Assembly: GCA_905235735.1 (NCBI GenBank)
Contig: CAJOMU010000027.1
Coordinates: 1 to 40,521 of the forward strand
Direction: 5' to 3'
DNA: 40,521 nucleotides
From: an uncultured Synergistales bacterium
Lineage (GTDB): Bacteria; Synergistota; Synergistia; Synergistales; Aminobacteriaceae
Under the pieces are notes generated by a model. The model saw only the letters and a list, made by a program, of their open reading frames with translations, was not told the DNA's origin and did not search any database. Position numbers and translations under genes: made by a program. Below are positions 1-40,521 of this stretch, in pieces (position 1 is the stretch's first letter; each line of letters begins with the position of its first letter).

Positions 1-140
1 ACTCAGTGGTATCTTTTTTTGTTACTCTCTTATCTTTTTCTGCTCCGCCCAAATATTTTCTTCACGTGCCGCCCCGTATATCTGGTTTACTTGAGCATTG
101 CTGAAATTATAGCAAAACTAAACTATATAGCGCAATTCAT

Positions 141-162
141 CTCCCACTTATAGAAGTGGGAG
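141..162 (+). repeat. IS200/IS605-type terminal hairpin (element remnant)
   Basis: A perfect 9-bp stem (CTCCCACTT at 141-149, AAGTGGGAG at 154-162) with a 4-nt loop is followed by GTCTTCTTG. A palindrome with this wording is what I recall from right ends of TnpB-type IS200/IS605 elements. If so, the element body lies to the left, outside the window. I found no convincing tnpB coding in bases 1-130, so this is either the tail of an element cut by the window edge or a solo end. It lacks the U-run of a normal terminator. Confidence 0.45.
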
Positions 163-206
163 TCTTCTTGCGGATTATGATAAACTTTTTGTTTTGTTTC
201 ATCATG

Positions 207-1154
207 TTATGGCAGTATCATACATACTAACGGTATAGTGAGTATGCATAACAAGTTCTGAAGAAACATAACTTTTGCAGCAAAATCTATATTCCCGTGA
301 TACATCTCACAAAGCACAGCAGTAACACTCGCTCCGGGCATAGCTATTACGATGATAAGCACCGCACCAATTAACGGATTACTTCCCAGAGGCATGAATC
401 GTAAAAGCAGACAGAAAACAGCAGGATACACTATCAGACGTATAAATGTACTGAGCCATGCATCTCTGTTCGTGAAAAGTTCAATCCCTCTTTCACGTGC
501 TAATGCCATTCCGATTATTATCATCGAAATCGGAGTCGTTATACCTGAAAGATATGTTATCGGAGAAGCAATAAATTGCGGAACTGGAATTCTTCCGAGA
601 TAAAAGATGATACTTATCAGTGTTGCAGCATTTATCTCACTGAAGATTATTGACTTCATGCTTATCTTTTCAGCATCATGATTCGGATTATCCCGGCTTA
701 TCTCTATTGCTCCTACAGTGTAAACCGTCATGTTGAATGCTATGTTGAGTACAACGGATAATGCAAGTCCTTCAGACCCAAAGAGTGCAAGACAAATCGG
801 AAATCCCATGAAGCCCGAATTAGTGAATGCACATGAGAATGCCCATACTCCACGATAAGTTGAAGCAACTCCGAGAAGTTTCGCAATGTAACGCGCAATA
901 TACATCATTGCAGGGAAGACAATCAATCCGGCAATGAAGATTATGATGCTGTCGTTAATGAATGCAGAATCATATTCCCTGCTCACGAGTGATATGAATA
1001 TCGTGCATGGAAGTGTAATCTTCATCAGCAATGACGTGAAACAAGCTGAAGCATTCTGAGTTAATATGCCTGAACGAATAGCGATATAACCCACAGCAAT
1101 TAATGCGAACAGGCTAATTAAATTTGACATGACCAAAAAGAAATCAAGACTCAT
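207..1154 (-). CDS. AEC-family (auxin efflux carrier type) transporter
   Basis: This is a polytopic inner-membrane protein of about 315 residues, the usual size for Mem_trans/AEC permeases, which export or exchange organic acids and related anions. Most of the sequence falls into hydrophobic spans, with two five-span halves expected for the family. Family-like signatures are the central FTNSGFMGFP segment and a late PGASVTAVLCE segment, which match the proline/asparagine-rich crossover regions of AEC carriers. The frame is open to 1187, but GGAGGT lies 6 nt before the ATG at 1154, which decides the start. It diverges from the PgeF-like gene at 1261. The substrate cannot be told from sequence; malate or other dicarboxylates are common in the family. 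Confidence 0.85.
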   Translation of the reverse strand: MSLDFFLVMSNLISLFALIAVGYIAIRSGILTQNASACFTSLLMKITLPCTIFISLVSREYDSAFINDSIIIFIAGLIVFPAMMYIARYIAKLLGVASTYRGVWAFSCAFTNSGFMGFPICLALFGSEGLALSVVLNIAFNMTVYTVGAIEISRDNPNHDAEKISMKSIIFSEINAATLISIIFYLGRIPVPQFIASPITYLSGITTPISMIIIGMALARERGIELFTNRDAWLSTFIRLIVYPAVFCLLLRFMPLGSNPLIGAVLIIVIAMPGASVTAVLCEMYHGNIDFAAKVMFLQNLLCILTIPLVCMILP

Positions 1155-1211
1155 AGTGAGACCTCCTGAATAAAAAAATTCTTTCAACCATATTTTAACG
1201 ATTGAAGGGAT

Positions 1212-1219
1212 ATTATAAT
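1212..1219. promoter_or_regulatory. Shared -10 palindrome in divergent intergenic region
   Basis: ATTATAAT is self-complementary, so a TATAAT hexamer is offered to both strands between the AEC transporter gene and the PgeF-like gene. No good -35 hexamer is visible in either direction, so the call is tentative. Confidence 0.3.
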
Positions 1220-1260
1220 CAGTCAGTAAGAGAATTACGAAAGGGAAATAAAATTACATA

Positions 1261-1917
1261 ATGCAAATACAAACGCCTGAACATATTTATGCACGTTTCT
1301 TCATGAGAGATGAAGCAACAGATGAAATTGATGATATTCCAAGAGTATCGCCTAAACAGATTCACGAGGATAATATAATTCATGTTCACGATGATAACGC
1401 GATGAACTTAATCCTTCCTGAACGACCTGAAGCTGACGGTCTGCTCCTCACGACTTCAAGAGTATCTGCATCAATGAGATTTGCTGACTGTGCACCAGTT
1501 ATGTTATGGGGTGAATGCTGGGTTATGATTTTGCATTCAGGGTTCAAAGGGACTGTTCTGAATATAACGCATAAGGGATTAGAACTCGTGAAGAGACTGT
1601 ATTGTGATGATGCAATGAGAAAAGCACATGCATGGGTTGGGCCATGTATAGGACGAGATGACTATGAACGTGATGCTAATGAAGAATGGAGCATAAGAGG
1701 CATGAATGAATTTCATCGTGAGAATTATGATGTGAAAGACAAGAAAGTCTATTTTGACTTGGCCGGTGAGATTGAATCACAGCTTGTTGATTCTGGAATT
1801 ATGAGGGAGAACGTAACACTATCAGGAATGAATACGTACAGGGATTCGAGATGTTATTCATACAGACGCGGAGATATTCACGAGAGAATGACATTGTATG
1901 TGAGGATACAGGCATAA
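1261..1917 (+). CDS. pgeF: PgeF/YfiH family protein (peptidoglycan editing factor / 'laccase' domain)
   Basis: A cytoplasmic protein of 218 residues in the Cu-oxidase_4 (YfiH/YlmD) family, whose members act as purine nucleoside phosphorylases/deaminases or as peptidoglycan editing factor. The three zinc-ligand positions of the family can be matched: His35 in QIH, Cys77 in ADC and His92 in HSGFKG, which replaces the usual HAGWRG. GPCIG near 127 and the C-terminal SYRRGDIHERM also fit (SYRRD..GRM in the family). The N-terminus is about 25 residues shorter than E. coli YfiH. An AAGGG lies about 14 nt upstream of the ATG, a weak spacing. It is a single-gene unit convergent with ftsH. The altered HxGWRG motif may shift activity. 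Confidence 0.8.
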   Translation: MQIQTPEHIYARFFMRDEATDEIDDIPRVSPKQIHEDNIIHVHDDNAMNLILPERPEADGLLLTTSRVSASMRFADCAPVMLWGECWVMILHSGFKGTVLNITHKGLELVKRLYCDDAMRKAHAWVGPCIGRDDYERDANEEWSIRGMNEFHRENYDVKDKKVYFDLAGEIESQLVDSGIMRENVTLSGMNTYRDSRCYSYRRGDIHERMTLYVRIQA

Positions 1918-1947
1918 AAAAAGAGCCTTCCACTTAATGGAGAGGCT
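1916..1947 (-). terminator. Intrinsic terminator of the ftsH operon (bidirectional)
   Basis: A stem of AGCCTCTCCA and TGGAAGGCT (read on the minus strand, one bulge, 5-nt loop) is followed by C and seven U residues. It sits between the convergent pgeF-like and ftsH genes. On the plus strand the U-run is poorer, so it mainly ends ftsH transcription. Confidence 0.8.
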
Positions 1948-2003
1948 TAAATTTATATTTATTCATTAGAAAGTTGAGGTTTTTCTTATGTGTGTGTTCG
2001 TGT

Positions 2004-3881
2004 TTACAATTCTGATTCCGTCTTCTCACGGTCAACTATCGCCTGTATCTCCTCGTGATTGATTACTTCCTTCGTCTGCAATGTCTCCGCTACTTCATGC
2101 AATACTTTCTCATGTTCCCTCAATATATCAAGCGCATGTTCCTGTGCTTCATTCACCAGTCTCCGAATCTCCGTATCAATCACTTCCGCTGTTCCGTCCC
2201 CCAAATCATTGCGGACTTCACTCGAACCTGAAAGATACATCATTGACGGTGAAGCATAACGCACAGGGCCAAGTTTATCCGACATTCCGAACTCAGTTAC
2301 CATTCTTCGCGCTGTATCCGTTGCACGTTCCAAATCATTCGACGCTCCTGTCGATGCCTCATTGAACACGAGCAATTCTGCCGCACGTCCTCCAAGCATT
2401 ACCGCCATTCGGGTTTTGAGTTCATTCTCGCTGATTAAATACTGATCTTCTGTAGGCATCTGCATAGTGTAACCTAACGCTCCCTTTGTCGTCGGAATTA
2501 TGCTGACCTTATGAACTGGGTCTGAACCCGGAAGATAACACGCAACTAATGCATGTCCTGTTTCATGATACGCTACCTTCTTGCGAATCTCTGGTGTTAA
2601 TGGTGTCCTCCTCTGTAATCCCGCAACTACTCGTTCAATCGCTAAATCAAAATCATTCATCGAAACTTTATCGGCCTTTCGTCTCGCCGCTAATAACGAT
2701 GCCTCATTCGCAATGTTCGCAAGGTCTGCACCTGAGAATCCCGGAGTAACTTTCGCAATTGAGCGTAAATCAATCTCAGATGATAACGGAAGGTTCTTCG
2801 TGTGAATTCGTAATATCTCCTCGCGCCCTTCTTCCGTTGGCAGCACTACCTGAATCTGTCTGTCGAATCTTCCCGGCCTCAATAATGCCTGATCTAATAT
2901 CTCTGGTCTGTTCGTCGCTCCCATTAAGACAACTCCATTGTTCGGTTCAAATCCGTCCATCTCCGCAAGCAATTGATTTAGTGTAGCTTCCTGTTCGGAG
3001 TTTGAGTTGAAGTTTCGCATTCTCGATTGTCCTATCGCATCAATCTCATCTACAAATATTATGCATGGTGCTTTCCGCTTGGCCTGTTCAAATAAATCTC
3101 TCACTCTTGCCGCTCCAACTCCCACGAACATCTCAACGAAACTTGATCCCGTTATGAAGAAGAACGGAACACCTGCCTCACCTGCACATGCTTTAGCGAG
3201 TAAAGTCTTTCCTGTTCCGGGAGGCCCTACAAGCAATACTCCTCTTGGTAATTTCGCTCCGAACTTGTCAAATCTATGCGGGTCTTTCAGGAATTCTATT
3301 ATCTCACGAAGTTCTACCTCCGCTTCTCCCGCTCCGCCTATATCACTGAAATGTACGCCCGTCATCTCGCCCTGAAGTTCTTTTGCCTTGCTCTTCCCGA
3401 ATGAGAATATATTCCCTCCTGCACCGCGCATGTTCCTGAAGATGAGATACCAGATTATCACTAACGGCAGCATAGGAAGAAGTATGCCCATCAATAAATC
3501 AATCAGGCCGTCATTCTTCGCTACTCCTCCGAACTTCACATCCGCCTTCGCTAATCTCTCAATCAAATACGGGTCTGGAAGTCTCACTATGCTTTTTGTC
3601 CTGTTAGCGTTACTGCGAAATCTTTTGCCTAATATCACTCCGCCTATTATCGGTCGCTTATCGGGACTCGTGCTCTCTTTGACTATGTATGTGATTCGCG
3701 ATTCAGATATGTCTGCGTTCTCAATGTTCCTGCTGCTCAGGTCTTCAAGAAATTCACTGTAGGGAACTTCTGTTCTGCTTTCGGCGAATGGTTTATAGAT
3801 GTATTCTGAAAACAGCCACGCTATTATCAGTGCCGCGAAAAAATACCATACTGAAAATTTTTGTCCTTTGTTCATTTTCAT
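2004..3881 (-). CDS. ftsH: ATP-dependent zinc metalloprotease FtsH
   Basis: A membrane-anchored AAA+ protease of 625 residues that degrades misfolded membrane proteins and regulatory proteins. The N-terminal transmembrane segment spans about 11-28, a periplasmic domain follows, and the second span is about 126-149. The AAA module has Walker A GPPGTGKT (219-226), Walker B IIFVDEID (274-281) and the second region of homology (322-342) with its arginines. The zinc site is HETGH (439-443). The length is typical. It is last in the operon, 46 nt behind a small membrane-protein gene. ATGs at 3881 and 3875 are both possible; an AAGGA lies about 18 nt upstream of the first, so neither has an ideal ribosome-binding site. 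Confidence 0.97.
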
Positions 3882-3927
3882 TTATGTTTTCTATGGGATT
3901 CCTTTCGTGAAAGTTTTGATTCGTTTA

Positions 3928-4374
3928 TTATAGTCTTGCGTTCCTTAATATCGCACGTCCTCCCTCATTGCGTCTCGTCCTGTTCTTTACGCTCTCGATT
4001 CTTTCCGCTATCTCTTCACGTTCTTCACTGCTTAACGGCATTGCATTAATAAAGTTATTCAGCTTCTCTTCAAGTTCATTAATCTCTTTCGTCGTCGGCG
4101 GAATTGTTCTGCCGATATTCTGCAATGATGATACCGCTATGTCCGCTATCAATGCGGCCATGTCGTGAAGGTCTTTGTTCGCGTCTTGAGATTCGGATTC
4201 GGGTTCTGATTTCTCTCGTTTGATTCGGGTCGCGAAACATAGAAATCCAACCGCAAGCGATAAACACATTGATGCTTCCGGCAGTCTATTGATGTTCAGC
4301 ATGTAACCGGCAAATATGACAGTGATTATTCCCGCAGAAAATAAAACCCATCGTAAAAATCTATCCAGACTCAT
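3928..4374 (-). CDS. Small membrane protein of unknown function, between gmk and ftsH
   Basis: I do not recognise this 148-residue protein. Two hydrophobic helices (about 8-26 and 34-49) form an N-terminal hairpin. A charged Glu/Ser/Lys-rich linker follows, then a mostly helical, acidic and basic C-terminal region (about 70-148) ending in an Arg-rich tail. The ATG overlaps the gmk stop by four bases (ATGA), so translation is coupled to gmk. FtsH follows after 46 nt. The membrane location and the neighbour suggest a small partner or substrate of FtsH or an envelope factor, but that is inference only. Confidence 0.6.
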   Translation of the reverse strand: MSLDRFLRWVLFSAGIITVIFAGYMLNINRLPEASMCLSLAVGFLCFATRIKREKSEPESESQDANKDLHDMAALIADIAVSSLQNIGRTIPPTTKEINELEEKLNNFINAMPLSSEEREEIAERIESVKNRTRRNEGGRAILRNARL

Positions 4375-4925
4375 GATTTCGTGAAAATCTCTTTCAGCTC
4401 CTTAGATGCATTCTCTAAATCATCATTCACTATAACATAATCGTATTTGTCTTTCTGTTCACGCTCAATGATTGCGTTCTTCAGTCTCACTGATAATGAC
4501 TCCTCACTCTCCGTGTGTCTGTTACGCAGTCTTCGTTCAAGTTCCTCAACCGAAGGAACATCTACGAACACAAGTAATGCTTCAGGCATTTTAGCTTTAA
4601 CCTGCAATGCCCCCTGTACATCAATCTCAAGCAGTACATTCTTTCCTGCATTAAGCTCATTCATAACGTCCTGCTTCAGTGTGCCGTAAAAATCCTCGTG
4701 AACATGTGCGTATTCAAGAAATAAATTCTGAGATATTCCCTCTTTGAACTTCTCACGCGATATGAACCTGTATTCTATACCGTCAGTTTCACCGTCTCTT
4801 GGATGTCTGGTTGTACATGATATTGAATACGTCAAATTAGGAATGTCATTCAATGCATGTTCTCTAAGCGTACCTTTACCTGCTCCACTTGGCCCTGATA
4901 ACACAAATAATTTTCCCGTTTTCAT
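4371..4925 (-). CDS. gmk: Guanylate kinase
   Basis: Phosphorylates GMP to GDP with ATP, in the cytoplasm. The P-loop is LSGPSGAGKGT close to the N-terminus. The GMP-binding region shows SCTTRHPRDGETDG and EYRF, followed by LEYAHVHEDFYGT, all standard for Gmk. The product is 184 residues from the start I chose. The frame is open to 4964, but the ATG at 4925 forms an ATGA overlap with the yicC stop and places the P-loop at the usual distance from the start. The yicC-gmk order is common in bacteria. Confidence 0.95.
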   Translation of the reverse strand: MKTGKLFVLSGPSGAGKGTLREHALNDIPNLTYSISCTTRHPRDGETDGIEYRFISREKFKEGISQNLFLEYAHVHEDFYGTLKQDVMNELNAGKNVLLEIDVQGALQVKAKMPEALLVFVDVPSVEELERRLRNRHTESEESLSVRLKNAIIEREQKDKYDYVIVNDDLENASKELKEIFTKS

Positions 4926-5809
4926 TCTATGTTCTGCAACTGCTCCCTGATTCTTTCTATGCATGTCTTGGCCTCAACTACTGCCCACCGGATTTCTGAG
5001 TCTGCCGCCTTTGACCCTATCGTATTAACCTCACGGTTCATCTCCTGCACAAGAAAATCTAATTTCTTCCCCGATGAATCTTTTGCGTTCATTAGCTGCC
5101 TGAATTTCCCCGTATGAGCTTCAAGACGCGCTAATTCTTCGGATATGTCCCACTTATCAGACATCAATGCAACTTCCTGTGCTATTCTAGGTTCATCAAC
5201 TTCAAGTTTGAAATGTTCCATTACGCTTTCAATTCGCGTCCTCAGTGATTCAATTGCCTCTGAACTCGCTATATCCCAGCGTGCTTTTATCGTTCCAGTC
5301 AGCTTTTCGAGAATGCATAAATCACCTTCAACCTTTGCATGTAACTTCTCACCCTCTGACCTCTTCATCTCCATTAATGAATCTATTGCACCTCTGGTCA
5401 TGTCATCCCATATGTCAGGCGTTTCATGCGCGGCCTGTTCTGCAATGTTGTTATTGCTGTCGAAAACTCCGGGTATCATGAGAAAGCTGGTTATGTCATT
5501 TGCAGATTCAAGGTTATTTCGCTTGGTGATTTTTCGTACCTGATTGTAGATGTTCATTAATCCTTCTTCATCGAGAACGGGTATTCTTGCTCCGGGATTC
5601 CATGAGATTTCCGCTGTTAGTTTCACTTTCCCTCTGCCTATCAGACTTCGCATTAACGTTATTATTCTATTCTCCAATGATGATAATTCACGGGGAAGTC
5701 TGGCGGAGAACTCCTGATACTTATGATTCACTGATGTAACTTCAAATGAAACTGTTCCCCACGAAAATTCATACGACTTACTTCCGAAGCCCGTCATACT
5801 CAAGAACAT
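4922..5809 (-). CDS. yicC: YicC family endoribonuclease
   Basis: A 295-residue cytoplasmic protein of the YicC family, characterised elsewhere as a metal-dependent endoribonuclease linked to stationary phase and RNA turnover. The N-terminal signature MTGFG and the following SVNHKYQEFSARLP are diagnostic of the YicC N-domain. The C-terminal DUF1732 shows KKLDFLVQEMNREVNTIGSK near 250-275, also diagnostic. GGAGG lies 11 nt before the ATG at 5809, inside the end of plsC. The length matches the family. Confidence 0.93.
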   Translation of the reverse strand: MFLSMTGFGSKSYEFSWGTVSFEVTSVNHKYQEFSARLPRELSSLENRIITLMRSLIGRGKVKLTAEISWNPGARIPVLDEEGLMNIYNQVRKITKRNNLESANDITSFLMIPGVFDSNNNIAEQAAHETPDIWDDMTRGAIDSLMEMKRSEGEKLHAKVEGDLCILEKLTGTIKARWDIASSEAIESLRTRIESVMEHFKLEVDEPRIAQEVALMSDKWDISEELARLEAHTGKFRQLMNAKDSSGKKLDFLVQEMNREVNTIGSKAADSEIRWAVVEAKTCIERIREQLQNIE

Positions 5810-5815
5810 TTTATC

Positions 5816-6442
5816 TTATGCCTCCGATTCTAATTCCTTCATTGCTTTCGTCAGGCTGTCCATGATGATATTTCTTCCTTCTTTACTCTTGTATACCTCA
5901 TCAGAAAACCTTAATGGCTTTCCAAATGTAATTCTAATCTTCTTGGGCTTAATGAATGCTGCTCCCGGAGGCATCGCTTCAAATGAACCCTTAATGAATA
6001 CAGGCAGTATAGGCGCATGTTCACGTGCCGCAATGAGTGCTACTCCTGCTTCTAACGGCTGTAATTTTCCGTCTAAACTCCGTCCTCCTTCAGGGAATAT
6101 CAGTACGTCATTGTCTTCCTCGTAGAGCTTCATGAATGCCCTCAATGCTCCTGCCGCTGATGAGTTCGTTGTTCTGGATACGGGTATTGCTCCCAGTGCC
6201 TTAATGCACACTGCAAAAGGCCAGAACGTGAACAATTCTTCTTTGGCCAAGTATCTTAGTCTTCGAGGGAAAAAGCAGCCTACGATTACAGGATCCATAT
6301 TGCTCACATGATTGCAGGCTACTATCATCTTCTCATTCTCTGGTAACTTTTCGAGCCATTTCGATGTACAGCGATTATATATCTTCAGGAATATCTTGAA
6401 GAATCCGCTTACTATTGCATAAAATATTTTACTCTGCTTCAT
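5816..6442 (-). CDS. plsC: 1-acyl-sn-glycerol-3-phosphate acyltransferase (PlsC)
   Basis: Transfers an acyl chain to lysophosphatidic acid in phospholipid synthesis, at the inner membrane. The acyltransferase block NHVSNMDPV holds the catalytic NHx4D, and FPEGGRS is the substrate-binding block further on. A hydrophobic or amphipathic N-terminal segment (about 5-22) would hold it at the membrane. The frame extends to 6466, but those extra codons include GGGAGG, which then serves as the ribosome-binding site for the ATG at 6442. The gene overlaps the end of cmk by 14 bp; the cmk-plsC pairing is common in anaerobes. Confidence 0.92.
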   Translation of the reverse strand: MKQSKIFYAIVSGFFKIFLKIYNRCTSKWLEKLPENEKMIVACNHVSNMDPVIVGCFFPRRLRYLAKEELFTFWPFAVCIKALGAIPVSRTTNSSAAGALRAFMKLYEEDNDVLIFPEGGRSLDGKLQPLEAGVALIAAREHAPILPVFIKGSFEAMPPGAAFIKPKKIRITFGKPLRFSDEVYKSKEGRNIIMDSLTKAMKELESEA

Positions 6443-7100
6443 TTTCCGGTATAACCTCCCTGACATGATTCACTATGAAATTTACTGCTTCCTTCTCCGT
6501 CATGTCAGACGTGTCTAAATATATTGCTCCTTCTGGTATGCTTAACGGTGCGGTCTTTCTGATCGAATCATTTATATCACGTTCCCTCATTGCCCGTAAT
6601 ATCTCGTCATAATTCGCTTCTTTGCCCTTTGCTATGCGTTCATCATAACGTCTCTTCGCCCTGACTTCAGGTGTTGCCGTGATGAAGAACTTCACCTTTG
6701 CATCAGGAAACACTACACTTCCGACATCGCGGCCTTCTGCTATGATTGAACCGTAATTCTTCTGCTCCTGCTGCAACCCAAGCAATGCCTCTCGTACTGC
6801 TGGTATCGCCGAATACAGCGAGGCTAATTCATCAACTTCAGGTGTGCGTATCTCACCGCTGACATCAAAATCATTCACGAGGACTTTGTTATCCCTGAGA
6901 ACTATCGTTATCTCTCTCAATGCCTCACGAAGATATTCATCGTTGTCAGGTGTGATTTCTGATTTCGCGAGTATTAATGCTATTGCTCTGTAGATTGCTC
7001 CCGTGTCGAGATACTTTATTCCGAGTTCACGTGCGGCATCTTTCGCGGCTGAACTTTTCCCTGCTCCTGCCGGGCCGTCTATTGTGATTACGTATGACAC
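6429..7100 (-). CDS. cmk: Cytidylate kinase
   Basis: Phosphorylates CMP and dCMP in pyrimidine nucleotide metabolism. The N-terminus has IDGPAGAGKSSAAK (P-loop) followed by LDTGAIYRA, both typical of Cmk. GRDVGSVVFPDA near 120-135 and the Arg-rich lid RRYDERIAKG match the family. It has 223 residues, a normal length. It starts 15 nt below the HDOD gene and overlaps plsC, so it belongs to one transcription unit with them. Confidence 0.95.
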   Translation of the reverse strand: MSYVITIDGPAGAGKSSAAKDAARELGIKYLDTGAIYRAIALILAKSEITPDNDEYLREALREITIVLRDNKVLVNDFDVSGEIRTPEVDELASLYSAIPAVREALLGLQQEQKNYGSIIAEGRDVGSVVFPDAKVKFFITATPEVRAKRRYDERIAKGKEANYDEILRAMRERDINDSIRKTAPLSIPEGAIYLDTSDMTEKEAVNFIVNHVREVIPENEAE

Positions 7101-7115
7101 TTTTATTCAGTGCTC

Positions 7116-8006
7116 CTAAAGCCCAGTCATATCACCCATGTCATTGGATACGTTGCCGGCAAAGTCTATCATCTCGGATAATAAACTGTCGAAATTCTTT
7201 ATGCCAAGTCTCTCTATAGGCTCAGGAAACATGTATGTCTGCAATCCGTCTGCTCCTATCCCTATTCCCAACATTAAGCATATCGTGTTCGCTAGTGTTA
7301 CGACATCGAGAAGAGGCTGATACTGCAATTTATCTTCAGGAAGTTCATTCGGCTTATGGTGATAGGCTACCGCTATTCTATATGATTCAGGCATTTCCCA
7401 TTTCTCAACAAGAATCTCCCCTATCATTGCATGGTCGAAGCCCAGTACCTGACATTCCGCTTCTGTGAACGGAAGGTGCTTCTCTTCAACCATTTTAACG
7501 ATTATGCCATATCCGAATCTCACATAGTCATTCAGAATCACTTTGCCTATGTCATGAAGCAGTCCACCTACGTATGCATCTTCTGTGCTGACTGCCTCCG
7601 TAATCTGTGCAAGATGTCTTGAGGTGTACGCTACCATGAGTGAATGCTTCCATAACTCTCCCCTGTCCAGTGCATAACCTGACAGTCCCTTATCCATCGC
7701 TGAATATACTGTTGCCGCAAGAATTATATTGCTGACGCTCTTATAGCCGAGAAGTGCAATCGCTTCCGAGATGTTCGAGATGTTTCGTGTCATTCCGTAG
7801 GCCGCAGAATTTGCAAGTTTCAGTATGCGCAGAACAAGTCCTTCATCTCTTGAGAGGCTCTGAGCAACATCCGAAGCATTACTTTCAGGGTCATTCAGTT
7901 TCTTCATCGTCTCAAGAACAAACTGCGGAAATGATTTTATATCCTGCATCTTATTCAGTATACGCGTTTTTATCAAGTCTCTGGATTTCTCATCAATCTC
8001 ACTCAT
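7116..8006 (-). CDS. HDOD-domain signalling protein
   Basis: A 296-residue soluble protein made almost entirely of one HDOD domain. FPQFVLETMKKLNDP and the following LSRDEGLVLRILKLANSA are the HDOD signature. A degenerate HD-type metal region follows, with EDAYVGGLLHDIGK (HD pair) and HHKP later. HDOD proteins act in signalling and regulation of motility, stress or nucleotide second messengers, usually without proven phosphodiesterase activity. No receiver or GGDEF domain is attached. Its placement between rluB and cmk, 39 nt and 15 nt away, looks like operon co-residence rather than pathway logic. Confidence 0.85.
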   Translation of the reverse strand: MSEIDEKSRDLIKTRILNKMQDIKSFPQFVLETMKKLNDPESNASDVAQSLSRDEGLVLRILKLANSAAYGMTRNISNISEAIALLGYKSVSNIILAATVYSAMDKGLSGYALDRGELWKHSLMVAYTSRHLAQITEAVSTEDAYVGGLLHDIGKVILNDYVRFGYGIIVKMVEEKHLPFTEAECQVLGFDHAMIGEILVEKWEMPESYRIAVAYHHKPNELPEDKLQYQPLLDVVTLANTICLMLGIGIGADGLQTYMFPEPIERLGIKNFDSLLSEMIDFAGNVSNDMGDMTGL

Positions 8007-8045
8007 GAACTCAGCCCCCTTTTACGAAAAAATGAAAATAAAAAA

Positions 8046-8762
8046 TTAAACTATACCGCCATTAAATATTTTAGTGTACAGGTCTGAAAAAGACAAACTG
8101 ACAAAATCACCTGCATTTAAATTTTCGAGTTTCATCATTCCTATTTTACGGCGTATTAACCTCTCAACCTTAAATCCTGCTTCCCTCGCCATTAATCTTA
8201 TCTCCCGCTTTAATCCCTCTACTATCACTATGCTCACCCATTGATTAACCGGCTCTCTCTTCATGACACTTATATTCAGCGGTTTAACGTGATGACCTTC
8301 CTCAATCTCGAAACCTTTACGCCACCTTTCAAGCTGCTTTATATTTATCGGAATGTTCAATAACGCCTCGTACTCTTTGTGAATCTCCTTTGAAGGATGC
8401 AATATGCTCTGCGTGAAATCTCCGTCATTCGTGAGAATCAATAAGCCTTCTGAATCGCGGTCAAGCCTTCCAACGGGATAAAGACGCTCTTTATGATTCG
8501 GAATTAAGTCTACGATTACGGGGTCGTATTTATCACTTGATGCACATACATAACCTTTGGGCTTATTTATTACATAATAGACATGCTCTGATAAATTCAG
8601 TTTCTTTTTGTCCACTGTAACGGTGTCTTGTGAAGGGTCAACCTGAAAAAAAGGTGCAAGTACAATCTTTCCGTTGACCTGCACCCTTCCTTCAAGAATG
8701 ATAATCTCTGCCTTTCGCCTTGAAGATACTCCGCATGATGCGATATATGCGTTAAGTCTCAT
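8046..8762 (-). CDS. rluB: 23S rRNA pseudouridine synthase, RluB family
   Basis: Isomerises a uridine of 23S rRNA. An S4 RNA-binding domain spans about 1-50 (MRLNAYIASCGVSSRRKAE; EGRVQVNG). The catalytic motif GRLDRDSEGLLILTNDG near 97-113 carries the active-site Asp. The C-terminal KREIRLMAREAGFKVERLIR region is typical of the RsuA/RluB/RluE/RluF branch. With 238 residues it is close to a basic RluB. The exact member (B, E, F or RsuA) cannot be fixed by eye; RluB is the commonest single copy in anaerobes. It starts 6 nt after the trpS stop. Confidence 0.88.
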   Translation of the reverse strand: MRLNAYIASCGVSSRRKAEIIILEGRVQVNGKIVLAPFFQVDPSQDTVTVDKKKLNLSEHVYYVINKPKGYVCASSDKYDPVIVDLIPNHKERLYPVGRLDRDSEGLLILTNDGDFTQSILHPSKEIHKEYEALLNIPINIKQLERWRKGFEIEEGHHVKPLNISVMKREPVNQWVSIVIVEGLKREIRLMAREAGFKVERLIRRKIGMMKLENLNAGDFVSLSFSDLYTKIFNGGIV

Positions 8763-8768
8763 AGCTTA

Positions 8769-9791
8769 TCAGTTGAATTCATTGCGTTTGGGATTCATTA
8801 AAAGTCCCATTGCAGGATAAATCGCACTCATCGTCTCTCTTGCTGTCTTACCAGCACGTTCCGCTCCGTCTGCAAGTATCTCATCAAGCAATGACTTCTT
8901 GCCTTCATATTGCGCCCTTCGTTCTCTGACGGGATTCATCATAGCCTGAATATGAACGTTCAGTTTCTTCTTGCAGTCAATGCACCCAATTCCTGCCGTC
9001 GTACAGCCCTCGCAGATTTCAGCTTTCTCCGCTTCATCATGATTGAATACCTTGTGCAAATCCCACACTGGACATTTCTCTGGGTCGCCTTTATCCGTAC
9101 GTCTCATTCTTGCAGGGTCAGTCTTCATTGTTCGGAGCTTCTGCCACATCGAATCTTCACTCTCCGAAATCTCCAACGCATTCCCGTACGACTTGCTCAT
9201 TTTCCGTCCGTCAATGCCCGGTACTTTCGGTGTCTCTGTGAATAACGGCTGAGGTTCAACAAGCAAATTTTCACCGAAGAAATTGTTGAAGCGTCTGACG
9301 AGTTCACGTGAAATTTCAAGATGTGCACTCTGGTCTTCTCCTACTGGTACAAGTGATGCCTTGTAGAGCAATATATCTGCCGCCATAAGAACTGGATAAC
9401 CTAAGAAACCATATGTACCTAAGTCTTTATTCGCTATGTTGAAGAGCTGTTCCTTGTACGTCGGGTTGCGATACAGCCACCCCAATGGCGTTATCATTCC
9501 GAGCGCAAGTGCAAGTTCTGCGTGTTGTGGTACATGAGACTGAATGAATAACGGACTCTTCACAGGGTCTAATCCTACAGCAAGCCAGTCGAGTAATGCA
9601 GTGTAACAATATTCGCCGGTGTCCGCACTTTCAGCATAATTTGATGTGAGTGCATGCCAGTCTGCTAATGCGTAATAACATTCGTATCTGTCATCGTTCT
9701 GAAGTTTCACGAAGCTGCTTAATGCTCCCGCCATATGTCCCAAATGAAGAGGCCCTGTTGGTCTCATTGCGCTTAATACTCTTTGTTTCAT
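8769..9791 (-). CDS. trpS: Tryptophanyl-tRNA synthetase with a 4Fe-4S-type cysteine motif
   Basis: Charges tRNA-Trp. The class I signatures are HLGH at 16-19 (HIGH) and KMSKS at 197-201. PTGPLHLGHMAGAL and GEDQSAHLEISRELVRRFN are TrpRS signatures. The protein has 340 residues. An inserted cysteine set C240-x22-C263-x6-C270-x2-C273 follows the KMSKS loop, with the same spacing as the 4Fe-4S cluster site known from Thermotoga maritima TrpRS. This marks a subset of anaerobe TrpRS enzymes. Flanking genes are rluB and the Nif3-like gene, 6 and 9 nt away. Confidence 0.96.
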   Translation of the reverse strand: MKQRVLSAMRPTGPLHLGHMAGALSSFVKLQNDDRYECYYALADWHALTSNYAESADTGEYCYTALLDWLAVGLDPVKSPLFIQSHVPQHAELALALGMITPLGWLYRNPTYKEQLFNIANKDLGTYGFLGYPVLMAADILLYKASLVPVGEDQSAHLEISRELVRRFNNFFGENLLVEPQPLFTETPKVPGIDGRKMSKSYGNALEISESEDSMWQKLRTMKTDPARMRRTDKGDPEKCPVWDLHKVFNHDEAEKAEICEGCTTAGIGCIDCKKKLNVHIQAMMNPVRERRAQYEGKKSLLDEILADGAERAGKTARETMSAIYPAMGLLMNPKRNEFN

Positions 9792-9800
9792 GAATTTCTC

Positions 9801-10562
9801 CTATATTCTTATCGGTTCGGTCAATGCGTTTATGTTCAGGTTTACGGTTTCAATTCCGCTTTCTGATACTTTCCTTGCTAGTTCTGGAAGCGATACACGT
9901 TCCATTTCCCCATGATTGATATTCGCGATTGTCAGACCATCTCGTGATGCGTCTATGAGTTCGTGATATTTCATGTCTGCTGTGATGTATACGTCTGCTT
10001 TGTGATTCAGTGCTGAATGCCAGAAACTTGAACCTGAACCTCCGCATAATGATACTCGTGAAATGTATTCCGGCATGTCCTGAGTGTATATGTCTATGTG
10101 TGTGAGATGCCATGATGTTTTTACATGTGCAAAGAACTCGTCAGGTTTCATTTTCTCTCGCATTATTCCAGACAGGCCAAATTCATCAAGAGGTTCTGTT
10201 TTCATTAGGCCAAGAAGACTTGCTAACGTATCATTCACTCCTCCTTCAGCTTTGTCCCAGTTCGTATGTGCCGCTATGATGTTCACTCCGTATCTTATTG
10301 CCGCACTCAATGTACGTCCGAATTCTGAATCAACATCAATCTTCTTAACTCCCCTGAAGATTAAAGGGTGATGACATAACAGAACATTGCAGTTATTCTC
10401 ATGTGCAGATACTACAGCTTCACTCACGGCATCAAGACACACTGCAACTCTCGATACATCTGCTTCGTAACTCCCAATCATGAGACCTGGATTGTCCCAT
10501 TCTTCAGATAATGCGAATGGTGCAAATGTGTCTATGTGATTCAATAAGTCCCGTACTTTCAT
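9801..10562 (-). CDS. Nif3-like dinuclear metal center protein (DUF34; GTP cyclohydrolase I type 2 homolog)
   Basis: A 253-residue protein of the Nif3/YbgI family, with a two-metal site but no settled physiological role. Metal-ligand motifs are visible: LCHHPLIF (His pair), AHTNWDKAEGGVND and the C-terminal NINHGEMERVSLPELA. It lacks the inserted PII-like domain of the long form, so it is the short bacterial type. Its ATG overlaps the stop of the upstream kinase gene by four bases (ATGA), so translation is coupled. Members are often called YqfO, YbgI or NIF3. Confidence 0.9.
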   Translation of the reverse strand: MKVRDLLNHIDTFAPFALSEEWDNPGLMIGSYEADVSRVAVCLDAVSEAVVSAHENNCNVLLCHHPLIFRGVKKIDVDSEFGRTLSAAIRYGVNIIAAHTNWDKAEGGVNDTLASLLGLMKTEPLDEFGLSGIMREKMKPDEFFAHVKTSWHLTHIDIYTQDMPEYISRVSLCGGSGSSFWHSALNHKADVYITADMKYHELIDASRDGLTIANINHGEMERVSLPELARKVSESGIETVNLNINALTEPIRI

Positions 10563-11187
10563 GGCCTCTCAGGGAAGAACTTCTTTACGTCCCCAATGAA
10601 TGAATCTACAAGTGAAGGTGTGTTGATGAATTCAGGATTTGAAAGTTCAAGCTCATAGAACGTAATATCATGATGAAGCTCAGACTTCACGAAATCCATG
10701 AACGGCATGTACGCATCATATAATCCCCTCCAGTAGTCAACGCCCGCATCAATCTCATCCTGTCTGCCCCGATCTTTTATCCTTCGCATTATCTCATCGA
10801 AACTGCACCTCACCAGAATAAATAACTTCGGAGGCTTAACGTATCTCAGCAGTGAATCATAAAGCGTGAGATAACATCCCAGCTGACTATCACGAAAATA
10901 ACCATCGCGATAATACATCATTGCGTAGACTTTATCGCCGAATATGCTTCGGTCAAGTATGTAATTGTTCTCCTCTGACGCACATAAGTACTGCGCGAAA
11001 CGTGGAAGTTCAATTGCATGGGGAATGCCCATTTGCTATGTTCATGATGAAACTTGTTGAGAAGGTCTAAGGGGTCTCTGAACTCTTCAGGCATTACAGT
11101 GAAACCTAAACGATTTGAGAGAAGATTAACGATTGTAGATTTTCCGCTTGCTGTCATTCCCTCAACGATAATTTGTATTTGTCCCAA
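10559..11187 (-). pseudogene. Deoxynucleoside kinase (dNK family), frameshifted
   Basis: Two overlapping frames together make one deoxyadenosine/deoxyguanosine-type kinase of roughly 207 residues. The upstream frame (11187 to about 11000, TTG start, AAGGAG 10 nt upstream) holds the P-loop EGMTASGKST and HEHSKWAFPMQLNFHVS. The downstream frame continues RFAQYLCASEENNYILDRS, then an Arg-rich lid (RRIKDRGRQDE). The break is at about 10990-11005. The adjacent T-run lacks one base, or a CGTTTCG direct repeat has lost one 7-nt copy; the latter restores HVS-RFAQYL, which fits the family's FLxxRF segment best. It is either a sequencing/assembly error or a true inactivation. The rest of the reading frame is intact, which suggests recent loss or error. 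Confidence 0.75.
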
Positions 11188-11219
11188 GTGAAAATATCTC
11201 CTTACATTAAATTATTGGG

Positions 11220-11225
11220 ATTATA
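11220..11225 (-). promoter_or_regulatory. Candidate extended -10 promoter of the dNK-trpS-cmk-ftsH operon
   Basis: On the minus strand TATAAT is preceded by TGC, an extended -10 (TGnTATAAT), 32 nt upstream of the TTG start at 11187. The position 17 nt further upstream shows no good -35. It lies just below the terminator of the secretion operon, where a new promoter is expected. Confidence 0.5.
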
Positions 11226-11244
11226 GCAGATTTGCAATTGAGCA

Positions 11245-11283
11245 TAAAAAAACTCCCCCTGAATTATTTCTCAAAGGGAGCTT
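11245..11283 (-). terminator. Intrinsic terminator after gspH
   Basis: Minus-strand stem CTCCCT ... AGGGGGAG with a long AT-rich loop, followed by a run of T residues (A-run at 11245-11252 on the plus strand). It closes the type II secretion operon and separates it from the housekeeping operon. Confidence 0.75.
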
Positions 11284-11295
11284 CTTCTTTCTCTT

Positions 11296-11793
11296 TCATT
11301 GTTTCTCCAGCTTCACACAATATCCCGTTACAGTCAGTATGTATTCATCCGCTTCCCTCTCACTTATGTTCCGTCCTAGCCATGTTATTCTCGCTGGCGT
11401 ACATGAACCGTCAGAGTAGAAATATATGACTTCCGGCTCAAACCTCCAACCGTTACCGTCTGGCAGATTTTTCATCTCTATCTTCTGCCATTCAAGTATT
11501 ACCGGCTTGTTTATGTTCGTCCCAAGAAACGCACTCAGACTGTCTTCGGGAACTTCCCGCTTCTTCAATGCCTCCGATACTATTTCTCCCCTCTTCGTCT
11601 GCCCTTCTCCCTTCACACTGAATCTTACTGCTACTCCTGACAGCGCAAGGTCTATTGCTTCGTCCATTGCACGCTGAAGTATCGCTGAAGGTGGCTCAAA
11701 ATAAAATGATATTCGAGGCAGCATTACACTCGCCAGCATTCCTATTATCGTTAGGACTAGAAGAATTTCTATCAGTGTGAATCCACGTCTCAA
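11296..11793 (-). CDS. gspH: Type II secretion minor pseudopilin GspH
   Basis: A 165-residue prepilin-like protein. RRGFTLIEILLVLTIIGML is a type III (prepilin) signal: cleavage after Gly4 leaves Phe1 and Glu5. The globular part is GspH-like in size, with no Gly-Pro cluster of the major pilin. It is the last gene of the gsp operon, 4 nt after gspG, and is followed by the terminator. GspH versus another minor pseudopilin is assigned from order and length (I, J and K are otherwise accounted for). Confidence 0.75.
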   Translation of the reverse strand: MRRGFTLIEILLVLTIIGMLASVMLPRISFYFEPPSAILQRAMDEAIDLALSGVAVRFSVKGEGQTKRGEIVSEALKKREVPEDSLSAFLGTNINKPVILEWQKIEMKNLPDGNGWRFEPEVIYFYSDGSCTPARITWLGRNISEREADEYILTVTGYCVKLEKQ

Positions 11794-11797
11794 TAAC

Positions 11798-12235
11798 TTA
11801 ATCCTCGTTCGTGATGTCCGCGTTTACACCTTCACCGCCCTCTTCTCCGTCAGGGCCGTAACTCGTTATCGTTATCCTTCCGTTCGTGTTCCTATACACA
11901 TACGGATTTCCCCACGGGTCTTCGGGTACTTTCTTCAGGTATCCTCCCTCCGCATACCTCTTCGGTACTGGTGAGGTCGTCGGTGCTGTTACAAGTGCTT
12001 CTAGTCCCTGCTGCGTCGATGGATAGAAACCGTTATGCATCCTGTACATTTCAAGCGCATCTTCAAGTGAACGTATCTGTGTCGCCGCCGCCGTTCTCTG
12101 TGCCTCCGCCACCTGCGGCCCTATTCTCGGTACTACTAATGCCGCTAGTAATCCCAGAATTACAACGACAACCATAATCTCGATTAACGTAAATCCTGAA
12201 CGACGACGCATTAATACTTTCTTTTTGTCTTTCAT
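11798..12235 (-). CDS. gspG: Type II secretion major pseudopilin GspG
   Basis: The major subunit of the periplasmic pseudopilus. RRSGFTLIEIMVVVVILGLL is the prepilin signal and N-terminal helix. The downstream part carries the hallmarks of GspG: YPSTQQGLEALV and the C-terminal DPWGNPYVY with a GPDGEEGG calcium-site-like loop. From the ATG at 12235 it has 145 residues, the usual size. The longer frame to 12253 is rejected because its codons contain the GGAGG ribosome-binding site, 9 nt before the chosen ATG. Confidence 0.95.
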   Translation of the reverse strand: MKDKKKVLMRRRSGFTLIEIMVVVVILGLLAALVVPRIGPQVAEAQRTAAATQIRSLEDALEMYRMHNGFYPSTQQGLEALVTAPTTSPVPKRYAEGGYLKKVPEDPWGNPYVYRNTNGRITITSYGPDGEEGGEGVNADITNED

Positions 12236-12263
12236 TATTGTAAACCTCCTCATTTATTTTTCT

Positions 12264-13418
12264 CTATCTTACTATACCTGCTAAATCAAATACAGGCGTT
12301 AATATCGCTAGTACTATAAATCCTACCGATACTCCCAATGATAAAACCATAATTGGCTCAAGAAGTGTCGATACCCTTTCCATTCTCGACTGCGCAATCT
12401 CCCGGCTCTGGTCTGATACGTTCGTTAATGCTTCCGCTAGTTCTCCCCCCATTTCTCCAACTCTCACTACCGCAACCGTATCCTCTGGCATTCCAATTTT
12501 CTCTAGTGCCTTATCAAATCTGTGCCCTGCTTTCACCATGTCCGCCGCTTCTATCCACCTGTCTTTCTTCGTGTCCATCGATGAGGCCATTCTCAATGCC
12601 TGCACTAATGGTATTCCTGACTTCAAGAGCGTGCTTATGTGAGACATAACAAGTGCTAAGGTCAACTGGTCTCGTATCCCTCTCATAAACGGCATGTTTA
12701 TTCTTCTTCCCGTCCGCTTCATGAATACCCAGAAGATTAAAATCGCCAGAAGTATCCATAATCCAAAGTTAGAGATGAAATCTGACATCGCTATTAGCAT
12801 TCGTGTTGGAAGGGGCAATGACTGGTGCATATCTTCAAACAGCTCCGATATTTTTGGAACTACGTATGTCAGCATAAACGCTACTACTCCAATTCCTACT
12901 ATCGCCATTACTATCGGGTACGTCATCGCTCCCCTTATCTTTCGGTGCAAATCATCTTCAAGTTTGAATTCATCTGCCGCCTCATTGAGAACCGATATTA
13001 ACGTTCCTGACTGCTCTCCTGATTCAGCAACCCTCCACAAGCTTTCACGGAATGCTCCGCTCTCTGAAAGTGCCGTATGAAACTTTCTGCCTCCCTCAAC
13101 TTCAGCTAGTATCTTCTCCATTACTGGCTTCATGTTCTTATCGCGTGCCTGCTTCGACATTATGCGTAATGAATCAGCCAACGGCAACCCTGACTTCAAA
13201 TATGATGCCAAGCTCCTGCAAAAGAAGATGTGCTGTTCAAGAGGAAGTAATTTTATCTTTGCTGAACTGCCTTTCTTATCTTCAGCTAGTTTTACATCTA
13301 CTACTACTATTCCTCGTTCCGTTAATCTATCTACTGCCTGTATCGATGAGCCCGCTTCTATCGTTCCTTTCGTGCTCTTCCCTTTGGCATCGTAGCCTGA
13401 ATAACTGAAATACGGCAT
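12264..13418 (-). CDS. gspF: Type II secretion inner-membrane platform protein GspF
   Basis: A 384-residue polytopic platform protein that couples the GspE ATPase to pseudopilus assembly. The N-terminal MPYFSYSGYDAKG and the two T2SSF repeats are clear: FFCRSLASYLKSGLPLADSL in the first, LALVMSHISTLLKSGIPL in the second. Three membrane spans are placed near 170-190, 218-235 and 360-380. Length and repeat layout are normal. It lies 3 nt after gspE and 28 nt before gspG. Confidence 0.95.
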   Translation of the reverse strand: MPYFSYSGYDAKGKSTKGTIEAGSSIQAVDRLTERGIVVVDVKLAEDKKGSSAKIKLLPLEQHIFFCRSLASYLKSGLPLADSLRIMSKQARDKNMKPVMEKILAEVEGGRKFHTALSESGAFRESLWRVAESGEQSGTLISVLNEAADEFKLEDDLHRKIRGAMTYPIVMAIVGIGVVAFMLTYVVPKISELFEDMHQSLPLPTRMLIAMSDFISNFGLWILLAILIFWVFMKRTGRRINMPFMRGIRDQLTLALVMSHISTLLKSGIPLVQALRMASSMDTKKDRWIEAADMVKAGHRFDKALEKIGMPEDTVAVVRVGEMGGELAEALTNVSDQSREIAQSRMERVSTLLEPIMVLSLGVSVGFIVLAILTPVFDLAGIVR

Positions 13419-13421
13419 TCT

Positions 13422-14981
13422 TTAATCCTCCCCTGCTACTCGCGCTAATTCATCAGGCGATGTTAATCCTGACTGTACCGCTGATAGTCCTATCTCCCAT
13501 AACGTTTTAAATCCTGACTTACGAGCTATTTCACGCAACTTTGATGCAGGTGCTCCCGACACAAACGCCTCCTGTATCTCTTCGTTCACTACAAACTGTT
13601 CATATAATCCTACTCGGCCTCTATAGCCCGTGTTATGACATTCTGAACAGCCTACAGGTGCATATGCCTTCGTTAATCCCTGCTTCATCATCATTGCAGG
13701 CGGAGCTATCTCTTTACGGCAGTGAGGACATAAACGCCTCGCTAGTCTCTGCGCTACCGTCCCTATCATACAGCTCGCAGCTAAATACGGCTCTATTCCC
13801 ATGTCCACTAATCGAATTATCGCACTGATTGAATCGTTCGTGTGAAGGGTCGAGAGTACTAGATGTCCCGTTAGTGATGCCTGTACCCCTATATGTGCTG
13901 TCTCAAAGTCTCGCATTTCTCCTATCATCACTATATCAGGATCTTGCCGCAATATCGAACGCAACGCCGCCGCAAATGTTACTCCTGCTTTCTCGTTCAC
14001 CTGTATCTGCGCTACTCCGGGCAATGCATATTCAACTGGGTCTTCTACCGTTATGATGTTCACTTCTGGTCGTGCTAATGCCTGAAGTATTGCATATAAG
14101 CTCGTCGATTTTCCTGAACCTGTAGGGCCGGTAAATAGTATCATTCCGTGCGGACGATGAATAAGTTCATCCATGATTGTACGTTCGCGGGCTTCCATGC
14201 CTAAATCTTCAAGCGTCATTAATCCGTGTCCCTTATCGAGTAGTCTCATCGCTATTCGTTCTCCGTATTGCGTCGGCACTAATCCCACTCGAACATCTAC
14301 CGCTCTGTCTCCGAGTGTAATTCCTATTCTCCCGTCCTGCGGTGTCATATGTTCCGCTATATCCATTCGCGACATGACTTTTATACGGCTTGTGAGGGGA
14401 GCCTGATTCGAACGCGGCAGTCTCAGTCTGTCCTGAAGTACTCCGTCTATCCTGAACCGTATCAGCACTTCATCTTCGTATGGCTCAACATGAATATCCG
14501 TTGCCCTCTGTTTCAAGGCATCCACAAAGAGGCCGTTCACTAATCGTATAACTGGAACATCTACTGAATCACTCAGTATATCCTCTCGTGCAAGGTCATC
14601 AATGTCATCTATTCCTTCAATGCCCTTCGCCGCCTCATCTGCCGCCACACTCCTCAAGTCATAGAGCGTGTGAATCAAATCTCCCAGTTCCTTCTCATCG
14701 CGTATCTCAATGTCCGTCGGATATCCTAATGCTACTCCCAACATCTGCGCTTTTGAACATGAATCATAATCCACCGCTCCGACTATCAATACTCCGTCCT
14801 CAATCCTCAATGGCACTATTCGAGCCTGCCTGAGTATATCAAGGCTCATTCCTTCAGGTAATAGCGTTGAGACCTCTTTCGCTTCGGGTAATGGAGGTAG
14901 GATTTGCTGTTCCTGTTCAACTGCTTCTGCTGCTTCTGCTGCTTCTACTTCTGCTGCCTCTGCTTCTGCTACTTCTGACAT
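13422..14981 (-). CDS. gspE: Type II secretion ATPase GspE
   Basis: The cytoplasmic hexameric ATPase of the secretion system. Walker A GPTGSGKS is at 285-292, the Walker B region DIVMIGEMRD at 349-358, and the His box TGHLVLSTLHTNDS near 371-384. A zinc-binding tetracysteine (C418-x2-C421, C445-x2-C448) is present, as in most GspE. The first 26 residues are an Ala/Glu low-complexity tail encoded by short repeats, which is unusual for GspE. A GAGG lies 7 nt before the ATG, inside the gspD end. Confidence 0.96.
   Translation of the reverse strand: MSEVAEAEAAEVEAAEAAEAVEQEQQILPPLPEAKEVSTLLPEGMSLDILRQARIVPLRIEDGVLIVGAVDYDSCSKAQMLGVALGYPTDIEIRDEKELGDLIHTLYDLRSVAADEAAKGIEGIDDIDDLAREDILSDSVDVPVIRLVNGLFVDALKQRATDIHVEPYEDEVLIRFRIDGVLQDRLRLPRSNQAPLTSRIKVMSRMDIAEHMTPQDGRIGITLGDRAVDVRVGLVPTQYGERIAMRLLDKGHGLMTLEDLGMEARERTIMDELIHRPHGMILFTGPTGSGKSTSLYAILQALARPEVNIITVEDPVEYALPGVAQIQVNEKAGVTFAAALRSILRQDPDIVMIGEMRDFETAHIGVQASLTGHLVLSTLHTNDSISAIIRLVDMGIEPYLAASCMIGTVAQRLARRLCPHCRKEIAPPAMMMKQGLTKAYAPVGCSECHNTGYRGRVGLYEQFVVNEEIQEAFVSGAPASKLREIARKSGFKTLWEIGLSAVQSGLTSPDELARVAGED
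14912..14978 (-). repeat. Low-complexity hexamer-like repeat in the gspE 5' end
   Basis: Degenerate GCTTCT/GCTGCT-type units (plus-strand reading) encode alternating Ala and Glu over codons 2-26 of gspE. The unit length is a multiple of three, so expansion or contraction would change length without a frameshift. Confidence 0.6.
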
Positions 14982-14982
14982 C

Positions 14983-17037
14983 TTAACGCCTCTTCAAGCT
15001 CTTCTGATACAACTCCCTGAACCTCGCATCTATGTCCGCCTCCACTGGCCCTACATCTACACTCAATAGGTCGTTCCTCGCGTATTCAGGCATTAATGCG
15101 GCCATGTTCAGCTCATTATCTCCAGATATTAAACTCCTCGTAAATCCTGATGCTCTCATCGTCGCTCCACGCATCTCATAAGGCGTTTCTATTATCGTCG
15201 GGGTCAGGAATATTACGAAATCCACTTTTTCCTTCTCCTTTGAAATCTTCTGAAACAGTCCGCCTATTAATGGGATATACGATAGTCCAGGTGTACGCCT
15301 CCTCATTGAACGTTCCGTTTCCTTTATCATTCCTCCCAGTATTATCGTCTCTCCGTTCCCTACTACTACACTCGTATTCACCTCTCGCTTTGACGTTATC
15401 GGGGTCGTTACTCCTGATGGGGTCATCACATCTTCCGTCGTCTGCTTGATGTCCATCGCTACCAGATTGCCGGAGCGTATGTGAGGCGTTACTGTCAGCG
15501 TCAATCCTACGTCCTTATAGTCATAGTTGCTCTGTATCGTGTTCGTGTTCGCTAGGTCTGACGTTGAACCTTTCATTACTGGGATTACCTGACCTACCTG
15601 AAATGAACTCTCCTTGTTGTCCAGACACATTATTCTCGGTACTGAGAGTATGTTCACCGCATTGTATCTCCTCAGCAAATCTACCGTCGCATACATTAAC
15701 GACATCGCATGATAGTTCGTTTGACTGTACGTTGAACCGTTTCTGTCCAATAGTTCCTCCCGCTTCGACAAATCATTGAACCATGTCATAAACGTTGACG
15801 GAATTGCATTCTCTCCAAGAGACATATTACCCCCAAGCAACACATCATCCCACATCTGTCCGCCTAATATCGACCAGTCTATTCCGTTGTTCTCAAGGTT
15901 CGTAACGTTAATCTCCGCTATAAAACCTCGAAGCAATATCTGTTTCGGCTGTATGTCTATCGCATCAAGAATTGGCACAAGTGAATCATATTGTCTCTGC
16001 GTCGCCGCAAAGATTAAACTGTTCGTCGCTACATCTGGTACAACTGTCGCCGGTATCCTCGCCGCATCTGCCCCTAGCATTACTGTCGTTGATGCTAGAA
16101 CTTTCCCAACCTGTTCCGCCGCTGCCGTTGCATCTATATTCTTCAGCTTGTAGATGTGAAAGTCCCCTATCTTGGAGTCAACATCGAGATCCATTACTAT
16201 CTGTGATGCCCTGTCGAGTGCCGCCGCACTTCCCACCAATATAACCTTCTTGCTCGGTGCATCGGGTATCGCATTCAATCCCTGAAGCGGCCCGTTCGCT
16301 CCTGCTATTGCGTTCAATTGCGCCGCTATCGTTGCCGGGTCTCCGTACCGAAGCTCAAACGTTCGGGTCATTCTCGCACTTTGTGGTGTGTCCATCCGTC
16401 TAATCAGGTCTACTCCCTTGTTCACATCCGTAGCTCTTCCCTGAAGTAAAATATCCCTTCCGTTACCAACTGGAAGTACTATCAGTGAAGGCCCAAAACT
16501 TTGCTGTAATGCAGGGATTATGCTCTCAATCGTTATATAGTCAATTGGAACTATGTACGTTACCGTCTCCTCTCCAAAGCCAGGCCCTGATTTCCCTCGA
16601 TGAACATTCGGCGATGGACTCACTCCTCCCTGACGCACTATTGAATAACTTCCCATATTCTGAAGCGAAAAGTTATACATCTGGAGCGTCGATAGCATTA
16701 TCTCACGCGACTCTTTCACCGTTACCGGATGTGGCGAGATTATCGTTATCTTAGAGTTCACATTCGGAGGTACGATTATATTCTCCTGCAATACTTCGGA
16801 CATGAAACGCATAAACCGAACTAAATCCATATCCTTGAAATTGAACTGAACCAGCCCTGATTTACGCATGGCCTCTGCCGCATTCATTAAATTACGTTCC
16901 TCTTCGGGTGTCATGTTTTCCCCTGTCCCCGACTGTGGCTGCCCCTGCTGCTGCTGTTGGCTAGTCCGCCTTGTAGCTGCTTCTCCACATGACGTTAGTG
17001 CTATCGTGATTATTAATATCCATGTTACTTCTTTCAT
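14983..17037 (-). CDS. gspD: Type II secretion secretin GspD, predicted lipoprotein
   Basis: The outer-membrane channel of the system. From the ATG at 17037 the N-terminus MKEVTWILIITIALTSCGEA is a lipoprotein signal with lipobox LTSC and lipidated Cys17. A Gln-rich linker precedes the N0 region (about 50-130); N1, N2 and N3 modules follow (YIVPIDYITIESIIPALQ; RTFELRYGDPATIAAQLN; IYKLKNIDATAAAEQVGKVL). The secretin core shows VNILSVPRIMCLDNKESSFQ and TNTSVV-like strands, ending GETIILGGMIKETE. It has 684 residues from this start. A TTG at 17043 is an alternative start. It is the first gene after an internal promoter. Confidence 0.95.
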   Translation of the reverse strand: MKEVTWILIITIALTSCGEAATRRTSQQQQQGQPQSGTGENMTPEEERNLMNAAEAMRKSGLVQFNFKDMDLVRFMRFMSEVLQENIIVPPNVNSKITIISPHPVTVKESREIMLSTLQMYNFSLQNMGSYSIVRQGGVSPSPNVHRGKSGPGFGEETVTYIVPIDYITIESIIPALQQSFGPSLIVLPVGNGRDILLQGRATDVNKGVDLIRRMDTPQSARMTRTFELRYGDPATIAAQLNAIAGANGPLQGLNAIPDAPSKKVILVGSAAALDRASQIVMDLDVDSKIGDFHIYKLKNIDATAAAEQVGKVLASTTVMLGADAARIPATVVPDVATNSLIFAATQRQYDSLVPILDAIDIQPKQILLRGFIAEINVTNLENNGIDWSILGGQMWDDVLLGGNMSLGENAIPSTFMTWFNDLSKREELLDRNGSTYSQTNYHAMSLMYATVDLLRRYNAVNILSVPRIMCLDNKESSFQVGQVIPVMKGSTSDLANTNTIQSNYDYKDVGLTLTVTPHIRSGNLVAMDIKQTTEDVMTPSGVTTPITSKREVNTSVVVGNGETIILGGMIKETERSMRRRTPGLSYIPLIGGLFQKISKEKEKVDFVIFLTPTIIETPYEMRGATMRASGFTRSLISGDNELNMAALMPEYARNDLLSVDVGPVEADIDARFRELYQKSLKRR

Positions 17038-17101
17038 TCTCAAATCTTAAACATCCCCCGTCTCTATAAACAAGCAGATTTAACTATATTTATTCAGGTA
17101 A

Positions 17102-17131
17102 ATTATACTAGGAAACATCGCAAATCTACAA
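17102..17131 (-). promoter_or_regulatory. Internal promoter upstream of gspD
   Basis: On the minus strand TTGTAG (17126-17131) and TATAAT (17102-17107) are 18 nt apart, in the 98-nt gap between gspI and gspD, the largest gap in the gsp run. It could supply extra transcript for gspD-E-F-G-H. Confidence 0.5.
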
Positions 17132-17141
17132 ACGCTTTTTT

Positions 17142-17477
17142 TCATTCCGCAACGTAAATTATTGTCGAACGTCCTCCTTCTGTCGTTATCGTTACCCGTC
17201 TGTATGTCATCTCATATTCATCTACTGGTACACTCACCCTCTGCGACTGCCACGATATATGTTTCTTATCGTCCGTCCCATTGTCCGGCATGTCCTCGTC
17301 TACCCGAAATCGAAGCCATATCTCCTGTGCCGCTGAAATCAATTCACGTTCCGCTTCAAGTTCTCCCATTAGCCTGTATGACATCGCTATTAGCCTGAAC
17401 CCAGCCGTGATTACTAATCCAGCTATCGCCACTGAGACAAGTACTTCCATTAAGGTGAAGCCTTTATGTCTCGTCAT
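17142..17477 (-). CDS. gspI: Type II secretion minor pseudopilin GspI
   Basis: A short pseudopilin of 111 residues. The prepilin signal is RHKGFTLMEVLVSVAIAGLV, with Gly before the cleavage site and Glu at +5. MEVLVSVAI is the pattern usual in GspI. The globular part is small. Its ATG overlaps the end of gspC by four bases. The assignment rests on size, motif and the presence of separate J, K, G and H candidates. Confidence 0.8.
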   Translation of the reverse strand: MTRHKGFTLMEVLVSVAIAGLVITAGFRLIAMSYRLMGELEAERELISAAQEIWLRFRVDEDMPDNGTDDKKHISWQSQRVSVPVDEYEMTYRRVTITTEGGRSTIIYVAE

Positions 17478-18472
17478 TTCACCACGTATCGCAGAGCCTC
17501 TGACTTCCCTCCGCGCGTTACTTCTACATCAAAACGTTCTGAATTCATGAGTGAACTGATTGAATTCGCTATATCTCCCATGTTCGTGAATGGTATCCCG
17601 TTTACTGACTTTATCACATCTCCCTTTTGTACTCCCAGTCGCTTCAATATACTATCACTCTGTATCCATTGCACCTCTAATCCTCCGTCCTTCTCACTTG
17701 GCCTCATTCGTATTCGCTTCAGTTCATCAAACGGATTCTGGATTAGCTGATTCACCATCTCACTCGAAATCTGTCCCTCCTGTGCTCCGGGTGCCGCCGC
17801 TACTATCTGGTCATTTCCCGCTGGCCTAGGTGCTGGTTTGGGGGCTGGAGCTGGTTTAGGCTCTTCTGCTTTGGGTTTATCCGCTACAGGGCCATATGTG
17901 ATATACTTCGTAACTCGTTCACGACCCCTCCTGAATACTGCCTCTCGGTAGGTTACACTCGACAGTCTGTAACGTCCTATGTTCTTTCCCACAAGGGTCA
18001 GCTCAAGCTTGCCGTCGTTCTCAAACCAACCGCCTATTCCTGGCAATGTTCCCCTCAGTATCACCTTGTCCATCGTCGTATCTTTCTCTTTGGGCTTCGG
18101 TTCTTCCTTCGGTTTAGGGGCTTCCGCTACTACTGGCTTCAATGGCGATATGTGAAACGGATTAGTCCTCAGAAATTCATCAAGCGTCCTGCTCGATGAT
18201 GATGTTCCTGATGATGACTGTGTTCCCCCCGCTGTCGATGTAGTCATGCCCGATGTGCCGGAAATTTTATTCAGTGCGTAACTCATTCCTGTATCCGCAA
18301 CATAACCAAGTACAACGCCTGCTATCAACGGAAGTACATACAGCCAGACAGTATATATGACACCTGTACGCGAATTCTCTTCTGAGTTCGTCTCTGTCTT
18401 TCTATCTGGATTATTTCGTCTGTATCCTGATATTATCTCTTGCAGTCTTTCCTTTATGTTTATCATGTTCAT
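17474..18472 (-). CDS. gspC: Type II secretion protein GspC-like with PDZ domain
   Basis: A bitopic inner-membrane protein of 332 residues. The cytoplasmic tail (1-45) is followed by one span (about 46-62), a Ser/Thr-rich linker, an HR-like domain (about 105-190: NPFHISPLKP, ILRGTLPGIG), a Pro/Lys linker (PKAEEPKPAPAPKPAPRP) and a C-terminal PDZ domain (about 245-332: VNGIPFTNMGDIANSISSLM). GspC links the inner platform to the secretin N0 domain and helps select substrates. GGAG lies 10 nt before the ATG at 18472. The two low-complexity linkers are longer than usual. Confidence 0.85.
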   Translation of the reverse strand: MNMINIKERLQEIISGYRRNNPDRKTETNSEENSRTGVIYTVWLYVLPLIAGVVLGYVADTGMSYALNKISGTSGMTTSTAGGTQSSSGTSSSSRTLDEFLRTNPFHISPLKPVVAEAPKPKEEPKPKEKDTTMDKVILRGTLPGIGGWFENDGKLELTLVGKNIGRYRLSSVTYREAVFRRGRERVTKYITYGPVADKPKAEEPKPAPAPKPAPRPAGNDQIVAAAPGAQEGQISSEMVNQLIQNPFDELKRIRMRPSEKDGGLEVQWIQSDSILKRLGVQKGDVIKSVNGIPFTNMGDIANSISSLMNSERFDVEVTRGGKSEALRYVVK

Positions 18473-18478
18473 TGTTTA

Positions 18479-19057
18479 TCATCTCCGCCTTATATACCAG
18501 TGGTTTCCTTCCTGCACTAACGGCATAAAGTTCTGAAGCATTCCCATGTTTCCCTTGAATGATTCAGGAACATCTATTCTGGCTTCCGCTCTGCCTATCC
18601 TCATAGTTCCGGTGTCTATAGACATGTATCCGTTTAATGCAAATTCCCCGTTCGTTCTCAAATTCTCAAACAGGATTTCATTCCCGGAGGCAGTCAGCAG
18701 AAGTTCTCCGTCACCGAAATTCATTGACTGTCCAAGCCTGATACTTAATCCACGAAAGTTTATATCACTAACTGCACTCAGACTTAATATGCTTGATAGT
18801 ATTCGCGGCCTGATTGTTATTCCGTTGAATGATACATTTGCTGTTCCGTTTAGCGTCAGGTTGCCTATCGTAAATCCGTCTTCCTCCTCTGATACATCCG
18901 AATATTCCATTCGCATGTTCATTCGTTCAAGCCTTGAATGCATCAGTGAGACCGCAAACTTTCCGATACTTCCCCAGTCTGTGAAATGATAAACTGCAAA
19001 TATGAATCCTATAAGGAATATGAATACCTTCGCTGTATTCGTTAATGTTCGTTTCAT
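18479..19057 (-). CDS. gspN: Type II secretion protein GspN-like
   Basis: A 192-residue protein with one N-terminal span (about 9-24) and a periplasmic, beta-rich part similar in style to GspN/AsmA-like domains (repeated strands such as FTIGNLTLNGTANVSFNGI and LSIRLGQSMNFGDGELLL). The assignment to GspN rests on position between the GspM-like and GspC-like genes and on this fold pattern, not on a catalytic motif. GspN is accessory and missing from many systems. Confidence 0.65.
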   Translation of the reverse strand: MKRTLTNTAKVFIFLIGFIFAVYHFTDWGSIGKFAVSLMHSRLERMNMRMEYSDVSEEEDGFTIGNLTLNGTANVSFNGITIRPRILSSILSLSAVSDINFRGLSIRLGQSMNFGDGELLLTASGNEILFENLRTNGEFALNGYMSIDTGTMRIGRAEARIDVPESFKGNMGMLQNFMPLVQEGNHWYIRRR

Positions 19058-19069
19058 GTTCGCACTTCC

Positions 19070-19576
19070 CTAATTCATCGGCCCTATTATCGCCGTTAGT
19101 GTAAATAACCTCTCATTCCCCGCCGGTAATCCTCGCATCTCCACCGCTATGAACCTTACTCCTCTTGATGCTAACTGCCTCTGAAGGTCTGCAAACTCCT
19201 CCGCATACAATCGGTTGATTTCGACTGACTGATTCCTTCCGTCCGGCGATATTCGATTTACACGGCTTCCTAACTGCATTCGTTCCGATACCTGCGCAAA
19301 TACTGTCGCTACATCTATATTGCCTCCTGTTCCTGAACGTCTAGCATTCGGTGCAAGTGATTTATATTCATCTCCAAGCGTCAGGAGCGTATGCCACCTT
19401 CCATGCTGAATATTCAATGTCCTCTCACTTTGTGCCGTCCAGTCTCCAACTATCAGAACTCCTGCCCACACTGACAGCGCAAGTAATCCTGCCGCTAGAA
19501 ATCTCACTGAACCTGATGCTTCTCCTCTCAGTACACTTCTCGCATTGTTCATTATTGTATCTAAATTCATGGCCAT
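19070..19576 (-). CDS. gspM: Type II secretion protein GspM-like
   Basis: A bitopic inner-membrane protein of about 168 residues: a short cytoplasmic tail, one span (about 24-44, AAGLLALSVWAGVLIVG) and a periplasmic ferredoxin-like domain with a preceding helix. This layout is that of GspM, the partner of GspL. I chose the ATG at 19576 because AAGGAG lies 8 nt upstream; the ATG at 19582 is only 2 nt from it. Primary sequence identity to known GspM is low by eye, so position and topology carry the call. Confidence 0.65.
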   Translation of the reverse strand: MAMNLDTIMNNARSVLRGEASGSVRFLAAGLLALSVWAGVLIVGDWTAQSERTLNIQHGRWHTLLTLGDEYKSLAPNARRSGTGGNIDVATVFAQVSERMQLGSRVNRISPDGRNQSVEINRLYAEEFADLQRQLASRGVRFIAVEMRGLPAGNERLFTLTAIIGPMN

Positions 19577-19597
19577 GTTCATATCTCCTTACCGTCC

Positions 19598-20881
19598 TTA
19601 CCACCTTATGCGAAGGTCAAATCTGTAGCCTATTCCTGATACGAACTGCGTATTATCTACCTGTGCCAATGACGCTTTGCTCTCCCATGCCTTACGGAAA
19701 TTCAGTATCGTCGTCATGTCGGGGGCTGAGCCTGTGCAGTCGATGCCTTCTGAATTATAGCGTATGATGTCCATCGTAATATCGAAGCTCTGCGCAAATA
19801 TTTCACCTAAATCAGCAAGGACTTCTTCAAGAGGATGTGTTTCCGTTCCTGTTCCTGTTAGCTCCGCAATCTTATCCCTTGCTAGTGTGACTGGGTTCGC
19901 TACTCTTCCTGTGTGCTGTGGGTCGAATGTCTGACGGTAATAATTCTCACTTCGTGTCCTCACTTCATTCACTTCTTCCTGAACCTGATGCCATTTCCAT
20001 ATACTTGCACCTAGTGTTACTGTTCCAAGCACTAAGAGCCAGCATGAGGCACGGGTGAGAAGTCTGACGGAGCGTTCAAGGTAACGAGCACCTTCGAGAG
20101 CGGAACGAGAGAGATTGACATTAGCAATCCATGAACAAATCTTGACGCTGTCATTGACAATATCATAGAAAGCATTGTTGTCATCCTTTTTAAAATCGTC
20201 AGAAGCATTGACTACGAAATTTCCGCCTCTTTCCAGCTTTCTTATCTTGCAGTATGAATCGAACCAGCCTAATTCTTTCTCCGTTGAATGTTCATCCGTG
20301 AATTTCCTCCAGCGATATAGCTCAGGCTTGTTATTCTGCCATAAGATTGATGATACATTTTCATCATCTACCCACATAGTAACGCCGTAGCCGTTATATG
20401 GGGAAAGTTTTGATATAAAAGGTAAGGGTGCAGGCCAGACCTTTGCGTTTCCGTGTGTATCATAGGAGAGAGCTGTTATATCAAGTTCATCAGGGGAAAG
20501 AAACCAGACAATTCCGTTTACAGTTCTTCCTTCCCTCTTTATTGTGGAGGGAAAGAGTTCAAGTTTTCCTGCCGCAGTGAATGGCGCAATCTGAAGACGC
20601 AAAGCCTCGCGTATTTTTGTAGCATTTGTGAATGGAAATGTGAAATCCTCAATCGATAATGACTTCATAGGCACAAGTGTAACGATACTCTTCCGCGTAT
20701 GTGAACCTGATGCTATCACCCTTACTTCCTTTCGTATCACTTCTTCTTCTGAGGCTGTCTCTTCATTCATAACCGTCTCTCTGACTTCTATTACTCTGCG
20801 GAACTCCGAATCATTGAACCTCTCTGATGATTTTTTTCCCGCAAAGTTTATTCGCTGAGATAATATTTCTTTCAAGCCCAA
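19598..20881 (-). CDS. gspL: Type II secretion protein GspL-like
   Basis: A bitopic protein of 427 residues: a long cytoplasmic part (1-270, GspL/PilM actin-like region expected), one span (about 271-290, SCWLLVLGTVTLGASIWKW) and a periplasmic domain of about 130 residues. In known systems GspL binds GspE on the inside and GspM outside. The start is TTG, with GGGAGG 11 nt upstream. The sequence is divergent and no ATP motif is expected in GspL. The span from 20040 to 20170 shows a shift in codon style compared with its flanks, of uncertain meaning. Confidence 0.7.
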   Translation of the reverse strand: MGLKEILSQRINFAGKKSSERFNDSEFRRVIEVRETVMNEETASEEEVIRKEVRVIASGSHTRKSIVTLVPMKSLSIEDFTFPFTNATKIREALRLQIAPFTAAGKLELFPSTIKREGRTVNGIVWFLSPDELDITALSYDTHGNAKVWPAPLPFISKLSPYNGYGVTMWVDDENVSSILWQNNKPELYRWRKFTDEHSTEKELGWFDSYCKIRKLERGGNFVVNASDDFKKDDNNAFYDIVNDSVKICSWIANVNLSRSALEGARYLERSVRLLTRASCWLLVLGTVTLGASIWKWHQVQEEVNEVRTRSENYYRQTFDPQHTGRVANPVTLARDKIAELTGTGTETHPLEEVLADLGEIFAQSFDITMDIIRYNSEGIDCTGSAPDMTTILNFRKAWESKASLAQVDNTQFVSGIGYRFDLRIRW

Positions 20882-20884
20882 AGT

Positions 20885-21823
20885 TTATGTTTCCTCCCAT
20901 CTCACTATTTGTCTTGTCGTCCGGTCAAATATTATGTTAAACGATGTTCCTCCTTCTCCGCTCTCATTCAATCCCTGAATTTGCAGCATGAAATATCTGC
21001 TCTGAAATGATGCTATGTTCGTTAAGAGTGTTGATGTCCTCGCACTCGCTCCCGCTATCTTCTGTATGTCATTCAGAGACTGAAGCGGTTCATCCTGACG
21101 TACACGTTCAACTCCTGATGCTAATCCCGTGTCCAGTCCTGGTAAAAGTTCCATAACATGAACAGGTGCAACATTGAGATTGATTCTGCCTTCACTGTAT
21201 ATCGTACAGTAGTCCGATATTCCCATTCTATTGCCTGAACCGAATACCAGTTCTGAGGGAATATCATTGCTCAGTATCAAAAGTTCCGACAAGTCATAAG
21301 GCCCTCTGTTTATGAAATAATCATCTTCCCTGCTGCCTACCCTGCCTTTGGTGTTACGGTCAAGGAAATCAAGCACAAGAAATTCAAGCTCCCTATGATG
21401 CAGTTTATCCCACAGATTTTCCCACACATCATTGAATTCCCGCCTCAATGTATTTCCGTCGGGGAGAAACAGATTTCCCAATGGAATTTTGTCATCAAGC
21501 GGCGTAATCTGAATTATCCATATGCCTAGTTCATCACCCAGTGGAAGCACAAAAGGCTTGTACCATCTCTGAAGTGGACTGTCATATGCAAAATGCTGTG
21601 ATATTTCATACAGCATGGCCATGACGTTATTCGTGATTATATGCGCCATACTCCTCGATGATATGCTCAGTCTCTCACGCCCTGTCGTCCTGACCTGCAT
21701 ACGTACAAACCATGTGAAGGCCGTAGCACATGATATAAGCAGTACACCAAGCATTAATACACTGACGAGAACGAAGCCTTTCCTGCGTTGCTTATGGGAA
21801 GACGATAATTCTTTCGAGTTCAT
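20885..21823 (-). CDS. gspK: Type II secretion minor pseudopilin GspK
   Basis: The large minor pseudopilin that, with I and J, is thought to cap the pseudopilus tip. From the ATG at 21823 it has 312 residues. The prepilin-like signal is RRKGFVLVSVLMLGVLL; position +5 is Ser rather than Glu, in keeping with GspK being the pseudopilin that lacks Glu5. INLNVAPVHVMELLPGL near 235-252 is the conserved GspK segment. Starts further upstream are rejected because a GAGG 9 nt before 21823 lies inside them. It overlaps gspJ by 32 bp. Confidence 0.88.
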   Translation of the reverse strand: MNSKELSSSHKQRRKGFVLVSVLMLGVLLISCATAFTWFVRMQVRTTGRERLSISSRSMAHIITNNVMAMLYEISQHFAYDSPLQRWYKPFVLPLGDELGIWIIQITPLDDKIPLGNLFLPDGNTLRREFNDVWENLWDKLHHRELEFLVLDFLDRNTKGRVGSREDDYFINRGPYDLSELLILSNDIPSELVFGSGNRMGISDYCTIYSEGRINLNVAPVHVMELLPGLDTGLASGVERVRQDEPLQSLNDIQKIAGASARTSTLLTNIASFQSRYFMLQIQGLNESGEGGTSFNIIFDRTTRQIVRWEET

Positions 21824-22454
21824 TTGCTTTTGCCTCATTGCTGTTCTGCTGTGCATATGTGGCCTGTGCAGCCTGAAGATCATTATCACGCCTCCCTATT
21901 TTTATATATAGTCCTGCGGGGACTTTTCCTTTGTATTCTTTCTGCCTGTCTTCTTCATTCGCTCCTTTGGGAACTTCTACGCTGAATTCATTCACTCCGG
22001 GCAATACAAGTTGTGCATCTTCACCGTTGAGGGTATCAATTTTTATCACATTCGGAATTTTTCCCGGAAACATCCAGCGATAAAGACCAGCTATTATATT
22101 CCGATGCATTATCCCTCCCTCTTCTATCTTGTATACCACTGTTCCCGCTGGTAATCCCTGAACTGTAGGTGCTGTGCTCATTATCATCAGTGTATCGTCA
22201 TCATTGCCCCCTAGTGCTTCATGGTCTACTACTGTTATTGTGTTAGGTGAAAATCTCATCGCTGATGCTAAATCCCTCTCAATGAAACTCATCGTCCGTG
22301 TTAGTGCTGACATATCTGAATATTCTTCCTGCGTCTCTACTACACGCCTCACTGTTATTACTACAGGTGCAAGTGCTAAAGTAGTAAGCATTCCTGTCAG
22401 CATTACCGCAATTAGAATTTCTATGAGTGTGAAACCTTTTCCCCTACTCATCAT
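21792..22454 (-). CDS. gspJ: Type II secretion minor pseudopilin GspJ
   Basis: A pseudopilin of about 220 residues with signal SRGKGFTLIEILIAVMLTGM (Glu at +5). The region RTMSFIERDLASAMRF is characteristic of GspJ (helical stem leading to a paired beta domain). The exact start is uncertain: the frame opens with GTG at 22466, with GTG at 22457 and ATGs at 22454 and 22451. The gene overlaps the end of the upstream ligase gene by several bases. It is the first of the gsp genes proper. Confidence 0.85.
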   Translation of the reverse strand: MMSRGKGFTLIEILIAVMLTGMLTTLALAPVVITVRRVVETQEEYSDMSALTRTMSFIERDLASAMRFSPNTITVVDHEALGGNDDDTLMIMSTAPTVQGLPAGTVVYKIEEGGIMHRNIIAGLYRWMFPGKIPNVIKIDTLNGEDAQLVLPGVNEFSVEVPKGANEEDRQKEYKGKVPAGLYIKIGRRDNDLQAAQATYAQQNSNEAKANELERIIVFP

Positions 22455-24498
22455 CACTGCCCGCACCGCCTACCATTAGGAGAGCATTGACTATTTCACC
22501 GTTAGAATTCTGATGAGGCCGTCTCTCAAGATGATATGTGCCTGGTCTGAAGTAACTTGAAAGTTCGCGCAATGCACCTTCAATCTGATATTTCTGGCTG
22601 AATTCAAGGAGTTTATTTATGTCCTCTGAATGCGGCTCTCTCTGGAATGTCGCCCATAATACATTAAATCCTTTCGCAAGTACCTCAGGGTCATTCGTCT
22701 GCTCCCCTACCTGAAGGTAATGATGTCCAATATTCCTCTGCGTATCCTCCCGGACTATCGGGTGTTTGTCCGCCTCCTCAAGAAGATACATCTGTTCTGC
22801 CGCATTCTGTGTTGAGAGCGCACGGCGTAAAAGATAATTGCCGTAAATGCCGCTTGAGATATACACGCACCCTGCTATCGATGCAGCAATCAGAGCTGCT
22901 CCCGTTAATTCCCTCAGCATATTCCCTTTCAGTACCTCGAATACACGTTTTGAGTCAAAGAACTCACGGTTAGAAATCGCAAATGCCAGTGTAATCCAGA
23001 CCATATTTTCAATTCTGTGAAAAGGTCTTGTGAAGACAGCACAGAAAGTTATCAGTGAGATTAATCCGAGTGCCCACACCGCATTTATGTTTATGCTCAT
23101 CCTCTCTCGCCTCATTAATCCCCTCACTGCCGGTACAAACCACATCATCCACATGAGAAGGAGTAAAATACCGCCTGCATATCCGCCTTCACAGAAGAAT
23201 TGAAGGAATTCATTATGCGCCCAGTGAGTATACTGCCATGTGTACCAGTTATCCGTTACCATTTTGAAGCCTGCACGCTGACCTTCGAGGTAATGCCATT
23301 TGTACTGACCTACGCCGACCCCTTCAGGATGTTCAAGAAGCATTGCGTATGAAGTCATCCATATTCCGCGACGATTTCCGATGTTCTCCGCATTCTGAAT
23401 TATATCCGCCGTCTTGTTCACTATGTCCGCTGAACGTGCTGAATACAGTGATGCCCAGAACACTGATACAAGTACTAAAGCAATAGCTCCGAACCTAATC
23501 ACATAATTCCGATTGAATTTCCAAGCGGCAATAATGAGCATAACGAGTAGGCCAAGAATGAGAGCTAAAGTACCCGAACGGCTAGTAGAATTCATGAGAC
23601 CCCAGAAGTTTATGGATGCCAGAAGTGCAATCAGAACGGAATAATATACGTGTCTGTCATTGCCTAATCTCCATGCGAGAATGAACGCTCCGACAATCAT
23701 TAAGCCTGCAAGAACTCCGAATATGATACTCGCATTGACGACAGCAATCCTAATCATCAGGACTGCGAGTGCGATACATGCGGAAGGAAGCCAAATCTTT
23801 CTGCCGTGTTCAGCGTTGTCATTCTTCCATGCGTCATATACGAAGAGATACACTGCTCCTAACACTGCAACGGCCGTCCATAATCCGAACATATTCTGCT
23901 GTGCCGTATTGCCGATATAATTTCCCGGAGTTGGGAGAATTATGGAGCTGATATTCTGAAGGTCAGACAGGAAAGTGCCGTTGAGGAACGCAAAATTATT
24001 CATGCCTCTAATCTGGAGTTCAGCAAAGCCGACATTGATTGCCGCATTGAGATTGCCAAGCAGTAAGACGGGACGTAATCCCCAGTCAGGGAATGAAGCG
24101 AAACTGAGTACATAGAATGCCCATACAGTGAGGAAGCATACCATTTCGAGAGCATAACCAGTAGGCGATGATATATGAACCCATGAAGGCTGTACCGCAC
24201 AGTACGCGAGTATCACTGCCCATATGACAGCGAAGACATCGAGCCTGAATATTATTCTGTCTCTTCCGTAACGTATCAGTCTGAACCCCGCAATTATCGC
24301 GGCCAATGCGACGGGTACACCTGTAACAGTCCATTTGAGGATGTGAAGTGTATCCGCAAACTTAACGCCTGAATAAATGAGGTTAGGAAGTGCGAGCGAG
24401 ACCAGCCATAAGGGGATTAAGAGCCAAGCAGGCACTAAGGGAAGTTTCTGGAATTTGTCGGATATTTTCTTTTTGGTGATGATAGTTTTCTTCTTCAT
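22444..24498 (-). CDS. O-antigen ligase / PglL-type O-oligosaccharyltransferase family membrane protein
   Basis: A polytopic protein of 684 residues with about a dozen hydrophobic spans in the first 490 residues. The large periplasmic loop carries GVGVGQYKWHYLE and AHNEFLQFFCEGG, the Wzy_C motif with the key His of O-antigen ligases and PglL-type glycosyltransferases. The C-terminal 150 residues are soluble and helical, like the repeat tails of some members. It overlaps gspJ, so it is built into the secretion operon. The position suggests glycosylation of a pseudopilin or secreted protein; lipopolysaccharide ligase is the alternative. The start at 24498 has GGAGAG 8 nt upstream. Confidence 0.75.
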   Translation of the reverse strand: MKKKTIITKKKISDKFQKLPLVPAWLLIPLWLVSLALPNLIYSGVKFADTLHILKWTVTGVPVALAAIIAGFRLIRYGRDRIIFRLDVFAVIWAVILAYCAVQPSWVHISSPTGYALEMVCFLTVWAFYVLSFASFPDWGLRPVLLLGNLNAAINVGFAELQIRGMNNFAFLNGTFLSDLQNISSIILPTPGNYIGNTAQQNMFGLWTAVAVLGAVYLFVYDAWKNDNAEHGRKIWLPSACIALAVLMIRIAVVNASIIFGVLAGLMIVGAFILAWRLGNDRHVYYSVLIALLASINFWGLMNSTSRSGTLALILGLLVMLIIAAWKFNRNYVIRFGAIALVLVSVFWASLYSARSADIVNKTADIIQNAENIGNRRGIWMTSYAMLLEHPEGVGVGQYKWHYLEGQRAGFKMVTDNWYTWQYTHWAHNEFLQFFCEGGYAGGILLLLMWMMWFVPAVRGLMRRERMSININAVWALGLISLITFCAVFTRPFHRIENMVWITLAFAISNREFFDSKRVFEVLKGNMLRELTGAALIAASIAGCVYISSGIYGNYLLRRALSTQNAAEQMYLLEEADKHPIVREDTQRNIGHHYLQVGEQTNDPEVLAKGFNVLWATFQREPHSEDINKLLEFSQKYQIEGALRELSSYFRPGTYHLERRPHQNSNGEIVNALLMVGGAGSDDE

Positions 24499-24515
24499 GA
24501 TGTTATCTCTCCTCT

Positions 24516-26090
24516 CTAGTGTTGAAGAAGCGTGTATCTTTCTACTGGTGCAAATGCATCCGTGAATGCCGGCACATTATGGTCAGGCACAAAAGGTTCG
24601 AGCCATTGATGAGACAGCAGGCCGGTGAACTTAGCATCAGGGGTAGGTGAAACAGTAGAAGCTGTATCGCCCATTGCAACGAGTATTATATTCTGAAGTG
24701 CATATGCATATTTGGGGTCGGGAGCATTAGCAGGAAAAATCATCATAGTTGAGAATGCACTCGAGAATGCTTTATAGATGCCGTGAAATACACCAGATTT
24801 AGGGCCATAAAGTGAAGCGATAGTATTCACGATGAGAACTCCGTCAGGTTTCAGGAATTTACGAAGACGTTCAGCGGTTTCAACGGTGGTCATTTGAAAC
24901 GGGATTGAAGTCCACGAATTGAATGTATCCATGAAAACAGCATCATACTGTTCATGTTTGGAACGATTGAGGAAAGTGCGTGCATCCTCATGAAATATCC
25001 GAAGGTTATCATTGTCTTTGAGGTCAAAATATGTTCTGGCGGCCTCCGTAACTCCAGGGTCTAATTCGACGACATCAATTGACACGTCCTGTTTCTCTGA
25101 CAGCAAGTATCTCGGAACGCAGTAACCGCCGCCTCCGAGCATGAGTACCTTCTTAGTGTCGGGCTTATAGTGAAACGCCAAATCATAGAACTTTGTGTAT
25201 TCGCTCACGAGTTCCGAAGGGTTATCAGTGTACATTAAAGACTGAGCGGCATCAGGGTTAGTGATGAGAACGCGTACCCGTCTTCCGTTTCTGGTGTCTA
25301 TGCTCTCGACAATTGAAAGGTGATTATACCGCGTATCTATCTGCACGCCTATGGGAGAAAAAGGAAGTCCGAATGTCTTGGCCGCAAAAGTTCCACCAGC
25401 TAGAGCCATGAAGAGTACAACAGAGATTAATTTCCTCCAAGCCCCAGTATAGACGAGAACGGAGAGTAGTGCGATGATACTTGAGAGCAGCATTAAGATA
25501 ACGCCAGAAGGGAACAGTGAGATTAACACGAACCCACCTAAGAACGTTCCCAAAATACTGCCTGCTGCATTCAGTGCGGATAACCTTCCGACGACTGCAC
25601 CGGATGAATCAACATTCAGCATAGCGAGACGTGCAACGAACGGTGAGACCATTCCGAGTAGTACGCTGGGGACTGCGAATATCACGAGAGAAGCGATGAC
25701 GGAAGCGAGATAGATATTCATTGAAATGCCCTGAAGACCTGTGAGAATGTAATTGCTCACGTAAGCAGTGCCAGCAATCACTAAAGCTGCTGAGATTAAT
25801 ATTCGTCCTAGCAGTTTACCTTCAGGTCTCTTATCTGCAACGGAACCACCGAGCCAGTTTCCGATGCATAAACTAGTCATGATGATTCCGATTAAGGCAG
25901 TCCAGACGATGAGGCTAGTCCCGAAGAAGGGAGCGACGAGACGTGAGCCAGTCATTTCGAGAATCATGGTAGCCGCACCGCTGAAAAAGGAAGTAAGCTG
26001 AAGCCTTGCATTTATTTTCACGGTATGACTATTATTATTTTTATCAGTTGTCAATTTTGATTCAGCTCCATTAAGAAATTTTACTGCCAT
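24516..26090 (-). CDS. Membrane-fused spermidine synthase-like protein
   Basis: A 524-residue fusion. The first half (about 30-240) has about seven spans of the MFS-like type seen in such fusions (FFSGAATMILEMTGSRLVAP is the recurrent opening). The second half is a Rossmann methyltransferase-type domain: MLGGGGYCVPRYLL, VELDPGV, HEDARTFL and YDAVFMDTFNSW. In classical SpeE the catalytic aspartates sit in a D-x-x-D type block; here DTFNSW replaces it, so aminopropyl transfer is doubtful. Function is unknown for most fused members. It lies 6 nt after trkH and 17 nt before the ligase-like gene. Confidence 0.75.
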   Translation of the reverse strand: MAVKFLNGAESKLTTDKNNNSHTVKINARLQLTSFFSGAATMILEMTGSRLVAPFFGTSLIVWTALIGIIMTSLCIGNWLGGSVADKRPEGKLLGRILISAALVIAGTAYVSNYILTGLQGISMNIYLASVIASLVIFAVPSVLLGMVSPFVARLAMLNVDSSGAVVGRLSALNAAGSILGTFLGGFVLISLFPSGVILMLLSSIIALLSVLVYTGAWRKLISVVLFMALAGGTFAAKTFGLPFSPIGVQIDTRYNHLSIVESIDTRNGRRVRVLITNPDAAQSLMYTDNPSELVSEYTKFYDLAFHYKPDTKKVLMLGGGGYCVPRYLLSEKQDVSIDVVELDPGVTEAARTYFDLKDNDNLRIFHEDARTFLNRSKHEQYDAVFMDTFNSWTSIPFQMTTVETAERLRKFLKPDGVLIVNTIASLYGPKSGVFHGIYKAFSSAFSTMMIFPANAPDPKYAYALQNIILVAMGDTASTVSPTPDAKFTGLLSHQWLEPFVPDHNVPAFTDAFAPVERYTLLQH

Positions 26091-26096
26091 TATAAT

Positions 26097-27554
26097 CTAT
26101 TTTCTGTAAGTGCCGGGCAAAAAGAGGAGGAAAACAGCAAAGAGTTCGAGACGGCCAGCGAGCATACAGAAGGAGAATAGCCATTTAATGAGGGAAGGAA
26201 GCCATGAAAAATTTTCGACAGGGCCAAGAAGATTTAAACCGGGCCCGACGTTGCTCAGACAAGTGAGAACTCCAGTAAATGCAGAGAGTAAATCAATTCC
26301 GAAAGCGGTGGTGATTAGAGTGGCCGATGAGAGTATCAGCATATACAACACGAAGAATGCATCTGCTGAATTCATTGTACTTTTTCCGATAGGCTTTCCG
26401 TTTAACCTTGAAGTTATGATAGCGCGGGGGTGCAGTAACTTTTGAATTTCAGTTTTGAGCTGCCTTCCGAGAATGAGAAAGCGGGATACCTTACATCCGC
26501 CGCCAGTAGAACCGCCAGACGCACCGATGAACATCAAAATAACGAACAAGAAGCGGGTGAATTCAGGCCATAGATTGTAATCTTCAACGATGAAGCCAGT
26601 AGTAGTCATGACGGTTACGACATGAAAGAATGTTCTCCTGAATGTGTCTTCAAGACCTCTGTACATTCCAGAGAAAGATAATGCCAGAGACATGGCCAAT
26701 GCGGAAGCTACAGTGATGAATACATACGAACGGAATTCCTCATCAGCAATGAAATCCCTGAAGCGTTTCAGAGGAAGCAGGAAGTATAAGGAGAAATTGA
26801 TACCAGAAGCGAACATGAAGATAATGATGACCCATTGAATGTAAGGGCTAGTGAAGTAAGCTACTGAATTATTCTTAGTTGAGAACCCACCAGTTGCGAT
26901 AGTTGAGCATGAATGACAGAATGCGTCAAAGAGGCTCATTCCTCCGATATATAAGAAGACAGTTTCAAGAAGTGTAAGAAAGACATAGACAGTCCAAAGT
27001 CTGATAGCGGTCTGATGTAAACGTGGAGTAATTTTCTCAGCTGTTATGCCGGGAACTTCAGCCTTGTACATTTCCATTCCGCCGACCCCTAAGAATGGTA
27101 GAACAGCGAGACTGAGCACGATAATTCCCATACCGCCCATCCAGTGAGTGAGAGACCGCCACAATAAAATGCCTCTTGGAAGGGCTTCAATATCGGTCAT
27201 GATAGTTGCGCCAGTCGTAGTAAATCCCGACATAGTCTCAAAGAATGAATCAGTGTAACTCGGAGCAGAACCCGAAAGCCAGAATGGTAAAGCCCCGATG
27301 ATAGAGGCGAATATCCAAGAGAAGCCAGTTACGCCGACACCTTCACGAATACCGAGAGTATTTTTGCCCGGTTCTTTTAGGTTTGAATTCCACGACAATA
27401 ATACGCTCAAACCAAAGCCAGCGAACATTGAGATTGCGAAAGCACTAGCATCATTTGAATGGTCATAGAGAGCGATGCATAAAGGTGGAATCATAGCACA
27501 GGATACGACGATACAAATCAGGGAGAGAACGCCCAAAACTGTTTTTATCTTCAT
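26097..27554 (-). CDS. trkH: Trk-type potassium uptake membrane subunit TrkH
   Basis: A potassium channel-like transporter of 485 residues. The four selectivity-filter-type segments can be seen: TTGATIMTD, IATGGFSTKN, TTTGFIVED and LSNVGPGLN, each with a Gly in the filter. The GSTGGGCKVSR block is the TrkH loop. It works with TrkA, whose gene overlaps it by four bases (ATGA). Spans cover most of the sequence. TrkH versus KtrB is judged from length and from the large TrkA partner. Confidence 0.93.
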   Translation of the reverse strand: MKIKTVLGVLSLICIVVSCAMIPPLCIALYDHSNDASAFAISMFAGFGLSVLLSWNSNLKEPGKNTLGIREGVGVTGFSWIFASIIGALPFWLSGSAPSYTDSFFETMSGFTTTGATIMTDIEALPRGILLWRSLTHWMGGMGIIVLSLAVLPFLGVGGMEMYKAEVPGITAEKITPRLHQTAIRLWTVYVFLTLLETVFLYIGGMSLFDAFCHSCSTIATGGFSTKNNSVAYFTSPYIQWVIIIFMFASGINFSLYFLLPLKRFRDFIADEEFRSYVFITVASALAMSLALSFSGMYRGLEDTFRRTFFHVVTVMTTTGFIVEDYNLWPEFTRFLFVILMFIGASGGSTGGGCKVSRFLILGRQLKTEIQKLLHPRAIITSRLNGKPIGKSTMNSADAFFVLYMLILSSATLITTAFGIDLLSAFTGVLTCLSNVGPGLNLLGPVENFSWLPSLIKWLFSFCMLAGRLELFAVFLLFLPGTYRK

Positions 27555-28954
27555 GATAAAATCTCTTCCTGTTCATCACTGCTGTCAGCACTGAATAACT
27601 TTGCGGCATCGGGCATCATTGAAGTTAAAGCGAAGATAATGACGTGGTCGCCAGCGAGAATTTTAGTTGCACCAGTAGGGATTAAGACTTTGTCATTGCG
27701 GCCAAGTAAAGCGACGACAACGCCTTTCTGAAGTTTAATCTCAGCTAAAGTCTTACCGATAAGCGGATTATTCTCCGGCATGACTACTTCAAGCATTTCC
27801 GCGTTAATCTTCTCAATTATCGAGAAGGCTCTTGTGTGAGTAGGATAATGAACGACGCGTAAAATCAAACTGGCTAAAGCATCATTGGGGTCTACAATAG
27901 CATCAACTGGAATAGTCTGAGTGAGTTCCTGATAGTCTTTGCGCTTCACAATTGCGATAGTCTTCTTAGCACCCATATTCTTGGCGAGAACAGAATAAAT
28001 GAGATTGAGTTCATCTGAATCAGTAGCACAAACATAACCGTCAGCGTCATCAATCCCTTCTTCGGAGAGTACAGTTTTATCTGCGCCGTCGCAGTTTAAG
28101 ATGAGGGCCTCGCCTAATTCCTCAGATAATTTCTCGCATTTCTCTGTATCCTGTTCAATGAGCCTCAAAGCGACATTACTGTAATCTTTTCTGAGGGCCT
28201 GTGCAATCTGAGTACCTAATTTGCCTCCACCAACGATGAATACTTTTCGCAGCTTACGTGTTTTGTCAGGTTCAGGCTGGAAAATTTCTTCGAGTAACTG
28301 AGCACTTTGCTTGTAAGTAACGACATAGCACATATCATTTTCTCTGAGTTCAGTGAAGCCATTAGGCACGCCAGAAAGGCCATCTTCATGTTCAACGAAG
28401 ACGAAGACAGCAATCAAATCGGGATAGAGAGTACGAATATCCTTAAGCTGTCTGCCTGCTAACGGGGAATTCGGCATAAGTTTAAGGGTATATATGGCTG
28501 CTTTACCGTCGAGTAATTCGGCGGCATGAGTAGCTGAACTAACGGCGAGGAGTTCAGTAATTTCGCGGGCGATAGATCTCTCAGGAGAAATCATGACATC
28601 AATACCGAGTTTTTTACCCCAGTATTCAGAATCTGTGAATTCAAGATTACGAACTCTTGAAATGACATGAGGAACGCCGGCATTATGAGCAATCCAGCAG
28701 GAGAGCATATTGACTTCATCGCGATTTGTGCAGGCGATGAGCATATCGACAGTACCGTCATTGACGATGCCAGCCTTAGCGAGGACATTAGGACGTGCGC
28801 CATTACCGTGAATGACTTCAACATCGAGTTCTTCAGCGGCTTTAGAAGCGCGAGGTTCATCACTTTCGACGAGATACACATTATGACCTTCGAGGGAGAG
28901 TTTTTTAGCTACAGTAGTACCGATTTCACCTGCACCTACAATTACGATTTCCAA
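27551..28954 (-). CDS. trkA: Trk potassium transport regulatory subunit TrkA
   Basis: A cytosolic gating ring subunit of 467 residues made of two tandem RCK units. The first NAD-binding Rossmann opens IVGAGEIGTTVAKKL (about 4-18) and the second IVGGGKLGTQIAQAL (about 234-248). Each is followed by an RCK_C domain (about 145-220 and 375-460). The duplicated form is typical of TrkA rather than KtrA. The ATGA overlap with trkH implies coupled translation. It starts 16 nt below the thioesterase gene. Confidence 0.95.
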   Translation of the reverse strand: MEIVIVGAGEIGTTVAKKLSLEGHNVYLVESDEPRASKAAEELDVEVIHGNGARPNVLAKAGIVNDGTVDMLIACTNRDEVNMLSCWIAHNAGVPHVISRVRNLEFTDSEYWGKKLGIDVMISPERSIAREITELLAVSSATHAAELLDGKAAIYTLKLMPNSPLAGRQLKDIRTLYPDLIAVFVFVEHEDGLSGVPNGFTELRENDMCYVVTYKQSAQLLEEIFQPEPDKTRKLRKVFIVGGGKLGTQIAQALRKDYSNVALRLIEQDTEKCEKLSEELGEALILNCDGADKTVLSEEGIDDADGYVCATDSDELNLIYSVLAKNMGAKKTIAIVKRKDYQELTQTIPVDAIVDPNDALASLILRVVHYPTHTRAFSIIEKINAEMLEVVMPENNPLIGKTLAEIKLQKGVVVALLGRNDKVLIPTGATKILAGDHVIIFALTSMMPDAAKLFSADSSDEQEEILS

Positions 28955-28970
28955 ATTGATTTATTCCTCC

Positions 28971-29705
28971 TTATTTTGACTTCCAGACGCAGAGAAAATT
29001 TGCGCTTGGTTTCTTCACATTCTCTCTAATGACCTTATAGATGAAAGTATTATCGAGAGAGAGGGGCTGTGATATTTGAATTGTAACCTTTTCATTTAAC
29101 TTTGCACCACTTCTGAAGGAAGCAGAAATTGATTTAATTTCATGAGATAAGAAATCGACGGGAGATTCATCAAAAATCCATTCAAAATAGACGGCGTTAT
29201 TAACATGAGAGTTATAATCCACATCATGAAATCTTACCAGTCTTTCTGCTTCATGAATCACATTGACATCATCAGGAATATCTCTGAAATCGGGGTTAAT
29301 GCTTTCAGTATCACGAGAAGATATTCCAGGAATATGTGCAATCGCCTTCACTGGCCTCCCAGCCGCTAGGTCTAACAATAACCATGAAGTTTTAGCATAG
29401 ACGAGAGGCTGACCATTTTCAGACTCGACCTGAAAGACTCTGAGGGTATTATAACCATGAGCAGGGTCATGAAAGGTATGAATGAAGAAATTTTCATCGA
29501 GGAAGGGGAGTTGACCTATGAAATCGATTTCATACTTAGTGAGGACCCAAGAATAACCTTTAGCTGCGAGTTCGACAGCAGTACCTTCGACATCAACGAC
29601 GGCGAGTTCTGCGGTATCCTGAAAGTAATTGAGGAGACTACGGAGTTTAATAGTGCCGATACAAGAAGCATCGGAAGGCAAGACGATTAATTTGCGAGTG
29701 AACAT
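28971..29705 (-). CDS. Acyl-ACP thioesterase
   Basis: A 244-residue soluble protein of the acyl-ACP thioesterase family (two tandem hot-dog folds), releasing fatty acids from acyl carrier protein. The second-domain motif VDYNSHVNNAVYFEW carries the DxNxHxxN signature of bacterial FatA/FatB-like enzymes. The first domain shows YSWVLTKYEIDF, the equivalent of WVLxxxxI. It is the first gene of the long trk/gsp run. A GGA lies about 14 nt before the ATG. Its link to the secretion genes is not explained; membrane lipid supply is one idea. Confidence 0.85.
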   Translation of the reverse strand: MFTRKLIVLPSDASCIGTIKLRSLLNYFQDTAELAVVDVEGTAVELAAKGYSWVLTKYEIDFIGQLPFLDENFFIHTFHDPAHGYNTLRVFQVESENGQPLVYAKTSWLLLDLAAGRPVKAIAHIPGISSRDTESINPDFRDIPDDVNVIHEAERLVRFHDVDYNSHVNNAVYFEWIFDESPVDFLSHEIKSISASFRSGAKLNEKVTIQISQPLSLDNTFIYKVIRENVKKPSANFLCVWKSK

Positions 29706-29747
29706 GAAAATAGAAACATATCCTTTCGAAAAAAGTTTATGAGTAAT

Positions 29748-29775
29748 TGTATACGTATAATTGTCCTAAAGGCAA
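29748..29775 (-). promoter_or_regulatory. Candidate promoter of the thioesterase-trk-gsp operon
   Basis: On the minus strand TTGCCT (29770-29775) and TATACA (29748-29753) are separated by 16 nt, about 45 nt above the ATG at 29705. No terminator is seen between here and 11283, so it could drive the whole 18-kb run. Confidence 0.4.
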
Positions 29776-29827
29776 GGATATAACGAAAAGGAAGTATTTA
29801 AATCTGGAAAGTGATTGATAATTAAGG

Positions 29828-29900
29828 TGGAGCTGAGGAGATTCGAACTCCCGGCCTCGACAATGCGAATGTCGCGCGCTCCCAACTGCGCTACAGCCCC
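29828..29900 (-). tRNA. tRNA-Ala (anticodon CGC)
   Basis: A 73-nt cloverleaf. The acceptor stem GGGGCTG/CAGCTCC has the G3-U70 wobble pair that identifies alanine tRNAs. The anticodon stem CGACA/TGTCG holds loop TTCGCAT, anticodon CGC, reading GCG codons. The T-arm is GGGAG-TTCGAAT-CTCCT. The discriminator is A; the next bases are CCT, so the CCA end is not encoded. Confidence 0.95.
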
Positions 29901-29919
29901 TTATCTTTAATGCGACCGT

Positions 29920-29948
29920 ATTTTATGCCCGCAAAACCTTCTTGTCAA
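29920..29948 (-). promoter_or_regulatory. Promoter of tRNA-Ala
   Basis: Minus-strand TTGACA (29943-29948) and TAAAAT (29920-29925) with 17-nt spacing, ending 19 nt before the tRNA 5' end: a near-consensus vegetative promoter. Confidence 0.8.
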
Positions 29949-30014
29949 CTTCACATCGGAAGCTGATTAATAATCATGTTAGAATTAATTCAGCAAATGA
30001 ATATATGAAAATAA

Positions 30015-30140
30015 AGGAGGATTCAGAATGATATTTGATTGAAGATGCTTGATATAGAATTTCTGAAGCCAGAAGTGCAGAAGAGATATTCAGGAATGAA
30101 GGCAAAAGTAATAGAATTTCTTGGCCTGAAATCTGAATGA
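30015..30140 (+). other. Intergenic stretch with a strong ribosome-binding site and only tiny ORFs
   Basis: AGGAGG at 30015-30020 sits 7 nt before an ATG (30028) that opens a four-codon ORF ending in TGA at 30040-30042. A second ATG at 30045 opens a 31-codon ORF, acidic and basic with no hydrophobic run, ending at 30140. Possibly a leader or coupled mini-ORF, or the remnant of a frameshifted gene. I recognise no family. The rest of 29901-30148 holds only the tRNA-Ala promoter. Confidence 0.25.
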
Positions 30141-30147
30141 GCATATG

Positions 30148-30178
30148 AAAATCCCCCTGCCTTTAACGACAAGGGGAT
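30148..30178 (-). terminator. Likely terminator of the phosphofructokinase gene
   Basis: Minus-strand stem ATCCCC ... GGGGAT followed by TTTTC, 15 nt below the stop. The U-run is short, so efficiency may be moderate. Confidence 0.55.
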
Positions 30179-30192
30179 AACGTTTCTGCCTT

Positions 30193-31416
30193 CTAGCTGT
30201 ACTGACGTTCAACTGCTCCGTGAACTTCTTCAAGGTCAGCTTCATATTTCTGTCTGAACCTTCCGAAGCATACATCCATCTGCTCATAGAACGTAACACT
30301 CTCAAGTCCTACGAAACGCTGTGCAATAGCCTCAGTTGTCGGCATGTAACGAATTTTCCCGTTGTACATCTTCACGACGGTAACGCCGCTCACACCTTCA
30401 TCAAGAAGAATGACAGCTGCAGAACCGATTTGTTTTCCGAAGTTCACATCATAAGCGGAAGTTGCACCACTCCTGACGATATGACTTGGAATGACTTCGC
30501 GAATTTCAGGAATTTCAAAAACGCCAGGCACATACATTCCTGATGTCTTCATGAACTGCTTAATCTCTGGGTCTTCTTTCATCATTGCTTCGAGAGTTTC
30601 CTTCACGAATCTTCCTGCACCTGCAAGTTTCGGATGACCGAACGAATCTTTTGCAACACCGCCGCCGTCTGAGAATAATTTTCCGTCCTCGCCCCTCACG
30701 CCTTCAGCAACAACGATTGTGTATGTCCCAGCGTGAACGTCAGACCTGAGAATACGCCTGATGTAATAGTGCTTAAGATGAGCATACACAGCATTGAAAT
30801 CAACGGGCACTTCAGGAATGAGAATGCAGTCAGCATCAGCCGCAATTCCTCCCCTGAATGCTGTATGTCCTGCATACCGTCCGAATACTTCAACGACCAT
30901 GATTCTATTATGAGTAGTACCTGTTGTCTTGAGGTCGTCTACTATGTCGGCTATTTTATTGATTGCCGAATCTCCTCCGACTGAATACGTCTGAAGGTCT
31001 AAGTCCATTGTCTTTGGTGCATGTACGCAGGGTATTCCGTGTTCTGAAAGGTCAACAACGACGCTTCCTGTGTCATCACCGCCGGAAATCAGAAGGCCAT
31101 CGATATTATGCTTGCGAAGTCCCATCATGATTCGGTCATATTTGTCAGGGTCTTCAATTTTTGAGATCTTCACTCGGCTGTGTCCTGCATCACTTCCTGC
31201 GAATTGTGAGTTTACGTGATCTGTGCGTTCTTCATCGAGTTCAACGAGGCGGTCGAAGTCAACGAGGTTATAGAGACCAGCATAGCCATTCGGAATGGTG
31301 TAAGTACGAATGCCACGCATTAAGGCTGTTTTTGCTGCGCCTCTGATAACGGCATTGAGACCACCGCAGTCTCCTCCTGAAGTGATGATACCGATATTCT
31401 TCATTTTGTTGCTCAA
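30193..31416 (-). CDS. 6-phosphofructokinase, PPi-dependent type by motif
   Basis: A 407-residue member of the PFK family (glycolysis, fructose-6-phosphate phosphorylation). The N-terminus GIITSGGDCGGLNAVIRG fits the family. Two positions tell phosphoryl donor: GGDD (112-115), where ATP enzymes have GGDG, and PKTMDLD (134-140), where ATP enzymes have PGTIDND. Asp and Lys there indicate pyrophosphate use and a reversible reaction. The start is TTG at 31416 with GGAG 10 nt upstream; an in-frame ATG at 31404 lies too far from it. It is a single-gene unit with a TATAAT at 31460-31465. Confidence 0.88.
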   Translation of the reverse strand: MSNKMKNIGIITSGGDCGGLNAVIRGAAKTALMRGIRTYTIPNGYAGLYNLVDFDRLVELDEERTDHVNSQFAGSDAGHSRVKISKIEDPDKYDRIMMGLRKHNIDGLLISGGDDTGSVVVDLSEHGIPCVHAPKTMDLDLQTYSVGGDSAINKIADIVDDLKTTGTTHNRIMVVEVFGRYAGHTAFRGGIAADADCILIPEVPVDFNAVYAHLKHYYIRRILRSDVHAGTYTIVVAEGVRGEDGKLFSDGGGVAKDSFGHPKLAGAGRFVKETLEAMMKEDPEIKQFMKTSGMYVPGVFEIPEIREVIPSHIVRSGATSAYDVNFGKQIGSAAVILLDEGVSGVTVVKMYNGKIRYMPTTEAIAQRFVGLESVTFYEQMDVCFGRFRQKYEADLEEVHGAVERQYS

Positions 31417-31459
31417 GATAAAAAGTCTCCTTTGTGAATGAGATTATGTAGATGAGTTA

Positions 31460-31465
31460 ATTATA
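31460..31465 (-). promoter_or_regulatory. -10 element of the phosphofructokinase promoter
   Basis: Minus-strand TATAAT, 44 nt above the TTG start. No clear -35 hexamer is present at 16-18 nt. Confidence 0.4.
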
Positions 31466-31491
31466 CAGTGATTTGAAAATTTGAGGCTAAA

Positions 31492-31519
31492 TTGACACAC
31501 GAAAATAATAAATTAAAAT
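31492..31519 (+). promoter_or_regulatory. Promoter reading into the omega-RNA-like repeat and flavoprotein operon
   Basis: TTGACA (31492-31497) and TAAAAT (31514-31519) are 16 nt apart. Transcription would begin at about 31526, next to the left edge of the repeat copy (31523), and continue through a leader of about 220 nt to the ATG at 31749. Confidence 0.65.
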
Positions 31520-31522
31520 TAC

Positions 31523-31631
31523 CGCAATAAAAGATGGTTGGGGCATCAACCATTGGAGGAGAACTAGTAAGACCATAGTAATATGGCAGGTTTGTAGATG
31601 CCAGAATCCACTAGCTTTAGCAGTATGTCAA
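31523..31631 (+). ncRNA. Omega-RNA-like scaffold / IS200-IS605 right-end copy A (no tnpB attached)
   Basis: This 109-nt block is the inverted copy of 40394-40509, identical over the first 87 nt except for nothing I could find by eye, then losing 7 nt in the terminal hairpin. Predicted elements in order: a 7-bp hairpin ATGGTTG/CAACCAT near 31534-31553, the segment GGAGGAGAACTAGTAAG, a small ATGGCAGG region, AGAATCC, a shortened hairpin (CTaGC-TTTA-GCAG), then GTATGTCAA. The copies diverge exactly after TCAA, which equals the right cleavage site of IS608-type elements. Such right ends overlap the scaffold of TnpB guide RNA, and the bases after TCAA would be the guide. No tnpB lies upstream. It may be a dead fragment, or a transcribed stand-alone RNA. 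Confidence 0.5.
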
Positions 31632-31651
31632 GATACATTTTCCAGAATACG

Positions 31652-31727
31652 AGGCTGGACAGACCAGCATAAATTGAGAGATTGAATCAAAGCAGCCTGG
31701 AACAAAAAAACGGGGCTTTTATTTTTT
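31652..31727 (+). promoter_or_regulatory. Possible attenuator-like leader of the flavoprotein operon
   Basis: GCTGG (31654-31658) can pair with CCAGC (31664-31668). AGGCTG (31652-31657) can instead pair with CAGCCT (31693-31698), and that same AGCC can pair with GGCT (31714-31717), directly before a U-rich tract (31717-31727). The pairings exclude each other in the manner of a terminator/antiterminator. The terminator stem is only 4-5 bp, so this is tentative. I recognise no known riboswitch class. Confidence 0.3.
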
Positions 31728-31748
31728 GAAGGTGGGATTCAGAAATCA

Positions 31749-33236
31749 ATGAATTATGATGTAATTATCATTGGCTCAGGCATAGTCGGTGCATCAATAG
31801 CACGTGAACTCTCGAAGTATAAACTCAGAATAGCAGTTCTCGATAAAGCATCAGAATTGCCGTCAGGTGCATCACGAGCAAACAGTTCAATGATACACGG
31901 AGGATTCGACGATAAGCCCGGAAGCATGAAGGCGAGGTTATGCGTTCCAGGTAATAAGAAGTGGCACAAACTGAAGGATGAACTCGATGTACATCTTGAT
32001 GAATGCGGTTCATATGTCTGTGCATTCAATGACGAAGAAATAAAACATCTTGAATTACTGCTTAAACAGGGGAAGGCTAACGGAGATCCGGGAATTGAAA
32101 TCATTACCGGCGATGAATTACGGAAGCATGAACCTAATGTATCACCTGAAATAGTTGCGGCGTTATGGTCTCCGGATGCGGCAATCATAAACAACTTTGA
32201 GGCCGTTAATGCGATGATTGAGAGTGCGAAGATTAACGGTGCGGAATTATTCCTTGAGACAGAAGCTATAAGTCTTCTCTTTGATGACAGGAAGAACATA
32301 CGAGGAGTTATGACTAGTAAAGGGGAATTCAAAGCACCTGTAGTGATAAATGCGGGAGGAGTACATTCAGGGGAAATATCATCATGGGCAGGAGATAAGA
32401 GTTTCAGAATTATTCCGACGAAGGGCGAATATATTTTGCTCGACAGAAGTACTAAAGGATTAATTCACAGCTTTTTGTTCTCTTGTCCGTCGAAAGCAGG
32501 AAAGGGAATTACAGTTTTGCAGACATCAGAAGGAAATATGATGTCAGGCCCAACTGCAAGCGAGCAGGAAGACCCGGAAGATAAAACGACAACTTCCGAA
32601 GGATTAGCGGAAGTGATAAAGGGTGCGAGAAGATTAGTACCGAAATTCCCAGTGAACATGAGCATAACGACATTCGCGGGTGTTCGTGCAAACACTGATA
32701 CAGGAGACTTTGCAATTTCTGTTCTGAGAACTCCGAGAGGATTTGTGAACGTAGCAGGGATTAAGTCGCCAGGATTTACATCAGCACCGGCAATTGCAGA
32801 ATACATTGTTGAGGCAATGCGTGAAGAATTATCCGACCGAATTAAATTTGAACCTAACGATAAATTCATTCCCGAACGCAGGAACATTCCGAGATTTCTA
32901 TATCTTAGTATGGACGAACGGAAGAAACTAGCAAAAGAGAACTCATCATATGCACAGATAGTTTGCAGATGTGAGACCGTAACAGAAGGCCAAGTAGTAG
33001 AGGCAATTCGTCGTGGAGCAAGAACGATTACGGCAGTGAAGATGATGACTAGAGCGGGAACAGGAAGATGTCAGGGAGGTTTCTGCTGTCCAAGAGTTGC
33101 GGAGATATTATCGCGTGAACTGAATATCCCGTTAGACGAAATCACGAGGCACGGAGGAAAATCAAAACTGTTAGTCGGAAAGACAAAAGAATTTTTGCTT
33201 GAGAAATATGCGAAAGGAGCAGGTCAAAATGTCTGA
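31749..33236 (+). CDS. FAD-dependent oxidoreductase, GlpA-like, with C-terminal BFD-type [2Fe-2S] domain
   Basis: A 495-residue flavoprotein of the DAO/glycerol-3-phosphate dehydrogenase type. The N-terminal dinucleotide motif is IIGSGIVGASIARELSK (7-23). PSGASRANSSMIHGGFD is the FAD/substrate segment of GlpA/LhgO-like enzymes. The last 100 residues hold a BFD-like cluster domain with Cys406, Cys408, Cys441 and Cys446 (CRC ... CQGGFCC). It overlaps the next flavoprotein gene by 8 bp. Together with DUF1667 the three resemble an anaerobic GlpABC-like complex; glycerol-3-phosphate is the likely substrate, but 2-hydroxyglutarate or a related 2-hydroxy acid is possible. Confidence 0.85.
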   Translation: MNYDVIIIGSGIVGASIARELSKYKLRIAVLDKASELPSGASRANSSMIHGGFDDKPGSMKARLCVPGNKKWHKLKDELDVHLDECGSYVCAFNDEEIKHLELLLKQGKANGDPGIEIITGDELRKHEPNVSPEIVAALWSPDAAIINNFEAVNAMIESAKINGAELFLETEAISLLFDDRKNIRGVMTSKGEFKAPVVINAGGVHSGEISSWAGDKSFRIIPTKGEYILLDRSTKGLIHSFLFSCPSKAGKGITVLQTSEGNMMSGPTASEQEDPEDKTTTSEGLAEVIKGARRLVPKFPVNMSITTFAGVRANTDTGDFAISVLRTPRGFVNVAGIKSPGFTSAPAIAEYIVEAMREELSDRIKFEPNDKFIPERRNIPRFLYLSMDERKKLAKENSSYAQIVCRCETVTEGQVVEAIRRGARTITAVKMMTRAGTGRCQGGFCCPRVAEILSRELNIPLDEITRHGGKSKLLVGKTKEFLLEKYAKGAGQNV

Positions 33237-34488
33237 TTCAAAGAAAATAGATGTACTGATAATCGGAGCAGGGCCTGCGGGAGTAGCGGCAGGAATAGGA
33301 GCGCGTAAAGAAGGAGCAGAACGTGTTGTAGTTCTTGAACGTGATTGGGATTTAGGCGGAATATTACAGCAATGCATACATCCGGGCTTTGGACTTCGGA
33401 CATTCAAGGAGGAATTAACGGGGCCTGAATACATGCACAGATTCATTCAGCAGGCATATGATGCAGGCGTTGAGTTTCACACGAATACTATGGTATTCCA
33501 GATTGATCAGGATACAAATTCCGTGTGGACGATGAACAAAGAACGAGGGATTGAATGCCTGAATCCCGGTGCAATAGTCTTAACGATGGGATGCAGGGAA
33601 CGTCCATTAGGAGCAATACACATACCTGGAACACGTCCGGCTGGAATATACACGGCAGGAACGGCACGAAGATTTGTGAACATGGAAGGGTACATGCCCG
33701 GAAAGCGAGCAGTGATATTAGGTTCAGATAATATCGGTCTAATCATGGCCAGACGAATGATATGGGAAGGAGCAGAAGTTGAAGGTGTCTATGAAGTGAG
33801 GTCATGGCCCGGAGGATTGAGACAAAACATAGCGCAGTGCCTAGATGATTACGGAATACCTTTTCATCTAAAGACGACAGTAACGAAAATTCACGGCAAG
33901 GACAGACTTGAAGGAGTAACGGTTGCGGAAGTTGATGATAGTATGATTCCCATAAAAGGTACAGAAAGATTTGTTGAATGTGATACGCTTCTGCTGGCAA
34001 TCGGATTGATTCCAGAGAACGAATTATCGCGAATGGCAGGAGTTGAGATTCACAAAGTAACGGGTGGGCCTGTAGTGAATGATTTGCTTCAGACCTCGAA
34101 CCCAGCGATATTTGCGGCAGGAAATGTAGTAATAGTATATGACATTGTGGACAACGTGAGCGATGAAGGATTAATTGCCGGAGTGAATGCAGCACGTTAT
34201 GCAATGGGAAAAATTTCTGCGGACATAAAACGTATTCCAGTCATAGGCGGAGAGAATGTTCAGTTGTTTTCGCCTCAATACGTTACAGGCGAGACGGACA
34301 CGACTATATTCATGCGCGTAACACATCCGATTGAAAGTGCATGCAGAGTATTTGCGGAACCCGGAATATATTCGCAGAGACTGAGATATGCGAGACCAGG
34401 TGAGATGAACGAAGTGAAAATTAAGGCGGAACAGATAAAGGCACTGGGAGAACTTAAAGAGATAATGATAGACATTCAGCCGTTATGA
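33229..34488 (+). CDS. FAD/NAD(P)-dependent oxidoreductase (second flavoprotein of the operon)
   Basis: A 419-residue protein of the pyridine nucleotide-disulfide oxidoreductase fold. It opens with LIIGAGPAGVAAGIGARKEG (FAD Rossmann). The second nucleotide motif is VILGSDNIGLIMARRM at about 165-180. GTRPAGIYTAGTARRFVNMEG and the late SNPAIFAAGNVV (FAD-binding ATG-type motif) are typical. It has no redox CxxC pair, so it probably passes electrons between the GlpA-like subunit and DUF1667 or NAD. The start at 33229 is set by AAGGAG 9 nt upstream. Confidence 0.87.
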   Translation: MSDSKKIDVLIIGAGPAGVAAGIGARKEGAERVVVLERDWDLGGILQQCIHPGFGLRTFKEELTGPEYMHRFIQQAYDAGVEFHTNTMVFQIDQDTNSVWTMNKERGIECLNPGAIVLTMGCRERPLGAIHIPGTRPAGIYTAGTARRFVNMEGYMPGKRAVILGSDNIGLIMARRMIWEGAEVEGVYEVRSWPGGLRQNIAQCLDDYGIPFHLKTTVTKIHGKDRLEGVTVAEVDDSMIPIKGTERFVECDTLLLAIGLIPENELSRMAGVEIHKVTGGPVVNDLLQTSNPAIFAAGNVVIVYDIVDNVSDEGLIAGVNAARYAMGKISADIKRIPVIGGENVQLFSPQYVTGETDTTIFMRVTHPIESACRVFAEPGIYSQRLRYARPGEMNEVKIKAEQIKALGELKEIMIDIQPL

Positions 34489-34503
34489 TTTGGAGGTGAA
34501 ACC

Positions 34504-34872
34504 ATGAGCGAAAGAAAGTTTATATGCGTATCATGTCCATTAGGTTGCGGTCTGACAGTTACGCTTGACGATAACGATAACATTCTGAAAGTTGAAGGCA
34601 ATACATGTCCAAGAGGGGAGAGTTACGCGAGGAGTGAAGTGAAAGACCCGCGAAGGGTATTTGCGTCAACAGTGAGGGTTAGAGGAGGGAAGTTGCCAGT
34701 GTGTCCAATTCGTAGCAAGACACCAGCACCTAAGGGAAAGTTATTTGAGATTGCGCGTGCGGTTGCAGAACTTGAGATAGATGCGCCGGTTAAGATTGGG
34801 CAAGTATTGCTTCACAATGTGTGCGGGACAGATGTTGATATAGTAGCGAGCAGAGATTTAGCTGCAATATGA
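34504..34872 (+). CDS. DUF1667 cysteine-rich protein
   Basis: A 122-residue protein of the DUF1667 family. Cysteines Cys8, Cys11, Cys15 and Cys35 lie in CVSCPLGC and NTCPRGES, a 4Fe-4S-like arrangement; further Cys67 and Cys107 are present. DUF1667 genes regularly follow a GlpA-like and a second flavoprotein gene in anaerobes, as here, so it is the likely iron-sulfur electron carrier subunit. The ribosome-binding site GGAGGTGA is 6 nt from the ATG. The gene closes the operon. Confidence 0.88.
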   Translation: MSERKFICVSCPLGCGLTVTLDDNDNILKVEGNTCPRGESYARSEVKDPRRVFASTVRVRGGKLPVCPIRSKTPAPKGKLFEIARAVAELEIDAPVKIGQVLLHNVCGTDVDIVASRDLAAI

Positions 34873-34878
34873 AAATAT

Positions 34879-34907
34879 TCCCCGTGTTCATGAATTGGGT
34901 ACGGGGA
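34879..34907. terminator. Bidirectional terminator between convergent operons
   Basis: TCCCCGT (34879-34885) pairs with ACGGGGA (34901-34907); the two stops at 34872 and 34918 flank it. A-rich and T-rich flanks on both sides allow function on either strand. Confidence 0.6.
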
Positions 34908-34917
34908 TTTATTGTGC

Positions 34918-36213
34918 TTATCTGAAATCATACATGCTGTTATGTGATTCCAAGTTCATAGGTACTGAAGTTACACCTGAATGATAGATTACTGCTATCA
35001 CATCAGGTTTATGCTTGGAGATATAGCTTCTGAGGCTTCCAGTGAAATGACGAACATCGATTGAATATGTATACTGAACTCCCATTGCCGCGAACGGAAC
35101 GAGTGAATTTGAAAACGAATCATGAATGATTAAAATTTTTTTGCCGTTAGTGTTCATGAGGTTCTCTATCTTGATTAATGACTTGTCCCCGTAATTATAT
35201 GCTCCGTAAGGATTTTTGTTGTAATAGTCTCTGGATTCTACAGCTTCCATGTTATATGTGGTAGTAAAATCTCCGTTCGTATTTATTTCTTTGCCAGGTA
35301 TCTCATAATGTATGCTTGTATTGAACTTCGGATATATCATTGTAAAGTCATCAGGCTTCGTTCTTTCTAATGTAATCTTCTTTCCCTGAGACCCTAAGAA
35401 CCATTCAGGATAAATCACATAATCGAATCTGTCAGGATTAAGCATATCGGGATTCACATCCCATCCATAATCATCCCGCAAGAATTTCAATATGTGTCTT
35501 GCCGCCCATAATCCAGTCTCAGCTTTCCAGTGATGATCCGTAATGTAGAACGCTTCATGATGATTCATTCCGTCCTCGTGCAATATTTTTCTGAAATCAT
35601 AATACTTCACTCCAGCATCATAAAGCATGGCCAAGAATCTATCTGCATTTTGATTCGCGAAGTCTAGAACTCCCGATATATTTTTGTCTTCATAGATACA
35701 TGTCTTAACAGGAAGGTTTGCATAGAAGAATTCAATTCCTCTTTCACGGCAGAATTCAGCAAGTTCTATCGTCGATTGCGCATTCTCTGTTATATCTACA
35801 CTTCTATCGAAACCGGTTAAATATCCGTCACGCAGTTTTATTACACCATTGTATTCGTAATATGATGTCATGTTCCAGCGAACTAACTCTTCATACATCT
35901 TTGCACAGTCAACAATGCTGTTATATCCGATGAGCCTTTTCGTTGAATACTCCTCGCATTTATTCTTCACATGATAATATATTCTCTCAAATATCGTATC
36001 TCTTCTTTCAATTTCTTTTTGCGTACCAATTTCAAATGGGTACAATGCTTCCCAGTCAATTTTTATCTCATTCGTATTTGTTTCTTCTTCTGATGAGCTT
36101 ATAATGTCATTTGTCTTTTTTGCTGCATATACGCATACAGCCGAGAACATAAGCAGAACTATCATCAACAGGAAGAATCCAGATGTTACATATGCAGGTT
36201 TAAACTTTTTCAT
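34918..36213 (-). CDS. DHHW/AlgX-AlgJ-like SGNH O-acetyltransferase-type protein
   Basis: A membrane-anchored exported protein of about 431 residues. One N-terminal span (about 8-30, SGFFLLMIVLLMFSAVCVY) leads to a periplasmic SGNH-like domain. The signature DHHWKAETGLWAARHIL contains the DHHW motif that names the family, and IIHDSFSNSLVPFAAMG provides the Ser-containing block; YANLPVKTC is the AlgX-type strand. Such proteins complete O-acetylation of a polysaccharide with an MBOAT partner, here the gene 13 nt upstream. I took the third ATG of the ATGATGATG run because GAGGTG lies 6 nt upstream. The frame is open to 36264. Confidence 0.82.
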   Translation of the reverse strand: MKKFKPAYVTSGFFLLMIVLLMFSAVCVYAAKKTNDIISSSEEETNTNEIKIDWEALYPFEIGTQKEIERRDTIFERIYYHVKNKCEEYSTKRLIGYNSIVDCAKMYEELVRWNMTSYYEYNGVIKLRDGYLTGFDRSVDITENAQSTIELAEFCRERGIEFFYANLPVKTCIYEDKNISGVLDFANQNADRFLAMLYDAGVKYYDFRKILHEDGMNHHEAFYITDHHWKAETGLWAARHILKFLRDDYGWDVNPDMLNPDRFDYVIYPEWFLGSQGKKITLERTKPDDFTMIYPKFNTSIHYEIPGKEINTNGDFTTTYNMEAVESRDYYNKNPYGAYNYGDKSLIKIENLMNTNGKKILIIHDSFSNSLVPFAAMGVQYTYSIDVRHFTGSLRSYISKHKPDVIAVIYHSGVTSVPMNLESHNSMYDFR

Positions 36214-36226
36214 CATCATCACCTCA

Positions 36227-37588
36227 TCAGAAATTAAAATATATAAATGGGTTATAGCTAGCACTCACAACCTCCGCGAATGAAATCACGAATACCAGAA
36301 TCAGCCATAACGATTCAATCCATGCATTACGCTTCAGGACATTCACCACAGGGAATACTCCGATAATCGCGAAGACTGCAACAAGCCACGTGTTATGAAT
36401 ATACTCAATGAACCCTGAATCACAGAACGCATTCCCCCTCAGACCGAACATTGACGCAATATAACTCATTCCTGCACTGACACTCTCACTCCTGAAGATT
36501 ACCCACGCAAGAATCACTATCAGCATTGTATACATATGCGATAATCCCTTCATGCATTCAATAATCTTCGTCTCTCGTTCAATCACAAGAAGTACGAAAT
36601 ATATCAATCCCCACAAGATGAACGTCCAGTTCGCTCCGTGCCATATGCCAGTCAGTAACCAGACGATAAAGATGTTCCATAACCAACGGGAATGCTTCAC
36701 TCTGCTGCCTCCCAGCGGAATATACACGTAATCTCTGAACCACCGCGATAATGATATATGCCACCTGTGCCAGAAGTCAGATATACTTGATGCGAGATAC
36801 GGATAGTTGAAGTTCTCCTCAAAGTGAAACCCGAACATCAAACCTAAACCTATAGCCATATCCGAATAACCAGAGAAGTCAAAGTATATCTGCAACGTAT
36901 AAGCCAATGCTCCATACCATGACATCAAAACTGACGGATTGATTATGTATCCGAAAACGTTATCTGCAATCTGAGCCATGAAATTAGCTAACAGAACCTT
37001 CTTTCCGAGACCATAAATGAATCTCCTTACGCCTTCAGAGAAATCATCAAAGTTTTCATGACGCGTCTCAATCTCCGATTCAATCTGGTTATACCTCACG
37101 ATAGGCCCGGCGATTAACTGCGGGAAGAACGATATGTACAATGCAACATAAAACGGATTTTTCTGTGCTTTGGTCTTAGCGTAATAGACATCGAAGACAT
37201 AGCTCATCATCTGGAACGTGAAGAATGATATTCCGATTGGCAATGCAATATTCACCTTCAATGAATCATTTCCAGTCAGCATGGCCAGGTTCAGAGATAT
37301 GAACGAAGCGTACTTGAACACGAACAGTAAGAGGACATCAAGAGATATTGCCGTAATCATGAACATCTTCCTGTGTGAAGACTCAGACATCTTCAGAGAA
37401 AGATACCAATTCATGAATATCGAGAGAATCATAATGAACACGAAGACAGGTTCACCCCATGCATAAAACAGAAGGCTCGTGATTAAAAGCGTGATGTTCT
37501 TTGCGGCTCTCGACTTTGCGAATACGTAATAGAGAATGAGCAGTGCGGGAAGAAACAGAATCATAAATACACCTGACGAGAAGACCAT
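36227..37588 (-). CDS. MBOAT-family O-acyltransferase (AlgI/DltB-like)
   Basis: A polytopic protein of 453 residues, with spans throughout, that moves acyl groups across the inner membrane for polysaccharide or peptidoglycan O-acetylation. The opening FSSGVFMILFLPALLILYY and the block DFWHRWHISLSRWFRDYVYIPLGGSR are AlgI/PatA signatures. GIWHGANWTFILWG holds the catalytic His. GGGAGG lies 11 nt before the ATG. The acceptor polymer is not encoded nearby. Expression may be affected by the 7-bp repeat array in its leader. Confidence 0.93.
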   Translation of the reverse strand: MVFSSGVFMILFLPALLILYYVFAKSRAAKNITLLITSLLFYAWGEPVFVFIMILSIFMNWYLSLKMSESSHRKMFMITAISLDVLLLFVFKYASFISLNLAMLTGNDSLKVNIALPIGISFFTFQMMSYVFDVYYAKTKAQKNPFYVALYISFFPQLIAGPIVRYNQIESEIETRHENFDDFSEGVRRFIYGLGKKVLLANFMAQIADNVFGYIINPSVLMSWYGALAYTLQIYFDFSGYSDMAIGLGLMFGFHFEENFNYPYLASSISDFWHRWHISLSRWFRDYVYIPLGGSRVKHSRWLWNIFIVWLLTGIWHGANWTFILWGLIYFVLLVIERETKIIECMKGLSHMYTMLIVILAWVIFRSESVSAGMSYIASMFGLRGNAFCDSGFIEYIHNTWLVAVFAIIGVFPVVNVLKRNAWIESLWLILVFVISFAEVVSASYNPFIYFNF

Positions 37589-37659
37589 AATATTTATTTC
37601 CTCCCGATATTGATGTATAATGAAATTTTATTGTGCTGATGGAAGGTTACAAATAGGCT

Positions 37660-37736
37660 ATGCGTGATGCGTGATGCGTGATGCGTGATGCGTGATGCGT
37701 GATGCGTGATGCGTGATGCGTGATGCGTGATGCGTG
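37660..37736 (-). repeat. Tandem 7-bp repeat, 11 perfect copies
   Basis: ATGCGTG (plus strand; CACGCAT on the transcribed minus strand) is repeated exactly 11 times over 77 bp without a mismatch. It begins 1 nt below the -10 hexamer of the MBOAT promoter, so the transcription start falls in the first copies and the array forms the 5' untranslated leader. Confidence 0.97.
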
Positions 37737-37737
37737 C

Positions 37738-37766
37738 ATTATACAAACTTATCACTAGTAAGTCAA
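37738..37766 (-). promoter_or_regulatory. Consensus promoter of the MBOAT/DHHW operon
   Basis: Minus-strand TTGACT (37761-37766) and TATAAT (37738-37743) with a 17-nt spacer, directly followed by the 7-bp repeat array. Confidence 0.85.
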
Positions 37767-37814
37767 TCTCCCTTCGGAAAAAAAATTGCAGATAATTATA
37801 GCACATAGAGAATC

Positions 37815-37848
37815 AAAAATTCCTCCGGCCTCAATGGGTCAGAGGAAT
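37815..37848 (-). terminator. Terminator of tRNA-Leu
   Basis: Minus-strand ATTCCTC and GAGGAAT form a 7-bp stem followed by TTTTTG, 15 nt below the tRNA 3' end. Confidence 0.8.
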
Positions 37849-37862
37849 AATTGTTTTCAAAT

Positions 37863-37953
37863 TGGTGCGGAGGGGGAGAATCGAACTCCCACGATACTTA
37901 AATTGATCACAAGATCCTTAGTCTTGCGCGTCTACCAATTCCGCCACCCCCGC
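37863..37953 (-). tRNA. tRNA-Leu (anticodon AAG), CCA encoded
   Basis: A class II tRNA with a long variable arm. Acceptor stem GCGGGGG pairs with CCTCCGC; the discriminator A is followed by CCA in the DNA. Anticodon stem CAAGA/TCTTG with loop CTAAGGA gives anticodon AAG (A at position 34), reading CTT and, if modified to inosine, CTC. The D-arm GGTAGACG and T-arm GGGAGTTCGATTCTCCC are canonical leucine tRNA features. A34 outside tRNA-Arg is rare in bacteria. Confidence 0.93.
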
Positions 37954-37981
37954 TTTTACTTTAAGAGGTTGACGAGTGATT

Positions 37982-38009
37982 ATTATACTCTCGATATTTT
38001 CTGTGTCAA
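37982..38009 (-). promoter_or_regulatory. Consensus promoter of tRNA-Leu
   Basis: Minus-strand TTGACA (38004-38009) and TATAAT (37982-37987) with a 16-nt spacer, 28 nt above the tRNA 5' end. With the terminator it makes the tRNA an independent unit. Confidence 0.85.
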
Positions 38010-38010
38010 A

Positions 38011-38931
38011 TCAATTAGCCTTCAGGAATTCAAGAACTGATTCCCTGAATGTCTTATAGTATGGCTTCTCCATCATCATCGCATGTGCTGCACCCTCAAC
38101 AATCACAATCCTTGAATGATTGTTCGGAAGTGTCTTGAACGCTTCATTGCAGAGTTCAGGTGAAACGTATTCATCCTTTGAGCCAGCAATGAGCAGTACA
38201 GGCATTGTGAGCTTGGCCGTTGGAATTAAACGCTTATCGGGAGCAACAAGCAAATCTCTTCTTCCTCCGTTCGGACTTGAATCCTTATCGTAACGCCAGC
38301 AGTTCGATTGAAACGCATTCACTACTGCAGGTTCAGTTATCTTGTAGTTTATGCTTCCGTCTTTGTTGGTCTGGAAATCACCTGCAGCATGAATCCATGT
38401 GTTATGGTTGAACGCATCTTTGACCTCAACATCAGCAAGCCCTGCAACGATTGGAGCATAAAGCACTAACCTGTGAACGAGTTCGGGATACTTGGCCGCA
38501 AATCTTCCTGATGTAACAGTTCCCCAGCTCCACCCAAGAACATCGAGACTTTTTCGTCCACTCTTCTCAAGAATCACTTTTGCCGCCGCAGCAATATCTT
38601 CAGCCGCATAATCTGAATTGGGCATGAATCCGTCTTTAACTTCCTGTGATAAACCATAGCCTGCAATATCAAGAAGGTAGACGCTGAATCCGTTCTTTGC
38701 GAAATATCTCGCCAGGCTGTAATCTTTGACGTTCACATCGAATTCATGTGATGAATACGTTAGGCCATGAACGAGCAGAAGAGGACTTGCATTATCTTCT
38801 GAGGTTATGCATTTTAGGTGCAGTTTGATTCCGTTGCGTTCAAGAGGAATTACCTCACTGTGAATTTTTGCTGAAGCGGAGAAGGCGAGAAGTAAAACGA
38901 GGACGATTGACAATAACAACTTTCTTTTCAT
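38011..38931 (-). CDS. Exported alpha/beta hydrolase
   Basis: A serine hydrolase of about 306 residues with a signal peptide (MKRKLLLSIVLVLLLAFSA, cleavage after SASA near 21). The oxyanion segment is LLLVHGLTYS; the nucleophile elbow is GWSWGT; Asp in AGSKDEYVS and His in EGAAHAMM complete the triad. The start at 38931 is set by GGGAGG 9 nt upstream; the frame extends to 38976. It is divergent from an exported metallo-hydrolase, a pairing that suggests a shared extracytoplasmic substrate such as an ester or lactone. The substrate is not known. Confidence 0.85.
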   Translation of the reverse strand: MKRKLLLSIVLVLLLAFSASAKIHSEVIPLERNGIKLHLKCITSEDNASPLLLVHGLTYSSHEFDVNVKDYSLARYFAKNGFSVYLLDIAGYGLSQEVKDGFMPNSDYAAEDIAAAAKVILEKSGRKSLDVLGWSWGTVTSGRFAAKYPELVHRLVLYAPIVAGLADVEVKDAFNHNTWIHAAGDFQTNKDGSINYKITEPAVVNAFQSNCWRYDKDSSPNGGRRDLLVAPDKRLIPTAKLTMPVLLIAGSKDEYVSPELCNEAFKTLPNNHSRIVIVEGAAHAMMMEKPYYKTFRESVLEFLKAN

Positions 38932-38964
38932 GAATAGAAGCCTCCCAAGAATAAAATTTGAGTA

Positions 38965-38992
38965 ATTATACACCAAGAACGTATGCTAGAAT
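38965..38992. promoter_or_regulatory. Divergent promoter region of the two exported hydrolase genes
   Basis: A minus-strand TATAAT lies at 38965-38970, and a plus-strand extended -10 (TGC followed by TAGAAT) ends at 38992. No strong -35 elements. GAGGTGA lies 6 nt before the plus-strand ATG at 39012. Confidence 0.4.
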
Positions 38993-39011
38993 TCCCTTGA
39001 GGTGATTCATT

Positions 39012-39812
39012 ATGACAAAATTTTTGGTCGCAATATTAGCTGTGGTTCTTTTCGCATCATCTTCATTTGCAGGTTCAATCGAAGTCATTTCACTTTTAGA
39101 CCGCACTGGTGAGAATGATACTTCACTTTTAATCGGAGCAACTGATGAACAGCTTCAGAAGTATTTTCCCGACGGAAAGATGAATAGTCAGATTCTCGCA
39201 TTCTATGTGAAATTCGGAGACAATGCCGCACTCTTTGATGCTGGACTTCATGACGGACATATCGCAAGTGAACTCGCAAAGAACGGAATCAAACCTGAAG
39301 ACGTGAAACTGATTCTCATTACGCATCTTCATCAGGATCATTTCGGAGGACTGACTGATGATAAAGGCAAAGCTCAATTCCCGAATGCAGAACTTTATGT
39401 TTCGAGACCTGAATATGATTACTGGGTCAATGACGTGAAGAGCAAAGCAGTGATTGAGGCATTAAAACAGTATGAGAAGCATACGCACCTGTTCAATTTC
39501 GGTGATGAAGTTGCTGAAGGAGTGAGGGCAATTGATACTTCAGGACATACACCCGGACATGTGAGCTATCTTGTTGAGGCAGGAGATGAGAAGCTGTTAG
39601 TTGTTGGAGATATTATGCACTTTCAAGCTATACAGTTGCCAGTGCCGGACGTAGCTGTTCGTTATGATGTTGAGCCTGAGAAGGCGATTCAATCACGAAA
39701 ATTCATTCTGGATTATGCATCATGGAAGAAGATTCCGATTGCTGGAATGCATATAACTCCTCCGGGAATAATGAACGTAAAGAAAGCAGGAAATGGCTAC
39801 GAAAAGTTTTAG
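39012..39812 (+). CDS. Exported MBL-fold metallo-hydrolase
   Basis: A metallo-beta-lactamase-fold protein of 266 residues. The signal peptide is residues 1-20 (LVAILAVVLFASSSFA). Metal ligands are HLHQDH (105-110), His in GHTPGH and Asp in VVGDIMH, giving a normal dinuclear site. The type is the quorum-quenching lactonase/hydrolase branch rather than a beta-lactamase by general look, but this needs alignment. It diverges from the exported alpha/beta hydrolase gene 80 nt away. Confidence 0.87.
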   Translation: MTKFLVAILAVVLFASSSFAGSIEVISLLDRTGENDTSLLIGATDEQLQKYFPDGKMNSQILAFYVKFGDNAALFDAGLHDGHIASELAKNGIKPEDVKLILITHLHQDHFGGLTDDKGKAQFPNAELYVSRPEYDYWVNDVKSKAVIEALKQYEKHTHLFNFGDEVAEGVRAIDTSGHTPGHVSYLVEAGDEKLLVVGDIMHFQAIQLPVPDVAVRYDVEPEKAIQSRKFILDYASWKKIPIAGMHITPPGIMNVKKAGNGYEKF

Positions 39813-39825
39813 AATTTAGTCTGAT

Positions 39826-39831
39826 ATAATA
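39826..39831 (+). promoter_or_regulatory. Extended -10 promoter of small peptide gene 1
   Basis: TGATATAAT, an extended -10 just below the end of the metallo-hydrolase gene. The stretch TCTGnTATAATA around it recurs at the second peptide gene. Confidence 0.55.
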
Positions 39832-39864
39832 TTCCTTGCGAAGGGAGCTCTGGGTGAGTGCAGG

Positions 39865-39910
39865 GGCTCATCATTTCGGGGATCCGCCCTGTGGAAGGGA
39901 GGTGATAGCC
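39865..39910 (+). promoter_or_regulatory. Leader stem sequestering the ribosome-binding site of peptide 1
   Basis: GGCTcATCATT (39865-39875, one bulged C) can pair with GGTGATAGCC (39901-39910), which covers the Shine-Dalgarno GGAGGTGA and abuts the TTG start. An upstream pairing GGTGAG/CTCATC would compete and free the site. Confidence 0.4.
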
Positions 39911-40057
39911 TTGCGTAATAAGGCAAAAGCTAGAAAACGCAAGAACACCAACAAAAAGCAGTGGCGAAAGAACTTACCCTTAATAAGCTACTTAGCCGCT
40001 GCAATCTACTGGGTTCTAAGAATCATCCTGATGTTGTGGGATCGATTCGCCTGGTAA
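39911..40057 (+). CDS. Small cationic single-span peptide 1
   Basis: A 48-residue peptide. The start is TTG at 39911, with a near-perfect GGAGGTGA 5 nt upstream; a longer ATG-started frame lies upstream but has no such site. The N-terminal half is Lys/Arg-rich (about 12 basic residues in 20), and the C-terminal half is one hydrophobic, Trp-rich span (LISYLAAAIYWVLRIILMLW). Architecture and promoter are shared with the peptide at 40248. I do not recognise a family; the form recalls small membrane toxins or regulators. Confidence 0.6.
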   Translation: MRNKAKARKRKNTNKKQWRKNLPLISYLAAAIYWVLRIILMLWDRFAW

Positions 40058-40084
40058 AAACCTAATTCAAATTCTTTAGCTTTA

Positions 40085-40118
40085 AGGGGACAGCTTCTCC
40101 CTTCGCTGTTCCCTTTTT
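40085..40118 (+). terminator. Terminator after small peptide 1
   Basis: AGGGGACAGC (40085-40094) pairs with GCTGTTCCCT (40105-40114) with one wobble pair, followed by five U residues. Confidence 0.8.
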
Positions 40119-40160
40119 ACATTTCTTATTCTATCACATCAATTCATTTTTTCTGTCTGT

Positions 40161-40166
40161 TATAAT
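40161..40166 (+). promoter_or_regulatory. Extended -10 promoter of small peptide gene 2
   Basis: TGTTATAAT, the same extended -10 form as at 39826. Confidence 0.5.
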
Positions 40167-40188
40167 ACTTTCCACGAGGGGCTCGTAA

Positions 40189-40247
40189 TGGGATTCACGG
40201 CTCACTAAACGATGAAGTCCACCATGAGAAAGTCGGGTGAATGCCCA
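40189..40247 (+). promoter_or_regulatory. Leader stem sequestering the ribosome-binding site of peptide 2
   Basis: TGGGATTCAC (40189-40198) can pair with GTGAATgCCCA (40237-40247, one bulged G) in ten pairs, covering part of the GGGTGA site and ending against the ATG at 40248. The geometry matches the leader at 39865-39910. Confidence 0.45.
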
Positions 40248-40397
40248 ATGGCTAAAAAGCCTAAAAGCAAACAGCCCATAAAGGAAAAACGGCAAGACTT
40301 CTTCGCTAAAGTTAAGTCTCTTGCCGAATTCCTCTACTGGTTTGCGAGCTTCGTTCTAATCGTTTTACGAATTTGGACGATAATCAAAAACTGTTGA
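40248..40397 (+). CDS. Small cationic single-span peptide 2, ending in an IS200/IS605 right end
   Basis: A 49-residue peptide with a Lys-rich N-terminus followed by one hydrophobic span (about 22-45, EFLYWFASFVLIVLRIWTII). It shares with peptide 1 its layout, YW and LRI motifs, promoter form and leader stem, so the two are likely paralogs from a tandem duplication. The start at 40248 has GGGTGA 7 nt upstream; a longer frame begins at 40212. The last codon and the TGA stop lie at or inside repeat copy B, so the insertion may have changed the C-terminus. Confidence 0.55.
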   Translation: MAKKPKSKQPIKEKRQDFFAKVKSLAEFLYWFASFVLIVLRIWTIIKNC

Positions 40398-40509
40398 CAT
40401 ACTCCCCATAGCTAAAGCTAGGGGATTCTGGCATCTACAAACCTGCCATATTACTATGGTCTTACTAGTTCTCCTCCAATGGTTGATGCCCCAACCATCT
40501 TTTATTGCG
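40394..40509 (-). mobile_element. IS200/IS605-type right end with omega-RNA-like scaffold, copy B
   Basis: The full 116-nt version of the repeat, read leftward: hairpin ATGGTTG/CAACCAT, AGAATCC, a strong terminal hairpin (CCCC-TAGCT-TT-AGCTA-TGGGG with a bulge) and GTATGTCAA at the edge, the IS608-like right cleavage site. The bases that follow (leftward from 40393) would be the guide. The element body, and perhaps tnpB, would lie right of the window: only 12 nt remain, and on the minus strand they contain a possible TGA stop (GAAAAGTGA). Confidence 0.65.
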
Positions 40510-40521
40510 TTCACTTTTCTG

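Follow-up and report, generated by a model that had tools for sequence, protein, structure and literature searches.

The window analysed here, the whole stretch of 40,521 nt, corresponds to contig C27 of a genome assembled in 41 contigs (2.1 Mb, estimated completeness 99.78%). A protein search with the product of its glpO-like gene named ruminant-gut Synergistaceae genomes as relatives. The glpO-like gene opens a three-gene operon on the plus strand, and pfkA lies to the left on the minus strand. The interval between them contains a promoter-like site, a repeat unit referred to as copy A, and a fragment of glpK (Table 1). The initial annotation had described copy A as one of two repeat copies with no tnpB beside it, and both statements were confirmed: positions 31515-31621 match 40411-40517 as an inverted pair over 107 nt (96% alike), and tnpB does not adjoin the repeat. 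Copy B reaches the contig end, where its upstream side is cut off. Elsewhere in the window, a tandem repeat of the 7-mer ATGCGTG was seen at 37646-37750, close to a tRNA at 37866-37953.

Table 1. Features of the pfkA-glpO interval, its neighboring genes and the second repeat copy.
Feature	Position	Strand	Evidence
pfkA (phosphofructokinase), left neighbor	30193..31416	-	Pfam PF00365, 5e-60
TTGACA-16-TAAAAT promoter-like site, read as ancestral glpF promoter	31492..31519	+	11/12 consensus bases
TTAC, motif preceding left ends of related elements	31519..31522	+	direct sequence reading; TTTAC/TTAC before left ends elsewhere in genome and genus
CGCAATAAAAG, short piece retained from the element	31523..31533	+	comparison with copy B and complete elements L006/L004, L007
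Copy A, TnpB omegaRNA/right-end unit, terminal hairpin broken	31534..31631	+	covariance model 91.4 bits, E = 2.8e-17; alignment of 31 units
Guide-position segment GATACATTTTCCAGAA	31632..31647	+	3' part aligns to glpK end (right-flank alignments to relatives)
glpK 3'-end remnant and glpK-glpO terminator/leader	31649..31736	+	nhmmer, E = 6.7e-6
glpO-like FAD-dependent oxidoreductase, first gene of downstream operon	31749..33236	+	Pfam DAO 7.5e-68, Fer2_BFD
Pyridine nucleotide-disulphide oxidoreductase, glpO operon	33199..34488	+	Pfam Pyr_redox_2 1.2e-30
DUF1667 protein, glpO operon	34504..34872	+	Pfam PF07892 1.9e-30
Copy B, omegaRNA/right end, intact, truncated upstream by contig end	40394..40498	-	covariance model 121.6 bits; folds with terminal hairpin

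The initial annotation also assigned the repeat to the right end of an IS200/IS605 element encoding a guide scaffold for TnpB, and this part of its interpretation held. At loci L035 and L040, the tnpB frame runs (...CPNCHTHHDRDKNAAKNIL and ...CPECGAKHDRDRNASINIL, respectively) directly into the unit, and the unit likewise forms the 3' end of the tnpB frame in approximately ten further cognate loci (about a dozen inspected). The TnpB of L040 (379 aa) matches the Pfam OrfB_IS605 and TNB domains, aligns over its full length with ISDra2 TnpB (E = 1e-55) and retains the D, E and D residues of the catalytic site. In an alignment of 31 units, 95.6% of cells are paired in a common fold, 110 double-change cells were observed versus 36 expected from shuffles, and covariation was 0.400 compared with 0.03-0.061 when the pairing partners were slid. 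Since the unit overlaps tnpB 3' ends and has a covarying common fold, the family of copy A is identified, on sequence grounds, as the right end of an IS200/IS605-type element that constitutes a TnpB omegaRNA scaffold. Rfam returned no match for copy A at gathering or permissive thresholds, and only a tRNA and chance matches for complete elements. In copies A and B, the first loop and GATGCC would pair perfectly as a pseudoknot, but 20 of the 31 copies have lost its third pair and no compensatory change is seen, so the pseudoknot is not claimed. The IscB RRXRR family had no match in this genome and none in the control genomes either.

Copy A is not a special copy. The genome holds seven family copies by BLAST and eight by covariance model, which places six elsewhere in addition to copies A and B, and the flanks of the eight are mutually unrelated. 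This fits the situation that the initial annotation had itself set against its proposal, namely many decayed copies with random flanks. The loss of 7 nt from the terminal hairpin, by comparison with copy B, was also described there correctly (TATGGGG is missing). The accompanying statement that a shorter hairpin could still form was not supported; the predicted stability of copy A does not surpass that of shuffled sequence (z = 0.18), a hairpin of the copy B type is missing from its predicted fold, and among the 31 aligned units it alone has no right arm. The intact terminal hairpin that precedes the guide in an omegaRNA is thus absent, and the damaged scaffold would presumably be unable to load TnpB or act with a guide. 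A copy on contig C31 has the CCACTAG change in common with copy A yet keeps the arm, indicating that the 7-nt loss came after that change.

The left end of copy A, with its left-end hairpin and internal promoter, is also missing, and nothing of the element remains to the left of CGCAATAAAAG. Use of the element's internal promoter by copy A was considered and dropped on this account. Two complete elements, C5:150.7k (L007) and C20/C25 (L006/L004), have both their left and right ends, whereas copy A has no left end and was classified as a truncated relic. The second of these is split over the end of C20 (L006) and the start of C25 (L004), which belong together as one tnpB-less element splitting a dicarboxylate-type symporter gene. 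A single frame of 413 aa is restored when its flanks are joined at the TTTAC on the left and immediately after ...TGTCAA on the right. By this reconstruction the insertion is precise, without target duplication, and IS200/IS605-like, and sequence 3' of TGTCAA is plain host sequence. Insertion at a fixed motif without target duplication therefore characterizes the family, as seen at C20/C25 and in the TTTAC that precedes recently amplified copies in another genome of the genus (G034). Copy A is preceded by TTAC, and its left edge, where TTAC meets CGCAATAAAAG, may mark either an insertion junction with a subsequent internal deletion or the end of a deletion of glpF and glpK. At several more contig ends of the genome, too, the sequence breaks off inside such an element.

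The gene order at this locus in relatives is pfkA followed by glpF-glpK-terminator-glpO. Here, glpF and most of glpK are missing at 31417-31748 and the glpO-type operon is kept; a MIP-family protein was not found anywhere in the genome, although control genomes were positive. With a nucleotide model built from ten relatives, the glpK remnant listed in Table 1 was the best match in the whole window (next match, 0.024). The right flank of copy A gave alignments to L052 and L043 beyond all 500 shuffles, and pairwise alignments to L053 and L051 that were not significant against 500 shuffles. The ten-relative model is a stronger test of this remnant, which is short and frameshifted, than single-pair alignments. 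For the left flank, both alignments with the pfkA-glpF spacer (L053 and L052) exceeded every one of 500 shuffles, mainly via the pfkA leader. The closest relatives by pfkA flank (G001 and G038) carry other genes at the locus, and so we infer the ancestral glpFK state from more distant relatives.

The promoter-like motif reported in the initial annotation is present, but its assignment to copy A did not stand. Six of eight relatives have the motif TGA[CT]A-16/17-TAAAAT upstream of glpF (shuffle probabilities ≤0.004), the remaining two lacking its exact form, and on the plus strand of the window it occurs once, at 31493. Because of this conservation and single occurrence, the most fitting identity for the site is the former glpF promoter. 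On this reading, copy A lacks the dedicated promoter expected of a stand-alone omegaRNA gene. Given the good match to consensus, a transcript from this promoter is quite likely.

The segment in the guide position, which the initial annotation had placed directly after the scaffold, is present as well, but it runs into the glpK remnant. Elsewhere in the genome it matched nothing with 0 or 1 mismatch and just two sites with 2 mismatches. A search of the assembly yielded no cognate TnpB for copy A, and no protein in it exceeded 33% identity. The genome's four TnpB-type proteins are located off the window (nearest ~26-33% identity) and have different right ends, no tnpB-like gene was found in the window, and the sole Y1 tnpA found in the genome is broken by two stop codons. 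A multi-copy tnpB could be missing from the assembly because contigs break at these very repeats.

These observations bear on whether copy A acts as a guide. It is very improbable that copy A is a functional trans-acting omegaRNA, transcribed from the upstream promoter and used by a TnpB encoded elsewhere to cut or repress a target specified by GATACATTTTCCAGAA. The promoter is placed for an RNA start at the left edge of the unit, the helices that precede the terminal hairpin remain able to pair, and solo copies are commoner than tnpB-linked ones in the genus, all of which would suit such a function. However, the hairpin adjoining the guide has been lost in this copy only, the TnpB-type proteins on offer are distant and belong to other right ends, and the guide-like segment leads into local glpK debris. 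With neither a cognate TnpB in the assembly nor a second guide site at 0-1 mismatch, a working trans guide from copy A is unlikely. A related proposal, that copy A supplies a regulatory guide for the metabolic operon to a dead, TldR-like TnpB, is so improbable that it can hardly be entertained. RNA-guided repressors of that type exist (PMC13418256), but the window lacks a tnpB-like gene, the four TnpB-type proteins are too distant to share this right end, and the same target search applies. The stand-alone omegaRNA gene proposed by the initial annotation thus resolves into the promoter of a lost glpF, a glpK remnant in the place of the guide and a broken hairpin, with no cognate TnpB in the assembly. 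The underlying observations (the repeat pair, the absence of an adjoining tnpB, the promoter-like motif, the 7-nt loss and the 16-mer) survive, apart from the shorter hairpin, and the family identity survives without the special status of copy A as a guide gene with its own promoter.

Copy A is very probably a fossil rather than a new regulatory RNA. The glpF promoter, the glpK debris, the lost hairpin arm and left end, and the eight copies without cognate tnpB in the assembly point to a decayed, left-truncated and hairpin-damaged right end of a tnpB-less IS200/IS605-group element of the kind known as PATEs. A deletion between pfkA and glpO would have taken out glpF and almost the whole of glpK, leaving copy A at the scar, the order of insertion and deletion being inferred. 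The TTGACA-TAAAAT site would be the surviving glpF promoter, and, if it is still active, RNA starting at approximately 31526 would pass through copy A, then through what is left of glpK with its former terminator, and on into glpO. We consider it highly probable that copy A is a relic at a glpFK deletion scar behind a surviving glpF promoter.

By this arrangement, copy A probably reads as part of the 5' leader of the glpO operon. It is a further step, and an improbable one, to suppose that the relic has been co-opted as that leader, its RNA structure or the old terminator tuning glpO with no guide function. Promoter, relic, glpK terminator remnant and glpO do follow each other in that order and in one direction, but the fold of copy A gives no sign of selection on the damaged structure and conservation at the locus could not be shown. 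The preferred reading of copy A is still that of a relic, and it demonstrates a trap: gene loss alone can place a transposon-end RNA beside a good promoter.

The covariance model detected at least one unit in 25 of 43 genomes of the genus. When 95 listed units were sorted, leaving aside 47-nt pieces in G042 and the weakest matches, 26 adjoined a cognate tnpB segment, 61 did not, and eight at contig edges could not be judged. Solo units therefore outnumber tnpB-linked ones (at least 61 vs 26). The G042 pieces, ten copies of the 3' end of the unit (e.g. L154 and L155), lie at or near contig ends, so a multi-copy element has probably broken that assembly too. In G024, an intact cognate tnpB is accompanied by seven or more near-identical elements of ~160 bp, laid out as a left-end hairpin, a TATAAT-like box and then the unit. 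G034 has ~13 near-identical tnpB-less omegaRNA elements (e.g. L145-L150) following TTTAC/TTAC, with N in part of the stretch preceding the unit; a cognate tnpB was not found in this genome, which is 79% complete. The near identity of the G034 elements suggests recent spread, though no cognate tnpB was found there.

A left-end promoter ahead of the omegaRNA is kept in several intact tnpB-less elements of the genus. An exact TATAAT was present in 10 of 16 solo copies, and in an informal test the single-copy shuffle probabilities of those ten ranged from 0.03 to 0.22. A tentative suggestion is that the intact mini-elements are mobile omegaRNA genes that keep the left-end promoter and lend guides in trans to the TnpB of another element, the nuclease thereby protecting or spreading non-autonomous copies. 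Such lending is plausible, but we hold the complete scheme to be doubtful. If it occurs, copy A would represent a dead member of this population. Intact tnpB-less elements from elsewhere in the genus are of greater interest than copy A, although their kind is already known, and this genus of rumen Synergistaceae, with its excess of solo units, offers a good natural system for the question of TnpB in trans.

In some tnpB-less elements, a stretch of ~230 nt separates the left end from the omegaRNA unit, as in L007:1262-1490 (C5:150734-150962). The same stretch is found in C20, G023:C230 and G040:C5, and partly in G041:C1. It lies behind a TATAAT box, is 88-92% conserved across species, has no Rfam match and may represent another structured RNA.

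A tnpB element elsewhere in the genome, L008 (C30:15132-18479), encodes a 437-aa TnpB-type protein and begins on the left with a core resembling that of a group I intron (GGTTCAACGACTA...AAGATATAGTC). This gives it the look of an IStron (PMC4227781), and the genes around it look like phage genes. Because this element has such a core, an IStron reading was considered for the C5 and C20 elements and rejected, no intron match being found. Copy A differs from IStrons in that Rfam found no intron core in or near it.

The ISDra2 TnpB reRNA, or omegaRNA, derives from the 3' end of tnpB and the right end, with ~16 nt of flank serving as guide (PMC8612924). The RNA unit described here occupies the same position, and its cognate TnpB is homologous over the full length. 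Copy A differs in having no tnpB beside it; in addition, TTAC/TTTAC takes the place of TTGAT as the preceding motif, and the present unit is known from sequence. Stand-alone trans-encoded omegaRNAs were reportedly found with IscB/TnpB systems by Altae-Tran et al. in 2021. Copy A resembles these in being an omegaRNA unit with no nuclease gene beside it, but it is damaged and has a host promoter left by gene loss.

There is also a likeness to palindrome-associated transposable elements (PATEs) of the IS200/IS605 type, found for example in Haloquadratum walsbyi (PMC3119063), and to an ends-only element of Halanaerobium hydrogeniformans (PMC7290912). PATEs are short elements that contain nothing beyond their palindromic ends plus the tnpB 3' end, make no target duplication, and are thought to be products of core deletion (PMC3119063, PMC7290912). 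The tnpB-less members of the family share with them the short tnpB-less form, the palindromic ends with a tnpB 3' end and the lack of target duplication. Copy A departs from the arrangement of left- and right-end palindromes with no gene between, having lost its left-end hairpin and broken that of the right end. The intact family elements in the genus differ from PATEs in another way, as an internal TATAAT box is often retained ahead of their omegaRNA.
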